Source: Elusimicrobiaceae bacterium
GTDB lineage: Bacteria; Elusimicrobiota; Elusimicrobia; Elusimicrobiales; Elusimicrobiaceae
DNA: 64,000 nucleotides
NCBI GenBank assembly: GCA_016281355.1
Contig: JAEEIL010000032.1
Location: 1-64,000, forward strand
Direction: 5' to 3'
Shown: positions 1 to 64,000 of the stretch, in pieces
Position numbering within the stretch: the stretch's first letter is position 1
How the letters are laid out: the number at the start of each line of letters is the position of its first letter
Notes under the pieces: generated by a model
The model's database searches: none
What the model saw: only the letters and a program-made list of their open reading frames with translations
Told to the model about the DNA's origin: nothing
Program-made: the position numbers and the translations under genes

Positions 1-55
1 AAGTTTTGATTGCTTCAGTTAATTTAATGTTTTTTGCTGTGATTTTGAGTTTCAT
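1..55 (-). CDS. hpf: Ribosome hibernation promoting factor HPF/RaiA, N-terminal fragment
   Basis: Only the first 18 codons lie in the window; the rest runs off the left edge. They read MKLKITAKNIKLTEAIKT, which matches the opening strand and helix of HPF/RaiA/YfiA proteins. These bind the 30S subunit and inactivate or dimerise ribosomes in stationary phase. The ATG at 55 is preceded by a strong Shine-Dalgarno (AGGAGG within 61-68 on the minus strand) at normal spacing. Whether it is the short or long (dimerising) form cannot be seen. Identification rests on a short stretch, so it is likely but not certain. Confidence 0.6.
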   Translation of the reverse strand, partial: MKLKITAKNIKLTEAIKT

Positions 56-85
56 AGTTACTCCTCCTGTAACATATATATTATA

Positions 86-114
86 ATTAAAACATTTTAT
101 ATGTGCTCCGTCAA
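86..114 (-). promoter_or_regulatory. Possible sigma70 promoter of hpf
   Basis: On the minus strand TTGACG (114-109) is followed after 17 nt by TTTAAT (91-86). A second candidate -10, TATAAT, lies at 85-80 but lacks a well-placed -35. The region is very AT-rich, so this is a weak prediction. Confidence 0.3.
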
Positions 115-121
115 GTGTTTA

Positions 122-150
122 TTGCATAAAATTTAAAAATTTGCTACTAT
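122..150 (+). promoter_or_regulatory. Probable promoter upstream of the portal gene
   Basis: TTGCAT (122-127), a 17-nt spacer, and the extended -10 TGCTACTAT (142-150) give a reasonable sigma70-type promoter. The TGC extension is the same as at several other promoters in this window. The predicted start is near 157, directly at the base of the hairpin at 159-187. Confidence 0.45.
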
Positions 151-158
151 CGTTTTGG

Positions 159-193
159 GAGTGCCGCCTAAAATTAGGTTGGCACTCTTTTTT
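159..193 (+). terminator. Intrinsic-terminator-like hairpin at the start of the portal leader
   Basis: GAGTGCC (159-165) pairs with GGCACTC (181-187), with a further inner pairing CCTA/TAGG. A run of six T (188-193) follows. By form it is a Rho-independent terminator. It sits only about 2 nt after the predicted start site and about 50 nt before the portal ATG, so there is no gene upstream on this strand for it to terminate. Confidence 0.6.
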
Positions 194-239
194 GCTCAAA
201 TAATCTACCAAGTTGCCCGCCCTAAAAAGCCAAAAATAA

Positions 240-1424
240 ATGAATATACTTCAAAAAATACTAAAAAATATCAAAACAAAAACTGCACCTGCCGTAATGC
301 AATTTGCACCAAGCATTCTGCAAGGGCAGAATTTGCCAAACCCCTCAAGCCATAATTACAGCCCATATGTTGATAGTTACGGCTCAAAAGCATGGGTTTA
401 TGCTTGCGTAAACGCGATAGCGGAAACAACTTCCGCGGCAGACTTTGTCCTAAAAAACAAGCAAGGCGAAATTATTCAAAGCCACCCTGCCCTTGACTTA
501 ATGTACCGCCCAAATAAATTTATGAGCGGCCGCACTTTACGCCAATGGATTATTGCAAGTTTGGAACTGACCGGGAACGCTTATATTTTAAAAGATTCGC
601 AGCTGCCCGACGGTACACCAACGGAAATGTTCCCCCTCCTTTCGCAACTTGTGGAAATTATACCGGGCAAAAAATCTTCCGAACCTGTGGAAGGCTACAA
701 ATACCGCGCAGGTTCACAAACCGCATATTACAAGGCAAGTGATGTTATTCACTTTAAATATTTTAATCCGTTTGACTTTTTTTACGGCCTTTCCCCGATA
801 GCAGCGGCACGCGCAAGTTTAGATACACTTGAAAAAGCAGAATCTTATAACCGCGCTTTTTTTGAGCATGCAGGCGCACTATCCGGCTTGTTATATACCG
901 ACGGTAAACTTGACCCTGCCACGCGTTCGCGCATAATTAACAGTTGGAATGAAAAGTATCAGGGTGCCAAAAAAGCGCATAAAGTTGCTTTGCTTGAGGG
1001 CGGTTTAAAATGGCAAAATATCACCTTAAGCCAAAAGGATATGGACTTTATTGAAGCGATGAAAATGAGCCGTGAAACAATACTTTCCATCTTCCATGTT
1101 CCGCCGGCTTTAGTCGGGCTTTTTGAACAGGCACAACAGTTTAACACTAAAGAACAGCAGCGCATTTTTTGGCAACTTTGCATTTTGCCGAAACAAAGTT
1201 TAATGCTTGAAACACTTACGGAATTTTTACTTCCGCATTTTGACAAAACACAAACAATGTATTTTGATAAAGATATTTCCCAAGTTGCCTGCTTAAAAGA
1301 GGAAGAATTAGAACGCGCCCAAACAGCAAAAATTTACCATGAAATGGGCTATTCAGTATCGGAAATCGCACAAGCACTTGGTTTACCGTTTAGTACAAAA
1401 AAGAATCAAAGGAGCAAAAAATGA
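240..1424 (+). CDS. Phage portal protein, HK97 family
   Basis: A 394-residue protein with the pattern of HK97-type portal proteins (Phage_portal, PF04860). The N-terminal segment has the conserved VYACVNAIAE motif near residues 53-62. The middle has the SPIAAA helix, and the C-terminal half has the typical FHVPPALVG and FNTKEQQ..FW segments. Portals form the dodecameric DNA gate at a capsid vertex. There is no Shine-Dalgarno before ATG 240. The protease gene overlaps its last codons by 4 nt, the usual phage order. No terminase lies upstream and no capsid gene downstream. The frame is intact, and codon use looks like that of the neighbours. Confidence 0.9.
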   Translation: MNILQKILKNIKTKTAPAVMQFAPSILQGQNLPNPSSHNYSPYVDSYGSKAWVYACVNAIAETTSAADFVLKNKQGEIIQSHPALDLMYRPNKFMSGRTLRQWIIASLELTGNAYILKDSQLPDGTPTEMFPLLSQLVEIIPGKKSSEPVEGYKYRAGSQTAYYKASDVIHFKYFNPFDFFYGLSPIAAARASLDTLEKAESYNRAFFEHAGALSGLLYTDGKLDPATRSRIINSWNEKYQGAKKAHKVALLEGGLKWQNITLSQKDMDFIEAMKMSRETILSIFHVPPALVGLFEQAQQFNTKEQQRIFWQLCILPKQSLMLETLTEFLLPHFDKTQTMYFDKDISQVACLKEEELERAQTAKIYHEMGYSVSEIAQALGLPFSTKKNQRSKK

Positions 1425-2023
1425 AACATAAAATTTGCGGTACATTAAAAACACCGGCCCTAAAAATCTTACCTTTGCAAGACGCAACAGTTAAACAGGA
1501 AAACGGCCTTGTTTATATTGAGGGTTACGCAAACACCAAAAATTTAGCGGACCGCTACGGAGATATTCCTACAGTTTTAAAATCAAAACGCAATTTTGTT
1601 TATGAACTTACTGAATTTAAAAAGAATCCTGTTTTACTGATTGACCATGTAAACCAACTTGACCATTTAGCGGGCTCGGTGACAGAAATTTACGAAGATG
1701 AAAAGGGTTTATATTTTAAGGCTTTATTTTCCGCTTCAAACCACCCAACTATTGCACATGCACGCCAACTTTATAAAGAGGGGCATGCAAAAGGTATCAG
1801 TATTGCTGGGCGTTTTCATTACGAAGTTGCAACTGATCCGAGTTTGCTGACACTTGCGGAAATTTATGAGATTAGTTTAGTTGCCATCCCTGCCGATCCC
1901 CGAAGTTTAGCCACACCGATTAAAGATAATGACGACGAAGAACAACGCAAGAAGCAAGAAAAATCAAACCGCCAGAAACTTGAAAAAGAAATAAATGCCT
2001 GGTTAAAAGAACTTAGGAAATAA
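1421..2023 (+). CDS. Prohead maturation protease, HK97 family (U35)
   Basis: A 200-residue protein of the phage prohead protease family (PF04586), which cleaves scaffold and capsid N-termini during head maturation. The core has His76 in the LIDH motif and Ser127 in KGISIAG, matching the family's catalytic His and Ser. It also has the EISLVAIPADP strand near 151-161. The C-terminus is a short charged helix. ATG 1421 overlaps the portal stop (ATGA), so the two are translationally coupled. The major capsid gene that normally follows is absent. The next gene is on the other strand behind a terminator, so the substrate is missing locally. Confidence 0.88.
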   Translation: MKHKICGTLKTPALKILPLQDATVKQENGLVYIEGYANTKNLADRYGDIPTVLKSKRNFVYELTEFKKNPVLLIDHVNQLDHLAGSVTEIYEDEKGLYFKALFSASNHPTIAHARQLYKEGHAKGISIAGRFHYEVATDPSLLTLAEIYEISLVAIPADPRSLATPIKDNDDEEQRKKQEKSNRQKLEKEINAWLKELRK

Positions 2024-2026
2024 AAT

Positions 2027-2058
2027 AAAAAACCCCCGGCAAGAACTTACGCCGGGGG
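2027..2058 (-). terminator. Rho-independent terminator of the minus-strand cluster ending at 2074
   Basis: CCCCCGGC (2033-2040) and GCCGGGGG (2051-2058) form an 8-bp GC stem with a 10-nt loop. Read on the minus strand it is followed by six T, then ATTTT. There is no T-run on the plus side, so it serves the minus-strand genes rather than the phage pair. Confidence 0.8.
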
Positions 2059-2073
2059 AAATCTTAAAATAAA

Positions 2074-3000
2074 CTAAATATTCATAGTAGGCACTACCAC
2101 ATTACATACACTTTCGTCTTCATCTTGGCACATTATCATGCCGCTGAAACATTCTTTTTTGATAACATATTTTTGTGGTTTTGTACCTTCTATAATAACT
2201 TCACCTTCGTTATTAATTGAATAAGTAACACCTTTACCTACAAAAGAAGATCCTTGTACAGGATCACCGGAATCATCAACAAAATCTAAATCCAAATCTT
2301 CAAAATTATTCGTATATACATTATGTACTAAAAAGTATCTTTGCTGGGACATACAAATTGCCTGAGATAAGCCCATAGCTGCTTTAATATCTTTAGCCAT
2401 TTCCGCCTTTTTCTTCTTTTGTTCTTCATACAAAGGGGCGTATTTTTTGATTAATTCGTCCAAATTAGTAATCTCCGTAATTTGCCAATACTCACCGCTT
2501 TGTTTCATCTTTAACATAAGGGTTGTTTCTGTGTTGTTCATGTAAGGTTTAGCTTCTTCGGGTACTAAATTTTTATCTACTGCAAATTTTTTGGCATCCT
2601 CAAAATTAATTGTAACTTTTGCGGTAGCAATACCGTCTTTGTTGGTTAAAATTTTGTATTCTTTTACTTTAACTAATTTCGCATACTCTTTATATTCTGA
2701 ATCTGCCGCCTGCCTTATGCCTTCTAAAATAAACTGTTTGGCAATAGGCACAATAATCATTTTTGCAGCAGCAACTCCCATAATTTCTTGTTTGGAAAGA
2801 CCGTTAATTTCTTGCTTTGCGGCGACATCAATCGCACCGTTTATAACGGAACTTATGTCTATATATTTATCTACGCCGTCAGCATTACAGTTTTGTAAAG
2901 CATTACCTGTTGCGATTAAGGAATCCTTCGGGTTTGGGCCCCTTTGGCAAGCGGACATAACACATATCAAACCTACAAACACTGCAAATAACTTTTTCAT
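2074..3000 (-). CDS. Lipoprotein with C-terminal pilin-head-like module
   Basis: A 308-residue predicted lipoprotein: a lysine-start signal peptide ends in a lipobox (VMSAC, Cys18). Residues about 25-200 form an alpha/beta domain that I cannot assign; the layout is loosely like small NTF2/DUF2939-type lipoprotein domains. Residues about 205-308 resemble the globular head of this lineage's type IV pilins: a helix with SQQRYFLVHNVYT, an FEDLDLDF turn, a KYVIKKEC strand, and a C-terminal Cys pair (MCQ...SVC). The prepilin leader is absent, so it cannot be assembled as a pilin. GAGGT precedes ATG 3000. It follows the 3065-4015 gene, which carries two copies of the same module, and ends at the terminator at 2027-2058. 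Function unknown. Confidence 0.6.
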   Translation of the reverse strand: MKKLFAVFVGLICVMSACQRGPNPKDSLIATGNALQNCNADGVDKYIDISSVINGAIDVAAKQEINGLSKQEIMGVAAAKMIIVPIAKQFILEGIRQAADSEYKEYAKLVKVKEYKILTNKDGIATAKVTINFEDAKKFAVDKNLVPEEAKPYMNNTETTLMLKMKQSGEYWQITEITNLDELIKKYAPLYEEQKKKKAEMAKDIKAAMGLSQAICMSQQRYFLVHNVYTNNFEDLDLDFVDDSGDPVQGSSFVGKGVTYSINNEGEVIIEGTKPQKYVIKKECFSGMIMCQDEDESVCNVVVPTMNI

Positions 3001-3064
3001 TTTATTACCTCTTTTTTAGAATTATTACAATTCAGTATACAAAATATTTAACTTGGTGTGTACA

Positions 3065-4015
3065 TTAGATAGATTTTGACGTCATACCCATTTCTTCACA
3101 AGCACCGCTTTTTATATCCCGGCAAATTATTTCACTTGTCTTATAGTGCGTTTCAAGTATAAACTCTTGCGGTTTAGTTACGGTCGCTTTTTCTTTGTCT
3201 TTTATGGAATATATCATACCATCTTTTGTCGTAAAACTTGAAGTATCTTTATATACTATTTCCCCAAAATCATCCCAAATTAAATTTAATTTACTAAGGT
3301 CATCTGTGTATTCCCCATTTGACTTGTACTTAGAATAGTTAAACTGCGCATTGCTTATTGAACCCAACAATTTAGAACGTTTGGCAAGTTTTAGGAACTT
3401 TTCCCTTTGTTCCACCAGTTGTTCTTCGGTTAACCCTGCTCTTTGGGACCCCGTTACCTGTTGCTGTGGCTTTGCCTGTTCAGTTTTATTAGGGAAGACT
3501 GGTTTATATTCGGCAGGTCTAGACACTACGCCCATTTCATCGCAACTGCCGGTACCGTTATCTTTGCAAACTAATTCCATTGTTTTGTAATATTCTTCAA
3601 GCACATATTTTTGGGGTTCGGTTGCAGTTGCTTTCTCTTTATCTATGGCATATATTATGCCGCTATCTACTGTAAAACTAGAAGTTTCTTTTGAGACAAT
3701 ACCCTTGACGTTATCTAAATTGAAATTCAATTTACTAAAATCATCCGTATATTCCCCATTGGCCTGATAATACTTATATTGGGAATAAGCTATTAAAGTT
3801 AGAACATCTGACCGTTCATGGAGTTTTCTTGCTTTTTCTTTTTGTGTTAATTTTGTCTTTTCCATTTCTGCGCCTTGCTTTTTCCAGCTTGCTTGTAGCT
3901 CGGCTACTTTTTCTTCTTGTTTTTTCCACTCCTTTTCATGTTCTGACCATTGTACATAGACAATACCTGCTATTAGTACCATCGGAATCATTATTGAAAT
4001 AAACATTTTTTTCAT
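3065..4015 (-). CDS. Membrane-anchored protein with two tandem pilin-head-like modules
   Basis: I start it at ATG 4015, which has AAGGAAAG upstream, rather than at a codon 27 nt earlier that lacks one; this gives 316 residues. Residues 4-22 form one N-terminal membrane anchor, and 23-66 a charged coiled coil. Two homologous modules follow, at about 69-163 and 213-312. Both contain NGEYTDD(F/L)SKLN, SSFT..(D/S)GxIY, DKEKAT.T.PQ(K/E), a tyrosine-rich strand and a paired Cys (150/158 and 298/306). They are joined by a Pro/Gln-rich linker. The modules resemble the heads of Elusimicrobium-type pilins without the pilin leader. Probably faces the periplasm. Function unknown. Confidence 0.6.
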   Translation of the reverse strand: MKKMFISIMIPMVLIAGIVYVQWSEHEKEWKKQEEKVAELQASWKKQGAEMEKTKLTQKEKARKLHERSDVLTLIAYSQYKYYQANGEYTDDFSKLNFNLDNVKGIVSKETSSFTVDSGIIYAIDKEKATATEPQKYVLEEYYKTMELVCKDNGTGSCDEMGVVSRPAEYKPVFPNKTEQAKPQQQVTGSQRAGLTEEQLVEQREKFLKLAKRSKLLGSISNAQFNYSKYKSNGEYTDDLSKLNLIWDDFGEIVYKDTSSFTTKDGMIYSIKDKEKATVTKPQEFILETHYKTSEIICRDIKSGACEEMGMTSKSI

Positions 4016-4052
4016 ATTCTTTCCTTTGTAAATTAATGCCACAAATATTAAT

Positions 4053-4748
4053 TTACTTTATCAGTTTTAAAGTACGAACAAGCAAACTTTTTAAAAAATA
4101 AACTTCACGTGTTGTTAAAGCGCTTTTTGCTTTGATTTCATTAAAATATTCCATACAGTTTTTATCGTTTAGCACAGGCGGGCGCGGAACTTTTTTTAAG
4201 AAATTTTGAAACTCTTTTTCAAAGATTGCATAATCACTTTGCTTGGCAATTTTCTCGCTTTTTATTGACGGGCGCGGAAAGTCATGTTTTGCAATTTCGT
4301 AACAACAAAGCATAAGTGCCTGCGCCAGATTTAATGATGGTATTTTTGGGTTTGTGGGTACATGCAAAATATAATTTGCAAGGGCAATATCTTCCGAACT
4401 TAAACCGGTTTTTTCCGAGCCGAAAACAATGGCGGTTTTACCGGTAAATTTAGGAATATAATTTGCAATTTCCGGCAAACTGATAACCTGGCGGTAAGCA
4501 ACGCGCCTGTCTAGCGAAGTAGTTGCAAGTATTGTGGAACAATCGGCAACTGCACTTTTTAAATCTTCATAGACTTTTGCTTTTTTTAAGATATGGCTTG
4601 CGTGAACTGCGGTAACCGCCTCTTTCCACGAAGGTGCATAAGGTTTGACAAGCCTTAAATCTTTAAAGCCAAAATTACCCATCGCGCGTGCGCAAGCACC
4701 AATGTTTAAAGGGTTTCTTGGACGGACTAAAATAAAAACAGGTTTCAT
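4053..4748 (-). CDS. trmJ: SPOUT-class RNA 2'-O-methyltransferase, TrmJ-like
   Basis: A 231-residue SpoU/TrmH-superfamily methyltransferase. The three SPOUT motifs are clear: NIGACARAMGNFGF near residues 15-28, VFGSEKTGLS near 108-117 and PSLNLAQA near 137-144. TrmJ methylates the 2'-OH of nucleotide 32 in some tRNAs, using SAM bound in the knotted C-terminal half. The length fits TrmJ/LasT proteins, and the C-terminal helix is the dimer extension. Its ATG overlaps the stop of cyuA (TAATG). Exact target nucleotide is inferred from family only. Confidence 0.82.
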   Translation of the reverse strand: MKPVFILVRPRNPLNIGACARAMGNFGFKDLRLVKPYAPSWKEAVTAVHASHILKKAKVYEDLKSAVADCSTILATTSLDRRVAYRQVISLPEIANYIPKFTGKTAIVFGSEKTGLSSEDIALANYILHVPTNPKIPSLNLAQALMLCCYEIAKHDFPRPSIKSEKIAKQSDYAIFEKEFQNFLKKVPRPPVLNDKNCMEYFNEIKAKSALTTREVYFLKSLLVRTLKLIK

Positions 4749-6028
4749 TATTTTATTTTTTCCTTCATTATACTGACGATAGTACTATCTACCTTCAGCA
4801 TGCCGACATTTGAAATTTTACTTAAATTTTGAATAGTCTTTTCAGCACTTTTACCAACAAAGCCCTCTGCTTCCGTTATGCCGTAATGCTTAATGCCCAT
4901 AAAAGCAGAGCGTAAAGCACTGTCAACTGAACTGACAACTTTTAAAGCACAACCGCTTTTTGCACCGTCGCAAAGCATACCGCCGATATCGCTAATAATA
5001 TTATTTATGGCAAGTGTTATTGCTTTAATATCTGCACCTTTTTGTTGATAAACCAAAGCGGCCGCAGCACCAACACCTGCCGCAATTGCGCAACCGCAAA
5101 TAGGGGCAAGTTCGCCGGTAAAAACTTTAACATAACCGTTTAACAAGTGGGAAAGTGCTATACTTTTTAAAATTCTATCCTCTTTAATTTTTAACTGTTT
5201 ACCGACGTAATAAGGAACTAAAATCGCTACTATTCCCTGATTACCTGAACCGCCGGAACTCATTACCGGATAACAAAAACCATCCATACGGCCGTCAGCT
5301 GCTTGAGCGCATAAAATTTTGGTATCGGTAACTAAATCTTTAGTGAGGATTTTTTGCCTAACTAAATTTTTTAAATAGAAGCCGACTTTTTCTAAACTTT
5401 CCCCTTTCCGTGATGCGGCCAAATTCATAACAACACCTTGTTTGATATAGGCTAAATCTTCCTTATCGGCATGTTCCGCGCAATTAATTAAGTCGGCAAT
5501 CTTTGTTTCCTTCAAAATTTGCAAATAAGAGTTTTTTTGTATTTTTTGCTTTTTTTCTTTTAAAACTTTACTGTTTAAAGAAAGGTAACATATATCCTGA
5601 TGTCCACCTGAAATTATGCATTTAACCTTGCTACCATTTTCCCCAACAACGTTAACACAAATATAAAAACCTTTTTTCGCAACAGTGTTTAAAATAACGC
5701 GTTTTTGCTTAATAAGCCCTAAGGCTTTGTCCAAAGTTTTAGGTGTAACACTTTTTAAAAGTTCCATTTTTTGTTTTGGGTTTTTAAGAACCAAACCCAA
5801 AGCTGCTGCTACCAAATTACCGCGAAGCCCACCTGTATTAGGAACTTTTACACCAAGCCCGTTTTTAAAAGTCGCCCCGTCTAAAAATAAAGTAGCTTTT
5901 TTAATGTCTTCTTTTTTTAAAACACTTGCTGCAGTAGCTGCGGCCAGTGCGACAGATACCGGCTCTGTACACCCTAAAGCCGGGTATACTTGATGTTTTA
6001 AAACTTCTTTCAGCAAATTTGTTTTCAT
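4748..6028 (-). CDS. cyuA: L-cysteine desulfidase (CyuA / UPF0597 family)
   Basis: A 426-residue UPF0597 protein, homologous to E. coli CyuA (YhaM) and archaeal L-cysteine desulfidase. These break L-cysteine to pyruvate, ammonia and sulfide with a [4Fe-4S] cluster. Seen here are Cys20 in PALGCTEPV, SSGGSGNQG near 258-266, and the cluster cysteines in the PICGC (311/313) and GMLCDGAKSGC (353, 360) motifs, as the family requires. The pathway is anaerobic and oxygen-sensitive, fitting a strictly anaerobic gut organism. The gene overlaps radC upstream by 4 nt (ATGA) and trmJ downstream. Serine-type deamination cannot be ruled out from sequence. Confidence 0.82.
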   Translation of the reverse strand: MKTNLLKEVLKHQVYPALGCTEPVSVALAAATAASVLKKEDIKKATLFLDGATFKNGLGVKVPNTGGLRGNLVAAALGLVLKNPKQKMELLKSVTPKTLDKALGLIKQKRVILNTVAKKGFYICVNVVGENGSKVKCIISGGHQDICYLSLNSKVLKEKKQKIQKNSYLQILKETKIADLINCAEHADKEDLAYIKQGVVMNLAASRKGESLEKVGFYLKNLVRQKILTKDLVTDTKILCAQAADGRMDGFCYPVMSSGGSGNQGIVAILVPYYVGKQLKIKEDRILKSIALSHLLNGYVKVFTGELAPICGCAIAAGVGAAAALVYQQKGADIKAITLAINNIISDIGGMLCDGAKSGCALKVVSSVDSALRSAFMGIKHYGITEAEGFVGKSAEKTIQNLSKISNVGMLKVDSTIVSIMKEKIK

Positions 6029-6723
6029 AAAAATAATTTTGGTTTTTCTATATAAGTACCACTTTCAAAACTATAAATTTTACCGTTACCGACTATAATA
6101 TGATCCACCATTTTAACGGACAAAATATTCAAAATATTTTTTAAATTATCCGTCATAAATTTATCTTCCATTGATGGGCTTGGATCACCTGATGGGTGAT
6201 TATGTACACATATTATATATTTTGCACCGTGTTTTAATATCAATTCAATAAGTTTACGCGGATATACGGTTGTATTATCGATATTGCCTTCAGATAAAAT
6301 TTCAGAAGCTATTAACCGAAGTTTTATATCCAGAAACAGAACTTCAAAACATTCTTGTTTTTTATTTTGAAGATGTGTCATACAATAATTGTAAAGTTCT
6401 TCTTGATTGGAAATACTTCTGCGGTTTTTAACTTTATCAAAACTATGGCGGGTTATAATTTCCCTTACAATATTTATAAGTAAAGCACTTTGCGGGCCAA
6501 GACCTTTTACTTTTTGAAGTTCAAAATTATTTGCTTCCAAAACTCCGCTTAAAGAACCAAAAGTTTTAAGCAAAGCCCAAGCAAGTTTTTTAGTATCTTT
6601 ACGCGGTATAGAATAAGTTAAAAGAAGTTCCAAAACCTCGTGATCCAAAAAAGGTTTTAGCCCTTCCTTTTTAAATTTGTTTTTAATGCGTTCCCTATGC
6701 CCGATATATGACGGTTTTTCCAT
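6025..6723 (-). CDS. radC: RadC-family JAMM/MPN-domain protein
   Basis: A 232-residue RadC-family protein: an N-terminal helix-hairpin-helix region (KGLGPQSA near 69-76) and a C-terminal JAB/MPN domain with the metal motif HNHPSGDPSPSMED. The HxH...D arrangement predicts a zinc-dependent hydrolase fold. RadC's physiological role is unsettled despite its DNA-repair name. The first ATG has no Shine-Dalgarno; a TATAAT sits exactly 6 nt upstream, so the mRNA probably starts at the start codon. It heads the minus-strand run radC-cyuA-trmJ. Confidence 0.88.
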   Translation of the reverse strand: MEKPSYIGHRERIKNKFKKEGLKPFLDHEVLELLLTYSIPRKDTKKLAWALLKTFGSLSGVLEANNFELQKVKGLGPQSALLINIVREIITRHSFDKVKNRRSISNQEELYNYCMTHLQNKKQECFEVLFLDIKLRLIASEILSEGNIDNTTVYPRKLIELILKHGAKYIICVHNHPSGDPSPSMEDKFMTDNLKNILNILSVKMVDHIIVGNGKIYSFESGTYIEKPKLFL

Positions 6724-6729
6724 ATAAAC

Positions 6730-6735
6730 ATTATA
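6730..6735 (-). promoter_or_regulatory. -10 box placing radC transcription at its start codon
   Basis: TATAAT on the minus strand (6735-6730), then GTTTAT and the ATG at 6723. The 6-nt gap puts the expected start site on or next to the A of ATG. No convincing -35 is visible. Confidence 0.5.
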
Positions 6736-6762
6736 CTTTTTTTACACATAAAATTTATACAT

Positions 6763-6798
6763 AAAAAGAGCAGGCTCAGTTATCCACCGAACCTGCCC
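6763..6798 (-). terminator. Intrinsic terminator of the structured RNA
   Basis: GGGCAGGUUC (6798-6789) pairs over 10 bp, with two G-U pairs, to GAGCCUGCUC (6777-6768) around an 11-nt loop, followed by five U. It lies 40 nt upstream of radC. Confidence 0.85.
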
Positions 6799-7167
6799 TA
6801 ACTACAACTGGAGTTATCCTCCATATACTACTCCTTCCCTTCTAACTTCAGCGGTAATCCCTACCGCCACCTTCGGCAAACGGGGGTAAACGCACCGCAC
6901 CGCCGCCCTAAGCAGCCCAGACACAGAACCAACCGCGCCCGAACCACACTCGCAAGAGAAACAACCCAAGAAACCTACGCAACTTGCGCTACTTCCCTCA
7001 CTTGCAAGCCCCACAACCGGCACCCTCACGGGATTTCCGCCGGCACAGGCAATCACCCAAAATCACAGCAACCGCCCGAAAAGAGCCCACCCAAAAATCT
7101 GCGGGTAGCCCTCTTTTTTAGAGTTGGAAACGCTTATAAAAATCTAAGCCCCTTATTTGCTACCCGT
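6763..7167 (-). ncRNA. Unidentified large structured RNA, about 405 nt
   Basis: This minus-strand segment is much richer in G+C than anything around it and is bounded by a strong promoter (7174-7201) and an intrinsic terminator (6763-6798). The 5' end CGGGUAGC (7166-7159) pairs with GCUACCCG (7109-7102), closing a domain with hairpins GCUUA/UAAGC and CUCU/AGAG. Further hairpins seen are CCGGC/GCCGG enclosing UCCC-GUGA-GGG (a GNRA loop), CUUGC/GCAAG, GCGGUA/UACCGC and GGAG/CUCC. I found no RNase P P4 motif, no tmRNA tag or tRNA-like end, no SRP domain IV and no group II domain V. An 80-codon open frame inside it lacks a ribosome site and has abnormal composition. Identity unknown. Confidence 0.7.
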
Positions 7168-7173
7168 ACTCAT

Positions 7174-7201
7174 AGTATAAGGGTTTTTTCAAATTTGTCA
7201 A
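7174..7201 (-). promoter_or_regulatory. Sigma70 promoter of the structured RNA
   Basis: On the minus strand a perfect TTGACA (7201-7196), a 16-nt spacer and TATACT (7179-7174). This is the best-matching promoter in the window. The start is predicted near 7167, just before the 5' strand of the closing stem. Confidence 0.8.
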
Positions 7202-7319
7202 GGGGGTAACTTTTCGACGATAAGCCCAAAATTATTTATTAATTTACATCAAAATTATAAAAATTCATTATTTATGAGTTAAAGAATCGTATTCTTATTA
7301 ATAAATCAGTTAAAATATT

Positions 7320-7328
7320 TGGTATAAT
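7320..7328 (+). promoter_or_regulatory. Extended -10 of tRNA-Ala
   Basis: TGGTATAAT ends 8 nt before the tRNA 5' base. No good -35 hexamer is visible 17 nt upstream, but the TGG extension can compensate. Confidence 0.55.
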
Positions 7329-7336
7329 ATATATAC

Positions 7337-7412
7337 GGGCCTGTAGCTCAGCTGGGAGAGCGCCTGCATGGCATGCAGGAGGTCGCCGGTTCGATCCCGA
7401 CCAGGTCCACCA
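7337..7412 (+). tRNA. tRNA-Ala, anticodon GGC
   Basis: A full cloverleaf of 76 nt with encoded CCA. Acceptor GGGCCUG pairs with CAGGUCC, including the G3-U70 alanine identity pair. D arm is GCUC/GAGC. Anticodon stem CCUGC/GCAGG encloses loop AUGGCAU, anticodon GGC for GCC/GCU codons. The T arm has GGUUCGAUCCC. Confidence 0.97.
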
Positions 7413-7417
7413 TTTTA

Positions 7418-7442
7418 AAGCCCCCTATTCAGGGGGCTTTTT
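7418..7442 (+). terminator. Terminator after tRNA-Ala, usable in both directions
   Basis: AAGCCCCC (7418-7425) pairs with GGGGGCTT (7432-7439) around a 6-nt loop, flanked by T on the plus side and A on the other. It can end the tRNA transcript and, on the minus strand, rlmI. Confidence 0.88.
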
Positions 7443-7468
7443 ATTTTAAATAATCATCCGGTATAAAT

Positions 7469-8641
7469 TTAAATAACTTCAAGCAATGCAAAGTGTAAAT
7501 AACAACTTTCCGGGAAACCCAGTAATACAGGATGATCTTTAGCTTGCGTGCGAAGTTCTTTTAAAATAACTTTTTTACCTGCTGCAGCAGCGGCATCTTT
7601 TAAAATACTGACAAAAATTTCCCTTGAAATATGATGCGAACAAGTGGAACTGGCAAGCAAACCGCCGGGCTCTAAACCTTCAAAAGCCATACGGTTCAGT
7701 TTTGTATATAATTTTATTGCCTGAGGCAGAGCCTTCCTATTTTTAACAAAAGCAGGCGGATCAAGCAAAATCATATTAGGTTTTGTCGGTAGTTCATTGG
7801 CACGGAAAGCAGAAAGTAAACGCTCGGCATCATCACGGCGGTATTCGCAAATATTTTCCACTTTATTTAAAGCAACATTTTTATTGGCAAGTTCTACCGC
7901 GGCTGCAGAACTGTCGCAACCCCAAACAGCTTGTGCCCCGTTTAAAGCGGCATTTATACCAAAAGAACCACTGTAAGAATAAAGATCCAAAACAATTCTG
8001 TCCTTAAAATACGGTTTTAAAAGAGCACGGTTGTCGCGTTGATCAAAATAAAAACCTGTTTTTTGCCCTGCTTTTAAAGATACTAAATATTTAACTTTAT
8101 TCTCCTCAATTTCAATTTCTTCCGGTATTTCACCTACTGTCTCAGGGGCTTGGGTCAAGCCTTCAAGCACTCTAAAAGTGCTTTCGTTTTTAAACAAAAT
8201 ACCTTTAGGTTTAAAAAGTTTTTTGCAAGCACTTAAAATATCTTCTTTTAAAAGTTCCATGCCGGCTGAGTGAATATCAATTGCCAAATAATCACCGTAT
8301 CGGTCAATGATAAGGCCAGGTAGCCCATCGGATTCGCCATAGCACATACGCCCATATTTACGAAGCCCAAGTTCCTTGCGGTAAGAATAGGCATTATCTA
8401 AAAATTCAAAAATAAAATGTTTACTGAGTTCTTCTTCGCCTTTCACGATTAAACGCCCGGAAATTAAACTGTGCGGATTAAAAAACCCGGTCCCCAAAAC
8501 TTCACCGCGAGAAGATTCAAAACGCACGATAGTACCTGCTTTGATAGAGGTATCAATTTTTTCAAGTTCATTTGAAAATATCCAATAATGCCCGTTTTTT
8601 ATACGGTGTTCTTCTTTCTGTTTAAGTTTTAGGGTTATCAT
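7469..8641 (-). CDS. rlmI: 23S rRNA methyltransferase, RlmI/RlmO family
   Basis: A 390-residue class I SAM-dependent methyltransferase with an N-terminal PUA domain (about 1-75, starting with the GHYWIFSNE segment), a linker domain (GESDGLPGLIIDRYG near 103-117) and a C-terminal Rossmann domain. SAM motif I is LDLYSYSGSFGINAA near 220-234; the DPPAFVKN catalytic motif lies near 293-300. E. coli RlmI makes m5C1962 in 23S rRNA. It is the last gene of the run that begins at gcvT, starting one base after the pyrE stop. The exact base modified is inferred from the family. Confidence 0.85.
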   Translation of the reverse strand: MITLKLKQKEEHRIKNGHYWIFSNELEKIDTSIKAGTIVRFESSRGEVLGTGFFNPHSLISGRLIVKGEEELSKHFIFEFLDNAYSYRKELGLRKYGRMCYGESDGLPGLIIDRYGDYLAIDIHSAGMELLKEDILSACKKLFKPKGILFKNESTFRVLEGLTQAPETVGEIPEEIEIEENKVKYLVSLKAGQKTGFYFDQRDNRALLKPYFKDRIVLDLYSYSGSFGINAALNGAQAVWGCDSSAAAVELANKNVALNKVENICEYRRDDAERLLSAFRANELPTKPNMILLDPPAFVKNRKALPQAIKLYTKLNRMAFEGLEPGGLLASSTCSHHISREIFVSILKDAAAAAGKKVILKELRTQAKDHPVLLGFPESCYLHFALLEVI

Positions 8642-9214
8642 TTATTTCTCCTTATTAGTAAACGGCATTTTTTGCGCACACATGGGGCAAGACTCAGGCT
8701 CATATAAATCAAGAGGATAAGTTAAAAGGGCGCGAAGCGGAACATTTTCAAAAGCCAGATTTAAACCGTTTGAACGATCTACCAAAACCGCAACACCAAT
8801 AATATTTGCATGGTAACGTTGTAAAATTTGAAGCGTCTGGTTAATTTTACGCCCGGTCATAAAAACATTATCTATGATTAAAACTTTTTCCCCTTCATCT
8901 ATTTTAAGAGTTTCTTTTAATTCTATTTTACCGTCTTTAAACTTAGCACCCATAACACGGGCACCCATAACAACGGCAACTTGTGCGGCAAGAAGTAAAC
9001 TTTCCGGCGAAGATGCGAAAATAATATCCGCTTTTTTTGTAAACAAACCGGCAATACCCGCACCCAGTTTAGCTGCTAAACTCGGATATTGCAAAAGTAT
9101 ATCAGTATCAATATAAATTTGCGAGTGCTTACCGTTTGGCAATGCGAAATGCCCTGTTATAAGGGCGTTATTTTCTTCAATAATACTAAGTAAATCTAAA
9201 TGTTTTTTAAGCAT
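8642..9214 (-). CDS. pyrE: Orotate phosphoribosyltransferase
   Basis: I place the start at ATG 9214, behind AAGGAATAAT and 1 nt after the asmA-like stop, giving 190 residues; upstream in-frame codons overlap the previous gene and have no ribosome site. The type I PRTase fold is visible. NGKHSQIYIDT is the orotate-binding segment, and KVLIIDNVFMTG is the PRPP loop, in which the usual second acidic residue (DD) is Asn. The enzyme joins orotate to PRPP in UMP synthesis. The tail ESCPMC resembles that of the short thermophile/archaeal-type PyrE. No other pyrimidine gene is nearby, so a related purine/pyrimidine PRTase role is possible. Confidence 0.75.
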   Translation of the reverse strand: MLKKHLDLLSIIEENNALITGHFALPNGKHSQIYIDTDILLQYPSLAAKLGAGIAGLFTKKADIIFASSPESLLLAAQVAVVMGARVMGAKFKDGKIELKETLKIDEGEKVLIIDNVFMTGRKINQTLQILQRYHANIIGVAVLVDRSNGLNLAFENVPLRALLTYPLDLYEPESCPMCAQKMPFTNKEK

Positions 9215-9215
9215 A

Positions 9216-11504
9216 TTATTCCTTATAATTTTGTTTAAATTTTTTAATTTCATTAAATTCCAAGACTTCTTTTTCACGCGCTGCTTGAATTTGTTTACCG
9301 ACTTTTTTAGGGCTTTTCATTTCAAGTTTAGGCTTGGACATGCTACCATAAGTAACAAAAGCCAATGCAGGAGCACCGGATTCATCTGTTAAATTCTCGG
9401 ATAATGCCCCGCGCCTTGAAGTGTTTTTAAACATTGTAACTATATCCAAGTTAAAATGTTCTTTAACCCAGTCCACATTACCGCCAATAGCTGCTGAAAT
9501 TACAGGCCCGTCAACATAAAAATTATTCACTAACATATCGCCGTCTTTAAAAGTTGCAGATGCACTCATAATTTCAAAAGGTGTATCTTTTAAAATTTTA
9601 CCCATTTTAAAAGATCCTGCCCTTTCCATACGATTCATTATAACAAAAGGCTGATATGCTACGCCAAGTACTTTTTGATTATCCGCAGCCTCCTGTAACT
9701 TATAAATTATACCATTTGAAAGTGTAGCATCTATACTGCCCCCAAGCCATTTCATTTGAGGAAGCAAATTAACAAAATTAAATTTGGCATAAAAGTCTTG
9801 CCCGGAAAGAACAGGGCTTGTAAATTTTTTGGCATATACAGCACCTTTAAAATTTATCATAAATTTTGGCAAAGCACTTCTGAAATTACGAAGCCAAGCA
9901 AGATCGGAAGTATCTTCCTGCCAATCTTTTTGATGATTAGGAACCAAGGCATCAACAAAATCTTGGGTTATATCAAAAATTTCAATTGGGTTTAATTCCT
10001 CTGTAGAAAGTAACATTTTTACTTTGCGTTTATTTTCATTTCGGACTTTGGCAATAGCCACACTCATTTTAGTTTCCTTACCGTTTAAAAGCCCACTTTC
10101 TATTATGGCATAGAAATCTTGTTTTTTATAATCTAAGACAGTATTACCTTTTATTGAATTTATTTTTTGACGCCCAACCAAAAAAGTACCGTCTTTAACA
10201 ACTGCACTCATATTATTGAAATTTTCCGTTGCTTCAAAAGCAATATTTGCGTTTTGTACGGTAAAATTAAAGATTTTGGAACTTAAAGAATTGGTCTTTA
10301 TATTTAATTTCTTGGTTTTAAAAACAGATTCTTCAAAGTAAAATTTACCGCCGGCGTCTAAATTACCTACTAACGCAAACGGTTTTAAGGGTTTATAATA
10401 ATTTGCTATTTTGGAAGAATCTATCTTCGCTTTGCTGAGAGTTATATCACCGTTTAAAGTACCAGAAGTTATAGTTAGCCCGGCTTTAGCACTTAAATCG
10501 ACATCTTGATTTTTTAAAATTAAAGATGAAACATCTATTTGGCTGAAATTATCTTTTGCAGAACCGGTAAGTGACAATTCCGTATATGGGACTGAATATT
10601 TATCTTTTAAGTCAAATAAGAAAGCAATATCATTTTCCGTAGCTTTAGGAAACTCAACTTTTAAATCTACTTCCGGGTTAATAAGATTATTTGCATTTAA
10701 ATTAATTTTTACCGGAGATTTTAAGGCATATAATTCCGCCTCCAGATTCTTTATAGATATATTTTGCGGTTTAAAATTCGCGAAATTTACTTCCCCTTTT
10801 GCAAAAGTCTCGGCTTCAATAACTTTATGTTTAAATCTGTTTCTGAAGATAAAGTTAAGATCAAAACGGGTATATTCGTTAAATTCCAAATTATAAAAAC
10901 GCAGATTAAGACCGTTTAAAGAGTGGCTTTTTTTGTGAGCAAAATCCCTAAAAGAAAATGTACCGTTCTGAAGTACCCAATCTTTAATAATGACTTGCCA
11001 GGGTGTACCCTCTTTGGTGGTAAAAGAAAACTCTGTACCTTTTGAATCATTATGTTTTTTGGTTTTTAATTCGGGTAAATTAAAGGTGCCGTTCCTTGCT
11101 CTTGTTATATTTATAACAGCATTTTCAAAAAGTACTTCTTTGATAAAAACTTTATGTTCTAATAAGGGCATTAATTCAAAATGTAAAACAACTGATTTTA
11201 TTGATGCAAGTTCTCTGTAATCCGGGGCATTATTATCAACAATTTTTAAATCTTCCAATATAAAAGTAGTAGGTAAAACGAATTTAATCCTTGAAATATA
11301 TACATCACGCCCCAAATATCTTTCTAGTTGTTTTGCAATTTGCCCGCCTATATTATTGGCATTTACATAATGAATTGTCAAAAACCAAGATGCGGCACCA
11401 ATTAAAAAGCACAAAGATACCATTAAAAATATTGTGCGGATAATATTTTTTGCACTGAATTTTAACGCTCTAAATAAACCGTGCCCTATTCTTCGTGCCG
11501 TCAT
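9216..11504 (-). CDS. AsmA-family envelope protein
   Basis: A 762-residue protein with one N-terminal membrane helix (about 24-46) and a long beta-rich periplasmic body. The N-terminal AsmA signature is visible in ISRIKFVLPTTFILEDLKIV and in the ARNGTFNLPEL segment. The C-terminal part has the AsmA_2-type repeats ending in a basic tail. AsmA-like proteins form hydrophobic grooves between inner and outer membrane and are linked to phospholipid and LPS homeostasis. It overlaps the upstream M50-like gene by 4 nt and lies 1 nt before pyrE, so it is in the long minus-strand operon. Specific cargo unknown. Confidence 0.75.
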   Translation of the reverse strand: MTARRIGHGLFRALKFSAKNIIRTIFLMVSLCFLIGAASWFLTIHYVNANNIGGQIAKQLERYLGRDVYISRIKFVLPTTFILEDLKIVDNNAPDYRELASIKSVVLHFELMPLLEHKVFIKEVLFENAVINITRARNGTFNLPELKTKKHNDSKGTEFSFTTKEGTPWQVIIKDWVLQNGTFSFRDFAHKKSHSLNGLNLRFYNLEFNEYTRFDLNFIFRNRFKHKVIEAETFAKGEVNFANFKPQNISIKNLEAELYALKSPVKINLNANNLINPEVDLKVEFPKATENDIAFLFDLKDKYSVPYTELSLTGSAKDNFSQIDVSSLILKNQDVDLSAKAGLTITSGTLNGDITLSKAKIDSSKIANYYKPLKPFALVGNLDAGGKFYFEESVFKTKKLNIKTNSLSSKIFNFTVQNANIAFEATENFNNMSAVVKDGTFLVGRQKINSIKGNTVLDYKKQDFYAIIESGLLNGKETKMSVAIAKVRNENKRKVKMLLSTEELNPIEIFDITQDFVDALVPNHQKDWQEDTSDLAWLRNFRSALPKFMINFKGAVYAKKFTSPVLSGQDFYAKFNFVNLLPQMKWLGGSIDATLSNGIIYKLQEAADNQKVLGVAYQPFVIMNRMERAGSFKMGKILKDTPFEIMSASATFKDGDMLVNNFYVDGPVISAAIGGNVDWVKEHFNLDIVTMFKNTSRRGALSENLTDESGAPALAFVTYGSMSKPKLEMKSPKKVGKQIQAAREKEVLEFNEIKKFKQNYKE

Positions 11505-12196
11505 AGATTACCTAACCAAACAATAAATTTGCGCATATATATATAAAACATTTTCCAAAAACTGCACGTTTGCATAAAAACTTCTTTAATAATGGATGTC
11601 GGTGCAATTATACCAGGAAATAAAAAGTTAATAAATAGGATAATTAAAGTTAAATTGATTATTGCAATTAAAACGAAGGAAAACACACTGCCACCGGCAA
11701 GAGTGATATCACTTTGCTCTGTCTCCGTCAAAGATTTATAAGTGTGTACTAGGTGAAAAGTTACCAAAAAACCAAGTAAGCCCAAAAATGATCTTTCATA
11801 ATTTGAAATTTCAGGCCAAAATAAACTTATTATATAGAATAAAACCGTGCAAACAATTGCATATAAAGGCATACAGTATGGGGCTAACAAAACAAAAGTA
11901 TTAACATCGCTGACTTGGGTTTCCCCACTCTCTTCTTTCACCTTTATATTCGTTACTTTATAGCCACTGCACCAAGCTGCCAAAGCATGGCAAATTTCGT
12001 GGGCAAAGACATACGGACGTGAAAAATTATAAATATACCTATGTAAAATCAGATATATCGCAGCACCGAATAAAAACGGAAATGTTATTTGAAAATTTTT
12101 AATTATGGTCCAAATTACCGCCATAAAATTATAAATAAAAAAGAGAGCAAAAGGCAGTAAAACTATACCAATTAAAAATTTAAGAAACTTTTTCAT
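11501..12196 (-). CDS. Multi-pass membrane protein with M50-type zinc motif
   Basis: A 231-residue protein with about five or six membrane segments. The motif HEICH (residues 66-70) at the start of a helix, followed by GYKVTNIKV, fits the HExxH zinc-binding pattern of M50-like intramembrane or membrane-embedded peptidases. A second segment LAPYCMPLYAIV may provide the rest of the site; the typical M50 NxxPxxxLDG motif is not evident. It starts 1 nt after the lplA stop and overlaps the AsmA-like gene by 4 nt. It could be an inactive relative. Substrate unknown. Confidence 0.6.
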   Translation of the reverse strand: MKKFLKFLIGIVLLPFALFFIYNFMAVIWTIIKNFQITFPFLFGAAIYLILHRYIYNFSRPYVFAHEICHALAAWCSGYKVTNIKVKEESGETQVSDVNTFVLLAPYCMPLYAIVCTVLFYIISLFWPEISNYERSFLGLLGFLVTFHLVHTYKSLTETEQSDITLAGGSVFSFVLIAIINLTLIILFINFLFPGIIAPTSIIKEVFMQTCSFWKMFYIYMRKFIVWLGNL

Positions 12197-12197
12197 A

Positions 12198-12890
12198 TCA
12201 AAATTTATTTAACCAATCTTCACTTCTGTATTTAGTTTCAGCCAATTTTATGGCTTTATTTATAAAATCTCGGCTCAAAGTATAATTTTCAAAGATATCC
12301 GTATTAAGATATTTCAAAAATCCCTTAAGCAAAGCATCCTTCGCTTTTTGGCTTTCAGCTTCTTTTATTTGTAAAGAGCCCTGATATAGAACCCTTTTAT
12401 CAAAACGCCTTAAGGCCCCGCCCAAAACTTTTTTACCGTCCTGCATTAAATCATCTGCAACCGGGTTTGTAAAACAGTTTTGAACTTTACCACCGGCAGT
12501 TTGCGGGCTATAATCACTTTTCCCTTCATAAAAACTTGCCAGGAAACCGGCTTTTTTAAGTTCGTCTTGTATAGCACTGTGCAATGCTGTGTAAATTAAA
12601 CTCGGTTGTGTTCTGGATTCTAAATCAAATACTAAAGAAAATGTTAAATCTTCTTTATGCAAAACAAGGCCACCGCCTGTTATGCGCCTTGTAAAACTGC
12701 CTATGCCTAAGTTTTTTAATTCTGCTTTAGCCTGGGCAATTTTTTGTATATAACCAAAAGTAGCCTGTGGGCGAAAGTCCCAATTAAAAAACCTTATGCA
12801 CGGTGCAAAATTTGAAACCAGTAATTCGTCAACAGCCATTTGCCCGTATGTATCAAGCAAAGGGCTGATAATCAGTTTTACTTTGTCCAT
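12198..12890 (-). CDS. lplA: Lipoate-protein ligase A family protein
   Basis: A 230-residue BPL/LplA/LipB-fold protein. It has the lipoate-binding RRITGGGLVLH segment near 68-78, the TNPVADDLMQDGKKVLGGALRR segment carrying the catalytic lysine, and VLYQGSLQI. LplA attaches lipoic acid to the lysine of lipoyl domains. It overlaps the end of gcvPB by 13 nt, in an operon that encodes GcvH, its evident acceptor (Lys63). LplA-like octanoyltransferase (LipM) has the same fold, and the two cannot be separated by eye. No C-terminal accessory domain is present. Confidence 0.8.
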   Translation of the reverse strand: MDKVKLIISPLLDTYGQMAVDELLVSNFAPCIRFFNWDFRPQATFGYIQKIAQAKAELKNLGIGSFTRRITGGGLVLHKEDLTFSLVFDLESRTQPSLIYTALHSAIQDELKKAGFLASFYEGKSDYSPQTAGGKVQNCFTNPVADDLMQDGKKVLGGALRRFDKRVLYQGSLQIKEAESQKAKDALLKGFLKYLNTDIFENYTLSRDFINKAIKLAETKYRSEDWLNKF

Positions 12891-14332
12891 CTCAAATTAG
12901 GTTCCCTTGCAGCGCTGACTTCATCAATCCTTTTAACCGGGCAATTCATCGGTGCATCATGCAAGGCATCAGGAGTGTGCAAGGCTTTATTATAAATTTC
13001 CTTTAGGGCTTCAATAAAATTATCAAGCACTTGTTTATTTTCCGTTTCAGTTGGTTCAATCATCAGGGCTTCAGGAACAATTAACGGGAAATAAATCGTC
13101 GGCGCATGGAAACCTTTATCAAGCAAATTCTTTGCAATATCTAATGTTTTAACGGTTGGCATTTTTGTTTTATCAATAGTTAAAACACACTCGTGCATAC
13201 ACTTAGTGTCAAAAAATGCCGGGAAATATTCTTTTAATTTCACCCTTACATAATTTGCATTGATAATTGCATTTTTTGCAATATCTTTTAAGGCTTCACC
13301 GTCTAGTTGCTTTAAATAACAATATGCACGGATTAAAATTGCAATATTGCCGTAAAAACTTTTCATTTTACCGATACTTAATTTACTCTTTTTGGCAAAA
13401 GAATATTTACCGTCTTTGCAAATAACGCGCGGATTTGGTAAAAAGTCTTCCAAACCTTGCCTGACACCTACGGCACCTGCACCGGGGCCACCGCCACCGT
13501 GCGGGGTAGCCAAAGTTTTGTGCAAGTTAATGTGCATAATATCGACGCCCATATCAGCCGGTTTAACAAGGCCGATTAAGGCATTTAAATTTGCACCGTC
13601 CATATAAAGCAAAGCACCGGCCTTATGCACCATATCGGCAATTTGCAAAATATCTTCTTCAAATAAACCGACGGTATTTGGTATTGTAAGCATTACAAGT
13701 GCTGTTTTTTCGCTTAATGCTTTTTGAAGTTCCGCTAAATCTACTTTACCGTTTTGGGCAGATTTAATATTTACCACTTCGCAACCTGCCATTGCCGCAG
13801 TTGCCGGGTTTGTACCGTGTGCGGTATCAGGCACTATTATTTGTGTTCTTGCTTTATCTTTGCGGCTTGCATGGTAAGCACGTGCAATTAAAGCACCGCA
13901 GAATTCGCCGTGCGCGCCGGCAGAAGGTTGCAAAGTAAATGCACTTAAACCCGTAATTTTTGCAAGCATATTATCAAGTTCATAAATAATTTGCAAAGTG
14001 CCTTGGGCATTTGCTTCGGGTAAAGAGGGATGCAAACTTGTAAAATTATCTAATGCAGACAATACATCATAACTTTTTGGGTTATACTTCATTGTGCATG
14101 AACCAAGCGGATAAAAATGCGTATCAAGGCAAAAGTTAAGACGTGATAAATTAGTAAAATGCCTTACTGTATCAAATTCGCTGAGTTCCGGCAAATTGAT
14201 TCCTGTTTTACGTAAATATTTTGAAGGTAAAATATTTTCCGCTTTACAAGATGTGGTACAAACTCTAACACCGCGTCTGCCTTTAACGGACTTTTCTATT
14301 GAAAGCACATTGTGCGGGTAAGCATTTGTCAT
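12878..14332 (-). CDS. gcvPB: Glycine dehydrogenase (decarboxylating) subunit 2
   Basis: A 484-residue C-terminal half of the P-protein, here a separate subunit as in many anaerobes and Gram-positives. The PLP lysine lies in HINLHKTLATPHGGGGPG. The typical FYPLGSCTMKYNPK segment is near 92-105. With GcvPA it decarboxylates glycine and passes the aminomethyl group to lipoyl-GcvH. GGAGG precedes the ATG, which overlaps the gcvPA stop (TAATG), so equimolar coupled synthesis is expected. Confidence 0.96.
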   Translation of the reverse strand: MTNAYPHNVLSIEKSVKGRRGVRVCTTSCKAENILPSKYLRKTGINLPELSEFDTVRHFTNLSRLNFCLDTHFYPLGSCTMKYNPKSYDVLSALDNFTSLHPSLPEANAQGTLQIIYELDNMLAKITGLSAFTLQPSAGAHGEFCGALIARAYHASRKDKARTQIIVPDTAHGTNPATAAMAGCEVVNIKSAQNGKVDLAELQKALSEKTALVMLTIPNTVGLFEEDILQIADMVHKAGALLYMDGANLNALIGLVKPADMGVDIMHINLHKTLATPHGGGGPGAGAVGVRQGLEDFLPNPRVICKDGKYSFAKKSKLSIGKMKSFYGNIAILIRAYCYLKQLDGEALKDIAKNAIINANYVRVKLKEYFPAFFDTKCMHECVLTIDKTKMPTVKTLDIAKNLLDKGFHAPTIYFPLIVPEALMIEPTETENKQVLDNFIEALKEIYNKALHTPDALHDAPMNCPVKRIDEVSAAREPNLRWTK

Positions 14333-15639
14333 TATTTTACCTCCTTTAAAACATTAACTAAAGCATCAATTTGGGTTTTAGTATTTACTTCGGTAGAGCA
14401 AAGCAAAAGTTCGTTTTTAGCAAGTGCTATACCTGCCAAAAAGCCTTTTTTGGCAGCCGCTTTTATTAACTTTGCGGCAGGAACTTTCGTTGTTACAACA
14501 AATTCGTTGTAAAAAGGTGCTTTGTATTTTAATGCAAAACCGTCATATTTGCAAAGTTCTGTTTGCAAATAATGAGCATTTTCCAAATTCTTTAGGGCAA
14601 CTTCTTTTAGACCTTCAGGCCCTAAAAGTGTGAGATAAATCGTTGCATTTAAAGCACAAAGTGCCTGATTTGAACAAATATTTGAGGATGCACGCTCACG
14701 CCTTATATGTTGTTCTCTTGCTTGTAATGTTAAAACGAAAGCGCGTTTACCGTCTTTATCTTTTGCCATACCGCATAAACGGCCGGACATATTCCTTACA
14801 AATTGTTTTTTACAGGTGAAAATACCGAGTGTCGGCCCGCCATAATTTAATGCATTGCCTAAACCTTGGCCTTCTGCGACGGCAAAATCCGCATCATAAG
14901 AACCGGGGGTTTGCAAAATACCCAAACTTGTAGGGTTTACATTTGCAATAAGTAAAGCGTTATTTGTATGAACTAAAGAAGAAATTTCTTCTGCACTTTC
15001 AAGGCAACCGAAATAATTAGGTGTTTGTAAAATAAATGCGGCGGCACCGTTTTTAAGAAGTGTTTCAAGTTGTTTTAAATCTGTTGTACCGTCTGTATTT
15101 AAAGGGACTTCTTTTAATTTAACTTCTGCATTTTTAAAATAAGTTTTTAAAACTTCGGCGTAATTCGGTTGTAATGCTTTTGTGTATAAAATTGTTTTAT
15201 TATTTTTTAGATGTGTGGCCGCAAGGCAAGCCTCGGCTAAAGCAGTTGCACCATCATAATGTGAGGCATTTGAAATATCCATATCAAACAAAGCACAAAT
15301 GCAACTTTGATATTCGTAAATGGCTTGCAAAGTGCCTTGGGATGCTTCTGCCTGATAAGGAGTGTATGCGGTTAAAAACTCCCCCCTTGTGCTTAAAGCA
15401 TTAACGGCAGCAGGCACAAAATGTTCCTGCATACCACCGCCTGCAAAGTTAACAAGCGGTTTATTTTTGGCCGCAATTTTTTTAACTTCGGCGGTAAGTT
15501 CCTGCTCATTTAGAGCAGAGGGTAAATTAATATTACCTTTAAGCAAAACTTGCGGAACGGGCAGAAGTTCATCAAAACTTTTAACACCGATTTCCGCAAG
15601 CATTTGCGCTAAATCTTCTTTAGTATTTGAAGTAAACAT
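14332..15639 (-). CDS. gcvPA: Glycine dehydrogenase (decarboxylating) subunit 1
   Basis: The N-terminal half of the P-protein. I start it at ATG 15639 (MFTSNTKEDLAQML), which matches the family N-terminus (NTxED..ML..IG) and lies 1 nt after the gcvH stop; codons further upstream would overlap gcvH. The product is 435 residues. It contains AGGGMQEHFVPAAV and the NYGGPTLGIF segment. It forms the heterotetrameric P-protein with GcvPB. No clear Shine-Dalgarno is seen, so coupling to gcvH translation is likely. Confidence 0.95.
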   Translation of the reverse strand: MFTSNTKEDLAQMLAEIGVKSFDELLPVPQVLLKGNINLPSALNEQELTAEVKKIAAKNKPLVNFAGGGMQEHFVPAAVNALSTRGEFLTAYTPYQAEASQGTLQAIYEYQSCICALFDMDISNASHYDGATALAEACLAATHLKNNKTILYTKALQPNYAEVLKTYFKNAEVKLKEVPLNTDGTTDLKQLETLLKNGAAAFILQTPNYFGCLESAEEISSLVHTNNALLIANVNPTSLGILQTPGSYDADFAVAEGQGLGNALNYGGPTLGIFTCKKQFVRNMSGRLCGMAKDKDGKRAFVLTLQAREQHIRRERASSNICSNQALCALNATIYLTLLGPEGLKEVALKNLENAHYLQTELCKYDGFALKYKAPFYNEFVVTTKVPAAKLIKAAAKKGFLAGIALAKNELLLCSTEVNTKTQIDALVNVLKEVK

Positions 15640-15640
15640 A

Positions 15641-16015
15641 TTATAAAGTTGCTTTATAAGCATCAAAAGAAAGTAAATTTTTTACTTCATCTTGATTTGA
15701 AATTTTAATTTTAAACAACCAACCGTCCCCGTGCGGTGCTTGGTTTACTATTGAGGGGTTATCGGCAGCGGCTTGGTTTACTTCAATAATTTCTCCGGAA
15801 ACCGGTGCATAAATATCAGATGCTGATTTCACTGATTCAATCACGCAACAACTTTTACCTTGTTCAACTTTCGTACCGACTTTGGGGAGTTCCACAAAAA
15901 CAATATCGCTGATTTCATGTTGGGCGTGATCGCTGATACCGACGGTTGCAACTCCGTTTTCAATATAAGCCCACTCATGTGTGGCTGCAAATTTACAATT
16001 TTCTTGATTATACAT
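15641..16015 (-). CDS. gcvH: Glycine cleavage system H protein
   Basis: A 124-residue lipoyl carrier with the complete H-protein fold. The modified lysine is Lys63 in ESVKSASD, the standard lipoylation site, followed by the YAPVSGEI strand. It shuttles the aminomethyl group between P, T and L proteins. GAGGT precedes the ATG; gcvT lies 12 nt upstream and gcvPA 1 nt downstream. The lipoate ligase gene two genes further on probably modifies it. Confidence 0.97.
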   Translation of the reverse strand: MYNQENCKFAATHEWAYIENGVATVGISDHAQHEISDIVFVELPKVGTKVEQGKSCCVIESVKSASDIYAPVSGEIIEVNQAAADNPSIVNQAPHGDGWLFKIKISNQDEVKNLLSFDAYKATL

Positions 16016-16027
16016 TTTTATACCTCA

Positions 16028-17107
16028 CTAAACTCTGTTTTTATAAAACGGCATTTTTATTTTTTTGGCAGGCAATTTACGCCCACGCACTTCTATTTCA
16101 ACTGTTGCGCCTTCTTCTAAATCAGCAGGAGCGTAACCGGCGCAAATACCTTTAAACAACGGGGAGTAGGTGGCACTTGTAAGTTTACCGATTTGTTTCC
16201 CGTCTTTAAAAACCAAACATCCTTCCCGCGCAACGCCGGCAGTTTGCAAAAGGAAACCGGTCCATTTTTCTTTAACACCGGCTTCTTTTACTGCTGCCAT
16301 TTTGGCTTTGGCGGTAAAATCTTCTTCTTTTTTCAGTTTTACTACCCATCCGCAAGAGGCTTCATAAGGGTTACGTGTTTCGTTCATATCACTACCGCTT
16401 AAAAGGTAGCCGGCTTCAAGGCGCAACACGTCGCGTGCACCAAGCCCGCAAGGAACAAAACCATTTTCTAGACACCAGGTAAAAAGTTTATTTATAGTGT
16501 CTGCATTCCCCATAATTTCAACACCATCTTCGCCTGTATAACCGGTGCGGGTAATATAAACCGAAGCGTCAAAAATCTTATCTTGTTTGATATGGAAACG
16601 CGCAATTTGCTTTATTTGCGGAACCAATTTTTCCAAGATATCTAAAGCCTTAGGGCCTTGAAGTGCAAGCATGGCATAATCGTCGGAAACATCTTTTACT
16701 TCTACTTTATAGCCGGCAGATTTTTTAACAAACCAATTATAATCTTTATAACGCGTGGCGGAATTTACTACAAGGAAAAATTCATTAGGGTTAATGCAAA
16801 AAGCGATAATATCATCAATAATACCGCCGTCGTCATTCAAAACATGTGCATAAGCACCGGCGCCGGGTTCTTGCTTAAAATTATTTGTAGCAACACTTTG
16901 CAAAAATTTATAGGCATCTTCACCTTTAAAAATTATTTGCCCCATATGGGAAACATCAAATAAACCGGCAGAATTTCTGACGGCTTTATGTTCGGCAATA
17001 ATACTTTCGTATTGAACAGGCAAAAGCCAGCCATGGAAATCAACCATACGCCCACCTGCTTTAAGGCATGCGTCATAGAGGGGTGTTTTCTTTAAATTAT
17101 CACTCAT
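16028..17107 (-). CDS. gcvT: Aminomethyltransferase (glycine cleavage T protein)
   Basis: A 359-residue T-protein. It has the N-terminal PLYDACLKAGGRMVDFHGW segment, GLFDVSHMGQI, the tetrahydrofolate-binding and catalytic TRTGYTGEDGVEI segment, and GLGARDVLRLEAGY. It releases ammonia and makes 5,10-methylene-tetrahydrofolate, which GlyA (42794-44044) can use for serine. GGAGGT precedes ATG 17107. It is the first gene of the gcv run, with a hairpin at 17145-17179 separating it from arnD. No L-protein (dihydrolipoamide dehydrogenase) gene is in the window. Confidence 0.96.
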   Translation of the reverse strand: MSDNLKKTPLYDACLKAGGRMVDFHGWLLPVQYESIIAEHKAVRNSAGLFDVSHMGQIIFKGEDAYKFLQSVATNNFKQEPGAGAYAHVLNDDGGIIDDIIAFCINPNEFFLVVNSATRYKDYNWFVKKSAGYKVEVKDVSDDYAMLALQGPKALDILEKLVPQIKQIARFHIKQDKIFDASVYITRTGYTGEDGVEIMGNADTINKLFTWCLENGFVPCGLGARDVLRLEAGYLLSGSDMNETRNPYEASCGWVVKLKKEEDFTAKAKMAAVKEAGVKEKWTGFLLQTAGVAREGCLVFKDGKQIGKLTSATYSPLFKGICAGYAPADLEEGATVEIEVRGRKLPAKKIKMPFYKNRV

Positions 17108-17144
17108 AGAACCTCCGCGGGACTATAAAAATATTATATAAAAT

Positions 17145-17179
17145 ATAGTGCTATTTTAGTAAAGATAAAATAGCACTAT
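17145..17179 (-). terminator. Perfect 13-bp hairpin between arnD and gcvT
   Basis: ATAGTGCTATTTT (17145-17157) is perfectly complementary to AAAATAGCACTAT (17167-17179) around a 9-nt loop. On the minus strand it is followed by ATATTTTATATA, a poor but T-rich tail. It may end the arn transcript or act as an attenuator in front of gcvT. A TATAAT lies just downstream at 17138-17133 on the minus strand. Confidence 0.55.
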
Positions 17180-17208
17180 TTAAAGTCGTGATATATTGTG
17201 ATAAATAC

Positions 17209-18105
17209 TTACTTCTGTATAGCGAGTGTGCCGGCACGGCCCTTAAGATATCCAAGAAAAATCTCCCCCTCTTTAGCATCAGTTACATTTTTTGCAACAT
17301 CTTTCAAGGGGCAAATTGTATAACCGCGTTTTAAGGCACCGCGTAAAATAGCTTCAAATTGCTTAATTTTGCTGCGGCCTTCCATTTCCCCATGAACAGT
17401 TATAACATTTAAGCCGGGTTTTAAGGAATTTAAATAGAAATCTGCAATGGTATCGTCATTTATACCGTCAAGGCCTAAAATTTCATCCATCGTAGGTAGT
17501 GTAGAAGATATTTCCAAAGTTTTAAAATTTTGGCCTTCGAAAATCGGGTAAAAAGGAGCTTTGCCTTCGCGCCCGTTACTGACATAATCAAAATTTAAAC
17601 TGTCCAAAGCTGCCAAAGCATTAGATGTTATTTGCCAGCCGGGTGCGGCAAAAGTATGCGGTTTTTGACCGCTTAACTTTTCAAATAATTCCACTGCTTT
17701 TAACAAATCGGCGCGGATCTCGGTATATGACAATTTGGGTAATTTATCTTGCCATTTGACATGATCCCAAGCGTGTACACCGCACTCATGGCCGGCTTTT
17801 ACAGTATCAATAAAAACTTGGGGGTGGTCTTTAACAATCATAGGAGCAGGCAAAAATGTGCCGTACATCATGGTTTTAAGCCCATAGGTGCTTGGGGCTT
17901 TTGTCCTAAACATTTTGCTGATAAAACCTTTCCTAAAAATTCTGAAAATTGCTTTGCCGGAATTATCAGGCCCAAAGGAAAAATAAAAAGTTGCTTTAAG
18001 CCCCAATTCATTTAAAACTTCCACCATGGCAGGCACACCTTTGAGGTAACCCTCTAAAGTATCAACATCAACTTTTACTGCTAAAATATTTTTATTTTCT
18101 GACAT
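17209..18105 (-). CDS. arnD: 4-deoxy-4-formamido-L-arabinose-phosphoundecaprenol deformylase
   Basis: A 298-residue polysaccharide-deacetylase-fold enzyme with close ArnD features: the KVDVDTLEGYLKGVP segment near 11-25, SFGPDNSGKA near 43-52, CGVHAWDHVKWQ near 108-119, AAPGWQ, the TLPTMDE motif and the final VHGEMEG. It removes the formyl group from undecaprenyl-phosphate-L-Ara4FN in the inner membrane. It overlaps arnT by 14 nt and is the last gene of the arn operon. Confidence 0.9.
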   Translation of the reverse strand: MSENKNILAVKVDVDTLEGYLKGVPAMVEVLNELGLKATFYFSFGPDNSGKAIFRIFRKGFISKMFRTKAPSTYGLKTMMYGTFLPAPMIVKDHPQVFIDTVKAGHECGVHAWDHVKWQDKLPKLSYTEIRADLLKAVELFEKLSGQKPHTFAAPGWQITSNALAALDSLNFDYVSNGREGKAPFYPIFEGQNFKTLEISSTLPTMDEILGLDGINDDTIADFYLNSLKPGLNVITVHGEMEGRSKIKQFEAILRGALKRGYTICPLKDVAKNVTDAKEGEIFLGYLKGRAGTLAIQK

Positions 18106-19738
18106 ATAAATTTAGTTCCCTCTCATCATGGCCGATATATTCAAAATTTTCAATACCTGGCACTTGGTTAATATGTTTATCTTTTACTACTATATAAAGT
18201 TTTTGGTTTTCCTGTAAAGGTTTGTTTAAAAATGCTTCAATATTTTCAGGTTCTATAAACCAATTATCTGCATCTTCGGCTTTACTGCGGCCAAAGGCAA
18301 GTTCGCCTTCCCTATTATAAATTGCAATACGGTGTTTTGTATAAAACGGCATATCTTGCTTATAAGTTTGAAAATGCAAGACAATGTCTTGAGGTTGCAA
18401 AAGCGGTTTAAGCATTTTGCTTAAAGTTTTTGTGGACCTTTGCGTTGCAAGAGCACTAAAAAACGGTAAACTTACAGCTAAGAAACAAAATGCGAAAATA
18501 CTATGTACAATAAGCATTTTTTTGGCTTGTTTTTTGTAAACCCAAAAAGAGATACAAAATACAAAACAAAGTGTACAAATTAAAGTAACCGGGGTTTTAT
18601 AAACTAAGGCTTCATTTATACGTTTTAGAGATATAAAACCGTTAAAAATTAAAATAGCACTTATGCATAAAATAACTGTTAAAACAGTAAATACCCAAAG
18701 CCAGATTTTGGTAATTTTTGCATAATCCTTTAAGGCCAAAATATTTTTGGCAATCAAAATTGCCAGTGGCGGAAATACCGGCAAAATATACGGTATGAGT
18801 TTTGAACTGGAAGCCGAGAAAAATAAAGTTATTATAACAACCCACAAAATTAAATAAAGATTAATTTGTTGTTTGCTTAAATAATTTTTTACATTTACAA
18901 ACAAACCCAAAGTCCACGGAAACAAACCGCCGATTATAACAGGTATAAAGAACCAAAAAGGTTCATATCTGTCGTGCATTTTTGTGGCATAGCGTAGGAA
19001 ATGCTCCTGAATAAAAAAGAAGTAAAAAAAGTCCGGGTTCTTTTTGCAAACCATATAAAACGGAGGCACGCATACAAGAAAAAACACCAATATCGCAGGT
19101 GTTAAAAACAAACGTTTTAAAATTTTAAAGTCACGCGTAAAGAGCATAAAAAAGAATATTACGCCGCCCGGCAAAACTATGCCGATTAAGCCTTTTGACA
19201 AAGTAGCTAAAGCCAAAGCAATATAAAAAATGTACAGCCATCTTTTTTTGTTTTCTTTATAAAAAATATAAAAACTAAACAAAGCAAGTGTAAGCAGGGC
19301 AGATAGTGTCATATCAATAATATTTACCCTGGAAAGTGCAAAAAACAAACCGCTTGTTCCAAGAATTACAGTTGATAAATTTGCAGTATTTTCATCTTCA
19401 AATTTGCGGGCAACAAACCATGTCAAAAATATGGACATTAAACCCATTATCACAGAAGTAAACCTTGCACCGAATTCATTTTGCCCGAAAACGGCGAAAG
19501 AGGCAGCGGTAAACCAATAATAAAGTGGTGGCTTTTCAAAATACAAAACATGATTTAGACGCGGAGTTAAAAAATCACCGCTTTCAAGCATTTCACGCGG
19601 TATTTCAGCGTAGCGGCCTTCGTCCGGGTTCATTAAACCGTAACCGCCGATATTACAAAAGTACAACATGACAAAAGCAATAAAGATAAAATATTTTAAA
19701 TTGCGTTTGTCCGTAAAAAACTTGATTATATTTTGCAT
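18092..19738 (-). CDS. arnT: Lipid A 4-amino-4-deoxy-L-arabinose transferase (GT83 family)
   Basis: A 548-residue polytopic membrane glycosyltransferase. The first periplasmic loop has the GT-C motif NPDEGRYAEIPREML near 37-51 and the YFEKPPLYYW segment, both conserved in ArnT. About twelve hydrophobic helices are followed by a roughly 100-residue C-terminal periplasmic domain. ArnT moves L-Ara4N from undecaprenyl phosphate to lipid A phosphates, lowering the negative charge and cationic-peptide binding. It abuts arnA(decarboxylase) with no gap and overlaps arnD. A transferase for another sugar is possible, but the operon argues for L-Ara4N. Confidence 0.87.
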   Translation of the reverse strand: MQNIIKFFTDKRNLKYFIFIAFVMLYFCNIGGYGLMNPDEGRYAEIPREMLESGDFLTPRLNHVLYFEKPPLYYWFTAASFAVFGQNEFGARFTSVIMGLMSIFLTWFVARKFEDENTANLSTVILGTSGLFFALSRVNIIDMTLSALLTLALFSFYIFYKENKKRWLYIFYIALALATLSKGLIGIVLPGGVIFFFMLFTRDFKILKRLFLTPAILVFFLVCVPPFYMVCKKNPDFFYFFFIQEHFLRYATKMHDRYEPFWFFIPVIIGGLFPWTLGLFVNVKNYLSKQQINLYLILWVVIITLFFSASSSKLIPYILPVFPPLAILIAKNILALKDYAKITKIWLWVFTVLTVILCISAILIFNGFISLKRINEALVYKTPVTLICTLCFVFCISFWVYKKQAKKMLIVHSIFAFCFLAVSLPFFSALATQRSTKTLSKMLKPLLQPQDIVLHFQTYKQDMPFYTKHRIAIYNREGELAFGRSKAEDADNWFIEPENIEAFLNKPLQENQKLYIVVKDKHINQVPGIENFEYIGHDERELNLYVRK

Positions 19739-20770
19739 CTATTTAATTTTGCCCTTTTTAAAATCTTTAAGATACAAGGCAAGTGTTTTGCGTACCATTT
19801 CTTTCAAAGAAATTTTCGGTTCCCAACCGAAAGTATTGCGCATATTATCAATGCTGGGCAAGCGGTCCTGTGCATCCTGATAAGTACCGCCGTAATATTG
19901 TTTTGCATCTTGCACAACAATTTGCGCTTTATCTGCCATGGGTTTGTACTCTTTAAACTCTTTCATTGTTTCAACAATGGTGTAAGCAAGTTCTTTAATG
20001 GAATGATTGTTTTTAGGGTTACCTATATTAAAAATTTTGCCGTCTGCTTTACCGCCTTTATTTTCAATAATGAGCATTAAAGCATCAAGGCAGTCATCAA
20101 TATAAGTAAAACTTCTGCGTTGTTCGCCACCGTTAACTAAAACAAGGGGGCGGCCTGTTACGACATCATAAAACATTTGTGTGATACTTCTTGCCGCACG
20201 ATTTTTTGCATCTTCAAAAGTGTCAAGGCGTGTACCTACCCAATTAAAAGGCCTGATTAAAGTATATTTTAAGCCTTGTTCCTGCGCATACGCTGCAATA
20301 ACGCGGTCCATCATTTGTTTACCGCAGGAATAAATCCAGCGCATTTTGTTTATCGGGCCTGTCATTAATGGGGAAGTTTCCTCATTTAAAACTTTATCCG
20401 GGCTCATGCCGTAAACTTCGGATGTAGACGGGAAAATAACCCTCTTATTATGTTTAACGCACATACGGACAACTTTTAAATTTTGTTCAAAATCAAGTTC
20501 AAAAGTCCACACAGGTTTTTTAATATAGTACATCGGTTTTGCAACACCGACTAAAGGTAAAACCACATCCGCTTCTTTGACCTGGTTTTCAATCCAGCGG
20601 TCGGCCTTAAAAATATCACCTTTTTTAAAAGTAAAATTAGGGTGTTTTAAACCTTTTAAATTGCGTCTTGCATAGTCAAAAGCAACCACTTTCCAATCGG
20701 TAGTATTTAAAATCCTTTCAGTTAAATGTGAACCGATAAAACCATCAGCACCAAGTATTAAAACTTTCAT
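19739..20770 (-). CDS. arnA: UDP-glucuronic acid oxidative decarboxylase (ArnA dehydrogenase half)
   Basis: A 343-residue SDR enzyme matching the C-terminal half of enterobacterial ArnA. Its NAD motif is GADGFIGSHL near 7-16. DVVLPLVGVAKP, FELDFEQNLK, FPSTSEVYGM and the YSCGK catalytic Tyr/Lys pair follow ArnA closely. RPFNWVGTRLD and the GEQRRSF segment (with the catalytic Arg) are present. It oxidises and decarboxylates UDP-glucuronate to UDP-Ara4O. In E. coli this is fused to the formyltransferase; here it is separate and starts 4 nt inside the formyltransferase gene. Confidence 0.9.
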   Translation of the reverse strand: MKVLILGADGFIGSHLTERILNTTDWKVVAFDYARRNLKGLKHPNFTFKKGDIFKADRWIENQVKEADVVLPLVGVAKPMYYIKKPVWTFELDFEQNLKVVRMCVKHNKRVIFPSTSEVYGMSPDKVLNEETSPLMTGPINKMRWIYSCGKQMMDRVIAAYAQEQGLKYTLIRPFNWVGTRLDTFEDAKNRAARSITQMFYDVVTGRPLVLVNGGEQRRSFTYIDDCLDALMLIIENKGGKADGKIFNIGNPKNNHSIKELAYTIVETMKEFKEYKPMADKAQIVVQDAKQYYGGTYQDAQDRLPSIDNMRNTFGWEPKISLKEMVRKTLALYLKDFKKGKIK

Positions 20771-21630
20771 ATAATCTCCTGTACTTCAAAATCTAAAATT
20801 TCCAAATCGTTTGTGGCAGTCGTTATAATGTATGGGTTTTTTGAAATCGTTTTTCCCGGTTCTGCCTGTGTTTTTGCAGGCAAAACTTTAGCACGCCAAA
20901 TAATAATTTTTTTGCCGTTTTCTTCAAAAAACGCACCGGGAAAAGGTTTGGTTACTGCCCTGATTAAATTATAAATTGTTTGCGCATCACTATCCCAATT
21001 TATTAAACCATCTGCCGGAGTGCGACGCCCGAAATATGTGCTTATAGACATATCTTGCTTGCGCGGTTTTAGTTGTTTTGTTTCAATTAAAGGGTAAACT
21101 TCTTTGATAATTTCGCAAGCGGCAGCAGTTACTTTTTTTGTTAAAGTTAATGCAGTGTCCTCGTTATCAATAGGCACAACTTTTTGGCCCACAATATCGC
21201 CGGCATCTGCTTTGGCCACCATATAATGCAAGGTTGCGCCTGTTTCTTTTTCCCCTTTAACTAATACCCAATTTATCGGTGCGCGGCCACGATATTTCGG
21301 CAGTAATGAACCGTGCATATTAAAAGCACCCAAAGGCGCAAGTTTTAAAATTTCATCACTTATTAAAGAACGGTAATAGACTGATAAAATGATATCCGGT
21401 GCTAAAGTTTTGATATTTTGCACATCTTCCGCTGTTAGTTTTTCCGGCGTAAAAGTTTGGATATTATGTTTTTGTGCTAAAAGTTTGACGGAAGGAAACC
21501 AATTTTCTTTAGGGTTATCTTCATAAGTATAAACACCGATGATATTTGCACCCATTTTGATAAGTTCTTCCAAAACGGCGGCACCGGTCATACTGAAACC
21601 GAAAAATAAAAGTTTAGGCCTAGATTCCAT
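20767..21630 (-). CDS. UDP-4-amino-4-deoxy-L-arabinose formyltransferase (ArnA formyltransferase half)
   Basis: I start it at ATG 21630, which has AAGAAG upstream and overlaps arnC by 11 nt; longer in-frame starts would lie deep inside arnC. The product is 287 residues. It matches the N-terminal domain of ArnA: FNMHGSLLPKYRGRAPINW carries the catalytic Asn and His, KADAGDIVGQ the Asp, and TYFGRRTPADGLINWD the second domain. It transfers a formyl group from 10-formyl-tetrahydrofolate to UDP-L-Ara4N. It overlaps the decarboxylase gene by 4 nt, consistent with a fission, or the unfused ancestor, of ArnA. Confidence 0.88.
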   Translation of the reverse strand: MESRPKLLFFGFSMTGAAVLEELIKMGANIIGVYTYEDNPKENWFPSVKLLAQKHNIQTFTPEKLTAEDVQNIKTLAPDIILSVYYRSLISDEILKLAPLGAFNMHGSLLPKYRGRAPINWVLVKGEKETGATLHYMVAKADAGDIVGQKVVPIDNEDTALTLTKKVTAAACEIIKEVYPLIETKQLKPRKQDMSISTYFGRRTPADGLINWDSDAQTIYNLIRAVTKPFPGAFFEENGKKIIIWRAKVLPAKTQAEPGKTISKNPYIITTATNDLEILDFEVQEII

Positions 21631-22555
21631 ATTCTTCTTTAATAACGAATTTGGGGCGTTTTCTGACTTCCTTAAACAAGCGCCCGATATATTCCCCTGT
21701 AATACCGATGGCACTAATCATAAAACCGATTAAGAAAAACAGTATTGCAAACAATGTAAACACACCGTTTGTATCATCAGCCGAAGCACCGTAAATTATA
21801 CGCATAGCAATCAAGTAAGATGCAAGCAAGAAACTTAAACCGGAAATTACCATCCCCGAAATTGTTATAAATTGGAGCGGTACTAAAGAAAAACTTGTCA
21901 TCAAATCAAAATTTAAACTGACAAGACGGAAAAAACTGTATTTTGATTCCCCCTCCATACGCTTGCTGTGGGAAATTTCAATTTCTATTGGGTTTACCGC
22001 AAATTTTTGTGCAAAGGCAGGAATAAATGTTGTGGCTTCTTCGCTTTGTGCAATAATATCGGTTATACGCCTGTCATAAGCGCGCAACATGCAACCGTAA
22101 TCGTGTATTTTTAAACCTGTAATTTTATTAGTTACAATATTTACGATTTTAGAGGCAAATTTTCTAAAAAAAGGATCGTCCCTTTTTGCGCGGATAGTGC
22201 CGACAACATCATGCCCTTTATCAAATTCCGCAAGCATTTTTTCAATTTCCTCAGGTGGGTTTTGAAGGTCTGCGTCCATTGTTACCACCACATCGCCGGT
22301 TACTTTTGTAAATCCTGCAACTATTGCCATGTGTTGGCCGAAATTACCGTTAAAATCAATAATTTTAACGACATCTTTGCGCTTTTCATACATTTCTTTG
22401 AGTTGTTTAATGCTGTCATCTTTACTGCCGTCATTTACGAAAATTATTTCGTACGGGCGGTTTAATTTATCTAATGCGGGGAAAGTGCGCTCAAAAAGTT
22501 TTGGTAAAGACGCGCTTTCATTATATACGGGTATTACTACTGATAACTTTTTCAT
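21620..22555 (-). CDS. arnC: Undecaprenyl-phosphate 4-deoxy-4-formamido-L-arabinose transferase
   Basis: A 311-residue GT2 enzyme. It has the GT-A domain start VVIPVYNESASLPKL, the DXD-like MDADLQNPPEE motif, and two C-terminal membrane helices (about 230-255 and 263-288), followed by GEYIGRLFKEVRKRP. ArnC loads L-Ara4FN onto undecaprenyl phosphate. The fold alone also fits other polyprenyl-phosphate sugar transferases such as GtrB; position between arnB and arnA supports ArnC. It overlaps arnB by 4 nt. Confidence 0.87.
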   Translation of the reverse strand: MKKLSVVIPVYNESASLPKLFERTFPALDKLNRPYEIIFVNDGSKDDSIKQLKEMYEKRKDVVKIIDFNGNFGQHMAIVAGFTKVTGDVVVTMDADLQNPPEEIEKMLAEFDKGHDVVGTIRAKRDDPFFRKFASKIVNIVTNKITGLKIHDYGCMLRAYDRRITDIIAQSEEATTFIPAFAQKFAVNPIEIEISHSKRMEGESKYSFFRLVSLNFDLMTSFSLVPLQFITISGMVISGLSFLLASYLIAMRIIYGASADDTNGVFTLFAILFFLIGFMISAIGITGEYIGRLFKEVRKRPKFVIKEEYGI

Positions 22556-23721
22556 TTTAAATGCTCTTTTAATATTTGTTTGGTGGTGTTTATTACATCT
22601 TCAACATCTTGCTCGGTCATAGCCGGGAATAAAGGTAAAGACACAATATGTTCACCCACATATTCGGCTTCCGGGTAATCTTTAACATTCCAGCCGAAGG
22701 CCTTTTGATAATAACTGAATGTCGGTATTGCCTGATAATGCAAAGCAGTGCCGATATTTTGCTCGCCCATAAGTTTCATAAATTCATCACGGGTGATATT
22801 TAAAACTTCGGTATCGATTAAAGGTGTAAAAATGTGCCAAGAGTGCAAATCGCCCTTATTAACCGGTGCAGGCAAAATTAAACCTTTTGTATCTTTAAAG
22901 GCATCCATATATTTTGCCACAATTTCCGTTCGGCGTTTATTAAAATAATCAAGTTGCTTCATTTGGGAAATACCGATTGCCGCCTGAATATCAAGCATAT
23001 TGTATTTTAATCCCAAAAGTGAAATATCATAATGCGTTTTGCCTTTTGCGGCATAACGGTTCCAAGCACCTTTGCTCATACCGTTTTGGCGCATAATATA
23101 AACGGCCTCAGCGGCGGCTTCATCACTTAAACAGACCATACCGCCTTCGCCGGTAGTAATATTTTTTGTGGGATGGAAACTAAAAACTACCGCATTTTTG
23201 CCTTCGGTTTTGCCGATTCTTTCCCCTTGATATTTTGCGCCAAGTGCGTGGGCGGCATCTTCAATAATAATTAAATTGTGTTTTTTGGCAATTTCCTTAA
23301 TTGCCTTCATATCACAAGGGCGGCCTGCAAAATGAACGGGCATAATTGCTTTGGTTTTCGGTGTTATTTTTGCCTCAATATTTGCAGGAACAATATTTAA
23401 AGTGCGGCGGTCAATATCAGCTAAAACAGGTGTGGCCCCTGCTAAAATTATGGTGTTTACGGTGGATGCAAATGTCATGGGTGTTGTAATAACTTCGTCC
23501 CCTTTACCGATACCAAGGGCCATTAAAGCCAAGTGTAAACCGGCAGTAGCCGAATTTACCCCAATGCAATACGGGGAAGTTGTAAAATCTTTAAAAACTT
23601 GCTCAAAAGCAATAGTTTTGGGGCCGATTGTCAGCCAACCGCTTTTGATACAGTTGACGACTTCATCAATACCGTCTTGCGCGATACTGGGTTTTGCGAA
23701 AGGCAAAAAAGTTTCTCTCAT
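22552..23721 (-). CDS. arnB: UDP-4-amino-4-deoxy-L-arabinose--oxoglutarate aminotransferase
   Basis: A 389-residue DegT/DnrJ/EryC1-family PLP enzyme. The N-terminus FLPFAKPSIAQDGIDEV is ArnB-like. It also has EDAAHALGAKYQG and SFHPTKNITTGEGG, which holds the PLP lysine. Start chosen at ATG 23721 with GAGGTG upstream; a GTG two codons earlier has no usable ribosome site. It aminates UDP-Ara4O to UDP-L-Ara4N. First gene of the operon arnB-C-A(FT)-A(DH)-T-D; ugd reads away on the other strand. Confidence 0.9.
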   Translation of the reverse strand: MRETFLPFAKPSIAQDGIDEVVNCIKSGWLTIGPKTIAFEQVFKDFTTSPYCIGVNSATAGLHLALMALGIGKGDEVITTPMTFASTVNTIILAGATPVLADIDRRTLNIVPANIEAKITPKTKAIMPVHFAGRPCDMKAIKEIAKKHNLIIIEDAAHALGAKYQGERIGKTEGKNAVVFSFHPTKNITTGEGGMVCLSDEAAAEAVYIMRQNGMSKGAWNRYAAKGKTHYDISLLGLKYNMLDIQAAIGISQMKQLDYFNKRRTEIVAKYMDAFKDTKGLILPAPVNKGDLHSWHIFTPLIDTEVLNITRDEFMKLMGEQNIGTALHYQAIPTFSYYQKAFGWNVKDYPEAEYVGEHIVSLPLFPAMTEQDVEDVINTTKQILKEHLK

Positions 23722-23797
23722 AAACACCTCATTTGTATATGTATATATTATATCAAATTTGGTACAATATAAATATATCGCGAAAGTGGAGATACAT

Positions 23798-25111
23798 ATG
23801 GAAAAAATTTGTATGGTTGGTACAGGCTATGTCGGCTTAGTAAGCGGTGCTTGTTTTGCGCACCTAGGGCATAAAGTTATTTGTGTGGATAATAATAAAA
23901 CCCGTATCGAAAATTTAGATAAAGGCATAATGCCTATTTATGAGAAAGATTTAAAAGAAATTGTTGCCGAAGGTGTAAAAAACGGTAATTTAAGTTTTAC
24001 CACCAGCATGGCACGCGGTGTGGAAGAAAGTAATGTAATCTTCATTACCGTAGGAACACCGGCAGATAAAAAAACCGGGGACCCTGATTTGTCTTTCGTT
24101 TTTGCCGTCGCCAAAGAAATTGCGGAAAACATTAAACAAGATTATAAAGTTATCGTTTTAAAATCTACTGTTCCAATAGGTACCGCAGAAAGTGTTGAAA
24201 GCATAATCAAAAGAAATAACCCTAAAGCAAAATTTGCTGTTGTAACAAACCCTGAATTTTTAAAAGAGGGTTTTGCGGTAGCGGACTTTTTAAACCCGGA
24301 AAGAATTGTAGTCGGTGCAAACGATGAAAAATCTTTAAAAATTATGCTTGATTTATACAAACCTTTAACAGACAAAGGTTTCCATTTGCTTAAAACAGAT
24401 ACTACCACCGCCAATATGATAAAGTATGCATCAAATTCTTTTTTGGCAATGAAGATTATGTTTATAAATGAACTTTCCGATATGTGCGAAAAGGCCGGCT
24501 CAAATATAAGCGACGTTGCAAAAGGTATTGGGTTAGACAGCCGTATCGGCTACAAATTTTTGAACCCGGGGCCCGGTTACGGAGGATCATGTTTCCCTAA
24601 AGACACTATGGCACTTGAACGTATGGCAAAAAAAGTGGACAGCCCACTTAAACTCATTGAAACAACCATTGCCCAAAACAATGCGCGCCGTTTTAAAATG
24701 GTTGGTAAAATAAGTGCTGCATTTGATGATAATTTACGTGGCAAAACGCTTGCGATTTTGGGTATAACTTTTAAAGCCGAAACTGATGACATGCGAGATT
24801 CACCTAGTATCGGCATATTATCCGAACTTAATTTAGCCGGTGCAAACCTAAAAATTTATGACCCGCAAGGTAAAAAACACGGGCCGGAATTTTTCCCTTA
24901 CGCAACTTTCTGTGATAGTACCAAAGAGGCTTTGAAAGGTGCGGACGGTGCAATAATTATTACCGAGTGGAATGAATTTAAGCAATTAACCGCTAAAGAT
25001 TTTAAAGATAATTTAAAAACACCTGTTGTGGTAGATTTACGCAATTTGTATACTTTAGAAAGCATGAAAGGTATTACCTACCACAGTTTAGGCAGAAAAA
25101 CAGTTAAATAA
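23798..25111 (+). CDS. ugd: UDP-glucose 6-dehydrogenase
   Basis: Start at ATG 23798 with GGAGA upstream; the open frame continues 5' but that part is antisense to arnB and not coding. The 437-residue product has the NAD motif GTGYVGLVSGACFAHLG near 7-23, the central NPEFLKEGFAV segment, and the catalytic Cys in PGYGGSCFPKDT. It oxidises UDP-glucose to UDP-glucuronate, the substrate of the ArnA decarboxylase encoded divergently next door. An extended -10 TGGTACAAT ends at 23768. Confidence 0.95.
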   Translation: MEKICMVGTGYVGLVSGACFAHLGHKVICVDNNKTRIENLDKGIMPIYEKDLKEIVAEGVKNGNLSFTTSMARGVEESNVIFITVGTPADKKTGDPDLSFVFAVAKEIAENIKQDYKVIVLKSTVPIGTAESVESIIKRNNPKAKFAVVTNPEFLKEGFAVADFLNPERIVVGANDEKSLKIMLDLYKPLTDKGFHLLKTDTTTANMIKYASNSFLAMKIMFINELSDMCEKAGSNISDVAKGIGLDSRIGYKFLNPGPGYGGSCFPKDTMALERMAKKVDSPLKLIETTIAQNNARRFKMVGKISAAFDDNLRGKTLAILGITFKAETDDMRDSPSIGILSELNLAGANLKIYDPQGKKHGPEFFPYATFCDSTKEALKGADGAIIITEWNEFKQLTAKDFKDNLKTPVVVDLRNLYTLESMKGITYHSLGRKTVK

Positions 25112-25125
25112 AGTAAAATATATTT

Positions 25126-25731
25126 ATGATTAGTCTACTCAAAGGTGAAGTGTTTGATGTGCAAGACCAAAGCGCAATTATACTTTGTGCAGGTGTCGGT
25201 TATGAAGTAAACATGGCACCGCAAAGTATTGCAAGCCTTGAAAAGGGGCAGGAAGTTACCGTTTATGTAACGGAATCGCTTTCCCCCTATGACGGCACTT
25301 CATTATATGGGTTTTTGAGTAAAGACGAAAAGCAATTATTTTTACTTTTTAAAGAAAACATTTCAGGCACAGGGCCTAAAAAAGCAATGGAATTCTTATC
25401 AAAAGCCCTTAGAAGTTTGCCCGATTTCCATAAGGCAATTTCAACAAAAGACCCTAAAATTTTGACTGCGATTTTCGGTTTTACCGCAAAAACCGCACAA
25501 AAACTTATTGACAGTTTAAGTGGTAAAATTGACAGTATTGTAGTACAAGGGGAAGCAAAAATCAAGATGGCGGAAGTGCCTTTTATGACGGAAGTTTTAT
25601 CTGCATTAACTGCTTTAGGGTTTTCCGCAAGTGAAGCCCGCAAAGCACTTGAACGTTTAAACAGTGAGCAAAAAATTTCACCTAATTTAGAAGAAAATAT
25701 TAAAGCGGCTTTAAGGATTTTAAGAAAATGA
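25126..25731 (+). CDS. ruvA: Holliday junction branch migration protein RuvA
   Basis: A 201-residue RuvA: an N-terminal OB domain ([16 protein letters not shown]), a middle helix-hairpin-helix region ([13 protein letters not shown] near 78-90, [10 protein letters not shown]) and a C-terminal helical domain III (about 150-200) that contacts RuvB. It binds Holliday junctions as a tetramer. TAAAAT lies 6 nt before the ATG with no Shine-Dalgarno, so it may be leaderless. It overlaps ruvB by 4 nt (ATGA). Confidence 0.95.
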
Positions 25732-26753
25732 GTAATGAATATTTAAGTGTTTCAAGAAACCAAGACGAAATGCCGACTTCTTCAATAGAAGCGGCACTTA
25801 GGCCACCGACACTAGCGGAGTTTGTGGGGCAAGAAAGTTTAAAAGAAAACTTGCGCGTTTTTATTGAAGCCGCTAAAGTAAGAAAAGAACCTTTAGACCA
25901 TTGTTTATTTTATTCCCCCCCGGGCCTTGGTAAAACCACTTTATCAAATATTTTGGCACGCGAAATGGGTGTAAATATTAAAGTGACTTCAGGCCCTGTT
26001 TTGGCGCGCCCCGGTGATTTGGCCGCCATGCTTACAACTGAATTAAATGAAGGCGATATTTTATTTATCGACGAAATACACCGCCTTAACCCCGCTGTTG
26101 AAGAAGCACTTTACCCTGCCATGGAAGATTTTACTTTCTTTATAAATACAGGCAAAGGGGCAGGATCTACCACTTTAAAACTTGCAGTTCCGCGCTTTAC
26201 TTTAGTGGGTGCGACAACACGTTCCGGCCTATTAACAGGGCCATTACGCGACCGTTTTGGAATAGTTTTCAATTTAGGTTTTTATGAAGTAAAAGAACTT
26301 GCCGCAATTTTAAAACGCTCAGCAGGGCTTTTGAATATCAAAGCAGATAATGAGGGCCTTGTTGAAATTGCAAAACGCTCACGCGGAACACCGCGTATTG
26401 CAAACCGTCTTTTAAGGCGCGCACGTGATTTTGCACAAGTGCGCGGTAACGGCGTAATTACCGCAGAAATTGCCGTTCTTGCTATGGAAGCGCTTGATAT
26501 TGACAGCGAAGGCCTAGACAGCGTTGATAAAAAAATCTTGGAAGCACTTATTGATAAATTTTCCGGCGGGCCGGTGGGTATGGAAAACTTGGCTATTGCC
26601 GTTTCACAAGAGGCAGATAGTTTAAGTGATGTTATTGAGCCTTATCTTATTAAAGCCGGGTTTATCACACGCACTCCGCGCGGCCGCGTGGCAACTGCAA
26701 AGGCCTACAAACATTTAGGCCGCAAAATGACACCCGAAGGTGGTTTGTTTTAA
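25728..26753 (+). CDS. ruvB: Holliday junction helicase RuvB
   Basis: A 341-residue AAA+ motor. Walker A is [10 protein letters not shown] near 65-74, Walker B is [10 protein letters not shown], and sensor 1 is LVGATTR. The C-terminal winged-helix domain ends in [13 protein letters not shown]. RuvB drives branch migration with RuvA. No ruvC is adjacent. Its stop overlaps the next ATG (TAATG). Confidence 0.97.
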
Positions 26754-27850
26754 TGTTCAAAAAACTTTGCCTTGTTTTAACATTTGCTTTGCTTGCAATA
26801 AATATTTTTGCACGCGATGTAAAAGTTTTAATCAGCGAAGATAAAAATAATGTATCCTTAACCGCAAGTGCACCTTTTAAAGTAAAAAACCTTGAAACAA
26901 ATAAACTTTATAAAGTTAAAAAAGGCGGAACTTTTACAATCAATAATTCCAAAGGGAATATAACTTGCGGGAATTTACAATCAAATAAAGGTTTCATTTT
27001 AACTTTAGCGGAAAACGATGCGAATTTTGAATTAAACAAAAACAAATATAACGGTGCCTTGCAGATTTTACCCACAAAAAACGGTGTAAATATTATTGAA
27101 GTTTTAGATTTTGAAAATTATTTACTCGGCGTTTTGCCTTATGAGATGAGTTATACTTGGCCCGTTGAAGCCCTAAAAGCACAAGCAGTTGCCGCACGCA
27201 CTTATACCTTAAAAAGCATTGAAGATAAAAAACTCGGCGGAGATTTTGATTTATATAGCGATATCCGCAGCCAAATGTACAAAGGCAGTTTTACCGTTTA
27301 TGATAGCGTTAAAGAGGCAGTTGAGGCAACAAAAGGCCAAGTGTTGACCTATAAAGGAAATAAATTTTATACTTATTATCATGCAAATTGCGGCGGTCAT
27401 ACAGATCCTGTCCCATGGCTTAGAGAAACTATTAAACCGCTTTCTGGTAATACTTGCGGTTATTGTAAACACGCAAAAACTTATACCTGGAAAGCAACAT
27501 TAAATAAAGATATTGTTCAAAAATTTTTAACAAAAAATAATATTAAAGGTACTTTTAAGAAAATTAAAATTGCCAAAAAATTCCCGTCCGGCCGTGCAAA
27601 AACTTTAACGGTTGTTACAAATAAAACCAAAAAAGAAATTTCTTGTAATGATTTCCGTATAGGTGTTGGTTCTACTGTAATGAAAAGTTGTTTCTTGACT
27701 TCCATTAATGGTTTAAAACTTGAAGGCCGTGGCTTTGGGCATGGTGCCGGAATGTGCCAGGAAGGTGCAAAAGGTATGGCACTTGACGGAAAAAATTATA
27801 AAGAGATTTTAAACCGTTATTACCCAAGTGCGGAAATTGCAAAAATTTAA
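26753..27850 (+). CDS. Exported SpoIID/LytB-domain protein (peptidoglycan-related)
   Basis: A 365-residue protein with a signal peptide (about 1-20, ending IFA) and the SpoIID/LytB domain. It has FENYLLGVLPYEMSYTWPVEALKAQAVAARTY near 118-149 (given here as the family's key Glu-containing segment), YHANCGGHTDPVPWL, and the C-terminal GRGFGHGAGMCQEGAKGMA. In Bacillus SpoIID is a lytic transglycosylase acting on denuded glycan, and LytB enhances amidases. In a non-sporulating Gram-negative it probably acts on periplasmic peptidoglycan. It sits between ruvB and queA with no obvious functional link. Confidence 0.83.
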   Translation: MFKKLCLVLTFALLAINIFARDVKVLISEDKNNVSLTASAPFKVKNLETNKLYKVKKGGTFTINNSKGNITCGNLQSNKGFILTLAENDANFELNKNKYNGALQILPTKNGVNIIEVLDFENYLLGVLPYEMSYTWPVEALKAQAVAARTYTLKSIEDKKLGGDFDLYSDIRSQMYKGSFTVYDSVKEAVEATKGQVLTYKGNKFYTYYHANCGGHTDPVPWLRETIKPLSGNTCGYCKHAKTYTWKATLNKDIVQKFLTKNNIKGTFKKIKIAKKFPSGRAKTLTVVTNKTKKEISCNDFRIGVGSTVMKSCFLTSINGLKLEGRGFGHGAGMCQEGAKGMALDGKNYKEILNRYYPSAEIAKI

Positions 27851-27851
27851 T

Positions 27852-28889
27852 ATGGCTTTTGAGAGATTTAAAAAATTTAATGTTGACGATTTGATCGCTA
27901 AAAACCCGGCTGATCCACGTGATACAAGCCGTTTAATGGTTTTAAACCGCGATAAACAGACAATAACTCATAAACATTTTTATGACTTGCCTGAATTTTT
28001 AAATAAAGGTGATTTGCTGATACTTAATAACACAAAAGTGTTCCCGGCAAAGATTTACGGTAAAAAAGAAACAGGCGGCATGGTAGAAGTTTTGCTTGTA
28101 CGCGCACTTGAAAATAATTGCTGGGCGGTTTTGCTCCGTGAATACAAACATGGCATGCACATAATTTTTGAAGAAGGTCTTGAGGCTCACGTCTTGGAAA
28201 AAAAGGAAAACGGCGAAGTCATAATGCAATTTAACCAAGCAGATATTTTGCCTTTTACGCACAAACACGGTAAAATGCCTTTGCCGCCTTATATTGAAGC
28301 AGCACGCAAACATGCCGGGCTAAGTAAAAGTTTAGAAACAGATAAAGAAAAATACCAAACAGTTTACGCAAAAAATGAAGGCTCTATTGCAGCACCTACG
28401 GCAGGTTTCCATTTTACGCCACGTGTTTTTGACGCTTTAAGACAAAAAGGTGTAAAAATTGCTTATGTTACTTTGCATGTCGGTTGGGGTACTTTTAAAC
28501 CTTTGCGCGGTGAGCCTAAGGACCATACTATGCTTGCGGAATTTGCCGAACTTCCGCCGGAAACCGCACAAATTATTAATGAAACAAAACAAAATAAAAC
28601 GGGCCGCGTGATAACAGTTGGCACGACAAGTACACGCACTATTGAAAGTTTTGCTGATGGCCGTGGCGGTGTGACACCGGGCAAAAAATGGGCAGATCTT
28701 TTTATTTACGGCGATTATAAATTTAAAGTTATTGATGGGCTTATAACAAATTTCCACTTCCCCGATTCTACACCATTATGTATGGTTTGTGCTTTAGCCG
28801 GGGAAGATTTTATTTACCGCGCCTATTCGCAAGCGGTTGAACAAAAATACAGATTTTATTCTTTCGGGGATTCAATGGCAATTTTATGA
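27852..28889 (+). CDS. queA: S-adenosylmethionine:tRNA ribosyltransferase-isomerase
   Basis: Start placed at ATG 27852, 1 nt after the previous stop, because MAFERFKKFNVDDLIAKNP matches the family N-terminus; a GTG upstream would overlap the previous gene. The product is 345 residues. Conserved segments are DTSRLMVLNRD, LLILNNTKVFPAK, GSIAAPTAGFHFT and HVGWGTFKPLR. QueA adds the epoxycyclopentane ring from SAM to preQ1 in tRNA. The next gene, tgt, performs the preceding step and overlaps by 4 nt. Confidence 0.95.
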   Translation: MAFERFKKFNVDDLIAKNPADPRDTSRLMVLNRDKQTITHKHFYDLPEFLNKGDLLILNNTKVFPAKIYGKKETGGMVEVLLVRALENNCWAVLLREYKHGMHIIFEEGLEAHVLEKKENGEVIMQFNQADILPFTHKHGKMPLPPYIEAARKHAGLSKSLETDKEKYQTVYAKNEGSIAAPTAGFHFTPRVFDALRQKGVKIAYVTLHVGWGTFKPLRGEPKDHTMLAEFAELPPETAQIINETKQNKTGRVITVGTTSTRTIESFADGRGGVTPGKKWADLFIYGDYKFKVIDGLITNFHFPDSTPLCMVCALAGEDFIYRAYSQAVEQKYRFYSFGDSMAIL

Positions 28890-30043
28890 CACAAATTATT
28901 TCACCTTTCCAAATACTTGCTACCGACGGTAAAGCGCGCCGCGGTAAATTATACACAAAGCACGGTGTAATCAACACTCCTGTTTTTATGCCTGTGGCAA
29001 CACAAGGTTGCGTTAAGGCCTTAACTGATGAAGATCTGCGTAATGTGGGTGCGGAGTGTTTGCTTTCAAACACTTACCATTTATTTTTGCGCCCGACGGC
29101 TGATTTTTTGGCAAATATGGGCGGCCTTCATAAATTTATGAATTGGGACAGGAGCATTTTAACCGATTCCGGCGGCTTTCAGGTTTACAGTTTATCGCAA
29201 TTTAGAAAAATTACCGAGGAAGGCGTTTGGTTTAAAAGCCATCACGACGGCAGTAAACATTTTTTTACGCCGGAAAGTGTTATTGAAGCGGAGCAAAAAA
29301 TAGGCTCCGACATTTGGACTTGCCTTGATATGTTAATACCTGCCCAATCAAAAAAAGCGGATGCAAAAAAAGCACTTGAACTTACAAAACGCTGGGCGGA
29401 ACGTGCCGTAAAAAAATATCACTCTATTGTTCCGCAACAAATTGTAAAAAATGAAGACGGCTCTTTTACCGTTCCGCACTCTTTGATTTTCGGTATAATT
29501 CAAGGTGCGATTTATGATGATTTAAGGAAAGATGCCTCCCAAACTATGGCAAAACTACCTTTACACGGTTTTTGTATCGGCGGTTTATCAGTCGGCGAAA
29601 CACGGGAAGAAATGAATTTTGCTTTAACCCACACCACACCATATTTACCGCCCGAAAAACCTAGATATTTAATGGGTCTTGGCACACCGCAAGAAATACT
29701 TGATTGTATCGCACACGGCGTAGATATGTTTGATTGTGTGTGGCCAACACGCGTTGCCCGTAACGGCCAAGTTATGACGCGTAACGGTAAATTAAATATC
29801 AAAAATTTGGCTTATCGCAACGACACAAAACCGCTTGAAGAAGGTTGTGATTGTTTTACTTGCAAGCATTATTCACGCGCTTATTTATCGCACTTATTTA
29901 GGTGCGGTGAACTTACAAGCCACCGCTTGCTTTCCATACATAATATTCGTTTCTTAACACGCTTAATGCAAGATACACGCACCGCCATAGAACAAGGCGT
30001 TTTTGCCAAGTTTAAAGAAGAAGTTGACAAGGCGTATAAATAG
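28886..30043 (+). CDS. tgt: Queuine/preQ1 tRNA-guanine transglycosylase
   Basis: A 385-residue TGT. It has the active-site DSGGFQVYSLS near 93-103, the QGAIYDDLR segment, GLSVGE, the nucleophile region DCVWPTRVARNGQ, and the zinc site C-x-C-x-x-C (CDCFTC) with the following His in LTSHRLLSIHN. It exchanges G34 for preQ1 in GUN-anticodon tRNAs. It overlaps queA by 4 nt. Its TAG is immediately followed by the stop codon of the convergent dnaJ-type gene, with no spacer and no hairpin. Confidence 0.96.
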   Translation: MTQIISPFQILATDGKARRGKLYTKHGVINTPVFMPVATQGCVKALTDEDLRNVGAECLLSNTYHLFLRPTADFLANMGGLHKFMNWDRSILTDSGGFQVYSLSQFRKITEEGVWFKSHHDGSKHFFTPESVIEAEQKIGSDIWTCLDMLIPAQSKKADAKKALELTKRWAERAVKKYHSIVPQQIVKNEDGSFTVPHSLIFGIIQGAIYDDLRKDASQTMAKLPLHGFCIGGLSVGETREEMNFALTHTTPYLPPEKPRYLMGLGTPQEILDCIAHGVDMFDCVWPTRVARNGQVMTRNGKLNIKNLAYRNDTKPLEEGCDCFTCKHYSRAYLSHLFRCGELTSHRLLSIHNIRFLTRLMQDTRTAIEQGVFAKFKEEVDKAYK

Positions 30044-31030
30044 TTAAATTGCGGTTTCGCGCAACTGTTCAAATAAGGCCTTTTGCTTACTTGTTAAATG
30101 TGCAGGATTGTTTATCATAAGTTGCACGTAAAAATTGCCGTTTTTTCCTAAACCTTTACCGCTTAATTTAAGTTTTTGACCGCTTTTACTTTGGGGCGGA
30201 ACTTTAATTGTTATGCGTGTTGCATCCGGTAAGGGAACACTTACTTGCCCGCCAAGGGCTGCTGTCCATGGCATAATATCTGCAACATAATAAATATCAT
30301 TATTTTCAACTTTATAAAAAGGGTCAGCCGCAAGTTTGATATTGATATATAAATCACCGCCGTTCGAGCCAAGGCCCTTTAATTTTATTTTTGCGCCATC
30401 TGTAATACGGGCCGGGAATTTTACTTGTGCATTATTTCCGTTCGGTAAGGTTAAATTTACAAGGCCGCCGCGGTAGGCTGAAGGTAAATCTAAACTTAAA
30501 TTTGCTTGCTCGGTTTGATCACCACCGTAGTAGCCGTAAGGGTCTTGCTGAGCGCGACTTTGTTTGCGCCTTGCACCACCACCAAAGCCACCGAAACCGC
30601 CGCCAAAAATGCTTTGGAAAAAGTCACTAAAGTCAGAGGCATCAAAACCGCCTGTTCCGTTAAAATTGAAACCGCCTGCTTGACCTCCGCCAAATGGGTT
30701 ACCGCCATTTGAACTATAATAATAAGTGCTACCGTTAGGCCCTCTTTGTGTACGAGTTCCCCCGTAACCGGCACCGGCACCGCCACGTGCATAATTTTGA
30801 TAATCTGCTGAACCTACCTGGTCATAAATATCACGCTTTTTTTTGTCTGATAAAACTTCGTATGCCTCATTTACATCTTTAAATTTTTCTGTCATTTCCG
30901 CTTTTTTTGATTCGGGCTGCAAATCAGGATGATATTTTCTTGCAGCAACCTTAAATGCTTTTTTTATTTCCGCTTCACTTGCGTTTTTTGATACCCCTAG
31001 AATTTTATAATAGTCTTTATACTGTGCCAT
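30044..31030 (-). CDS. cbpA: DnaJ-family co-chaperone, class II (CbpA-like)
   Basis: A 328-residue J-protein. The J-domain spans residues 5-70, with the HPD motif in ARKYHPDL. A Gly/Phe-rich region covers about 80-155, followed by two beta-barrel C-terminal substrate domains. The four CxxCxGxG zinc repeats of DnaJ itself are absent, so it is the CbpA/DjlA-independent class II type. It would stimulate DnaK ATPase. GGAGG precedes ATG 31030. The adjacent convergent gene is tgt. No dnaK or grpE is nearby. Confidence 0.88.
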
Positions 31031-31093
31031 AAGTCCTCCTACATTGACTATATTTTATAATATTATAAGGAAGTCTGATACTTTGTATTTTTG

Positions 31094-31220
31094 CTGCCAA
31101 ATTCTTTTTGGTAAATTTTAATTTTCCTTCTCCTAGAGTACCGAGAGTCGCTTCGCTCCCGTTCTTCTTTGTACTCGTCGTCAAAGAGAAAATTAAAATT
31201 TCCTCAAAAATACTTGGCAG
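31094..31220. repeat. Nested inverted repeat, about 127 bp
   Basis: Three nested perfect inverted arms: CTGCCAA/TTGGCAG (31094-31100 and 31214-31220), AAATTTTAATTTTC/GAAAATTAAAATTT (31113-31126 and 31188-31201), and GAGTAC/GTACTC (31136-31141 and 31171-31176). The centre contains a small GTCGCTTCGCTC hairpin. No open frame runs through it. It lies between the dnaJ-type promoter and the tRNA. The layout resembles a MITE- or REP-like element or a long RNA hairpin. Whether it is repeated elsewhere in the genome is not visible from this window. Confidence 0.6.
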
Positions 31221-31266
31221 GTTTCTATATTTATGTTATTTATTTTTATATTATGATACAAAAGTT

Positions 31267-31295
31267 TTGAAAACAAAAACGAAATAAAGTATAAT
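31267..31295 (+). promoter_or_regulatory. Sigma70 promoter of the CAU tRNA
   Basis: TTGAAA (31267-31272), a 17-nt spacer and a perfect TATAAT (31290-31295). The tRNA 5' end is 16 nt further on, leaving a short leader for RNase P. Confidence 0.75.
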
Positions 31296-31311
31296 TTATA
31301 TATACGCTTTG

Positions 31312-31385
31312 GCGCCCATAGCTCAGTTGGTTAGAGCACTCGACTCATAATCGAATGGTCCCAGGTTCAAGTCCTGGTGGGCGCA
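31312..31385 (+). tRNA. tRNA with CAU anticodon, probably tRNA-Ile2 (lysidine type)
   Basis: A 74-nt cloverleaf without encoded CCA. Acceptor GCGCCCA pairs with UGGGCGC, discriminator A. Anticodon loop CUCAUAA gives CAU. The C4-G69 and C5-G68 pairs, the GACUCAUAAUC stem-loop and the GGUC variable region resemble isoleucine-2 tRNAs, whose C34 is changed to lysidine, more than elongator Met. It lacks the initiator's acceptor mismatch. Elongator Met remains possible. Confidence 0.85.
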
Positions 31386-31395
31386 AAAATTTAAG

Positions 31396-31421
31396 AACCC
31401 GCACCTTATGTGCGGGTTTTT
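31396..31421 (+). terminator. Terminator after the CAU tRNA
   Basis: AACCCGCAC (31396-31404) pairs with GTGCGGGTT (31410-31418) around a 5-nt loop, then TTT. A further 9-bp hairpin GCAAGCAAA/TTTGCTTGC at 31436-31457 has no T tail. Confidence 0.88.
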
Positions 31422-31499
31422 AAATTTTCGCCCAAGCAAGCAAACTGCTTTGCTTGCGACAAGACCTTTTTAATCAATTATTTTACTTTTGATATATAA

Positions 31500-31838
31500 T
31501 TATATATTCGCTATTGCGTAAAGGACTGAAATAATAAATATGATTATTACTATTAACAAAACCTTAGAATTAACATGTTTTGATCCTTCAATCTGCTTAC
31601 AATCTTCTAACCGTTTCATTTGTTCATCTAAACCAATTAATGCATATGTAAAACATAATATTCCCCCGGAAACACATGCACTGTCTATATTAAATTTCAT
31701 AGCCAACAAAAGAAGAATTACTCCAGTCAAACAAAATAAAACATGTTGTCCTTGACTCAAACGCCCTGCCCGTCTGGTAGCTATCAATTTAATTAATACT
31801 GCAATTATAATTATGTTAAGTAAAATAGAAATAAACAT
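31500..31838 (-). CDS. Small hydrophobic membrane protein, unknown function
   Basis: A 112-residue protein with three or four predicted membrane helices (about 2-20, 32-48, 52-68 and 92-110) and a short charged loop (DEQMKRLEDCKQIEGSK). GAGGGAG precedes ATG 31838, which supports it as a real gene. I recognise no family. It is divergent from the DUF3137 gene, sharing an 84-bp intergenic region. Confidence 0.6.
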   Translation of the reverse strand: MFISILLNIIIIAVLIKLIATRRAGRLSQGQHVLFCLTGVILLLLAMKFNIDSACVSGGILCFTYALIGLDEQMKRLEDCKQIEGSKHVNSKVLLIVIIIFIISVLYAIANI

Positions 31839-31884
31839 AAAATCTCCCTCATAAATTTGGATGCTTTAATTATATCATATTAAA

Positions 31885-31893
31885 TGCTACAAT
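31885..31893 (+). promoter_or_regulatory. Extended -10 of the DUF3137 gene
   Basis: TGCTACAAT, the same TGn-extended -10 form seen at other genes here. The start site would be near 31900, giving a short leader that carries GGGAG before ATG 31923. Confidence 0.45.
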
Positions 31894-31922
31894 AAATTAT
31901 ATTCATTATACGGGAGATCAAA

Positions 31923-32795
31923 ATGAACGATTTAGATATGCGCTTTTCGGATAACGATCTTAGTGGTTTAACTTGGAAAAGAAGATTATTCTTTTTACTT
32001 ACCACATTTTTTGCAACCCTTTGTATCGTTTTTTATGTTCTTCATAAATATTATAACAAGGAAAATTTAGCTGCTTTTATCCCTCTTGTACTTGTTTTAA
32101 GCATTGTCATTTTGTTTTTTTGTTTATCTAGATATAAGAGGGCAGTTATGAATACGGCATACCGTATAATAGCCGGTAATTTTGGTTGGGACATGTACAC
32201 CGGCGGCCCGCAATTAGAAATCATATACAGTTTATATCAAAATTGTCTTATAAAATTTGGTCTGCTACATGATAGAGGGCATGTTCAATTCAATGACAAT
32301 ATACAAGGGCAGATAGAAAATTATAAATTTACTTTAGAAAATATTTCTTGGATAGAGCCTAGGCGTACTAAACATGGGGAAAGGGATACAACTGTCGCAG
32401 AATATAATCTTTTGACTACAGACACCCCTTGCCCAATAGACTGCAATATCTTAATTAAGAAAAATACAATGCTTAAATGGGGAATTAAAAAACTAGAACG
32501 TTTAAAAATTGAAAATAAAGAATTTGAAAAATACTATGATGTTTATACAGATAACCCGGAAATTGCTTTAGGTATTTTAAGCGGAGATTTTTTATATACT
32601 CTGCTAAATTACAATAGAATTAATAAGAGAACAATTGAATTAATTATTACACCTAAACAAGTATTTTTCTACCAAAATACAGGCATGTATTGTAATATCC
32701 TTAGTTCCCCTAGAACGCAATGCCAAAAAGTGTTGCAAAACATAAATACTCAACTAAATATTTTGTCACTATTAAATTTGTTAACAAATAAATAA
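31923..32795 (+). CDS. DUF3137-like membrane protein
   Basis: A 290-residue protein with two N-terminal membrane helices (about 22-42 and 50-68) and a cytoplasmic alpha/beta domain. The C-terminal part, EFEKYYDVYTDNPEIALGIL then an IELIITPKQVFFYQN strand, follows the pattern of DUF3137 (PF11335) proteins, where FEK.F.VY..D..eA is the hallmark. Function of the family is unknown. GGGAG precedes the ATG. The TPR/ankyrin gene follows after 13 nt, so the two are probably co-transcribed and may work together. Confidence 0.65.
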   Translation: MNDLDMRFSDNDLSGLTWKRRLFFLLTTFFATLCIVFYVLHKYYNKENLAAFIPLVLVLSIVILFFCLSRYKRAVMNTAYRIIAGNFGWDMYTGGPQLEIIYSLYQNCLIKFGLLHDRGHVQFNDNIQGQIENYKFTLENISWIEPRRTKHGERDTTVAEYNLLTTDTPCPIDCNILIKKNTMLKWGIKKLERLKIENKEFEKYYDVYTDNPEIALGILSGDFLYTLLNYNRINKRTIELIITPKQVFFYQNTGMYCNILSSPRTQCQKVLQNINTQLNILSLLNLLTNK

Positions 32796-32808
32796 GGAGA
32801 TAATATTT

Positions 32809-34230
32809 ATGAATGATCAAGAATATATTAAATCAATAAAAGAATTAATGAATAGTGATTTGGATAAAGCCTTGTCGGAATGCGATGTGGCTGTAGAAAA
32901 ATTTCCTAATGTAGCAGAACTATATTATTTAAAAGCCCTTATTTTATGGAATAAAAGTGAAGTATTTAATGTGCCTAGGGAAGAGTTTAGTGCCCTCTTA
33001 AAACAAGCGACGGACTTAGATCCTCATTATTCCGCCCCACATAAATTATGGGCTTATGCTAATGAATTATTGGGATATCCCGGACAAGCTTTACTAGGGT
33101 ATACCAGAGCAATGGAAGCAAACCCAAATGACTACGAGGCCAAATGCAAGGTAGGAGAATTAAAAATTAGAATGGGCGATTTTGAAGAAGGTGTAAAAAT
33201 ATTGACAGAAACTCTCCCCTCAATAAAACAGCCTTCAGACAGAATATATAATTTTTTGGGACATGCAAAAAGAAATTTAAAAAAATATGATGAGGCAATA
33301 AAAGATTTTAATAAAGCAATAGAAATAAACCCTAAAGCAGGAGGAAGCCTTTGGGGTAGCGCCCTTTGTAAAAAGGAGATGGAAGATTGGCAAGGGGCAA
33401 TGGAAGATCTTACCAAAATGATAGAAATTTTCCCAACTGCAACTTTTGAACCATATATGGAAAGAGCTGACGTTGCATTAAAAATAAATGACCTCGTATC
33501 AGCACTGCAAGATTATCAAAAAGCTGCTGATATGAGGTGTGAAGAAGCCCTTCAAAAGATTTCAGATTTGCAATTGGAACTATTCCCTAAAATTACGCGA
33601 AGCACACAATTTTCGAAAATTAAACTCCAATCAGGTAAATATGCCCTACAAATATCCATAGACGGAAAAAATCTTACATTTGTGGATATCTTAGGAACTA
33701 ATTACGAAACAGATGAAAAACTTTCAGACGAAGAGTATTTGAAAAAAATTTTAAATCAACATTTTATACTTGCTTGCCGTTTAGGTAAAACTGAAAAAGT
33801 GAAAGAGTTATTATCTTCCGGAGCAGATATTAAAACTTTAGACGAATATAGAAACTTTCCACTCTTTGTTGCTATTCAAAATAACCGACCGGAAATTGTA
33901 AAAGTTTTATTGGAAGCAAAAGTAGATTTAAATTACAAGAATGATCGCTCCCAAAATGCTGTAATATTTGCTACCACATATAATAAACCGGAAATTTTGG
34001 AAATATTATTACAAGCCGGTGCCCCTGTAGACGAGCAAGATTCTAGCGGGCAAACAGCACTAATGCATGCCTGTAAATTAGGTAAAGAAACTTTGGTAAA
34101 ACTTCTGTTAGATGCCAAAGCACAAACTGCACTAAAAGATAAATTCGCTCGCACGGCACTTGCTTTAGCCAAACAAGCCAATAACGCAAAAATTATACAG
34201 TTATTAGAATCAGCCGGAGTTAACGAATAA
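32809..34230 (+). CDS. TPR and ankyrin repeat protein
   Basis: A 473-residue repeat protein without signal peptide or membrane helix. Residues about 20-235 are tetratricopeptide repeats (for example PGQALLGYTRAMEANPNDYE and KYDEAIKDFNKAIEINPKAG). A linker of about 70 residues follows. Residues about 320-470 hold five ankyrin repeats (for example SGQTALMHACKLGKETLVKLL). Both repeat types mediate protein binding, so a cytoplasmic scaffold is likely. AAGGAG precedes the ATG. TPR-ankyrin fusions are uncommon in ordinary housekeeping operons. Partner inferred, not known: the DUF3137 protein upstream. Confidence 0.8.
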   Translation: MNDQEYIKSIKELMNSDLDKALSECDVAVEKFPNVAELYYLKALILWNKSEVFNVPREEFSALLKQATDLDPHYSAPHKLWAYANELLGYPGQALLGYTRAMEANPNDYEAKCKVGELKIRMGDFEEGVKILTETLPSIKQPSDRIYNFLGHAKRNLKKYDEAIKDFNKAIEINPKAGGSLWGSALCKKEMEDWQGAMEDLTKMIEIFPTATFEPYMERADVALKINDLVSALQDYQKAADMRCEEALQKISDLQLELFPKITRSTQFSKIKLQSGKYALQISIDGKNLTFVDILGTNYETDEKLSDEEYLKKILNQHFILACRLGKTEKVKELLSSGADIKTLDEYRNFPLFVAIQNNRPEIVKVLLEAKVDLNYKNDRSQNAVIFATTYNKPEILEILLQAGAPVDEQDSSGQTALMHACKLGKETLVKLLLDAKAQTALKDKFARTALALAKQANNAKIIQLLESAGVNE

Positions 34231-34270
34231 AATTATTGTGATGTTCTTTATAAACTAAAGGTTTGATTAA

Positions 34271-34492
34271 ATGTTCATAAAAGTTAAAGTTCATGCAGGG
34301 CAAAAAAGGGCAAAACTCGTTCAAAAAAAGCCAGATACTTTTGAACTGTGGGTACTTGCGCCTGCAGAACAAGGCCGCGCAAACGACGAAGCACGCCAAA
34401 CACTTGCCGCACATTTAGGTTGTGAGGCCAAAAAATTATTTTTAATTAAAGGCGCCACAATGCCGGCAAAAATATTTGAACTTAAAGAATAA
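34271..34492 (+). CDS. DUF167 family protein (YggU-like)
   Basis: A 73-residue protein of the YggU/DUF167 family: the N-terminal strand FIKVKVHAGQKRAKL, the central ELWVLAPAEQGRANDEA motif and the LIKGATMPAKIFEL end. The family fold is known but the role is not. It lies 1 nt before the Xer gene and probably shares its transcript. Confidence 0.82.
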   Translation: MFIKVKVHAGQKRAKLVQKKPDTFELWVLAPAEQGRANDEARQTLAAHLGCEAKKLFLIKGATMPAKIFELKE

Positions 34493-34493
34493 T

Positions 34494-35372
34494 ATGCTAA
34501 TAGACGAATTTAAAAATCATCTTACTTTTGAAAGGCAACTGTCACCTAATACCATTGATTCTTACGGGCGCGATATTAAACAGTTTGCCGATTTTTGCAC
34601 GCGCCATAATAAAGGCCTTGCAGAAGCAAGCCCAGAACTTTTGGATAATTTTGTCTATTCGCTTAAAACCGAACGAACACTTGCGCCGGCGAGTGTCTTC
34701 CGCAAAATTGAGGCGGTAAGATGTTTCTATAAATTTATGTTGGTTGAGGGTTTGATTAAAGAGGACCCTACAAAGTTTTTATATTCGCCGCGCCTTATTC
34801 AAAAAGTGCCAAGCCAATTATCACAAGAAGATATGGAAAAACTTTTGTCTTTCCCCCCTACAAATTTTGCGGAGTGGCGAACACTTTGTATCGTAAGTTT
34901 ATTTTATGCAACGGGTTTAAGGGTTAGCGAACTTATAAATTTGCAACTTGAAAATGTCAATACAAAAGAAGGCTGGGTTTTGGCTTTCGGTAAAGGTAGA
35001 AAGCAACGCTTTGTACCAATGCACCAAGAAGCATGCACTTTGCTTGAACGTTATTTATTTGAACGTAATGCCCATTTTGCTACCAAAGAAACAGACAGTG
35101 AAATATTTTTAAATAAAAACGGCAAAAAACTAAGCCGTATAAGTGTTTGGAAAGATATTGAAATGCTTGGCCGCCAGGCCGGAATCAGCACTCCACTGCA
35201 CCCTCATTTATTTAGGCATACTTTTGCAAGCCATCTTTTGCAAGGTGGGGCAGATTTACGCTCTCTTCAAGAGATGCTTGGGCATGAAAGTTTAAATACT
35301 ACACAAATTTATACACACGTAAATATACAAGATATACGTGCTAAACACAGGAAATTCCATCCAAGAGGATAA
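34494..35372 (+). CDS. Tyrosine recombinase, XerC/XerD type
   Basis: Start at ATG 34494, 1 nt after the yggU-like stop. The product is 292 residues, normal for Xer. The N-terminal SAM-like DNA-binding domain (1-95) is followed by a catalytic domain. Catalytic residues seen are Arg in ATGLRVSEL, Lys in AFGKGRKQRF, the HLFRHTFASHLL His/Arg pair, and GHESLNTTQIYTHV with the second His and the nucleophile Tyr. It probably resolves chromosome dimers at dif. XerC and XerD cannot be separated by eye. No second Xer gene, and no integrase-like neighbours, are in the window. Confidence 0.9.
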   Translation: MLIDEFKNHLTFERQLSPNTIDSYGRDIKQFADFCTRHNKGLAEASPELLDNFVYSLKTERTLAPASVFRKIEAVRCFYKFMLVEGLIKEDPTKFLYSPRLIQKVPSQLSQEDMEKLLSFPPTNFAEWRTLCIVSLFYATGLRVSELINLQLENVNTKEGWVLAFGKGRKQRFVPMHQEACTLLERYLFERNAHFATKETDSEIFLNKNGKKLSRISVWKDIEMLGRQAGISTPLHPHLFRHTFASHLLQGGADLRSLQEMLGHESLNTTQIYTHVNIQDIRAKHRKFHPRG

Positions 35373-35376
35373 ATAA

Positions 35377-35982
35377 TTACAATTCAAGCAGATATTTAGA
35401 TATTTTACGAAAGGCCGCACCGCGATGGCTGATTTCATTTTTTTCATTCTCAGTCATTTCTGCCAAAGTTTTTTTGTATTTGGGAACAAAAAATAAAGCA
35501 TCATAACCGAAGCCGCCGGTGCCTTTATAGTCAGTCAAAATTCGACCTTCTACTTTGCCTTCTTCTATAAATAATTGGCCCGTTGGCATCGCAAGTGCAG
35601 CAATAGCTTTAAAGTGTGCACTACGTTTTGCACCGGATACGCCGGAAAGTTCTTTCAAAAGTTTTTCATTATTTGCTTTGTTGTCACACCTATCCGAGTA
35701 AGCATAACGTGCACTGTTTACACCCGGTGCACCATTTAAATAATCTACTATAAGGCCGGTATCGTCAGCTAAAGTTATTAAACCTGTATGAACAACGCCG
35801 AAAACTGCCTTAATTTTTGCATTATCTTCAAGTGTTTTGCCGTCTTCTATAATTGGCGGCAAATTAGGGAAATCTGCCAAAGTTTTATAAACTAAAACTT
35901 TACCCGATTTAGTTTTAACGGGTAAAATTTTAAGTAATTCTTTAACTTTATGTTTATTTGAAGTTGCTAAAAGTATTTCCAT
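35377..35982 (-). CDS. rdgB: dITP/XTP pyrophosphatase (RdgB/HAM1)
   Basis: A 201-residue Ham1-family NTPase. The N-terminus EILLATSNKHKVKEL holds the phosphate-binding SNKHK; LADDTGLIVDYLNGAPGVNSARYA is the substrate loop; GFGYDALFF and the SHRGAAFRKI end are also present. It hydrolyses dITP and XTP to keep them out of DNA. The start is fixed by the conserved N-terminus, which means it overlaps the end of the pepT-like gene by 29 nt in another frame. Confidence 0.94.
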   Translation of the reverse strand: MEILLATSNKHKVKELLKILPVKTKSGKVLVYKTLADFPNLPPIIEDGKTLEDNAKIKAVFGVVHTGLITLADDTGLIVDYLNGAPGVNSARYAYSDRCDNKANNEKLLKELSGVSGAKRSAHFKAIAALAMPTGQLFIEEGKVEGRILTDYKGTGGFGYDALFFVPKYKKTLAEMTENEKNEISHRGAAFRKISKYLLEL

Positions 35983-37426
35983 ATTTTACTGAAATTTTAT
36001 CGTAAACCTTTTCTAAACGTTTCATATCAAGGTTTGGGATTTGCGGTATATAATTTGGGTTTCCTTCCTTTAACATTGCATCGCGGTCTTGTTGGCCCAT
36101 TAACTTGATATAATTTAAAGCAACGTTATAAGAAGCAAGCATTTGCTTTGAACTTACCCATTCATCTGCACTGTGTTCATTATGTGAACCTGCAAACATA
36201 TTGTATGTAGGAATACCTAAATATGTTATATCACCTGCATCACTACCGCCGCGGCCTGATTCGGCAAGCATTTGAACACCTGCTTTTTGATAAGCCTGTT
36301 CAATAAGACTATAATTTGTAGGATAATTTTTAAGAACTTCTTTGGAGTTAAAATAAGAATCTTTCATGTTCAAGGTAACACTTGCATCACTTTCTGAACT
36401 ACCGTTTACTTTACCGTTTATAACAGTAATATAATCTAAATTATACTGTTTTGCTGTTTCCTGTGCCCAACTTAAAAGCATTTTTTTATAAAGCTGCATT
36501 TCATTTAATTCAAAAGAACGTATGCGACCATAAACTACATATTCATTTGAGGATACTGCTTTTGTTTTATAATAACTTAAATAACCGTCCTTACCGGAAC
36601 TATTATAAGAAGCCAATGCTTCAGGAAATTTGGAAACGAAATTGGTTGCAATATTTAAAGGCGGGACATTACTGCTATAACCCGGGTGTCCGGCGGAAGG
36701 CGTCTTAATGGTAAAAGTAAAATCAGTAGCGTTAAAGTTTTCTACTACTATACGGCCAAAACCATGACTGTCTAAAACAAGGCCGAAATCTGCGGCAATT
36801 TTCTTTTTAGTTAAATACTTTGTACTGTTGCCGATTTCTTCATCAGGTGTAAAAATTACCCTTATATCACCATGCGGGATGTCTTTGTTTGTTAATAGGG
36901 TTTCTGCTAAAGTCATTACGACAGACATACCTGCTTTATCATCCCCTCCTAGTAATGTTTCACCATCGGTAGTAATGACACGCCCACCAGCGGCATCAGC
37001 TAAAAATTTATTTTTTTCCGGGGTTAAAATTAAATTTTCATTAATTTTCAAATTACCACCGGTATATTCATGAACAATAGGTTTAGGAGTTCTGCCTTGT
37101 AAATCTAAATCCGGGGAAGTATCCAAATGGGCCGATATAAATAATGTAGGTGCATTTTTTACATTACCGGGGATAGTAGCATATACATAGGAGTGTTCGT
37201 CTACTTTAACATTTTGGGCACCTAAATTTTCTAATTCATCTGCTAAAACAAGTGCTAAACCAAATTGGCATTGTGAAGAAGGGACTTCGTCTACATCATA
37301 TTCACTTTGTGTATAAATTTGTGCATATTCAACTAAGCGATCAACAAGTTTGTCTTCTATACTTTGTGCATAAATAAATGCACTTAAACAAAATAAAACT
37401 GAAAAGGTAAAACATTTTTTAGCCAT
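35954..37426 (-). CDS. Peptidase T-like M20 metallopeptidase with signal peptide
   Basis: A 490-residue M20B tripeptidase homologous to PepT. Metal sites seen are SAHLDTSPD near 98-106, GGDDKAGMSV near 160-169, FTPDEEIG near 193-200 (catalytic Glu pair) and, near the end, SGRGGSDAGDI and AGSHNEHSADEW. The first 21 residues (basic start, hydrophobic core, then IYAQ) form a signal peptide, so the enzyme is probably periplasmic. Enterobacterial PepT is cytoplasmic and lacks this. The C-terminus extends about 40 residues. It would trim tripeptides taken up across the outer membrane. Confidence 0.85.
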   Translation of the reverse strand: MAKKCFTFSVLFCLSAFIYAQSIEDKLVDRLVEYAQIYTQSEYDVDEVPSSQCQFGLALVLADELENLGAQNVKVDEHSYVYATIPGNVKNAPTLFISAHLDTSPDLDLQGRTPKPIVHEYTGGNLKINENLILTPEKNKFLADAAGGRVITTDGETLLGGDDKAGMSVVMTLAETLLTNKDIPHGDIRVIFTPDEEIGNSTKYLTKKKIAADFGLVLDSHGFGRIVVENFNATDFTFTIKTPSAGHPGYSSNVPPLNIATNFVSKFPEALASYNSSGKDGYLSYYKTKAVSSNEYVVYGRIRSFELNEMQLYKKMLLSWAQETAKQYNLDYITVINGKVNGSSESDASVTLNMKDSYFNSKEVLKNYPTNYSLIEQAYQKAGVQMLAESGRGGSDAGDITYLGIPTYNMFAGSHNEHSADEWVSSKQMLASYNVALNYIKLMGQQDRDAMLKEGNPNYIPQIPNLDMKRLEKVYDKISVKYGNTFSNFK

Positions 37427-37489
37427 AAAAACTCCTCATATTACTGCCTTACCATTACTTTACTGAAATTTGAGCCTTAGTACAAGGGA

Positions 37490-37519
37490 AAAAGGACCTA
37501 TATGAATATAGGTCCTTTT
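37490..37519 (-). terminator. Terminator downstream of valS
   Basis: AAAAGGACCTATA (37490-37502) pairs perfectly with TATAGGTCCTTTT (37507-37519) around TGAA. On the minus strand it ends in TTTTT, 22 nt after the valS stop, and stands before the pepT-like gene. Confidence 0.9.
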
Positions 37520-37541
37520 GGTACATATAAATAAGTAAGTT

Positions 37542-40259
37542 CTAAGCTAGGTCTTTAATAGAAGTTTCAATTTCCGTCTTTTTGGCTTGCATTTGGGCAA
37601 GTTCCTGGCGGGCATTTTCCACTTGTGTTTTTGGGGCGCGTTCAAGGAAGTTTTTATTTTCAAGCATGCGCGTTCTGTTATTTATACCGTTAATTACAAT
37701 ACCAAGTTCTTTTTGAAGGCGGGCAAGTTCTTTGCTGAAATCAATAAGGCCTTCAAGTGGAATATAAATTGCGGTACCTGCAAAAACAGCTGTCGCACTT
37801 TGCGCCGGTTTTTGAGCATCTGAATTAATTTCAAGTGTTTCAATTTTTGCAAGAAGTTTAATAAATGCCTGATGGTTATTTAAAATAGTTTCTTCTTGTT
37901 TATCTTTCGGTGCAAGTATAACTTTGATTTTGCTTGCAGGCGGAACATTAAATTGAGATCGAACTGTTCTTATCGCACTTATTACGCCTTGCAAAAGTTC
38001 CATTTGCTTTTCGGCTTCGGCATCAATGCGTGCATCATCGCAAACAGGATAACTTTCCAAAAGTAAAAATTCTTTGGTGTCTTTTAAGTAAGGTTTAAGG
38101 CCGTTTGCAATTTCCTCGGTAATAAACGGCATAACCGGGTGCAAGGCCTTTAAAGTGCCGTATAAAATATTGATTAAAATGCTTGAAACAAGGGCATTTT
38201 CATCAGTATTAAAACGCGGTTTGGCCAGTTCAATATACCAATCGCAGAAATCACCCCACAAGAAACGGTATAAAGTATCAACCGCGGCGGCCATATTATA
38301 ATTTTCAATTTCTTTTGTAGCACGTTTTATAGCTTGATTATAGCGGGAGATTATCCAGCGGTCCTCAAGATTTTTATATTCTTTTTGCAAAGGTGTAATT
38401 TGTGTACCTTCGGCAACATTCATCAAAATAAACCTTGCCGCATTGTAAATTTTATTGCAGAAATTGCGTGCACCGATAATGCTGTCTTCGCCATACGGAA
38501 TATCTTTACCGGTTATTGCTTGGGAAAGCAAAGAAAACCTAACAGCATCCGCGCCGTATTTGGCGGTAAGGTCCAAAGGATCAACAACGTTGCCTTTTGA
38601 TTTGGACATTTTTTGACCGCTCTTATCGCGCACAATACCGTTTAAAAGTACGGTTTTGAAAGGTACTTTGCCGGTGAAATCAAGCCCGGTCATAATCATA
38701 CGGGCAACCCAAAGGTAAATAATTTCATAACCGGTAACTAAAATTGAAGTCGGGTAAAAATAATTTAATTCTTTGGTTTGCTCCGGCCAGCCGAAAACAG
38801 ATAAAGGCCAAAGTGAAGAAGAAAACCAAGTGTCCAAAACATCCGGATCTTGCAATGTTTCCTTACAACCGCACTTCGGGCAAACCGGTTGTTCATAGGA
38901 AATTATTGGCTCTGCACCGTCTTCAAAAGAAACTTTTGAAAGGTACTCCTTGCCTTGTTTATCTTTTGCAAAAGTTAAGCCTTTTGCGGAACAATGCGGG
39001 CAGTACCAAACAGGTATGCGGTGCCCCCACCAAATTTGACGGGAAATACACCAATCTTGCATATTTTTAAACCAATTTTCAAGCGGTGCCTTCCAATTTG
39101 AAGGAACAAGTTTAACTTCTTCTTTTTGTACTGCATCCAAAGCGGTTGCGGCAAGTTTATCCATCTTAACAAACCATTGTTCACTTAAATAAGGTTCAAT
39201 AGGTTGACCGCAACGGTAGCAGGTGGAAACTGCATTATTATATTTTTCCTCTTTAACTAAAAGGCCGGCCGCATCTAAATCTTTAACTGTTTCTTTGCGG
39301 CAAAGATCGCGGTCCATACCCAAGTATTTTTCAGGTGTATTTATCATTTTGCCTGCACTTGAAATTACAACACGCATTTCAAGATTATGGCGTTTGCCGA
39401 CTTCATAGTCCGTCGCATCATGTGCAGGGGTAATTTTTAAAGCACCTGTACCGAAATCTTTCTCAACGGCTTCATCGGCAATAATAGGAATAAAGCGGTC
39501 AGTTAACGGTATTTGCACTTTTTTGCCGATCATATTTTTATAGCGCTCATCAGCAGGGTTAACTGCAATAGCGGCATCAGCATAAATAGTTTCGGGGCGG
39601 GTTGTAGCGATAACAATATCTTGCCCGTTTTCCCCTTTATATAAAAGGTGCCAAAGTTTACCGGCATGTTCTGCGTGTTCCACTTCAATATCAGATAAAG
39701 CAGTTGAACATCTAACGCACCAGTTAATTAAGCGTTTACCGCGGTAAATATAGCCTTTGTCCCACCAACTTTTAAAACAGGCAAAAACTGCTTTTGCACG
39801 GGCTTCATCCATAGTAAAGCGGATATTTGATTGGTCCAAAGCCCAACCCATTTTTTGAAATTGATTATAGATAGCATTACCACATTCTTTATACCAATCC
39901 CAAACGGTAGAAACGAACTTTTCACGCCCCAAATCATGACGGGAAAGTTTTTGTTCTTTAGCTAAACGTTTTTCAATAACATTTTGTGTAGCGATACCGC
40001 CATGGTCTGTACCGGGTACCCAATTTACACATTCACCTTTCATGCGGTGATACCTTACAAGCATATCTTGCAAAGTATTATTTAAACCATGCCCCATGTG
40101 GAGCACGCCCGTAATGTTTGGGGGCGGAATAACGATAGTATAAGGTTGTTTCTTCTCGTCGATTTGGGCTTTAAAGAGGCCCTTTTCCTTCCAGATTTTT
40201 GAAAGTTTGTCTTCTACGTTTTTAGGATCGTAGGCCTTTGGTAATGTTATATTGTTCAT
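37542..40259 (-). CDS. valS: Valyl-tRNA synthetase
   Basis: A 905-residue class I synthetase. HIGH motif is GVLHMGHG near 49-56; the editing CP1 domain follows with TTRPET; KMSKSKGN is near 558-565; an anticodon domain and a C-terminal coiled-coil arm (about 845-905) are present. Cysteine pairs in the CP region (CPHCSAKG and CPKCGC) look like zinc knuckles. No Shine-Dalgarno; TGGTAAAAT ends 6 nt before the ATG, so the mRNA is probably leaderless. Confidence 0.97.
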   Translation of the reverse strand: MNNITLPKAYDPKNVEDKLSKIWKEKGLFKAQIDEKKQPYTIVIPPPNITGVLHMGHGLNNTLQDMLVRYHRMKGECVNWVPGTDHGGIATQNVIEKRLAKEQKLSRHDLGREKFVSTVWDWYKECGNAIYNQFQKMGWALDQSNIRFTMDEARAKAVFACFKSWWDKGYIYRGKRLINWCVRCSTALSDIEVEHAEHAGKLWHLLYKGENGQDIVIATTRPETIYADAAIAVNPADERYKNMIGKKVQIPLTDRFIPIIADEAVEKDFGTGALKITPAHDATDYEVGKRHNLEMRVVISSAGKMINTPEKYLGMDRDLCRKETVKDLDAAGLLVKEEKYNNAVSTCYRCGQPIEPYLSEQWFVKMDKLAATALDAVQKEEVKLVPSNWKAPLENWFKNMQDWCISRQIWWGHRIPVWYCPHCSAKGLTFAKDKQGKEYLSKVSFEDGAEPIISYEQPVCPKCGCKETLQDPDVLDTWFSSSLWPLSVFGWPEQTKELNYFYPTSILVTGYEIIYLWVARMIMTGLDFTGKVPFKTVLLNGIVRDKSGQKMSKSKGNVVDPLDLTAKYGADAVRFSLLSQAITGKDIPYGEDSIIGARNFCNKIYNAARFILMNVAEGTQITPLQKEYKNLEDRWIISRYNQAIKRATKEIENYNMAAAVDTLYRFLWGDFCDWYIELAKPRFNTDENALVSSILINILYGTLKALHPVMPFITEEIANGLKPYLKDTKEFLLLESYPVCDDARIDAEAEKQMELLQGVISAIRTVRSQFNVPPASKIKVILAPKDKQEETILNNHQAFIKLLAKIETLEINSDAQKPAQSATAVFAGTAIYIPLEGLIDFSKELARLQKELGIVINGINNRTRMLENKNFLERAPKTQVENARQELAQMQAKKTEIETSIKDLA

Positions 40260-40265
40260 ATATAC

Positions 40266-40274
40266 ATTTTACCA
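40266..40274 (-). promoter_or_regulatory. Extended -10 placing valS transcription at its start codon
   Basis: TGGTAAAAT on the minus strand (40274-40266), then GTATAT and the ATG at 40259. Confidence 0.55.
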
Positions 40275-40290
40275 TTTTAAGAGAGAATAA

Positions 40291-40316
40291 AAAATAGGCC
40301 TTGCCAGGCCTATTTT
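40291..40316 (-). terminator. Bidirectional terminator after the DoxX-like gene
   Basis: AAAATAGGCCT (40291-40301) pairs perfectly with AGGCCTATTTT (40306-40316) around TGCC. It ends the barrel-DoxX transcript before the valS promoter. Confidence 0.8.
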
Positions 40317-40336
40317 ATCTTTAAAACATTTTAGAT

Positions 40337-40771
40337 TTAGTGTATATTTGATAAGCGTGTATTTTGTTTTTTGCGCCTTTGTATTAAAAAGTACTCTAAA
40401 CTTATTTGCCCGCTACCAAGCATCAAAAAGTTTACAAGTATAACAAAAGATAACAAAACACCAACGATATTAACCTTATTAAATGCACCGGCAAAAAAGA
40501 AAAAGCCACTAAACAAGCTGATGAACATCAAGCCAAAGCAAGCTGTTTTCCAGGCAAAACCGAGCAAAATAAGTGAGCAAAGAATAAATGTTGCTATTAC
40601 AATCAGAGGGCAAAGAAAATGGGCATAAGGCAAGCCAATATCAATCCCGTTTTGAATAAAAGCATTCAAATGTAAGGCCTCACCTATTGCCAAATAAATA
40701 AAAGCAAGGGCGAAAATCATTCGCTCTACAAAAAGCATAATATTTAAGCCCTTGCTTGAAAGATTATTCAT
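40337..40771 (-). CDS. DoxX-like four-helix membrane protein
   Basis: A 144-residue protein with four predicted membrane helices and the general layout of the DoxX family: FVERMIFALAFIYLAIGEAL, then helices at about 52-72, 76-95 and 100-118, and a basic tail. DoxX members have been linked to redox and thiol stress, but most are uncharacterised. Its ATG overlaps the barrel-protein stop (TAATG), so they are co-transcribed. Confidence 0.55.
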   Translation of the reverse strand: MNNLSSKGLNIMLFVERMIFALAFIYLAIGEALHLNAFIQNGIDIGLPYAHFLCPLIVIATFILCSLILLGFAWKTACFGLMFISLFSGFFFFAGAFNKVNIVGVLLSFVILVNFLMLGSGQISLEYFLIQRRKKQNTRLSNIH

Positions 40772-41589
40772 TAGAATGAAATCCCGCCGTTTACAGAGTA
40801 AAATGTTTGCCTTTCATGGTTTTTGTTAGAAACATCAAACCATTCAACTGCGGCATTAACCACAACTACACCGACTTTTGCAGTTACACCAACAGCCAAG
40901 TTATCTGTAATAGGCAAATCATACCTCTTAAGATATGTATAGTTAACATAAGGTCTGACAATTTGATATGTATAACCTAAATTGGCACTAACAGCATACT
41001 TTAAATAACCGCCTGTTACAGCAGTAAAGCCGGGGATATCTAACCAAGCAGGAGCACTAGCACCTCTGTTATCAGAAAAGTGGAGTGCTCTTGTGTAAGT
41101 AACAGAACCGTCAAAACCGCCTTTTGTACCACCTAATGTGATATAACCATCGGTTTCGCCTACTTTATATTCAGTAGGTGCATAAAATTTATGTTCGGTT
41201 TGCCTTGCACCGGCACCAAGTGTTAAATTATCAAGTTCGACAACATGGAAGAGTAAAGATTCCAAATTAACTTTTGCATAACCTTCGTAAAAATAATTGG
41301 AATAGTCATTTCTCTTCGGGGTATAACCACCTTTTGCACCAACGCGGACCGCATCCCAAAGCGGAACTTTTGCTTCAACATTAAGACCGACTTGGTACAT
41401 ATCATCCATATTATCGTGCTTGACAACTGCGGCATTTGGCGCAATTGTAAGGCCAGGGATGAAGGAAAGGTCATAAGAACCTTTACCTACAAAATATCCG
41501 TCACTACCGCTAACAGCGGTTGCGCTAAGTTGCGCAAAAGCGGAAACACTCAAAACAACTAAGGCTAGGGATAAAAAGATTTTTTTCAT
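40771..41589 (-). CDS. Outer-membrane beta-barrel protein, function unknown
   Basis: A 272-residue protein with a clear signal peptide (MKKIFLSLALVVLSVSAFA, cut before Gln) and alternating beta-strand patterns ending in Phe (NGGISF), as BAM-recognised barrels do. About 10 to 12 strands are likely, rich in Tyr/Gly. No porin family motif is recognised. AGGAG precedes the ATG at 41589. It lies 11 nt after the deoxyhypusine-synthase-like gene, suggesting a common transcript. Confidence 0.7.
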   Translation of the reverse strand: MKKIFLSLALVVLSVSAFAQLSATAVSGSDGYFVGKGSYDLSFIPGLTIAPNAAVVKHDNMDDMYQVGLNVEAKVPLWDAVRVGAKGGYTPKRNDYSNYFYEGYAKVNLESLLFHVVELDNLTLGAGARQTEHKFYAPTEYKVGETDGYITLGGTKGGFDGSVTYTRALHFSDNRGASAPAWLDIPGFTAVTGGYLKYAVSANLGYTYQIVRPYVNYTYLKRYDLPITDNLAVGVTAKVGVVVVNAAVEWFDVSNKNHERQTFYSVNGGISF

Positions 41590-41600
41590 TTAATATTCTC

Positions 41601-42677
41601 CTAATTGCATCTGCATTTTCTGCCTTTGGCAGTAAGATTTTTCTTGTCATCATCTTGTAAGAATTTGACATAGTTGCTGAACTTTCTGGTTTTCCAACCT
41701 TTTTTATGGTAACCGTAACCGATAATTAAAGGTGCGGCAACAGTTACTTCGCTGTAAACCATTTGTTCCAAAGAGGTGGAAACTTTACCCCAAGAGGATG
41801 CTTCTTTTAAAGTAGAACCTGACAATGCACCATCCCTGACATCGGCAACGGTAATTTGAACGGCATATTTATGCATCGGGGAATTTGCGCCCAAAATTTC
41901 TGCTGCAACGACGGTATCTTGCACAAAATTCTTCGGAACACCACCTGCGAACATCATAAGACCGCTTTCTTTTGCATTGATTTTGATTTTGGTAAGTTCC
42001 AAGAAATCTTTTGCACTGTCAATTGAAACATGGTGTTGCGGATGTTCTGTTTGATGTGCAACTAAACCGAAACCGGCAGAGCAGTCTGAAAATGCGGGAA
42101 CAAATACAGGTACACCGTATTTATATGCATTGTATAAAATGCTGTCTTTACCTTTTTTATTTTTCTCTAACCATTTGCCGATTTCCCATAAAAATTCGCG
42201 GGAAGAATAAGGGCGCGGTTCTAAAGATTCGGCAATAACTCTGATGGTTTCATCACATTCTTTAAGTTCATCTTCATTAATATAAGTATCATAAATGCGG
42301 TCAATGTGGAGATCGCGGAGCAAATTATCATCTGCATTATGCGGGGTGCCTTTATAATGTTTGTAACCGAGGGCTTCAAATAAATCTTGGTCAATCATGT
42401 TCGCACCGTTGGAAACAATAGCATCAACCATTTTGTTTTGAATCATATCAACAATCATTTTCTTAAGCCCGGCGGAAACTAATGAACCGGCTATGCACAC
42501 AAAAATGCAACATTTTTTATCTTTAAGCATTTTGTCATAGATGACTGCTGCGCGGTTTAAATCGCGGGAAGTATAGGCCATATTTGCCATATCTTCGACT
42601 AAGGGTACGACATTGTGTTTTTTAATGTCTATATGTTTAATAGTTTCTTTTAAGAAACTTTTTTGTGTTGGTTTCAT
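41601..42677 (-). CDS. Deoxyhypusine synthase-like protein
   Basis: A 358-residue member of the deoxyhypusine synthase superfamily. NAD-binding segments CIAGSLVSAGLKK near 61-73 and SNGANMIDQDLFEALG near 89-104 are present. The catalytic lysine is Lys298 in EASSWGKVS, equivalent to Lys329 of the human enzyme. Bacteria lack eIF5A, so hypusine formation is excluded. Family members in bacteria are thought to act on polyamines, homospermidine synthesis being the best-known alternative. AGGAGA precedes the ATG. The C-terminus ends in an unusual basic Cys pair (KCRCN). Substrate uncertain. Confidence 0.8.
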   Translation of the reverse strand: MKPTQKSFLKETIKHIDIKKHNVVPLVEDMANMAYTSRDLNRAAVIYDKMLKDKKCCIFVCIAGSLVSAGLKKMIVDMIQNKMVDAIVSNGANMIDQDLFEALGYKHYKGTPHNADDNLLRDLHIDRIYDTYINEDELKECDETIRVIAESLEPRPYSSREFLWEIGKWLEKNKKGKDSILYNAYKYGVPVFVPAFSDCSAGFGLVAHQTEHPQHHVSIDSAKDFLELTKIKINAKESGLMMFAGGVPKNFVQDTVVAAEILGANSPMHKYAVQITVADVRDGALSGSTLKEASSWGKVSTSLEQMVYSEVTVAAPLIIGYGYHKKGWKTRKFSNYVKFLQDDDKKNLTAKGRKCRCN

Positions 42678-42751
42678 TTACACTTTCTCCTAATTACAAT
42701 ATAAACATTTCCGCTAGGAGCACAAGCGCACACACAACTTGCACTCATAAT

Positions 42752-42760
42752 TGCTATAAT
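42752..42760 (+). promoter_or_regulatory. Extended -10 of glyA
   Basis: TGCTATAAT, followed by a leader of about 27 nt with GAGG before ATG 42794. In contrast to several genes here, glyA has a normal leader. Confidence 0.6.
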
Positions 42761-42793
42761 GTTTAATATATTATATAAATTTGTGAGGCATTT

Positions 42794-44044
42794 ATGTACC
42801 CTAATTTAAAAAAGACCGATTTACCCGTCTGGGAAGCGATAGAAAAGGAACTTGAAAGACAAAGAAACCGCATTGAACTCATTGCATCTGAAAACTTTAC
42901 ATCTCCTTCCGTAATGGAAGCACAAGGCAGTATTTTAACAAATAAATATGCCGAGGGCTACCCTGCAAAACGTTATTACGGCGGTTGTGAATACGTCGAT
43001 ATTGTTGAAAGTTTAGCAATAAATCGTGCAAAAGAATTATTCAAAGCAGAAGGCGCAAATGTGCAACCGCATAGCGGTGCACAAGCAAATTTGGCTGCAT
43101 ACTTTGCATTAATAAATGTAGGTGATACCGTTATGGGTTTAAACCTCTCCCACGGCGGGCATTTAACACATGGGCACCCTTTAAACTTCAGCGGAAAATT
43201 CTTTAAGATGTTTGAAATAAATGTAAGAAAAGATACTGAAGAAATTGATTACGACGAAGCATATAAAACCGCACAAAGTGCAAAGCCGAAATTAATTATG
43301 GCAGGTGCTTCAAATTATTCCCGTATTTTTGATTGGGCTTATTTAAGAAAGATTGCTGATTCCGTCGGCGCATATTTGGTTTGCGATATCGCGCATTATG
43401 CCGGCCTTGTTGCGGCAGGCGAATATCCAAGCCCTGTGCCATACGCAGATATCGTTACAACCACAACACATAAAACTTTACGCGGTCCGCGCGGTGGTTT
43501 GATTTTATGTAAAGAAAAATATTTAAAGCAAGTTAATTCTTCCGTTTTCCCCGGCATACAAGGCGGGCCTTTAATGCATGTAATTGCCGGCAAAGCAGTT
43601 TGTTTTGGTGAGGCCTTAAAACCGGAATTTAAAGAATATCAAAAACAAATCAAAAAAAATGCACAGGCATTATGTGAAGAAATGAAAAAGCGCGGTTATC
43701 GTATCGTCGCAGGCGGAACGGACTGCCATGTTTTCTGTGTTGATTTAACTTCTAAAAACATTACCGGCAAAGCAGCCGAAACAGCACTTGATAAAGCAGG
43801 TATAACTTGCAATAAAAACACTATTCCTTATGACACACAAAAACCGTTTATTGCAAGCGGTATCAGGCTTGGTACACCTGCCGTTACAACACGCGGTATG
43901 AAAGAAAAAGATATGGTAAAAATTGCTGATTTTATCGACGGTGCAATAATTGCCGCAAATGATGATAATAAACTTGCAAAAATTGCGGAAGACGTTAAAA
44001 CATTTCTTAAAAATTTCCCGTTATATGAAGGGGGTATATTATGA
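42794..44044 (+). CDS. glyA: Serine hydroxymethyltransferase
   Basis: A 416-residue PLP enzyme. It has the [19 protein letters not shown] segment near 23-41, the PLP lysine in [13 protein letters not shown] near 224-236, and the typical TNKYAEGYP. It interconverts serine and glycine with tetrahydrofolate, linking to the gcv operon at 12878-17107. GAGG precedes the ATG. It overlaps mtnP by 4 nt. Confidence 0.97.
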
Positions 44045-44892
44045 TAGATGTAGGTATTATAGGCGGCAGCGGTCTTTGTAATTTAGACGGTTTAAAAAAC
44101 AAAAAAGAAATTGCGGTTAAAACACCGTTTGGAAATCCGTCTGACAAAATTATTACGGGTGAACTTGCCGGTGTTAAAATAGGTTTTTTAGCACGTCATA
44201 ACAGAAAACATATTTTTACACCGACGGAAGTTCCTTACCGCGCAAATATTTACGCATTAAAAAAACTTGGTGCGCGTGTTGTTTTGGCATTTAGCGCAGT
44301 CGGTTCTTTAACGGATAAAATGCCACCTAAAACTTTAGTTTTCCCGGACCAAGTTGTTGATAAAACAACTTTACGCGCAAATACTTTCTTCGGTAACGGT
44401 TTAGTTGGGCATGCACCTTTTGGGGAACCTTTTTGCAAATGCTTGCGCGAACTTTTAATCAAAGAAGCCAAGGCCTTAAAAATTCCGCACTCAAAAAACG
44501 GAACTGTTATTGCGATGGAAGGGCCGGCTTATTCAAGCAAAGCAGAAAGCCAATTCCACCGCAAAATGGGTTGGCATTTAATCGGTATGACAGCTTGCCC
44601 GGAAACAAAACTTGCACGTGAAGCAGGCCTTGCTTTTGCTTTAACAGCTATGGTTACCGACTATGATTGTTGGAAGGAAGATGAAGAAGGCGTAACACAT
44701 GCAAAAGTTTTAGAAACGATGAAAACAAATGAAGTTTACGCCAAAAAACTTTTAGCTGCGGTTTTGCCGAAAATCAAAAAATTAAAACTCTGTGGTGCTT
44801 GCAATGAAACTTTACTTAACACATTTTCCGCTGAGCAACGCAAAGCACACAAAGCAACTTGGAACAAAATAAAACTTATTTTGGAAAAATAA
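44041..44892 (+). CDS. mtnP: S-methyl-5'-thioadenosine phosphorylase family
   Basis: A 283-residue PNP/MTAP family enzyme. It has the N-terminal GIIGGSGL, the phosphate-binding [21 protein letters not shown] segment, [11 protein letters not shown] and the MTDYDCW purine-binding segment. MTAP cleaves methylthioadenosine, the by-product of polyamine synthesis, to adenine and methylthioribose-1-phosphate. MTIP and inosine-type activities occur in the family. Overlap with glyA (ATGA) shows co-transcription. The deoxyhypusine-synthase-like gene nearby suggests polyamine metabolism. Confidence 0.85.
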
Positions 44893-44911
44893 ATTTTATT
44901 TTTTACTTTAA

Positions 44912-44944
44912 AAACCATACTTATATAATAGGTATGGTTTTTTT
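44912..44944 (+). terminator. Terminator after mtnP
   Basis: AAACCATAC (44912-44920) pairs with GTATGGTTT (44932-44940), and the T run continues to 44944. Confidence 0.9.
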
Positions 44945-44966
44945 ATAAGCGTAAATGGTCCATATT

Positions 44967-44975
44967 TGGTAAAAT
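44967..44975 (+). promoter_or_regulatory. Extended -10 placing lptF transcription at its start codon
   Basis: TGGTAAAAT, then TTAAAT and ATG 44982; no Shine-Dalgarno. Confidence 0.55.
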
Positions 44976-44981
44976 TTAAAT

Positions 44982-46079
44982 ATGACAATTATAAGTAAAT
45001 ATATCTCCAAAAACTTTCTGACAATGTTTGTCGGAATACTGTTTGTTATCGTATTTGTAATCTTTATGGGTCAGTTTTCCCGTATATTTTCTTATGCCAT
45101 GCAATACGGGGCAAATATTTTTTGGGTAATGTCAATGATGATATATTTACTGCCCGATATTTTAGTTTTGAGTTTACCGATTTCCTTTCAAATTGCTTTG
45201 CTTATGACTTTAACTAACCTCTCAAAAACAGGGGAAATATTGGCTCTGCGTGCATCGGGGTTATCTTTTAAAGAAATCACACGCCCGATATTTTTTATGG
45301 CAGTATTTTTGACTTTGATTTTGATTTCTCTAAACGGGTTCTTTAGCCCGATTGCTTTGAGAAATTTAGAACAGCAGAAAAATGAATTATCTTCAAAAAT
45401 CTCTAAAATTTCACTAGAACCGCGAACCTTTATAGACCTGGGCGATTGGGAATTATATACCGAAGAAGGCGATAAAAAACGCCAAAATTTTACACAAGTT
45501 TTATTAACACGAAAAAATGATAATAGCGCGCTAAATACCAAAATAAATGCCGCACAAGGCAATTTCGTCACAGAGCAAAACGGTATTAAAATTTTACTTA
45601 CAAAAGGCCAAATGCAACGCATCAGCGAGCAAGAAACCGGCAAAATTATAACTGCGGAATTTGATAAATTTAATTTGTTTATTCCACTTGCCAAAGAAAC
45701 TAAAAAACGTGATTTAAAACCTTCCGAGCAAACGACATTACAACTTATAGCGAATTTAAAAAACAAACAAGCATCGGAAAAAGATTTCGCAGACTACAAA
45801 TCACAACCCGGAACAAGGCTATCCTGGGCATTAGCACCGTTAATATTTTTCTTCTTAACTTGCCCGGTTGCTTTTATAAAAGGCAAAAGTGCAAATAGGG
45901 CAGCCGCTATGGCTTTTAGTTTGGTTTTCATTTTAGGGTACTTCGGTTTGCTTACCGTTTTGCGTGATTTGGCAGAAAAATTACCTATTACTGTGCTTGC
46001 TTTACCTTTGCCGCTTTTAACACCTTTGCTTGGTTTTATTATCGGAAAAATTTTATGGAAAAAGAGGTTACAAGACTAA
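44982..46079 (+). CDS. lptF: LPS export ABC permease LptF
   Basis: A 365-residue YjgP/YjgQ-family permease. It has three N-terminal membrane helices (about 12-32, 53-80 and 98-118), a periplasmic beta-jellyroll domain (about 125-260) and three C-terminal helices. With LptG and LptB it extracts LPS from the inner membrane. The first codon has no Shine-Dalgarno. Its stop overlaps the lptG start (TAATG). Which of the pair is F and which is G is assigned by order only. Confirms an LPS-bearing outer membrane. Confidence 0.88.
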   Translation: MTIISKYISKNFLTMFVGILFVIVFVIFMGQFSRIFSYAMQYGANIFWVMSMMIYLLPDILVLSLPISFQIALLMTLTNLSKTGEILALRASGLSFKEITRPIFFMAVFLTLILISLNGFFSPIALRNLEQQKNELSSKISKISLEPRTFIDLGDWELYTEEGDKKRQNFTQVLLTRKNDNSALNTKINAAQGNFVTEQNGIKILLTKGQMQRISEQETGKIITAEFDKFNLFIPLAKETKKRDLKPSEQTTLQLIANLKNKQASEKDFADYKSQPGTRLSWALAPLIFFFLTCPVAFIKGKSANRAAAMAFSLVFILGYFGLLTVLRDLAEKLPITVLALPLPLLTPLLGFIIGKILWKKRLQD

Positions 46080-47164
46080 TGTCCATAATTTCAAAATATA
46101 TCGCAAAGAAGTTTTGGGGGCCTTTCCTTTTTATACTATGCATATTTTGTGTGCTTGTGTTTTTGGGTGACAGTATTGAAAAAATACGTTGGATAAATTC
46201 CTATAACACAAGTTTAAGGATGGTTTTAAAATATTCGCTTTTTACTTTGCCTGCATGGATAGTGCAACTTTTACCTATTGCATGTTTACTTAGCGGCCTT
46301 TTAGTTATAACCGATATGATTTCAACAGGGGAGTGGACGGCTTGCCTTGCCGGCGGTTTTACCGTAAGGCAAATTTTTAAACCTTTGCTGATTTGCATCG
46401 GTATTGTGGCGGTGCTCGGTTTTTGCGTGCAGGAATTTGTTGTGCCTGATTTTACAAAGCGTGCGGAACTTACTTTTCAGCGCAAAATCAAAGGCAAAAA
46501 AGATTGGCACCTAAATGTTCAAAATGATGTTACTTTGCGTTTGGATGACAGGCGCATTTTATTTGCAAAACAAGTTAAAGCGGACGCCGGCTTAATGGAA
46601 GGTATGTTTATTGATATTTACGGGGATGACCTTGCATTAAAAGAGCAAATACAAGCCAAACGTTTTATTTGGGACGATACACAAAAAATTTGGAATTTTG
46701 AGGACGGAATTTTAAGGAAATTCGGCAAAGAAGCGAAAGTTACGGAAGAATATTTTGATAAACTAGCCTCAGATTATACTGTACCCCCGGCCGAAATCGC
46801 TATGGGTAAAACAGAGGCAGATTTTTTAAGTATACGCGAAATTTTAACACGCATAAACTTTTTAAACAAAAGCGGCCTAAAGGTAAACCAGGAATATACA
46901 TTTTTACAAACAAAACTTGCCGCGCCGTTTGTAACTTTGATTGTTTGCCTGCTTGGTATGCCGCTTGCCATTGCTTTAAAAAGGTCCTCAAAACTATTAA
47001 ATATAGTTGCCGCGATTGCTATCGGTTTTGGGTTTTGGTGGCTTGTATCTGTGCTATCATCCGCAGGGCAAAGCGGGATGATGCCCGCCTGGCTTGCCGC
47101 CTGGGGCCCTGTGGTATTTTTTAGTATAGTAATTTATTTTGAATTTAAAAAACTTCGCATATAA
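46079..47164 (+). CDS. lptG: LPS export ABC permease LptG
   Basis: I start it at ATG 46079, in TAATG overlap with lptF, because MSIISKYIAKKF aligns with the LptF N-terminus; an earlier in-frame ATG lies inside lptF. The product is 361 residues with the same three-helix, jellyroll, three-helix layout. The segment FLQTKLAAPFVTLIVCLLGMPLA is the typical fourth helix. It works with LptF in LPS extraction. No lptB is in the window. Confidence 0.87.
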   Translation: MSIISKYIAKKFWGPFLFILCIFCVLVFLGDSIEKIRWINSYNTSLRMVLKYSLFTLPAWIVQLLPIACLLSGLLVITDMISTGEWTACLAGGFTVRQIFKPLLICIGIVAVLGFCVQEFVVPDFTKRAELTFQRKIKGKKDWHLNVQNDVTLRLDDRRILFAKQVKADAGLMEGMFIDIYGDDLALKEQIQAKRFIWDDTQKIWNFEDGILRKFGKEAKVTEEYFDKLASDYTVPPAEIAMGKTEADFLSIREILTRINFLNKSGLKVNQEYTFLQTKLAAPFVTLIVCLLGMPLAIALKRSSKLLNIVAAIAIGFGFWWLVSVLSSAGQSGMMPAWLAAWGPVVFFSIVIYFEFKKLRI

Positions 47165-47176
47165 TATCTCCTAAAT

Positions 47177-47185
47177 TGCTATAAT
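47177..47185 (+). promoter_or_regulatory. Extended -10 placing PBP1A-type gene transcription at its start codon
   Basis: TGCTATAAT, a perfect extended -10, then TTATAT and ATG 47192. The element lies just after the lptG stop. Confidence 0.6.
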
Positions 47186-47191
47186 TTATAT

Positions 47192-49330
47192 ATGGGTTTC
47201 CTTAGAATATTCAAGACAAAAACTTTTTTGCTCCTGTTTTTAGGGGTAAGTTTTTTGTTTATCCTGCTCGGTGCGGCTTTTACTTATTATATCGTCTCAG
47301 GTATTCCGCCCGTATATGAACTTGAGGACTATTCCCCCTCCCTTACCACAAAAGTTTTTGATAAAAATAATAATTTAATTTATGAATTTTCAGTTGAAAA
47401 GCGCCAACTTGTTCCGCTTGCGGATATCCCGGTTGATATTCAAAATGCAGTTATTGCAATGGAAGACAGGGAGTTTTTTGAACATAGCGGATTTTCCATT
47501 AAAGGTATTTTCCGTGCTTTGATGAGCGATATTTTAACAGGTAAAGCTGCACAAGGCGGTTCTACTTTAACACAGCAACTTTCCCGCGGTGTATTTTTGA
47601 GTAAAGAGAAAAAACTTATCCGCAAAATACGCGAAATATTTTTGGCAGTTCAAATTGAACATGCTTTCAGTAAACAAGAAATTTTACAACTTTACTTAAA
47701 TGAAATTTATATGGGTGAAGGTGCTTATGGCGTAAAGACTGCCGCAAAACGCTATTTTGATAAAGATTTACAAGATTTAACTTTGGGCGAAAGTGCTATG
47801 CTTATCGGTGTTATACCTTTACCGAGCAGGTACAATCCCTTTTCAAGCCCTGAACAGGCAAAAATACGCCGTTCACTTGTACTAAACTCTATGCTCGAAA
47901 TGGGGTTCATTACAGAAGACGAAGCAAAACAAGCGAACGCAGAGCCTCTGCCTACAAAAAAGGGCAGTGCTTCAAAACCAGGACTTTATTTTATTGAGCA
48001 TATACGCCGTATACTTGAACCGAAATACGGCTTTGATACTTTCTGGAAAGGTGGTTTAAACATTTACACCACTATTGATATTGAAAAACAAGCTATTGCC
48101 GAGAAGATACTTGATGAAAAACTAAACGAATATGACAAAAAAATTGCGGAAAATTTGGGCATAGAACTTGTTGATGACAGCATTGCCAAAGAAGAAGGCA
48201 TGGGTGAACAAGAAGAAAATAAAGAAGAAAATGCGGAAGAACCTAAAGAAAAACCTGATTACCCGAAATTGCAAGGTGCATTTTATATGCGTGATGTTAA
48301 GACCGGGGCAATACGCGTAATGGTAGGTGGTAGAAATTATGAAGAATCACGTTTTAATCGTGTAACACAAGCCAAACGCCAGCCCGGATCTTCCTTTAAA
48401 CCTTATGTATGGATGGCTGCCTTGGAAAAAGGTTATACACCGACATCAACTATACGCGATTTGGATATGGTATTTTACTTTGACGGTAAAAATTGGAATA
48501 TGTTTGACGAGGCTAAGGACCAATATTCCCTTGCACTTGCTTCCCAGCCTTTTATGTATACCAAAGACTTTGACGTTTGGGCACCTAAGAACTTCGGCGG
48601 TAATTCCTCAGGTTTAAGCACTTTAAGGCGTGCTTTGGAACTTTCTAAAAACTTGGTTGCAATCAATTTAATTGATGCCGTTACGCCGAAACGGGTTATT
48701 GATGTGGCACGCCGTGCAGGCATTAAAAGTAGTTTACCTAATGCGCCTGCTTTGGCTTTAGGATCAGCAGTAGTTACATTAGAAGAACATTTAAACGCAC
48801 TTAGCACCTTTGCAAATAAAGGTGTGCAGGTGGATGATTATTCTATCGAACGCGTGGAAGATTCTAACGGCCGTGTACTTGAAAGACATATACCATTTGA
48901 AAAACAAGCTTTTACACCTCAAGATGCTTATTTGTTAATTAACATGATGAAGGGCGTCGTTGCCCGCGGTACAGGTGGTGCAGCACGTGCTTTGGGCAGG
49001 CCTATTGCAGGTAAAACCGGAACTTCACAAAACCACCGTGATATGTGGTTTATCGGGATGACACCCAGTTACGCAGCCGGTGCTTGGATGGGTTATGATG
49101 ATGACACATCACAAGAAAGCGGTAAATGGACCGGTGGTGGCACAGTTGCACCGTGGTGGACTTCTATCATGCAAGAACTTTTAAAAGATGAACCGATTGA
49201 AGATTTCCCTGTTCCAGATGGTATTGAATATGTATTTGTGAACCCGGAAACGGGTAAACTTGCTTTACCGGCTGACCGTAATAAATTCTTGGAAGCCTTT
49301 AAAAAAGGTACAGCCCCAAGTTCTTTCTAA
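47192..49330 (+). CDS. Class A penicillin-binding protein (PBP1A family)
   Basis: A 712-residue bifunctional peptidoglycan synthase. It has a membrane anchor (about 12-35) and a GT51 transglycosylase domain with catalytic Glu91 in EDREFFEHSG and the GGSTLTQQL motif (122-130). The transpeptidase has SSFK (Ser400, Lys403), SKN (485-487) and KTG (608-610). A strongly acidic insertion (about 330-355, many Glu) separates the two domains and is not part of either core. The C-terminus is short. No Shine-Dalgarno; probably leaderless. It follows lptFG in the same direction. Confidence 0.93.
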   Translation: MGFLRIFKTKTFLLLFLGVSFLFILLGAAFTYYIVSGIPPVYELEDYSPSLTTKVFDKNNNLIYEFSVEKRQLVPLADIPVDIQNAVIAMEDREFFEHSGFSIKGIFRALMSDILTGKAAQGGSTLTQQLSRGVFLSKEKKLIRKIREIFLAVQIEHAFSKQEILQLYLNEIYMGEGAYGVKTAAKRYFDKDLQDLTLGESAMLIGVIPLPSRYNPFSSPEQAKIRRSLVLNSMLEMGFITEDEAKQANAEPLPTKKGSASKPGLYFIEHIRRILEPKYGFDTFWKGGLNIYTTIDIEKQAIAEKILDEKLNEYDKKIAENLGIELVDDSIAKEEGMGEQEENKEENAEEPKEKPDYPKLQGAFYMRDVKTGAIRVMVGGRNYEESRFNRVTQAKRQPGSSFKPYVWMAALEKGYTPTSTIRDLDMVFYFDGKNWNMFDEAKDQYSLALASQPFMYTKDFDVWAPKNFGGNSSGLSTLRRALELSKNLVAINLIDAVTPKRVIDVARRAGIKSSLPNAPALALGSAVVTLEEHLNALSTFANKGVQVDDYSIERVEDSNGRVLERHIPFEKQAFTPQDAYLLINMMKGVVARGTGGAARALGRPIAGKTGTSQNHRDMWFIGMTPSYAAGAWMGYDDDTSQESGKWTGGGTVAPWWTSIMQELLKDEPIEDFPVPDGIEYVFVNPETGKLALPADRNKFLEAFKKGTAPSSF

Positions 49331-49353
49331 TTTACTGCGCTTATAAATATTAT

Positions 49354-51745
<2,392 letters not shown>

Positions 51746-51774
51746 AAAATAATTTTATAAAACCTTAATTTATA

Positions 51775-52260
51775 TTATGGGATTATCCATCCATTAGTAG
51801 TAGGCTGAAAACCCAAATTTAAAGCTACTTTTTCAAGTAGTTCTCTATCTCCCCCATTCAACTGTAAGCGCTTTTCTCCTATCCGAGGCATATTATTATT
51901 ATCAATAACTCGATAAAATAAAGTATATCCCTGATCCGGACATATCATATATACCCCCGGTCCTAATCGTACATCACACCCGCTTGACTTGTGCCTAGCT
52001 ATTACGCTATTTGCGTTTAAATTAACAAAGTCTGATGGATTAATTGACAATTGTTTTAATCTAATGGGCCTTTCGTTGATTAAATTCCAAACGTTTATAT
52101 AATCATTTTGCAAAGATTGAATAAAGCCCATATTAGCTACAATTTTTGCTTTAAGTGAAACACTCCTATATTGAGGTATTGCAATTCCTACGATGATAAT
52201 TATGGTCGCCACAACTGCTACTAATTCAATTAAAGAAAAACCTTTTTTATTTTTAAACAT
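51775..52260 (-). CDS. Type IV pilin/pseudopilin-like protein
   Basis: A 161-residue prepilin. The leader MFKNKKG is followed by FSLIELVAVVATIIIIVGIAIPQ, the class III signal with Gly(-1), Phe(+1) and Glu(+5). PilD would cleave and methylate at the Phe. The head (about 45-161) contains one Cys pair (CDV...MIC), and the end NGWIIP is short. It is probably a minor pilin or pseudopilin. GGAGG precedes the ATG. It lies 29 nt upstream of nusB. No pil or gsp machinery is in the window. Confidence 0.9.
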   Translation of the reverse strand: MFKNKKGFSLIELVAVVATIIIIVGIAIPQYRSVSLKAKIVANMGFIQSLQNDYINVWNLINERPIRLKQLSINPSDFVNLNANSVIARHKSSGCDVRLGPGVYMICPDQGYTLFYRVIDNNNMPRIGEKRLQLNGGDRELLEKVALNLGFQPTTNGWIIP

Positions 52261-52332
52261 AAAATCCTCCGTTTAGTTATATGATAACAAATTATTTGCA
52301 AAAAGTTAAGGTAAACATTTATCTTAAAAATA

Positions 52333-52341
52333 TGATACAAT
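52333..52341 (+). promoter_or_regulatory. Extended -10 of the M42 peptidase gene
   Basis: TGATACAAT. A leader of about 45 nt follows, with AGGAGAG before ATG 52393. Confidence 0.5.
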
Positions 52342-52392
52342 AGCGTTGTTCCCGCGCACGCGAGATTATTATATGTAACACAGGAGAGTTAT

Positions 52393-53427
52393 ATGGATTT
52401 CAGTTTACTTTCAAAATTAACCTCAACCCCGGCGCCATCGGGCAGAGAAGAAATATTGCGTGATATCGTTTTAAATTTAGTTAAACCTTATGTCGATGAA
52501 GTAAAAGTTGATAAACTCGGCAACCTTGTTACATATAAAAAGGGTACCGGCAAAACAAAATTGATGCTTACCGCGCATTTAGATGAAGTTTCTATGCGCA
52601 TTCGCTATATTGAACCGAACGGCTTTTTGCGCTTTGCTTTAACAGGCGGTATTGATCCAAGAACTTTGCTTGCACAACGCGTAGTAATTATGACAGAAAA
52701 ACATGGTATGATTACCGGTGTGATAGGTGCAAAACCAGCACATTATTTAACTGCTGCCGATAAAGCCGCTATAACAGAAAATGCACTCTTTATTGACCTC
52801 GGTTTAGATTATAAAAAAGTCTCTGAAATTATTACTATCGGGGACCCTGCCGTTTTAGAACGTACGCCCATTGAACTTGGGGAAAATTGTGTTTGTTCCA
52901 AAGCACTTGATGATAGGGCCGGTGTTTACGGTTTAATTAAACTGCTTCAAAATTTACCTAAAGAACACAGCACAAATATTTATGCTGTTTTTACAGTCGA
53001 AGAAGAATTCGGATTAGTCGGTGCCGAAGCTGCAGTTTTCCACATTAACCCGGATATCGCCTTAACAATTGACACAACCGGCGCACTTGATACCCCGGGC
53101 ATACCGCCACAAGATTATGTCTTAAATGTTGGGAAAGGTGTAGGTATAACTTTGGCAGATAAAGGCACATTATCTGACTACAAATTGACAAAACTTTTAA
53201 GAAAACTCGGTACTGAACATAATATTCCTTATCAATTACGTGTAGCTTCACGCGGATCTAATGATGCAAAAGCTATACAAAGATCCGGCGGGCCTGCAGC
53301 GGCGTGCCCTATCAGTATACCTGTAAGATATATACACTCGAATGTTGAAGTTGCTTGCAAAACCGATATCGAAGCCGCTTGGCAACTTGTGCTTGAACTT
53401 GCAAAAAGCAATTTAGAGGATTTCTAA
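52393..53427 (+). CDS. M42-family aminopeptidase
   Basis: A 344-residue M42 (TET-type, FrvX/YsdC-like) metallo-aminopeptidase. Metal and catalytic residues are visible: His in LTAHLDEVS near 60-68, Asp in CSKALDDRAG, EE in TVEEEFGLVGAE near 198-209, Asp in LTIDTTGALD, and the final His in RYIHSNVEV. These enzymes form dodecameric shells that degrade peptides in the cytoplasm. The next gene starts directly after its stop. Substrate preference cannot be told from sequence. Confidence 0.9.
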   Translation: MDFSLLSKLTSTPAPSGREEILRDIVLNLVKPYVDEVKVDKLGNLVTYKKGTGKTKLMLTAHLDEVSMRIRYIEPNGFLRFALTGGIDPRTLLAQRVVIMTEKHGMITGVIGAKPAHYLTAADKAAITENALFIDLGLDYKKVSEIITIGDPAVLERTPIELGENCVCSKALDDRAGVYGLIKLLQNLPKEHSTNIYAVFTVEEEFGLVGAEAAVFHINPDIALTIDTTGALDTPGIPPQDYVLNVGKGVGITLADKGTLSDYKLTKLLRKLGTEHNIPYQLRVASRGSNDAKAIQRSGGPAAACPISIPVRYIHSNVEVACKTDIEAAWQLVLELAKSNLEDF

Positions 53428-55755
53428 ATGATAAAAAGTCAAAATATTTTAATACTCAAAAAACAAGGCCAATATTATAAGGCAGAAGATTTACTACAAG
53501 AAGAATCACTAAAGTTAAAAGAGAATGAACTTGATGCTTTAAACAAACTTGATGTAATGTACCGTGCTTTATGTGCCATACTTTATAACTTCGCACAGAC
53601 AGGGCATCCGGGCGGAAGTATATCTTCCGGTAAAATTGTGCAAAATTTACTGTTTAATCAAATGTCTTATAATTTTAAAAACCCGGACGAAGAAAGTGCT
53701 GATATTATTTCCTATGCTGCTGGGCATAAAGCCCTTGGTTTATATGCTTTATGGGCTTTGAGAAATGAAATAGTAAAAAATTATGCACCTGAAATGCTCG
53801 CTGATGAAAAACGCCAAATACGCTTTGAAGATTTGCTCGGGTTTAGGAAATCCCCTGCAAACAACAGTAAACTTTTTAAAGAATTTAATGCCAAATCTTT
53901 AGACGGACACCCAGAGCCCCTAACACCTTTCGTTAAACTTGCAACAGGGGCATCCGGCATAGGTTTCGGGGCAAGTGTAGGGCTTGCTTTGGGCGCAGCT
54001 ATGACTTACCCAAAAAACACCCCCAAAGTCCACGTTTTGGAAGGTGAAGGCGGTTTAACTGCCGGCAGATGTGTAGAAGCTATGGCAATTGCTTCACGCT
54101 CGGGGCTTGATAATTTAGTTATACATCTTGATTGGAACCAAGCCTCAATAGACAGCGATAAAGTTACAGAAGAAGACGGAACACCTGGTGATTATGTCGC
54201 ATGGGAACCCGCTGAACTCTTTTACTTAAACGGTTTTAATGTTATTTATGTCAAAGAAGGTTTAAATTTTGCACATGTTTATGCTGCACAAAAATTTGCC
54301 GAAACTTTAAATAACGGCCTGCCTACCGCCATAATTTACAGAACAATAAAAGGCTGGCATTACGGCCTTGAAGGCAAGGCAAGCCATGGTGGTGGTCATA
54401 AATTATGTTCCCCGGAATTTTACAAAACAATGGAAGAGTTTGAAAATACTTTCGGCGTAAAAATTCCACATTTATGTGAAGGGCAGGAAATTGAAGATTG
54501 CTTTTATCAAAACCTGCTTACACTGAGAAGTGTAATAACTTCAAACAAAGATTTATTTGCGCATTTTGCAAATAAAATAAAAGAATCTGCAAATCGTTTG
54601 CAAAATATGGCGCGCACTGCCAAAAAATTTAATACCGAAGATATTTATACTGCTTTTACGCCAAAGAATATTCCTGCGGAATTTACCTTTAAACCAGGAG
54701 AAAACCCAACTTTAAGGGCAACCATGGCCGAGGCTCTTGCAAAAATCAGCAAAGAGACTTTTGGCACTTTAATTGTAGCAACGGCAGATTTATCGGGTTC
54801 AACCGGTGCAGGTAAAATTGCTTATGACAGTAAAAGTTTTTACAATAAACAAAATAATCCTGATAGCCGTTTAATTTCAAGCGGTGGTATTACAGAAGAC
54901 GGCTTAAGTGCCGTTATGAGCGGTGTTTCCGCTTACGGTAAACAAATCGGTGTTGCAGCATCGTATGGGGCATTTACTTCGGCTATGATGCATACCCAAG
55001 CACGTTTACATGCTATCGGTCAACAAGGTTATGAGGAAGCAACCGGAAAAGGTAAAAATACTTTTATTATCTTTACAGGTCACGCAGGTTTGCCCACAGG
55101 CCCTGACGGCCCGACACATGCAGATCCGCAAATGTTACAGTTAATAAGTGAAGATTTCCCCAAAGGTGCGGCAATAACTTTAACACCTTTGGATGCAAAT
55201 GATGTTTGGCCGGCTTTAACTGCGGCTTTAAATAAAAGACCTGCGGTTTTATACCCTGTCGTCACACGCCCCAACGTTAAGATTACCGACCGAGCAAATT
55301 TAGGCAGTGACAGCCAAGAAAAGGCAAAAAACGGTGTGTATGCACTTTACAGACATCCTTTTGCAATAGGAACAATAATTTTGCAGGGGTCAGGTGTAGG
55401 TGAGATATTTGTCCAGGAAGTTTTACCTAAAATAAAAGAGGAAAAGTGGCCGATAAATGCTTACTATGTAACCAGCGCAGAACTTTTTGACATGCTTGAT
55501 AAAGAAGAGCAAAACAAAGTTTTACCCGTCACTGAATTATACAGGGCAATGGCGATAACAGATTTTACCTTGCCTACAATGCGAAGATGGATAAAATCTG
55601 TTAAAGGGGAAGAAATGTCCTTATACCCCTTTAAACACGGCAAATATTTAACCAGCGGGCAAGCAAAGGACTGCTATAAAGAAGCAGGCCTTGACGGCGA
55701 ATCACAATTGCAACAAATAGAAAATTATTTGCAGAATTTAAAAAATTGGTACTAA
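53428..55755 (+). CDS. tkt: Transketolase-like thiamine diphosphate enzyme
   Basis: A 775-residue ThDP enzyme, about 100 residues longer than E. coli TktA. The N-terminus has an extra charged segment (about 1-45). GHPGGSISSGK is near 65-75. The cofactor motif is GEGGLTAG...WNQAS near 210-244, with Glu where transketolases usually have GDG. The pyrimidine domain has SSGGITEDGLSAVMSG near 486-501 with the catalytic Glu. GLPTGPDGPTHADPQ is a clear transketolase sugar-phosphate segment. It probably exchanges two-carbon units in the non-oxidative pentose pathway. Its ATG directly follows the M42 stop. Exact donor specificity uncertain. Confidence 0.82.
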   Translation: MIKSQNILILKKQGQYYKAEDLLQEESLKLKENELDALNKLDVMYRALCAILYNFAQTGHPGGSISSGKIVQNLLFNQMSYNFKNPDEESADIISYAAGHKALGLYALWALRNEIVKNYAPEMLADEKRQIRFEDLLGFRKSPANNSKLFKEFNAKSLDGHPEPLTPFVKLATGASGIGFGASVGLALGAAMTYPKNTPKVHVLEGEGGLTAGRCVEAMAIASRSGLDNLVIHLDWNQASIDSDKVTEEDGTPGDYVAWEPAELFYLNGFNVIYVKEGLNFAHVYAAQKFAETLNNGLPTAIIYRTIKGWHYGLEGKASHGGGHKLCSPEFYKTMEEFENTFGVKIPHLCEGQEIEDCFYQNLLTLRSVITSNKDLFAHFANKIKESANRLQNMARTAKKFNTEDIYTAFTPKNIPAEFTFKPGENPTLRATMAEALAKISKETFGTLIVATADLSGSTGAGKIAYDSKSFYNKQNNPDSRLISSGGITEDGLSAVMSGVSAYGKQIGVAASYGAFTSAMMHTQARLHAIGQQGYEEATGKGKNTFIIFTGHAGLPTGPDGPTHADPQMLQLISEDFPKGAAITLTPLDANDVWPALTAALNKRPAVLYPVVTRPNVKITDRANLGSDSQEKAKNGVYALYRHPFAIGTIILQGSGVGEIFVQEVLPKIKEEKWPINAYYVTSAELFDMLDKEEQNKVLPVTELYRAMAITDFTLPTMRRWIKSVKGEEMSLYPFKHGKYLTSGQAKDCYKEAGLDGESQLQQIENYLQNLKNWY

Positions 55756-55780
55756 TTTAAATAAAGTAAAGGAGAATATT

Positions 55781-56209
55781 ATGGCAGAACACAAAACTTA
55801 TCTTACAGGCAGAACTTATATTTTTAAGATAAGCAAAGGCAAAGATTTGTTAACCGAACTTACAGATTTTTGCCACGATAACCAAATTAAATGCGGTATT
55901 GTAAACGGTATAGGCTCTTTAGAAAATGCCACCTTGGCTTATTTTGACCAAGCAAAAAAGAAGTATGAAAAAATTGTTGTTTCAAAAGAAACCGAAGTAC
56001 TTTCTTTAACGGGCAATATCAGCATCATGGATAACCGCTCAAATGTACACGCACACGTTATTTTAGCCCAAAAAGACGGTACAATTGTAGGCGGGCATTT
56101 GGCAGTAGGCAGCAAGGTTTATTTAGCTGAAATTTATATTCAGGAACTTGTCGGAGAACCGAAAGTCCGCAAACAAGATAAAGCAACCAAATTAAGCACT
56201 TGGCTGTAA
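55781..56209 (+). CDS. PCC/PPC (DUF296) domain protein
   Basis: A 142-residue protein that is a single PCC domain (PF03479). It has GRTYIFKISKGKDLL at the start, the CGIVNGIGSLENATLAYFD segment and the metal-type NVHAHVILAQKDGTIVGGHL motif. The family includes plant AT-hook proteins, but the bacterial ones lack DNA-binding tails and are trimeric, of unknown function. GGAG precedes the ATG. Ends at the terminator 56224-56261. Confidence 0.85.
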   Translation: MAEHKTYLTGRTYIFKISKGKDLLTELTDFCHDNQIKCGIVNGIGSLENATLAYFDQAKKKYEKIVVSKETEVLSLTGNISIMDNRSNVHAHVILAQKDGTIVGGHLAVGSKVYLAEIYIQELVGEPKVRKQDKATKLSTWL

Positions 56210-56223
56210 TTTAGATATATAAA

Positions 56224-56261
56224 AAAAACTACCGTTGGTTTTAAGCCTACGGTAGTTTTTT
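56224..56261 (+). terminator. Terminator after the PCC-domain gene
   Basis: AAAAACTACCGT (56224-56235) pairs perfectly over 12 bp with ACGGTAGTTTTT (56249-56260), followed by further T. Confidence 0.92.
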
Positions 56262-56288
56262 ATATTAGCATAGACTCTCCAAATTTTG

Positions 56289-56294
56289 TATCAT
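56289..56294 (+). promoter_or_regulatory. Possible -10 placing smc transcription at its start codon
   Basis: TATCAT, then 7 nt and ATG 56302; no Shine-Dalgarno. It lies between the terminator at 56261 and the gene, so a promoter must be near here. Confidence 0.4.
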
Positions 56295-56301
56295 ATATTA
56301 T

Positions 56302-59300
56302 ATGTACTTAAAAGCGCTTGAAATCATAGGTTTTAAATCATTTGCTGACAAAGTCCGCTTAAATTTTGAACCCGGTGTATCTTGTATCGTAGGGCCAAAC
56401 GGTTGCGGTAAATCAAATGTTATTGATTCCGTACGTTGGGCTATTGGTGAAATGTCTTGGAAATCACTCCGCTCCGGCTCAATGGTTGATATTATTTTTA
56501 ACGGAACAAAGCAAAGACCACCGCAAAATATGGCGCAAGTCAATATGATTTTTGACAACTCAAAGCGCGAACTCCCAATAGATTTTTCAGAAGTAACAGT
56601 CTCCCGTAAAATTTACCGCTCCGGTGAAAGTGAATATTATTTAAACCGCGTTCAATGCCGTTTAAAAGATATTCGTGAAATGTTTTTAGATACCGGTATC
56701 GGAGGGGAAGGTTATGCAATTATTGACCAGGGGTCAATCAGCAGACTGCTTGAAAATGCCGGCCCGCTTGAAAGGCGTGAAATGTTTGAAGAAGTGGCAG
56801 GCGTTTCAAAATACAAAGCAAAACGCGACGAAGCCATTCGTAAACTTGAGCATGTCGATATGGATATAGCACGCCTTAGCGATACTTTGGCTTTGATTGC
56901 AGAGCAAATTAAGAAACTTGACAGTGAAGCACGCAAAGCGCGTTTATACCAAAAATATCGCGAAGAATTAAAAGAAAGCGAAATTGCTTTGGCACTTGAA
57001 AATATCAAAAGCCATGACAAAGAAATTAACCAAACCGCTTTTGCATTAGAACCGATCTCAAAAGAAATACAAGATTTACAAGCCACTATTTCCGCCCTTG
57101 AAGGTGAAGCCGCCGCTTTAGATTTAAATTTAACCCATAAACAAAAAGAATACCAAGAATTTAATGAAAAGATCGCCGCAGCAAAATATCAAATAGGTTT
57201 GCTTGAAGGTGTAGTGCAAAACTGCCAGAACTTAACAGGCGAACTTACCTTGCAGCTTCAAAGTTCCAAAGCAGAAGAAGATTTAAGCAAAAAACGCTTG
57301 CTTGAACTTGTACCGGCCTTACAAAGTTTACAACAACAATTAACCCAAGCGACTGAGGCCCTTGTCCCTTTACAAGAAAAATATAATCAAAAATATGCAC
57401 AAGTTAAACAAAATGAAGAGCAATTAAAAATCGTGCAAGAGCAAATGGAGAGTGCAAGTTCCAAACTTTTGACATTAGCACAAGAAGAAATGGAATTAAG
57501 CGGCAAAATTGCCCTTGAAGAAAGTGCAATCTCGCATGAAAATAACAATTTAATTACTTTGCAACGCAATTTGGAAGCGCAAAAAGAACGTGCTGCGAGT
57601 ATCGATGGGGAAATTGCAAATTTCCAAAATACTGTTACCCAAAAAGAGCAAGAATTAAACGATTTAAAACAAAAACAGCAGGAACTGGAAGAATCAAAAC
57701 GCAATTTGGAAAACCAAAGGCAGGAATTAAATAAAACTTTGAGTGCTTTGCAAGCGGAAATTGCATCTTTAACAACCAAAATGCAGATGATTGAAATGCA
57801 AGGTAAAAAAGATCCTTATTGGATGGGTGCAAAAATTGTTGAAGAAAATAAAATTGCCGGCATAATGGGTACTTTGCGTAAAAACATCAAATTTAAAAAA
57901 GAATATACTTTGACAGTTGAAGAAACATTAGGTAAATTTTTAGATTCCTTAATCTGCCAAGACCTTGAAACCGCACAAAAAGCCATCAGCATTTTAAAGC
58001 AAAGAGGCGGAGCACGCGGAAGATTCTTAATTTTAAATAAAGTACCGCAAGTCAAAAATGAAAGTTCCATGTTCGGTAGTGCACAGAATTTACGTTCTTT
58101 AATTGAATGTAAACCTGAACTCTCAACTTTACTTGATTATTTATGTAGCGGTTATACTTTAGACGGAAGTGAAGTGGCAGGCAGTTTCTGGCTCTCCGGC
58201 GGTGAAAAGGAAGTTAAAACTTTGGAAAGCTTTTGGGCAGAAGAAGAATCCGCAAAAGCTGATTTAAAACAAAAAAACAAAGAACAAGAAGAAACTGCAC
58301 AAAAGATAATTAAGAATATGGAAGAAATTTCCTTAAAAGAACAGGAAATTAAAACAGCTGCTGCTAAAATTCAAGAAGATTTAATTGCATTAAATACGGC
58401 TAAAAATAATTTGGCTATACGCCAAAGAAATAAACAGGAAATTGAGGCCGCACAAGCACAAATAAACAAAAGTAAGGAAGAACTTTTGCAAAATTTAGAA
58501 GCACGCAAGCAAAAGATTAACACAGCAAAAGAAGAACTTAAAATTTTTAGAACTAAACAAGAAGAAACCAAAAAAGAGGTTGAAACTGCCCGCCATAAAC
58601 GTGCGGAACTTGAAAATGAAGCCGCTAATTTAAAAACAGAAATTGAGAGTGCTAATGCCGCTTTATACGAAGTAAAGTTGAAGAAAAACAATATTGAACT
58701 TGATTTAAAAACATCTTCAAGTGAACAACAGAATTTGGCAGAACAAGATAAAAAACGCCAAGAACAAATGCTTAAATCACAAGAGCGTATGAAAACCTTG
58801 GAAGAAGAGAAACTTACTTCACAGGCCAAACTTACCGCACAACGTGATGCTTTGGCTGCTTTAGAACTTTCCGAAACAAAAATGAAAGAAGGCTTAACTG
58901 CCATCAAACTTGAATTTGATAATAAAAATTCCGCTTTAAACAAAAATAAAACACGTGTTAATGAACTTACAGTAAAGGCGCATGATTTAGAAAATACTTT
59001 AACCAACCATCGTCGCCAAAAAACCGCAATTATTAACACTTTGCTTGAAAGCTGGAATATTACACAAGAAGAAGCCCAAATGAAATGGGGCGAAAAGAAG
59101 GTAGACCTTGACCGCGTCAAAATGATGCGCCACCGTATTGAGAGCATGGGCGCAGTTAATATGACCGCACCTGAAGAATACGACGCTTTAAAAGAAAGAA
59201 ATGATTTCTTAACCAAACAAATAGAAGATTTGCAAAATGCAAAACGCGACTTAAAGGCAGCAATAACCAAAATTAATGCTACAACACGCGAAAACTTTAA

Positions 59301-59772
59301 ATATACTTTTGAACAAGTTAGGACCTTCTATAAACAAATTTATAAGAAACTATCCATGGGTGGTGAAGCCGAACTTACTTTAACTGACCCAAATAATTTA
59401 CTTGAAACAGGTATTGAAGTAACCGCACAACCACCAGGCAAAAAACTGTTAAGCATAGCAGTTCTTTCAGGGGGCGAAAAGGCTTTCGCTGCTTTGGCGC
59501 TTTTGTTTGCTTTCTTTATGCATAAACCTTCACCGTTCTGTATTTTGGACGAAGCCGATGCACCTTTGGATGAAGCTAACGTAGGCAGATATGTTGATGT
59601 TATTAAGGAATTTTCAGCTAATACGCAATTTATCGTGGTAACACATAATAAGACCACGATGTCTGCTGCACAAATGCTTTACGGTATTACGATGGAAGAA
59701 AAAGGTGTTTCAAAGGTATTATCTTTGAACTTGAAAGAGCAAGAAGAAAAAATAAACCAACTTGTTGCTTAA
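56302..59772 (+). CDS. smc: Chromosome partition protein SMC
   Basis: A 1156-residue SMC ATPase. Walker A is GPNGCGKSNV near 32-41. Coiled coil runs to about 500, a hinge lies at about 505-650 (GTLRKNIKF ... GARGRFLILNK), and the second coiled coil ends near 1000. The signature is LSGGEKAFAALAL and Walker B is CILDEADAPLDEANV. It organises the chromosome with ScpA/ScpB, which are not here. No Shine-Dalgarno. Converges with the SGNH lipoprotein gene with only 3 nt between stops. Confidence 0.97.
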   Translation: MYLKALEIIGFKSFADKVRLNFEPGVSCIVGPNGCGKSNVIDSVRWAIGEMSWKSLRSGSMVDIIFNGTKQRPPQNMAQVNMIFDNSKRELPIDFSEVTVSRKIYRSGESEYYLNRVQCRLKDIREMFLDTGIGGEGYAIIDQGSISRLLENAGPLERREMFEEVAGVSKYKAKRDEAIRKLEHVDMDIARLSDTLALIAEQIKKLDSEARKARLYQKYREELKESEIALALENIKSHDKEINQTAFALEPISKEIQDLQATISALEGEAAALDLNLTHKQKEYQEFNEKIAAAKYQIGLLEGVVQNCQNLTGELTLQLQSSKAEEDLSKKRLLELVPALQSLQQQLTQATEALVPLQEKYNQKYAQVKQNEEQLKIVQEQMESASSKLLTLAQEEMELSGKIALEESAISHENNNLITLQRNLEAQKERAASIDGEIANFQNTVTQKEQELNDLKQKQQELEESKRNLENQRQELNKTLSALQAEIASLTTKMQMIEMQGKKDPYWMGAKIVEENKIAGIMGTLRKNIKFKKEYTLTVEETLGKFLDSLICQDLETAQKAISILKQRGGARGRFLILNKVPQVKNESSMFGSAQNLRSLIECKPELSTLLDYLCSGYTLDGSEVAGSFWLSGGEKEVKTLESFWAEEESAKADLKQKNKEQEETAQKIIKNMEEISLKEQEIKTAAAKIQEDLIALNTAKNNLAIRQRNKQEIEAAQAQINKSKEELLQNLEARKQKINTAKEELKIFRTKQEETKKEVETARHKRAELENEAANLKTEIESANAALYEVKLKKNNIELDLKTSSSEQQNLAEQDKKRQEQMLKSQERMKTLEEEKLTSQAKLTAQRDALAALELSETKMKEGLTAIKLEFDNKNSALNKNKTRVNELTVKAHDLENTLTNHRRQKTAIINTLLESWNITQEEAQMKWGEKKVDLDRVKMMRHRIESMGAVNMTAPEEYDALKERNDFLTKQIEDLQNAKRDLKAAITKINATTRENFKYTFEQVRTFYKQIYKKLSMGGEAELTLTDPNNLLETGIEVTAQPPGKKLLSIAVLSGGEKAFAALALLFAFFMHKPSPFCILDEADAPLDEANVGRYVDVIKEFSANTQFIVVTHNKTTMSAAQMLYGITMEEKGVSKVLSLNLKEQEEKINQLVA

Positions 59773-59775
59773 TAT

Positions 59776-60375
59776 CTATTTCAAATACGGTTCAATTACT
59801 TTTTTAACTTTAGTAGCAACAATTTCATAGCCCTTACTGTTTGGATGTATTTGGTCCGACTTAAGGGCTTTCTCATTGTAAATACCATCCATAATGCCGG
59901 GGACAAACAAAGTATTGTATTCTTTGGCAATTTGTTTTTGAATTTTAGTGTAAGCTTCCATAGGATAAGCGCCACCGGTATCTACTAAAACGGCTATTGC
60001 ACCCAAGCCTTGTACTTGGCGGACTATTTCCCTCAAATTTTTTTCGGTCTGTTCTTTTGGAATTCTTCTAAAAAAATCATTGGCGGAAAATTCTATTAAA
60101 ACCATATACGGGGAATATCTCTTTATTTCATCAATTCTGGCAAGGCCATTAGCGGAAGTGTTACCGCTGACACCTAAATTTACAACTTCCCGTCCCAACA
60201 TTTGGCTTAAACGGGCAGGGTAGGCTTCATTTTCGGCAGCACCATAGCCCTTAGTTAAACTATCACCGAAAGCAATGATATCCGTATTGGAATTAGGATA
60301 ATTTTTAGGGATAGGCTTATTGCAAGCAACAACTAAAAACAAAACAGCAATTAAGTAAAAATATTTCTTAATCAT
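59776..60375 (-). CDS. SGNH/GDSL-family lipoprotein hydrolase
   Basis: A 199-residue lipoprotein. The signal ends in lipobox VVAC (Cys18). The GDSL block is [11 protein letters not shown] near 36-46 with the catalytic Ser. The Gly block is LGVSGNT. The Asn block is SAND in place of the usual GGND. The catalytic Asp/His pair is in [10 protein letters not shown]. It resembles TesA-like arylesterase/lysophospholipase, but is membrane-anchored. No Shine-Dalgarno; TATAAT lies 6 nt before the ATG. The substrate could be an ester on lipid, glycan or peptidoglycan. Confidence 0.85.
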
Positions 60376-60381
60376 ATAAAA

Positions 60382-60393
60382 ATTATATACAAT
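60382..60393. promoter_or_regulatory. Two abutting divergent -10 boxes between the SGNH gene and dapL
   Basis: Minus strand TATAAT at 60387-60382, 6 nt before ATG 60375; plus strand TACAAT at 60388-60393, 6 nt before ATG 60400. The whole intergenic gap is 24 bp. For the SGNH gene a TTTACT at 60410-60405, inside dapL, lies 17 nt upstream as a possible -35. Confidence 0.55.
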
Positions 60394-60399
60394 ATCTAT

Positions 60400-61587
60400 A
60401 TGAAAGTAAATGAAAACTATTTAAATTTGGAAGCATCGTATCTATTCCCTAAAATAGCCAAGAAAACGGCTGAATTTAAGGCACAAAACCCAAGTGCAAA
60501 GGTTATCAGCTTGGGTATTGGAGATGTCACACAACCACTGGCCCCGGCGGTAATTTCTGCCATGCAAAAGGCTGTTGAGGAAATGGGAAAAAAGGAAACT
60601 TTCCGCGGATATGGCCCGGAACAAGGTTATGATTTTTTAATAAAAGCAATTATTGAAAACGACTATAAAGCGCGCGGTATATCTTTAGATACAGACGAAG
60701 TTTTTGTAAGTGACGGTGCTAAATGCGATGTCGGAAATATTCAGGAAATATTTTCAGCCGATTGCACTGTTTTGTTAACAGATCCTATTTATCCGGTTTA
60801 TCGTGATACAAATATTATGGCAGGCCGTAAAATTTTAAAAGTGCCTGCAATTAAAGAAAACAATTTTACCCCCGCTCCTCCAAAAGAACATAGTGATATA
60901 GTTTATATTTGCTCTCCAAATAATCCGACCGGTGCAACCATGACAAAAGAGCAATTAACACAATGGGTTGCATATGCGAAAAAAGAGCAGGCAATAATTA
61001 TTTACGATTCAGCATATGAGGCTTATATTCAAGATGATAATTTGCCACATTCAATTTATGAAATAGATGGGGCTAAAGATGTCGCTATTGAAGTACGGTC
61101 ATACTCCAAAACAGCCGGTTTTACCGGTACACGCTGCGCTTACATGGTCGTACCCAAGACATTAAAAGGATTGGCTAACGGTAAAGAAGTTTCTTTAAAT
61201 GCCCTATGGCGCAGACGCCATACAACAAAGTTTAATGGCGTTTCGTATATAATACAACGCGGGGCTGAAGCAATTTATACCGATGAAGGGAAAAAACAAA
61301 TAAAAGAAACCATTGCTTATTATATGGAAAATGCGAAAATAATTCGCAATGCTTTAAAAGATTTAGGCTACACAGTTTACGGGGGACAAAATGCCCCTTA
61401 TATTTGGCTTGAAGTCCCAAGAGGGCAAACTTCTTTTGGCTTTTTTGAAAAATTACTTACACAATGCGCTTTAGTTTGTACACCGGGTGCCGGTTTTGGA
61501 GAAGCCGGTGAAGGTTATTGCCGCCTAACTGCATTCGGTAGCCGTGAAAATACTTTAGAAGCACTAGAGAGAATAAAAAAATTATGA
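60400..61587 (+). CDS. dapL: LL-diaminopimelate aminotransferase
   Basis: A 395-residue class I/II PLP aminotransferase of the DapL subfamily. It has [14 protein letters not shown] at the start, [27 protein letters not shown] and [11 protein letters not shown], all DapL-typical. The PLP lysine is in [14 protein letters not shown]. It converts tetrahydrodipicolinate directly to LL-DAP, bypassing the succinyl/acetyl steps. It overlaps dapF by 4 nt, so the next enzyme is co-translated. No Shine-Dalgarno. Confidence 0.94.
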
Positions 61588-62390
61588 AACAAATACCCTT
61601 TATAAAAATGGATGGGCTTGGAAATGATTTTATAATTATTGACGGGCGTAAAAACAGAATTACCCTATCCCCGGTTCTTATCAGCAAAATGGCGAACAGA
61701 AAAACCGGTATTGGTTTTGACCAACTTATTTTACTTAAGAAATCAAAAAATTGCGATGTAAAAATGGAAATTTTTAATGCAGATGGTTCAACTGCCGGTG
61801 CTTGCGGAAACGGTACACGTTGCGTAAGCAGTTTGATTTTTGAAGAAACAAAAAAACAAAAAATTACTTTAGAAGCACCTTATAAAAAAATCTTAAGTGC
61901 ATGGCGCGGAAAATTAATTACCGTAGATATGGGCGAGCCTAAGACCGGCTGGAAAGATATCCCTCTTTCTAAAAAATCAGATACTTTGAATTTAAAAATC
62001 TTACCTGCTTTACCTGCCGCAGTTTGTACTTCTATGGGCAATCCGCATGCTGTATTTTTTGTTAAAAATGTAGCAAAAATAAATATTGCCGAACTTGGTA
62101 AAAAAGTGGAAAACAGTAAAATTTTCCCACAAAGAACTAATGTGGAATTTGCACAAATTTTAGGACCGCAAAAAATACGCATGCGTGTTTGGGAACGCGG
62201 TGCCGGCATAACGATGGCTTGCGGCAGTGGGGCTTGTGCAACTTTAGCAGGGGCAATCAGACGTGGCCTCATTAAAAATAAGGCAGCAATTATTATGGAT
62301 GGCGGCACTTTGTTTATAGAACAAAAAGAGGGCCACATCTTAATGAGTGGCCCCGTAAACAAAGCTTTTAACGGTATTTACTTCGCTTAA
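61584..62390 (+). CDS. dapF: Diaminopimelate epimerase
   Basis: A 268-residue DapF. Two catalytic cysteines are in [15 protein letters not shown] near 66-80 and [10 protein letters not shown] near 209-218, as in the two-base epimerase mechanism. [12 protein letters not shown] at the start is standard. It makes meso-DAP from LL-DAP for peptidoglycan and lysine. Directly coupled to dapL (ATGA). Confidence 0.96.
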
Positions 62391-62393
62391 TTT

Positions 62394-63149
62394 CTATCCG
62401 AAAACCGACAATGCGAAGTTCCTTGTTCTGGGATTATCCAACAAAACTGTTTTTAAATTTTCTTCTTTAAGAAGAGGTGCAAGAGTTTTGTTCCCTTCAA
62501 TAAGTTTCTTCGCCTGGTTCGGATTATTTAAGAAGTAATTTGCACTTCTACTAAGCAAGACCTGTTGAACTAAAGTGCTGTTAAAAAGTTTATTAAGTAG
62601 ATCCTGATCTTTCAAAACACCTTTAAAGGCACTACCTTCTATGAGCGAAACCATTTCTGGAGAGTTATTCTCGACCAAATCCGAAATTGAAAGATAATTA
62701 CTTAAAATATCAATAACATCCGCGCGATTAAAAAACCCGTCCATGACATCCTTGTTATTAAAAACGACTTCAATAACTTGCGGGAAATCTAAATTATTTG
62801 CAACTGTATTGTTTAAGCTCCAATTCGTCGCCCCGATTAAACGTAAATCTTCAGGAGATGCATAGGCTATATTACCTATATTCAAACTCTTAATTGCCTG
62901 CCCTACATCATCATAACGGGCGGCCTGTGTTTGGCGTGTTTCCACAGGAGCGACAAAAGTTTCTTCCGAATTGACCGGAGCCTGTTCCACATATTCAACT
63001 TTGTCGTTGGTAAAAGAAGCTAATTGCTCTTTAGTGATTTTGGAACTCAAATCACTGCTTTCTTTAGCATAGCGGGAAACACCGTAAGTGATCAAAACTG
63101 CCAAGAACATAACAACTATAACATGGAAAAATGTAGAGTTTTCTTTCAT
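62394..63149 (-). CDS. Membrane-anchored helical protein, unknown function
   Basis: A 251-residue protein with one N-terminal membrane helix (about 9-25), a disordered segment rich in Glu, Gln and Thr (about 30-80), and a helical C-terminal domain (about 85-251). That domain contains several short repeats of the form (V/L)(L/I)..(P/N)....(L/F)(L/F), such as VIDILSNYLSISDLVEN and YFLNNPNQAKKLIEGN. I recognise no family. TGTTAAAAT ends 6 nt before the ATG, so it is probably leaderless. Converges on dapF with 3 nt between stops. Confidence 0.6.
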   Translation of the reverse strand: MKENSTFFHVIVVMFLAVLITYGVSRYAKESSDLSSKITKEQLASFTNDKVEYVEQAPVNSEETFVAPVETRQTQAARYDDVGQAIKSLNIGNIAYASPEDLRLIGATNWSLNNTVANNLDFPQVIEVVFNNKDVMDGFFNRADVIDILSNYLSISDLVENNSPEMVSLIEGSAFKGVLKDQDLLNKLFNSTLVQQVLLSRSANYFLNNPNQAKKLIEGNKTLAPLLKEENLKTVLLDNPRTRNFALSVFG

Positions 63150-63155
63150 AAAAAT

Positions 63156-63164
63156 ATTTTAACA
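63156..63164 (-). promoter_or_regulatory. Extended -10 placing transcription at the 63149 start codon
   Basis: TGTTAAAAT on the minus strand (63164-63156), then 6 nt and ATG 63149. Confidence 0.5.
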
Positions 63165-63186
63165 TAAAATATTAAAATTTACAAAA

Positions 63187-63642
63187 TTATTTTAGCTCTT
63201 TTAACAAAGTTCTTACTTGTTTTTTGAGAACAGGATGCCTTTTATATGCCGCAATCTCAGATAGAGGCCTTAGGACAAAAAACCTCTTATCGGCACGCGG
63301 ATGCGGTATTATTAAAGCAGGTGTTTTAAAAACTAAATTTCCATAGAAAATTATATCCAAATCAATAGTACGCGGGCCATTTCTAAACGGAGTATTACGT
63401 TTTAATAAATGCTCGATATTTTTAAGTTCTTTAAGTAAATTTTTAGGTGTTAAAGTAGTTTTAAATTTAACTGCGCCGTTCAAAAAATCATCTTGATTTA
63501 AAAAACCCTCCGGCTTGGTTTTTATAAAGTTTGATACTTTAATAATCTCGCCGAGTTTAGCAAGTTCTTTTAAGGCAAGTTTGATATTTTTGTCAGGATC
63601 AATATTACTGCCGATAGCTAAATAAACGATGTTACTCTTCAT
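63187..63642 (-). CDS. folK: 6-hydroxymethyl-dihydropterin pyrophosphokinase
   Basis: A 151-residue HPPK. It has the YLAIGSNIDPDKN start, the NGAVKFKT loop, RNGPRTIDLDIIFYG with the Mg-binding Asp pair, and IIPHPRADKRFFVLRPL. It pyrophosphorylates 6-hydroxymethyl-7,8-dihydropterin in folate synthesis. ATG 63642 lies inside the end of the PTPS-like gene (11 nt overlap), so the two are coupled. No dihydroneopterin aldolase gene (folB) is visible here. Confidence 0.94.
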   Translation of the reverse strand: MKSNIVYLAIGSNIDPDKNIKLALKELAKLGEIIKVSNFIKTKPEGFLNQDDFLNGAVKFKTTLTPKNLLKELKNIEHLLKRNTPFRNGPRTIDLDIIFYGNLVFKTPALIIPHPRADKRFFVLRPLSEIAAYKRHPVLKKQVRTLLKELK

Positions 63643-63973
63643 AAGTTACGGAATAATTTTCTTTTTCAAATACTTCGATTTTACAAATTTGAGGAAACTT
63701 TTCTTTTATTTTATTAAATAAAAATATTGCCACATTTTCGGTAGTAGAATTAGGAATAATTTTATTTAAAACTTTAAAAGACAAACCCTTGTTTAATTCA
63801 TTAAGAAATTGTTCTACTTCCCGAAAGTCCACCAAGAATCCTTCTTCATTTAGCGGGCCTGTTAAAGTAACAATATAAACAAAAGTATGATCGTGTATCG
63901 GCTCATCTAAAGCCCCATCATGATAATGAGAAGCACGAAATTGCGATTTAACGGAAATTTTTATATTTTTCAT
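63632..63973 (-). CDS. 6-pyruvoyl-tetrahydropterin synthase family, PTPS-III-like
   Basis: A 113-residue PTPS/QueD-fold protein. Zinc ligands are His16, His27 and His29 (ASHYHDG ... IHDH). The catalytic Cys of QueD (C-x-x-x-H-G-H) is absent; Glu24 stands three residues before His27 (EPIHDH). The family's usual Asp-His pair in the LDHxxLN region is also altered (LSFKVLN). PTPS-III enzymes with Glu in the active site make 6-hydroxymethyl-dihydropterin and replace FolB in some bacteria. Overlap with folK, which uses that product, supports this. A QueD function cannot be fully ruled out. AAGGAGG precedes the ATG. Confidence 0.8.
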   Translation of the reverse strand: MKNIKISVKSQFRASHYHDGALDEPIHDHTFVYIVTLTGPLNEEGFLVDFREVEQFLNELNKGLSFKVLNKIIPNSTTENVAIFLFNKIKEKFPQICKIEVFEKENYSVTYEE

Positions 63974-64000
63974 AAATTTAAAGCCTCCTTAGTTTCTTTT

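Follow-up and report, generated by a model that had tools for sequence, protein, structure and literature searches.

The window, a 64,000-nucleotide stretch of an Elusimicrobiaceae genome, carries on its minus strand a predicted RNA gene (6763..7167) whose transcript would extend from the first base of a closing helix, P1, to the U-run of a terminator; its boundaries are set by conservation among homologues. The gene is flanked by tRNA-Ala(GGC) (7337–7412, plus strand) and by radC (6723..6025, minus strand), which lies on the same strand as the RNA and starts 40 nt past the terminator. GC content is approximately 0.30 in the flanking genes and 0.58–0.65 at 6850–7100, in agreement with the GC-rich island in AT-rich DNA described in a first-pass annotation of this sequence. 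The sole overlapping open reading frame (ORF) of note, an 80-residue GTG frame (7056..6814), was rejected as coding since the homologues split the frame into frame-shifted pieces, and no conserved coding is found across the RNA. Elsewhere in the window (3065–4042, minus strand), a 325-residue ORF is internally duplicated (SKLNFNLDNVKGIVSKETSSF... and SKLNLIWDDFGEIVYKDTSSF...) and has a pilin-like look.

The RNA gene and its transcription signals

The predicted promoter consists of a −35 hexamer TTGACA (7196..7201, minus strand) and a −10 hexamer TATACT (7174..7179, minus strand) separated by 16 nt, and matches 11 of the 12 positions of the sigma-70 consensus. The first-pass annotation had proposed this promoter, and it is retained in all 13 homologues whose 5′ end is complete, with an exact −35 hexamer in 13/13 and a 16-nt spacer in every one (for L006 the automated call was 18 nt with TATTAT, but 16 nt results if the equivalent TATATT, two bases earlier, is taken). 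Directly 5′ of the −35 hexamer, every copy has either CCCCC, in the clade of the window, or GGGCC, in the other clades. The −10 hexamer lies 5–6 nt upstream of the first base of P1 in the homologues, and transcription is therefore expected to start at P1 itself, so that the 5′ end would be buried in a helix. The promoter looks constitutive and of the sigma-70 type. An abundant, housekeeping RNA, as suggested earlier, may be expected from this promoter and from the conservation of the gene.

At the other end, an intrinsic terminator (6767..6799, minus strand) is formed by a 14 bp stem with a five-nucleotide loop, GGAUA (6785–6781), followed by TTTTT. The U-tailed stem had thus been recognized correctly in the first-pass annotation, but its length had been given as 10 bp. 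The structured nature of the RNA was likewise borne out: the minimum free energy is −167.4 kcal/mol compared with −139.8 ± 5.1 kcal/mol for dinucleotide shuffles (z = −5.45), and none of 100 shuffles was as low.

Homologues, gene contexts and known RNA families

A BLAST search of 60 relatives returned copies at or close to full length in four genomes; other genomes of the genus matched a single 32-nt patch only, and these patches, when read in context, are parts of complete genes of the same anatomy. Two covariance models were built from separate ends of the RNA, R1 from the 5′ domain and R2 from the 3′ motif. R2 detected 14 genomes and R1 recovered 13 of them, missing only G003, in which the copy is cut at a contig end. 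Three independent probes, the DNA and the two models, therefore converge on the same loci. The homologues are 388–582 nt in length and occur as one copy per genome in 14 of the 18 genomes of the window's genus (Elusimicrobiaceae from gut and rumen); the four genomes without a match are 64–86% complete.

Using R1 and R2, homologues were absent from 42 genomes of other genera in the family and order. A weak 5′-domain match in G040 (24.9 bits, E = 0.088) was rejected, having no 3′ motif and no matching RNA around it. A search with laxer filters in the four negative genomes of the genus and 17 other family members gave only matches with E > 0.1, and those inspected had no promoter or 3′ hairpin motif alongside. 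When 84,980 species genomes were scanned for the pattern, the matches were Elusimicrobiota MAGs, many of them from rumen or gut, together with six unrelated contigs in which the 3′ motif is not accompanied by the 5′ domain and which were taken as chance matches. No matches were found in viral contigs, phages or plasmids, and an origin from such elements was rejected. At the sensitivity of the searches used, the homologues appear to be confined to one genus, in line with the earlier suggestion of a lineage-specific RNA.

The gene contexts differ between clades. In the clade of the window the RNA adjoins tRNA-Ala and radC; the neighbourhood of tRNA-Ala noted in the first-pass annotation therefore holds for this clade but is not a general feature. 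In other clades the RNA is found between pheS and the tRNA-Cys-Gly-Thr-tuf cluster, between this tRNA cluster and an AcrB-type pump gene, or with an aldose epimerase gene on one side and an AcrB-type gene on the other, the AcrB-type gene being convergent in both of the latter arrangements. In most clades, therefore, either the tuf/tRNA-Thr-Gly-Cys cluster or a gene of the AcrB type is close by (loci L070, L072, L073 and L085). The neighbours common to the other clades suggest one ancestral place near tuf, with a later move beside tRNA-Ala and radC in the clade of the window.

These contexts bear on a possible function as a cis leader or attenuator, in which a short reading frame close to the terminator (see below) would control readthrough into the downstream gene, here radC. 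The position of radC, on the same strand and shortly beyond the terminator, would suit such a role, and a ribosome at the stop codon of the short frame would overlap the terminator stem. However, no same-strand downstream gene is conserved: radC, the tRNA-Cys/tuf cluster or an AcrB-type gene follows according to clade, and where the AcrB-type gene follows it is convergent. A cis leader or riboswitch was rejected on these grounds, and attenuation, against which the shifting context speaks strongly, is scarcely credible. The variety of contexts, some with convergent neighbours, argues that there is no cis target and that the RNA acts in trans. It is almost certainly a stand-alone, trans-acting structured RNA gene that constitutes a separate family and has been inherited vertically within a single genus of Elusimicrobiaceae.

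No Rfam family matches the RNA. With Rfam 15, only the two tRNAs of the window reach the gathering score, and scans with relaxed thresholds, covering the window together with 11 homologous loci, gave no family recurring over the RNA. The first-pass annotation had seen no hallmarks of RNase P RNA, tmRNA, SRP RNA or 6S RNA, and Rfam-model searches for these likewise gave no match at the RNA, either at gathering score or at a relaxed E-value; all four were rejected as identities after searches of the window's own genome or of relatives. The one RF00010 (RNase P RNA) match of the genome lies on another contig (G000:C22, 182 bits) and its RF00023 (tmRNA) match is also elsewhere (G000:C16, 134 bits); ARAGORN finds no tmRNA at the RNA. 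The literature searched yielded no paper on an Elusimicrobia structured RNA and no RNA survey of the phylum.

The SRP RNA models (RF00169 and RF01854) gave no match in the window's own genome or in 26 genomes, the negative for the large SRP RNA being soft since its control run gave no match in Bacillus subtilis. The M domain of Ffh (PF02978) is missing from each of the order's 61 genomes (G000 and 60 relatives), with 14/14 controls positive. That few Elusimicrobia have Ffh or FtsY has already been noted (PMC7987157), and the whole order appears to have lost the signal recognition particle. With neither an SRP RNA match nor Ffh, an identity of the present RNA as SRP RNA is rejected. The apparent loss of SRP is far wider than the distribution of the structured RNA.

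Fold and covariation

The 5′ domain (7101..7167, minus strand) consists of P1 (7166–7159 paired with 7109–7102) enclosing P2 (7149–7145 with 7136–7132) and P3 (7123–7111). P1 is the long-range closing stem already drawn in the first-pass annotation, with exactly the same pairing, and four of its pairs are changed on both sides among the homologues. The R1 model of this domain scores 78.4 bits in its own genome. The domain contains 19 doubly changed cells compared with 6.5 in shuffles (0/500 shuffles as high), and only 39–48% of cells are paired in slid registers. P2, which aligns poorly between clades, is the weakest helix of the domain.

A central three-way junction (7004..7090, minus strand) is closed by P4 (7090–7082 with 7012–7004) and contains two hairpins. 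P5 (7049..7075, minus strand) is rich in G-U pairs and has a nine-nucleotide loop, xUGAxxxxx (7066–7058), in which UGA is kept at positions 2–4. P6 (7016..7044, minus strand) has a 7 bp stem, an A-rich 5′ bulge that is kept below a CCC/GGG stem, and a GNRA-type cap (CCC-GUGA-GGG); it corresponds to the GNRA-capped hairpin recognized earlier. Because MAFFT misaligned P5 across clades, P4–P6 were counted from hand-assigned strands in 14 sequences. Canonical pairs occupy 69/70 cells of the inner five pairs of P4 (98.6%), 123/126 cells of P5 (97.6%) and 96/98 cells of the P6 outer stem (98.0%). Doubly changed sequence pairs number 191, 227 and 157, respectively, compared with 33, 61 and 36 in shuffles, or about four to six times as many, although assignment by hand favours structure and the shuffles ignore relatedness. 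Slid registers, a fairer control than the shuffles, are 23–60% canonical. Covariation in the homologues is strong, with abundant compensatory changes in P1, P4, P5 and P6.

The region between P4 and the 3′ module is clade-specific. Within it, a 33-nt stretch, GGCGGCGGUGCGGUGCGUUUACCCCCGUUUGCC (6875..6907, minus strand), hardly varies among members of the tRNA-Ala/radC clade and is without a counterpart in the other clades.

The overall shape bears on two further readings. One is that of a 6S-like RNA polymerase regulator whose sequence has diverged beyond the reach of Rfam. No RF00013 match exceeds the cut-off in 36 genomes of the order, where the 6S gene has been either lost or unrecognized, and the model may be too narrow for the phylum; a 6S gene might therefore have escaped notice, and the present gene does look constitutive. 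However, 6S RNA is defined by a long rod with a central bubble, whereas the present RNA (388–582 nt) is branched, with two junctions and several hairpins. It is also limited to one genus, whereas 6S RNA is undetected in every genus alike. The probability of a 6S-like function is accordingly very slight. The RNA might alternatively form RNA-only oligomers of the OLE, ROOL or GOLLD sort, for which complexes have been reported (PMC12286853). It resembles them in being a large, ornate, stand-alone RNA of gut bacteria, but it has no Rfam match to these families and self-complementary apical loops were not noticed, and such oligomers would be very unlikely.

The 3′ module and its possible functions

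All 14 copies end in the same arrangement, AGGAG-N5-8-AUGGAGGAWARCUCC, followed by an in-frame stop after 8–12 codons and then by the terminator. In the window, the Shine-Dalgarno-like AGGAG (6831..6835, minus strand) is followed by a mini-ORF, AUG GAG GAU AAC UCC AGU UGU AGU UAG (MEDNSSCS; 6798..6824, minus strand), the beginning of which forms a 3′ hairpin, UGGAG-GAUAA-CUCCA (6809..6823, minus strand), with an invariant stem; this hairpin is the basis of R2. The spacer between AGGAG and AUG varies both in length (5, 6 or 8 nt) and in sequence, while AGGAG and AUG are both fixed. Fixed ends around a variable spacer are the pattern of constraint of a ribosome-binding site. AGGAG is, however, predicted to be only moderately open, with an unpaired probability of 0.11–0.98 that exceeds the RNA's own median in 11 of the 14 copies.

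The mini-ORF could make the RNA dual-functional, with translation yielding a peptide of 8–12 residues (M-E-[DE]-[NS]-S...) as its product. AGGAG, AUG and the stop are present in 14/14 copies, the only change seen in the stop being UAA/UAG, and the D/E and N/S exchanges are mild. However, all eight sense codons that vary within clades are changed non-synonymously and none synonymously, and residues past position 5 differ freely between clades. The lack of any excess of synonymous change leaves a conserved peptide unsupported and a useful one unlikely, and the dual-function reading is improbable. Constraint on the letters of the 3′ module appears to act on the RNA and on a start site rather than on a peptide.

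Since constraint on the RNA is strongest in the start-site module, we tentatively propose that the RNA may dock on ribosomes via a decoy start site and act in trans. Transcription would begin at the base of P1 and end at the intrinsic terminator, and the P1–P2–P3 domain, the P4–P5–P6 junction and the clade-specific stems would provide a stable scaffold. The 3′ end would present AGGAG-N5-8-AUG, immediately followed by the small hairpin and the frame of 8–12 codons. The 30S subunit or ribosome would bind this decoy through the anti-Shine-Dalgarno sequence, and the RNA, by riding on or occupying ribosomes, would modulate translation in trans. Two features could be read otherwise: the purine-rich AGGAG could instead pair within the RNA, and the 3′ hairpin, the stem of which never varies, could serve for protein binding or a tertiary contact, in which case the AUG would be incidental.

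The latter possibility leads to the main rival, a protein-binding scaffold or sponge in which the loops GAWAR (3′ hairpin), UGGAUAA (terminator) and xUGA (P5) would bind a lineage-specific protein. The terminator loop UGGAUAA is kept in 12/14 homologues (not in L007, nor in G005, which has UGGGUAA), although terminator function does not require it and the stem changes from clade to clade, and the 3′ hairpin is invariant in sequence beyond what pairing demands. CsrA (PF02599), the obvious GGA-loop protein, was nevertheless found in none of the 19 genomes tested and was detected in three control genomes; any bound protein would therefore not be CsrA, and a CsrA-sponge RNA (CsrB/RsmY) was rejected. 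A scaffold also leaves unexplained the invariant AGGAG at variable spacing and the retained stop codon, and we regard this reading as slightly less likely than ribosome docking. The peptide, a 6S-like action, RNA-only oligomers and attenuation are all less likely than ribosome docking or a protein scaffold.

Irrespective of function, the window contains a single-copy structured RNA found across a genus, under strong structural selection and outside all 4227 Rfam families. If the 3′ module does bind ribosomes, the RNA would exemplify a type of ribosome-associated RNA organized around a decoy start. It is rather doubtful that it constitutes a new class of ribosome-docking RNA, in which a scaffold of about 400 nt, its most constrained element being a decoy start immediately ahead of the terminator, would regulate ribosomes in trans in hosts that apparently lack SRP. 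Even without ribosome binding, this is a new RNA family with boundaries, a fold and a diagnostic motif, fit for inclusion in Rfam; the novelty lies in the family itself, the function being a proposal.

Several known RNAs invite comparison. The present RNA resembles tmRNA in its similar size, its short frame with a stop and its own promoter, but it is without tRNA-like ends, and a Shine-Dalgarno-like site and AUG take the place of the resume codon. It shares a similar size and multi-junction architecture with type A RNase P RNA, which it does not match and which is encoded by a separate gene in the genome. The sponges of the CsrB/RsmY type likewise have GGA in hairpin loops and a strong terminator, whereas the present RNA has only two such loops and occurs in genomes without CsrA. 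Dual-function small RNAs of the SgrS type also carry a short reading frame inside a regulatory RNA, but here the frame lies at the 3′ end, comprises 8–12 codons and encodes a peptide that is not conserved. OLE, ROOL and GOLLD (PMC12286853) are similarly stand-alone, highly structured RNAs of several hundred nucleotides with patchy lineage distributions and unclear cellular functions; the present RNA has no sequence or covariance-model match to them and differs in possessing an invariant start-site-like 3′ module.
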